Below are positions 1 through 6,610 of a stretch of 6,610 bases of DNA, in pieces. The notes under the pieces were generated by a model. That model did not search any database, was not told the DNA's origin, and saw only the letters and a program-made list of their open reading frames with translations. Source of the DNA: Desulfobacteraceae bacterium (GTDB taxonomy: Bacteria; Desulfobacterota; Desulfobacteria; Desulfobacterales; Desulfosalsimonadaceae). How positions within the stretch are numbered: the first letter of the stretch is position 1; the number at the start of each line of letters is the position of its first letter. The stretch covers positions 1-6,610 of the forward strand of contig SLGU01000368.1 in the NCBI GenBank assembly GCA_007136525.1, given 5' to 3'. The position numbers were made by a program, and so were the translations under genes.

Positions 1-162
1 ACCGGATCGGGCGTCAGCATGGCCACCTACGTGGAAACGGCCCGCCAATTGATGGGCAAAGCGGGTCAGCGTCAAGTGCCGGGCGCCAATTACGTCTTTC
101 AGGATACCTCCGGCGGATCCGGAATGAATTTCATCGCAACGGTATGGGGGAGGAACAACTGA
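1..162 (+). CDS. Thiolase / SCP2-type lipid-transfer protein, C-terminal fragment
   Basis: Frame 1 is open from the window edge to TGA at 160-162, giving the last 53 residues of a protein whose start lies upstream. The fragment begins with TGSG, which fits the end of the thiolase HPxGATG loop. It continues with a helix ending in QLMGKAGQRQVPGA, a pattern typical of the SCP2/lipid-transfer branch of the thiolase superfamily, and closes with GGSGMNFIATV, the usual glycine-rich last strand. Family members perform thiolytic or retro-aldol cleavage of acyl-CoAs. This branch commonly works with a DUF35 zinc-ribbon partner, and the next gene starts with such a module, overlapping by one base, which supports the assignment. 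The catalytic Cys/His residues lie upstream of the window, so active thiolase, aldolase and non-catalytic homologue cannot be told apart here. Confidence 0.8.
   Translation, partial: TGSGVSMATYVETARQLMGKAGQRQVPGANYVFQDTSGGSGMNFIATVWGRNN
146..154 (+). promoter_or_regulatory. Ribosome binding site deciding the start at 162
   Basis: A strong GGGGGAGGA lies inside the 3' end of the thiolase gene, with its GGAGG core at 149-153 and 8 bases to the ATG at 162. The longer in-frame start at 144 overlaps this site and has no purine-rich sequence at the proper distance upstream. The ATG at 162 also shares its A with the thiolase stop (TGATG), a classic arrangement for translational coupling of two subunits made in fixed ratio. 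Confidence 0.8.
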
Positions 163-1481
163 TGGAAATGCAAAAACCCGCACCCGTAATCCAACCCTGG
201 ACAAAGGAATTCTGGAAAGCCACCAAACAGGGAAAACTACTGATCCAGCATTGCGACGACTGCCAGGCCAATATTTTCTTTCCGAAAAAAGTATGTCCGG
301 AATGCTGGTCAAGCCATTTAAGCTGGATCGAATCTTCCGGCAAGGGGGTTGTCTATACCTTTACCACCATGATCGACATGGTTGAGCCCAAGTTCATGGG
401 CGATCTCCCCTACGTCATTGCCATGGTGGACCTGGCGGAAGGCGTTCGCATGACCACCCGGATCGTGAACTGCAGCCCGGATGACGTCGCCATCGACATG
501 AAGGTGACGGTGGCGTTTGAAGACGTCTCTCCCGATTGCGCCCTGCCCATGTTCCAGCCGGCAGACCCCTCCCTACGGCTGGTTTCTGAAGATGATCACG
601 ATGAGACGTCCGCAGCGCCCATTGCGGAGCCCGCCATGGGCCCGGACAACTATCAGACGATTTTATACGAAATCGGCAAAACATGTGACGGGGAATGCAC
701 CATTACCCTGAACCGGCCGGAAAAATACAACGCCATCAACCGGCAGATGGCCGCCGAACTCATCGACGCATTCCGCCGGGTCAGAAACGAGGCCGCCATC
801 GGGGTGGTGGTGCTGGCCGGTGCCGGGGAAAAAGCCTTCTGCACCGGCGGCGATCTTGAAATCTTTCCGTCGCTGGCCGAGCACCAGAACAGCCTTAACT
901 GGCTTTCCCATGAAGGACTGGATGTGCAGCGGGCCATTACGAGCTGCGAAAAAGTGGTGATCTGCAAAATCGACGGCCACTGCCTGGCCGGGGGCCTTGA
1001 ACTCGCCCTGGCCTGCGATCTCCTCTATGCAAAAGAATCGGCAAAAATGGGGACCACGGAGATCAACATGGGGATTCTCCCCGGATGGGGCGGAACCGCC
1101 CGGCTGCCGCGCAGCATGCCGGTATTCCGGGCAAGGGAAATCATCTTCTCCGGTCGCAAGGATTATTCAGCCAAAGAAATGTACGACATGGGTCTGCTGA
1201 CCCGGGTGTTCAAGGACGACCAGTTCGAATCCGAGTTTGAAAAAGTCGTCAAAAACATTGCCGCCAAAAAACCGACGGCACTTCGCATGGGCAAGGAAGT
1301 CATGGCCCGCTCGGTTGACGGCTGCGACATGGAAACCGCCCTGGCCGTGGAGCGCAACGGCATTCAGTGGCTGACCTATTCGCCCGATATCCAGTCGATA
1401 ATGGACCAGTTCAGGGCCAGCCCCGATCGGCTGACCCAGCAGCAAAAACAGCAGAACATCCAATCCGACACGAAGAAATGA
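162..1481 (+). CDS. DUF35 zinc-ribbon/OB-fold - enoyl-CoA hydratase fusion protein
   Basis: This 439-residue protein has two domains. Residues 1-140 form a DUF35-type module: an N-terminal helix (PWTKEFWKATKQGKL), a zinc ribbon with C31-x2-C34 and C45-x2-C48, then an OB-fold strand region (GKGVVYTFTTM to VTVAFEDV). A linker rich in Asp, Glu, Ala and Pro (about 142-162) leads to a complete crotonase domain (about 164-420). That domain has the NRPEKYNAIN start, oxyanion-hole motifs FCTGGDL (226-232) and AGGLELAL (276-283), and both glutamates expected of a hydratase: E280 and E300 (GTTEINMGILPGWGG). The tail is Gln-rich. DUF35 proteins normally dock onto SCP2-type thiolases, and the gene overlaps one, so the protein probably hydrates an enoyl-CoA and passes the product to that partner. 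The two modules are usually separate proteins, so the fusion is notable. Hydratase activity is inferred; hydratase-lyase or isomerase is possible. Confidence 0.93.
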   Translation: MEMQKPAPVIQPWTKEFWKATKQGKLLIQHCDDCQANIFFPKKVCPECWSSHLSWIESSGKGVVYTFTTMIDMVEPKFMGDLPYVIAMVDLAEGVRMTTRIVNCSPDDVAIDMKVTVAFEDVSPDCALPMFQPADPSLRLVSEDDHDETSAAPIAEPAMGPDNYQTILYEIGKTCDGECTITLNRPEKYNAINRQMAAELIDAFRRVRNEAAIGVVVLAGAGEKAFCTGGDLEIFPSLAEHQNSLNWLSHEGLDVQRAITSCEKVVICKIDGHCLAGGLELALACDLLYAKESAKMGTTEINMGILPGWGGTARLPRSMPVFRAREIIFSGRKDYSAKEMYDMGLLTRVFKDDQFESEFEKVVKNIAAKKPTALRMGKEVMARSVDGCDMETALAVERNGIQWLTYSPDIQSIMDQFRASPDRLTQQQKQQNIQSDTKK

Positions 1482-1496
1482 CAAGGAGAGTTTCAA

Positions 1497-2660
1497 ATGG
1501 ATTTCGGTTTTTCCAAAGAACAGGAAATGATCCGCAAGGAAATGGCCCGGTTCTGCAAAAAGGAATTAAGCAAGGAGTATGTCTCCTGGATGGACGAAAA
1601 CGTGGATTTTCCCCCTCCGGAACTGTGGCAGAAGTTCGTCGACATCGGCATGTTCCAATACAACGTCCCCAAAGAATACGGCGGGGAGGGGCTCGGTATG
1701 ATAGAGGGGATGATCGCCTATGAAGAGATCTGCAAAGCGTCCATGTCCGTTGCCCTGGCCGTGGGGACCACCATCGGGTTTGGAACCCGCTTTATCGTGG
1801 AAATGGGAACCCCCGCCCAGAAGGAAAAATACCTTCCGCTGCTGGGCCGGGGCGAACTGAAAATGTGCATGGCCTTGACCGAGCCTGCCGGCGGCACGGA
1901 CATTCTGGGCGCAGTGTCCACCTTTGCCGAAAAAAAGGAAGGCCGGTGGGTGATCAACGGGGAAAAGGTTTTTATCACCGGCGCCCACGTTGCCGATATC
2001 ATGATCACCATCTGCAAAACCGAGACCGACGCCAAACCCAGCCAGTCTCTTTCCGTTCTCCTAGTGCCGTCGGACGCCAAAGGAATCCCCATTACCCAGA
2101 TTCCCAAGATCAGCTGCCACCACTGCGATTCCGTGGGCATCACGTTTTCCAGCGTGGAAATTCCCGAAGAGAACCTCCTGGGGACCCGCGGCGGCGGCTG
2201 GTATGAAATGCTGACCGTTTTAAATCCCGAACGCATCGGCTGCGCCATGATGGGGGTGGGCCTCATGGCCGCCGCCTATGAAGACGCCTTTGAATACGCC
2301 CAGCAGCGCCATGCCTTCGGCGGCCCCATCAGTCGCTTCCAGATCCTGCAGCACTACCTGGCCGACATGTACATCAACCTGGAAAATGCCCGCAACCTGA
2401 CCTACAAGGCCGCCTGGTTGTGCGACCAGGGCAAGCCCTATCACCTGGAAGCCACCATGGCCAAACTGGTGGCCGCCGAAGGCGCGCTGCACGCCGGCCG
2501 GTTTGGGGCGGAAATCATGGGTGGATACGGTATCTGTATGGAATATCCCATGCAGCGGTATCTGCGGGACGCCTATCAGCTCCAGTTTTCGCCGATTTCA
2601 AACGAGATGAGCAAGAATATGCTCATGCAGTTTCAGGGACTGCCGAAATCATGGAGCTAG
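1497..2660 (+). CDS. Acyl-CoA dehydrogenase (FAD-dependent)
   Basis: This 387-residue protein has the usual family length and order: N-terminal helical domain, middle beta domain with MALTEPAGGTD (125-135) and VFITGAHVAD (158-167) that contact FAD, and a C-terminal helical domain with QQRHAFGGPISRFQILQH, GGYGICMEYPMQRYLRDA. It should introduce an alpha-beta double bond into an acyl-CoA and pass electrons to electron-transferring flavoprotein. The usual catalytic Glu in the C-terminal EGT motif is missing: the aligned stretch is SPIS (365-368), with Pro at the Glu position. E245 (LNPERIG) aligns with the alternative base used by isovaleryl-CoA dehydrogenase, so the enzyme is probably active with a relocated base. 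AAGGAG at 1483-1488 sits 8 bases before ATG, and only 15 bases separate it from the hydratase fusion gene, so they are very likely co-transcribed. The substrate is unknown, possibly branched or cyclic. Confidence 0.95.
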   Translation: MDFGFSKEQEMIRKEMARFCKKELSKEYVSWMDENVDFPPPELWQKFVDIGMFQYNVPKEYGGEGLGMIEGMIAYEEICKASMSVALAVGTTIGFGTRFIVEMGTPAQKEKYLPLLGRGELKMCMALTEPAGGTDILGAVSTFAEKKEGRWVINGEKVFITGAHVADIMITICKTETDAKPSQSLSVLLVPSDAKGIPITQIPKISCHHCDSVGITFSSVEIPEENLLGTRGGGWYEMLTVLNPERIGCAMMGVGLMAAAYEDAFEYAQQRHAFGGPISRFQILQHYLADMYINLENARNLTYKAAWLCDQGKPYHLEATMAKLVAAEGALHAGRFGAEIMGGYGICMEYPMQRYLRDAYQLQFSPISNEMSKNMLMQFQGLPKSWS

Positions 2661-2735
2661 AGACTAGAAACTAGAAAGGGCGAAGGGCAAGGGGCAGGGG
2701 GCAGAGAGTTAATGGTTAATGGTTAATGGTTAATG
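2657..2735 (+). repeat. Three consecutive families of 7-base tandem repeats
   Basis: Starting at the stop codon of the dehydrogenase, the sequence follows a 7-base period almost without interruption. Three units CTAGAGA, CTAGAAA, CTAGAAA cover 2657-2677. Four units GGGCGAA, GGGCAAG, GGGCAGG, GGGCAGA cover 2678-2705. After a 2-base slip (GA), four exact copies of GTTAATG cover 2708-2735. The TAG stop (2658-2660) lies within the first unit. No open reading frame or RNA gene is evident here. Different units with a shared period suggest repeated slippage or an inserted repeat element, not a protein-coding origin. A regulatory role is not shown. Confidence 0.85.
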
Positions 2736-2792
2736 GTAAAGGGCGGATCCCCCCCTTTGAAAAGGGGTAACATTACCCAATAACGATTAACC
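2721..2792 (+). repeat. Imperfect inverted repeat with nested palindromes
   Basis: The last copies of the GTTAATG repeat (2721-2739) pair imperfectly with 2773-2792: the reverse complement of the right arm, GGTTAATCGTTATTGGGTAA, differs from the left arm by two mismatches and one extra base. Inside lies a perfect palindrome CCCCTTT-GA-AAAGGGG (2752-2767). It overlaps a second one, GGGTAA-CA-TTACCC (2765-2778), so alternative pairings are possible. No T-run follows, so it is not a typical intrinsic terminator. It lies between the dehydrogenase and the ligase (gap 2661-2826) and might separate two transcription units, stabilise mRNA ends or be a small repetitive element. The rest of the gap (2793-2826) holds only the ligase ribosome binding site, AGGAG at 2814-2818. 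Confidence 0.65.
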
Positions 2793-2826
2793 AATAACTC
2801 GTTGCTCTTTAACAGGAGATTGATTC

Positions 2827-4380
2827 ATGTACACATTGGGCGACATACCACGGAAAGGCGCGCTGCATTTTCCGGACAAAGAAGCCGTTGTCTTTGAGGA
2901 AACCCGGCTGACCTACGCGCAACTGAACCGCCGCGTCAACCGGCTGGCAAACGGCCTCATCAAAATGGGGTTTAAAACCGGAAACCGTCTTACAGTGCTG
3001 GCGGAAAACACCCACAAATACCTTGAAGTATATTTTGCCGCCGCCAAGCTGGGGATAAGCACGACCCCGCTGAATTACCGGCTATCGGACGATGAAATCA
3101 TCCACATTGTAAATAACAGTGAAGCAAACGGCTTTTTTGCCGGAGACGGCTATGAGACCCGGACTTTGAACATGCGTGATCGTCTTTCCACCATTGACGC
3201 ATGGATTGCCTTTGACGGAAACGTTCCGGAATTTATTGCCTACGAGGAGATGTTAACCGATTCGCCCGAAACCGAACCGGAGGTGAACGTCGATGAATCC
3301 GACCTGGCGGTGCTCATGTATACCGGCGGGACCACCGGGCTTCCCAAAGGCGTGATGCTGTCCCACCGCAACATCATGACGGGCGTGCTCACCGCCAACC
3401 TGGTTTCCGGCATCAACAGCAGCGATTCAACCTGCTTCGTGCTGCCGCTTTTCCATGTGTCTTTCTGGCCGACCTTTTGCCTGCTGCTGGTCGGCGGCAA
3501 AGTGGCCATCAACCGGAAACCCGATCTTAACGAAATCCTGCGAATCATCCAGGATGAACGCTGCACCCACATGAACGCCGTGCCTACGGTTTACGGCTGG
3601 CTGCTGCAGTTCGGCAACGTGGCGGCCTATGATCTTTCCAGCCTGAAAATGCTCTCCTATGCCGGCAGTCCGTTTCCACCGGAAATCCTGAAACAGTGCA
3701 TGGAAAAATTCGGGCCGATTTTCGCCCAGGGCTATGGGGCCACGGAAACCGCCGGCGGCGCCATCAGCCTCCTGCGTGAGGAAGATCATGCCCTGTCGGG
3801 TCCGAAAACGGGTTTGCTGGTCAGCGCCGGCAAGGCAGCCCTCTGCTCGGAAGTCTGCATTGTGGACCAGGATGGGCACCCGGTGCCTGAAAATGAAATC
3901 GGCGAGATCGCCGTCAGGGGAAAACACGTCATGATGGGATACTGGAAGAATCCGGCACAGACCGAAAGCGCCATTCGCGGCGGGTGGTACCACACCGGCG
4001 ACATGGGCTTCATGGACGCAGACGGTTACCTGTTCATGTTGGACCGCAAGGCGGACATGATCGTCACCGGCGGAGAAAACGTCTATCCCAAGGAAGTCGA
4101 GGACGTGCTCTATGAGCATCCGGCGGTTTCCATGGCGGCAGTGGTCTCAGCCCCGGATTCAAAGTGGGGGGAGCGGGTCCAGGCCGTGGTGGTTCTCAAA
4201 CCGGACCAGACCGCGACCGAATCCGAGCTGATCGGGTTTTGCAAGACCAGGCTGGGGGGCTTTAAATGCCCAAAATCTATTGAATTCTGGGAGTCAATTC
4301 CCACCACCCCCGTTGGCAAGATCCTTCGCAAGGATGTGAAAAAGAAGTTCTGGGAGGGGCATAATCGTTCAATTGGTTGA
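2827..4380 (+). CDS. AMP-forming acyl-CoA ligase (ANL superfamily)
   Basis: This 517-residue protein is a full-length adenylating CoA ligase. It activates a carboxylic acid with ATP to an acyl-adenylate and then forms the acyl-CoA thioester. Visible signatures in order are the phosphate-binding loop YTGGTTGLPKG (165-175), the motif YGATET (303-308), the HTGD motif with the ribose-binding Asp (389-392), the hinge region DRKADMIVTGGENVYPKEVE, and the C-terminal PVGKILRK with catalytic Lys at 498. The N-terminus (ALHFPDKEAVVFEETRLTYAQL) is typical, and AGGAG ends 8 bases before the ATG, so the start is secure. No transmembrane segment is evident. It follows the 166-base repeat-rich gap and precedes the amidohydrolase by 45 bases. 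It is the likely entry step for the pathway encoded here. Acid specificity (fatty, aromatic, alicyclic or phenylpropanoid) cannot be read from the motifs. Confidence 0.95.
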   Translation: MYTLGDIPRKGALHFPDKEAVVFEETRLTYAQLNRRVNRLANGLIKMGFKTGNRLTVLAENTHKYLEVYFAAAKLGISTTPLNYRLSDDEIIHIVNNSEANGFFAGDGYETRTLNMRDRLSTIDAWIAFDGNVPEFIAYEEMLTDSPETEPEVNVDESDLAVLMYTGGTTGLPKGVMLSHRNIMTGVLTANLVSGINSSDSTCFVLPLFHVSFWPTFCLLLVGGKVAINRKPDLNEILRIIQDERCTHMNAVPTVYGWLLQFGNVAAYDLSSLKMLSYAGSPFPPEILKQCMEKFGPIFAQGYGATETAGGAISLLREEDHALSGPKTGLLVSAGKAALCSEVCIVDQDGHPVPENEIGEIAVRGKHVMMGYWKNPAQTESAIRGGWYHTGDMGFMDADGYLFMLDRKADMIVTGGENVYPKEVEDVLYEHPAVSMAAVVSAPDSKWGERVQAVVVLKPDQTATESELIGFCKTRLGGFKCPKSIEFWESIPTTPVGKILRKDVKKKFWEGHNRSIG

Positions 4381-4425
4381 GGATATCATAACAGCAAGGC
4401 ATTCACGCAGCATCAAGGAGGCATC

Positions 4426-5430
4426 ATGAGCGAATTCATAAAAGACGACTATTTTAAAATCGACCCTGAACCGCATATCATCGGCAACATGGAGTTGGTA
4501 AACCACTTTCCGGGGGTCCAGATGTGGTGGCGGGCCATTGAAAACATTCATCGCCCCATGATCACCGGCATGCCTTTATCCGTCTATGAAGGGATGGAAG
4601 AGTGGGAAATGACGAAAAACACAGACCCTTCCTTCCTGCTCAGAGCCATGGACAAATACGGGGTCGACATCGCCTGCCTTCTTCCTGAATCGATGATGGA
4701 CACCACCGGGTACTCCAGCCGCTGGTGCACCAATGGCGAGATGGCCAAAATCGTGGAATCCAACCCGGACCGGTTCATGTATCAACCCAACATATCGCCC
4801 ATCAAACACAAGGGGGTGAAGAACACCATCTGGGAGTTGGAATACTGGGTGAAGGAGAAGGGGGCTAAAATCTTTAAATTCTACCCGCCCGAAGACACCT
4901 ATATCAACGACCCGGACATCTGGCCGTTTTATGAAAAGGCCGAGGAACTCGGGATCGTTTTAGACATCCATACCGGGTTTTCCTGGGTGCCGCCGGGAAA
5001 GAGCAAATATGCCCTGCCGATTTATCTGGATGACGTGGCCAGGGATTTCCCGGGCCTGAAGATCAACGCCTTTCACATGGGATACCCCTACTGCGCGGAC
5101 CTGAACATGATCGCCATGCAGCACCCCAACGTCTACGTCTGTCTGAGCCTGCTCGTCCCCTGGGCGCTCTGCTCGCCGCGCAACTTTGCCCGGATCATCG
5201 GCGAGGCCCTGCGCTGGGTGGGGCCGGACAAGATCATCTGGGGAACTGATTACGCAGGATACGGCGCACAGGTCCGGTCTGCGGTCATGGGAATGCGGGA
5301 TTTCCAGATCCCTGAAGAGATGCAGCAGGGATACGGATACCCGGCCATTACCGATGAAGACCGGAAGAAAATATTCGGCGGCAACCTGGCCCGGCTGCTG
5401 GGCGTCGACGCCTCCAAGCGACGCATTTAA
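4426..5430 (+). CDS. Amidohydrolase-2 family (TIM-barrel) protein, decarboxylase-like
   Basis: This 334-residue protein looks like the amidohydrolase-related family (PF04909/COG2159), which contains metal-dependent decarboxylases and hydrolases. The first-strand metal motif, usually DxHxH, reads D13-P-E15-P-H17. Glu-x-His is the form used by gamma-resorcylate and 5-carboxyvanillate decarboxylases. Other expected ligands are in place: H182 (LDIHTG), H217 (NAFHMGYP) and D275 (IIWGTDYAG). The C-terminal KKIFGGNLARLLG helix is typical of the family. AAGGAGG at 4415-4421 lies 4 bases before ATG, and the next gene follows after 17 bases. Decarboxylation of an aromatic acid is the best guess from the metal site, but hydrolysis of a lactone or ring-opening of a cyclic ketone intermediate is also possible. 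Many family members sit in anaerobic CoA-degradation clusters without known function. The family call is firm; the reaction is open. Confidence 0.88.
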   Translation: MSEFIKDDYFKIDPEPHIIGNMELVNHFPGVQMWWRAIENIHRPMITGMPLSVYEGMEEWEMTKNTDPSFLLRAMDKYGVDIACLLPESMMDTTGYSSRWCTNGEMAKIVESNPDRFMYQPNISPIKHKGVKNTIWELEYWVKEKGAKIFKFYPPEDTYINDPDIWPFYEKAEELGIVLDIHTGFSWVPPGKSKYALPIYLDDVARDFPGLKINAFHMGYPYCADLNMIAMQHPNVYVCLSLLVPWALCSPRNFARIIGEALRWVGPDKIIWGTDYAGYGAQVRSAVMGMRDFQIPEEMQQGYGYPAITDEDRKKIFGGNLARLLGVDASKRRI

Positions 5431-5447
5431 TCATTAAGGAGATACCC

Positions 5448-6610
5448 ATGCCCTACGATGCATTATTTGAACCCATTACCATCGGCGATATGGAAATCAA
5501 AAACAGGATTGCGGTCGCGCCCATGAATGCCGGTTACGCCGCTCCGGACGGATATCCCAATGATCAGTATCTGGCCCATTACGCCACCCGGGCCCGGGGC
5601 GGCTTCGGCCTGATCATTACCACCGCGGCCATGGTCAATCCCTATGACTGGGCCGGCTGCGAAAAGATGAACCCGCTGAAATTCACGGATCATCGCTATT
5701 ACCGCTTCTGGAACGAGATTGTTAAAGCGATTCACTACTATGACTGCAAAATGGCCATCCAGTTGAGTCCTGGTTGGGGCCGCCAGGGGCATCCCAATGC
5801 GGGCCGGCCGGATGTCCCGGCCGGGGCGCCGTCCTGCGTTCCTCTGTGCATGGACCTCAGGGATTATTTTAAAAAATGCAAAGGCAACATTGCACAGATG
5901 AAAAAGAAAATCCCGCCGGAGGCATTTAACAGCATAGACATCGAAGGTCTGATCAACATGCCGGACGAGGAATACTTTTCACCGGATTTCCAGATGTTCA
6001 TGCAGGATACCCTCTCCCAACTGCAGCCGGAAATCTATCATTTTATCTGGGGGGACGTGCCCCGGGAGCTGACCATTTCCGAAATAAAGGATCTGGAAGA
6101 CCGGATGGCCGCCCAGGCCATGGCAGCCTTTGACCTGGAGTTTGACGCGGTGGAAATCCACAGCCCCCATGGATACCTGATTCATCAGTTTCTTTCCCCC
6201 AAGATGAACAAGCGGAAGGATGAATACGGCGGCAGCCTGGAGAACCGTTCTCGTTTTCTGATCAATATCATCAAAAAAATCCGGAAAAAGGTCGGGCCGG
6301 ACAAGCCGGTCTGGTGCAGGCTGAGCGGCGATGAACTGCAGCCCGGAGGGATCCACCATGAGGAACAGTGCCAGGTGGCGGCCATGGCAAAAAAAGCCGG
6401 CGTGAATGCCATCAATGTGTCCCAGGGAAGCTACGAGGCCATGGGCAGCGCATTCGCCCCGGACGGTGAAGGGGATTTCACTCGTTGGGCGGCCGGCTTC
6501 AAGAAGGCTACCGGCGGGCTTCCCATTCTGGTGCCCAATTTTTTAACCCCGGCAACCGCGGAAAAAGCCATTAAGGAAGAATCCGTGGACATCGTCCAGC
6601 TGGGCCGGCA
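5448..6610 (+). CDS. Old yellow enzyme / 2,4-dienoyl-CoA reductase type flavoprotein, 5' part
   Basis: The first 387 codons are present; the frame is open to the window edge. The N-terminus (LFEPITIGDMEIKNRI, APMNAGY, ARGGFGLIIT) and the later EIHSPHGYLIHQFLSP with KRKDEYGGSLENR are hallmark FMN-barrel motifs of this family. H238 and H241 form the substrate-anchoring His pair. The barrel is nearly complete at the cut (IVQLGR). Relatives reduce or isomerise C=C bonds conjugated to a carbonyl or CoA thioester, including dienoyl-CoA reductases, bile-acid BaiCD/BaiH and naphthoyl-CoA reductases. An unusual stretch of about 60 extra residues (roughly 135-203) lies between the APSCVP and PRELTISEI motifs, which are usually close together. 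AAGGAG (5436-5441) lies 6 bases before ATG. Whether the C-terminal 4Fe-4S and FAD/NAD(P)H domains of the long form follow cannot be seen. Confidence 0.93.
   Translation, partial: MPYDALFEPITIGDMEIKNRIAVAPMNAGYAAPDGYPNDQYLAHYATRARGGFGLIITTAAMVNPYDWAGCEKMNPLKFTDHRYYRFWNEIVKAIHYYDCKMAIQLSPGWGRQGHPNAGRPDVPAGAPSCVPLCMDLRDYFKKCKGNIAQMKKKIPPEAFNSIDIEGLINMPDEEYFSPDFQMFMQDTLSQLQPEIYHFIWGDVPRELTISEIKDLEDRMAAQAMAAFDLEFDAVEIHSPHGYLIHQFLSPKMNKRKDEYGGSLENRSRFLINIIKKIRKKVGPDKPVWCRLSGDELQPGGIHHEEQCQVAAMAKKAGVNAINVSQGSYEAMGSAFAPDGEGDFTRWAAGFKKATGGLPILVPNFLTPATAEKAIKEESVDIVQLGR

Follow-up and report, generated by a model that had tools for sequence, protein, structure and literature searches.

A DUF35-crotonase fusion beside a thiolase-fold protein that lacks the nucleophile cysteine: a probable hydratase-aldolase pair found mainly in Desulfobacterota

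The closest described system is the Shy-Sal pair of the bile acid pathway of Comamonas testosteroni. The gene of CtShy, a DUF35-hydratase protein, is located downstream of sal, and the DUF35 domain by itself is described as binding the aldolase Sal (PMC11321319). In this complex a linker of 26 residues was modelled as disordered and a competing dehydrogenase captured 93% of the hydratase product (PMC12329534). The placement of DUF35 in Shy is given as N-terminal in PMC11321319 and as C-terminal in the abstract of PMC12329534; the residues Cys31, Cys44 and Cys47 fit the N-terminal placement. In the actinobacterial steroid system ChsH1-ChsH2-Ltp2, the DUF35 that docks the aldolase is also carried by the hydratase, where it is C-terminal of the MaoC domain, and the stated benefit of the complex is the pulling of the hydration equilibrium (PMC11321319). 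The active site of CtSal is described with a Gly, the base Tyr302 and the essential acid Cys304, and that of TcLtp2 with a Gly, the base Tyr294 and the acid or proton donor Tyr344 (PMC12329534). In the benzoylsuccinyl-CoA thiolase BbsAB (7pxp), too, DUF35 is the partner of an SCP2-type thiolase fold. BbsB retains the motifs HDAF and GHP. To our knowledge, no hydratase is fused to BbsA.

The stretch of DNA analysed here (the window; 6,610 nucleotides of a Desulfobacteraceae bacterium, contig SLGU01000368.1) begins on its forward strand with the last 53 residues and the stop codon of an SCP2-type thiolase-fold protein (positions 1 to 162, +), for which we propose the function of a CoA-dependent retro-aldolase. 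Read in frame 1 from the first base, 47 of these 53 residues are identical to the C-terminus of the orthologue of Desulfosarcina widdelii. The window begins one residue past the active-site His, and the catalytic residues of this protein were read from its orthologues. The following gene (positions 162 to 1481, +), delimited by its open reading frame, Pfam domains and alignment, encodes a DUF35-crotonase fusion, a putative hydratase that would dock to the aldolase through DUF35. Its likely start is ATG162 (439 residues), ATG144 being possible (445 residues), and the stretch GGGGGAGGA is located upstream of ATG162. The thiolase-like stop (160-162) and this start overlap as TGATG, in agreement with the overlap noted in the first-pass annotation.

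The fusion protein comprises a zinc ribbon zf-ChsH2 (PF12172, positions 213 to 314, +; residues 24-57, E 2e-10), the OB fold OB_ChsH2_C that forms the DUF35 docking domain (PF01796, positions 324 to 521, +; residues 61-126, E 4e-20) and a crotonase, or enoyl-CoA hydratase, domain (PF00378, ECH_1, positions 696 to 1403, +; residues 185-420, E 1.3e-53), these residues being numbered from ATG144. The four zinc-ribbon Cys (C31, C34, C45 and C48 counted from ATG162; C37, C40, C51 and C54 from ATG144) and the two catalytic Glu (E280 and E300 from ATG162; E286 and E306 from ATG144) are invariant across 38 aligned fusion proteins, of which the other 37 are 63-92% identical to that of the window, so that the domains and residues initially annotated are confirmed. 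The conserved Cys suggest a putative zinc site of Cys4 type. DUF35 and crotonase are separated by a variable linker of about 29 residues (positions 564 to 650, +), whose length is 26-31 residues in the 38 rows and whose mean column identity is 0.40, versus 0.76 and 0.83 for the domains; residues 149-171 are below pLDDT 50 in a single-chain model that is weak overall (pLDDT 58). Both Pfam domains are present in 119 of the 120 best among 2889 protein matches (E <= 1e-20), at identities of at least 64%, and the fusion architecture is therefore not due to chance. None of the 25 NCBIfam models listed, of 73, reaches its cut-off on the crotonase, so these families do not decide its function. The two hydratase Glu are found in 36 of 36 crotonases (35 related loci and the window), as in crotonase-type hydratases.

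As in Shy, DUF35 and a hydratase domain are contained in one protein, encoded downstream of an aldolase-like gene, with a linker of comparable length. The differences are that the hydratase is of MaoC type in Shy and a crotonase here, that the four invariant zinc Cys here suggest a Cys4 site in place of the Cys3His site of Shy, that an amidohydrolase and a flavoenzyme belong to the cluster here, and that DUF35 and the hydratase are often encoded here by separate genes.

The bacterial and archaeal genome collection was scanned once with the fusion alignment, yielding 48 loci; L047 and L048, unrelated crotonases with the crotonase only (27% and 23% identity), were set aside before counting. A DUF35 segment was detected in 43 of the 46 loci examined (L024, L026 and L032 show none), and in all 43 a thiolase-like gene is directly upstream, its match ending 3-42 bases ahead of DUF35 (ends of tblastn matches, that of L037 being fragmentary). 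The crotonase is directly downstream of DUF35 in 36 of the 43 loci and shares one open frame with it in 12; it is upstream of the thiolase-like gene in four (L038, L039, L040 and L046), and no crotonase of the present kind was seen nearby in L037, L042 and L045. The neighbourhood is thus conserved, the fusion being one of its forms and separate genes the commoner one. The first-pass annotation had inferred a crotonase in the role of MaoC, and had suggested a search for the DUF35-crotonase domain order in which a lack of neighbouring thiolases among most homologues would refute it: the crotonase in this role is supported, none of the 43 DUF35 loci lacks the thiolase-fold neighbour, and the fusion, present in 12 loci, is not the rule.

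A second sample was obtained with the same alignment from 291 genomes of the class, 21 of which match (E <= 1e-60). DUF35 is present in 28 of 30 stretches and the thiolase-like gene adjoins it in 28 of 28, several of these stretches repeating the first loci; the two without DUF35 (L063 and L069) stop no more than 300 bases from where the crotonase starts. The first loci having been chosen by DUF35 and crotonase patterns, a search with the thiolase-like profile constitutes a less circular test. In 395 genomes of the phylum this profile has recovered 22 matches in 19 genomes (E <= 1e-110), and DUF35 adjoins all 22, of which 13 are at places outside the first 48 loci. The family proper accounts for 11 of these matches, in 10 genomes (E below 1e-218), and the 11 others are relatives with 40-43% identity. 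Concerning the taxonomic distribution, the loci belong mainly to Desulfobacterota, with scattered records labelled SAR324, Dehalococcoidia, Chloroflexi, Gammaproteobacteria, Nitrospirae and Nocardia; among 394 genomes of the class to which the Nocardia locus belongs, only the Nocardia itself matched. As a control, DUF35 was searched near the thiolase paralogues of three genomes and was found within about 0.6 kb at 6 of 20 places; at four of these six (L079, L080, L081 and L098) the thiolase retains its Cys. A DUF35 next to a thiolase fold is thus common and alone is no sign of an aldolase.

The residues of the active site were counted in 39 full-length orthologues (41 thiolase-like proteins less the partial L036 and L037; numbering of L001, D. 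widdelii). The protein has the thiolase fold, and the position of the nucleophile Cys of SCP2-type thiolases is occupied by Gly100 in 39/39 sequences, in alignment with the Gly of CtSal and TcLtp2. The His of the HDxF motif is replaced by Tyr302, also in 39/39, which aligns with the tested bases of the known aldolases, Tyr302 of CtSal and Tyr294 of TcLtp2. In the family, Tyr302 is followed by Ala304 and Tyr305 in the motif Y-x-A-Y-P (39/39), and the His of the GHP motif is retained as His352 in the motif RGHTGSG (39/39). We take this His to be the only one of the usual thiolase residues that remains in the family. It aligns with the proton donor Tyr344 of TcLtp2 and with Gln352 of CtSal. The acids of the two known aldolases are therefore not conserved: the sequence YDCY of Sal and YDHF of Ltp2 correspond to Y-x-A-Y here (YLAY, with Ala at the Cys304 site and the D replaced), a His stands at the Tyr344 site, and the active site is unlike that of any tested aldolase. 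Of the Ltp2-like residues that the first annotation suggested looking for, the Gly and the base Tyr were found but the acid of Sal or Ltp2 was not.

As read from the alignment, the Gly/Tyr pattern excludes ordinary thiolysis. An ordinary beta-oxidation set, in which an SDR or a distant dehydrogenase would supply a 3-ketoacyl-CoA for thiolysis and DUF35 would be a structural subunit as in BbsAB, is unlikely, the nucleophile Cys and the HDxF His being replaced in all 39 full-length orthologues. It would accommodate the SDR found in 12 of the 43 loci, the pairing of DUF35 with thiolases that bear the Cys, and the fold comparison, which does not separate aldolases from thiolases, the aldolase scores falling inside the span covered by archaeal thiolases and BbsB. 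The NCBIfam equivalog cut-offs for BbsA (47 versus 250 bits with the split DUF35 of L013) and BbsB (103 versus 750 bits with the thiolase-like protein of L001) are not reached. The association between the two lost residues also argues against such a set: among 23 thiolase paralogues from three genomes (L001, L018 and L029; L092_1 dropped), the HDxF His is present in the 14 that have the Cys and in none of the nine that lack it (Tyr in seven, Ser in two).

One of these Cys-less paralogues, from Nocardia, displays the complete set of Ltp2 residues and clusters with TcLtp2, which serves as a positive control. The eight others form a separate clade (L083, L086, L088, L089, L092 and L093), some of them in tandem, and L083 and L089 also hold DUF35. 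Six of the eight have the Tyr, two of these six having also the His at 352. Gly and Tyr are thus found in Cys-less paralogues outside the aldolase group; these residues alone do not prove aldolase chemistry, which tempers our confidence in the hydratase-aldolase reading. In the phylogenetic trees the family clusters with CtSal, TcLtp2 and 4u4e and is separated from the thiolases as well as from the eight Cys-less paralogues (100/99 and 100/100). The family forms its own clade (100/100), inside neither the Sal nor the Ltp2 clade. These trees were rooted at midpoint and CtSal has a long branch; the branching order within the aldolase group lacks support. Left out were 20 (first tree) and 31 (second tree) of the 39 family rows and a partial BbsB, and also L121 in the second tree. 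In this second tree the relatives of the family likewise fall in the group of CtSal, TcLtp2 and 4u4e, where they form two groups. All 11 relatives (L110-L118, L120 and L121) are Cys-less, have Gly, Tyr and His at the three sites and adjoin a DUF35; a crotonase like the one studied here was matched in only 2 of their 11 stretches.

The cluster common to the related loci contains the thiolase-like gene and DUF35, which may or may not be fused to the crotonase, together with genes for an acyl-CoA dehydrogenase, a ligase, an amidohydrolase and a flavoenzyme. In the window, the fusion gene is followed by the acyl-CoA dehydrogenase gene (positions 1497 to 2660, +; Pfam). Pro366 and a conserved Glu245 are present in 35/35 rows of this enzyme, window included; we take Pro366 to be at the position of the usual base Glu, and the placement of Glu245 to be that of the isovaleryl- and long-chain types. 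The AMP-forming acyl-CoA ligase (positions 2827 to 4380, +) matches PF00501 and PF13193 and also NF004837 (514 bits, cut-off 476). In the gap ahead of its gene, we observe four tandem TTAATGG units (positions 2709-2736). The Amidohydro_2 enzyme (PF04909, positions 4426 to 5430, +) has the conserved pattern ExH...H...H...D, presumably a metal site, with E15, H17, H182, H217 and D275 in 30/30 rows, window included. Finally, a flavoenzyme of old-yellow-enzyme type (PF00724, positions 5448 to 6608, +) is cut by the end of the window. Three Cys are conserved in 29/30 rows, the window copy stopping before them; the D. widdelii protein (L001:15283-16674, 463 residues) ends shortly past this Cys-rich, cluster-like motif, which leaves no room for an NAD(P)H domain.

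Anywhere in the stretches examined, some of which lie on short contigs, the acyl-CoA dehydrogenase is found in 37 of the 43 loci (on the other strand in L042), the ligase in 29, the amidohydrolase in 30 and the flavoenzyme in 29. A 3-hydroxyacyl-CoA dehydrogenase of HAD type was detected in two loci (a single query, HAD protein by Pfam, at 80 bits, in flanks of at most 10 kb that contig ends often truncate) and a classical thiolase in one. L001 has the gene order of the window, with a full thiolase-like gene and a divergent regulator (L001:7720-8571, -) that combines MerR-type and TetR-type DNA-binding domains in one protein; the regulator has matches of at least 60 bits in 28 of the 43 loci, its orientation not always being divergent. 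All classical thiolase residues beside a 3-hydroxyacyl-CoA dehydrogenase, which would have spoken against the aldolase part, did not appear, although in D. widdelii the opposite strand carries a HAD dehydrogenase and a classical thiolase at a distance of 3.5-4.6 kb, the dehydrogenase at 4.6 kb. Genes of FadL-type transporters were seen in four rows, two of which are the same gene, hence at three distinct places. CoA-transferase-like alpha/beta pairs are near the cluster in L008, L013, L028 and L040, and a butyryl-CoA:acetate CoA-transferase-like gene in L008, L021 and L028.

The ligase, the acyl-CoA dehydrogenase, the FadL-type genes at their three places and the CoA-transferase-like genes look catabolic. 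Together with the loss of the Cys needed for an acyl-enzyme, they leave a low probability to a biosynthetic cluster in which the thiolase-fold protein would form C-C bonds or transfer acyl groups (by aldol condensation or in the Friedel-Crafts manner of PhlABC), even if an aldolase is reversible in principle and the fold also fits PhlC, which is described with a DUF35 partner (PMC12329534). We attach an equally low probability to a crotonase that would be a hydrolase or ring-opening enzyme of BadI/ThnL type, with the thiolase-fold partner acting on its product; in the naphthalene pathway, ThnL and ThnU are given as bifunctional hydratase/hydrolases (PMC12016498), but the two hydratase Glu are conserved throughout the crotonases compared here. 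A non-catalytic scaffold that holds the hydratase in place would agree with the existence of other Cys-less paralogues and with the loss of the usual thiolase residues except the GHP His, and is very improbable, since the invariance of Tyr302, Tyr305 and His352 in 39/39 and the persistence of Gly, Tyr and His in the 11 diverged relatives are not expected of a dead enzyme.

We conclude that the first two genes of the window probably encode a hydratase-aldolase complex working like Shy-Sal and ChsH1-ChsH2-Ltp2; the best reading, by analogy, would be a counterpart of Sal-Shy in which a crotonase replaces MaoC. The observed basis of the hydratase-aldolase reading is the gene order, the domains, the conserved residues and the trees. 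The docking and the chemistry, which are taken from Shy-Sal, the acid residue and the class of substrate are inferred. Against this reading stand the Ala at the site of the Sal acid and the replaced D, the Gly and Tyr found outside the aldolase group, the SDR that could oxidise a secondary alcohol, the seven of 43 loci with no crotonase directly downstream of DUF35, the DUF35 adjoining thiolases that keep the Cys, the fold comparison, and the HAD dehydrogenase and classical thiolase near the D. widdelii cluster. In the proposed route, the ligase would make the acyl-CoA, the acyl-CoA dehydrogenase would desaturate it and the crotonase domain would hydrate the enoyl-CoA to a 3-hydroxyacyl-CoA. 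The thiolase-fold partner, docked on DUF35, would then cut this compound by a retro-aldol reaction without prior oxidation, the products being acetyl-CoA (or a homologue) and either an aldehyde or a ketone. As the base, Tyr302 would accept the 3-hydroxyl proton; the likely acid for the enolate would be His352. By removing the product, the cleavage would pull the unfavourable hydration.

The first-pass annotation had proposed such a cleavage without oxidation, which is probably right in view of the replaced Cys and His, the trees and the rarity of HAD dehydrogenases. It had also proposed that the intermediate is channelled straight to cleavage. The capture of 93% of the product by a competitor in Shy-Sal, the nearest characterised complex, as described in PMC12329534, speaks against this, the linker here being of similar length. 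The earlier interpretation is therefore partly supported: largely right on the partners, probably so on the aldolase, and too strong on channelling.

Concerning the substrates, acids that carry a branch or ring at the beta carbon fit best, on evidence that, including the Glu placement of the acyl-CoA dehydrogenase and the FadL-type genes, is suggestive only: hydration of such acids would give a tertiary alcohol, which cannot be oxidised, and this would explain the missing oxidation step. Other anaerobes presumably face the same problem of a tertiary 3-hydroxyacyl-CoA. The naphthalene pathway meets a tertiary alcohol, for which AtuA-like lyases (ThnQS) are reported from unpublished work (PMC12016498), and LrcC is proposed for the tertiary-alcohol cleavage step of the limonene pathway (PMC12583861). 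Both belong to other protein families than the present one, ThnQS to the AtuA-like lyases and LrcC to the HMG-CoA synthase superfamily.

It is possible, and we advance this only tentatively, that the family belongs to a non-steroid, oxidation-free route that breaks beta-branched or alicyclic acids, mainly in Desulfobacterota, and that relies on a thiolase-fold aldolase of a third kind, with Tyr as base, His as acid and the motifs Y-x-A-Y-P and RGHTG, its hydratase partner, the crotonase, being tethered by DUF35 in one lineage. In the open-licence literature we have found no prior description of such a crotonase-type DUF35 hydratase-aldolase. The family proper occurs in 10 of the 395 sampled genomes of the phylum, and the family or its nearest relatives in 19, and the thiolase or acetyltransferase labels that its members carry may be wrong. 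If our reading is true, the design of the DUF35 hydratase-aldolases, which has been characterised with steroid side chains, would extend to other, probably anaerobic, catabolism, and its hydratase module would be swappable, crotonase for MaoC. For the hosts, a tertiary 3-hydroxyacyl-CoA would no longer be a dead end, and the family offers an enzyme that can be tested for cleavage at the carbons that halt beta-oxidation.
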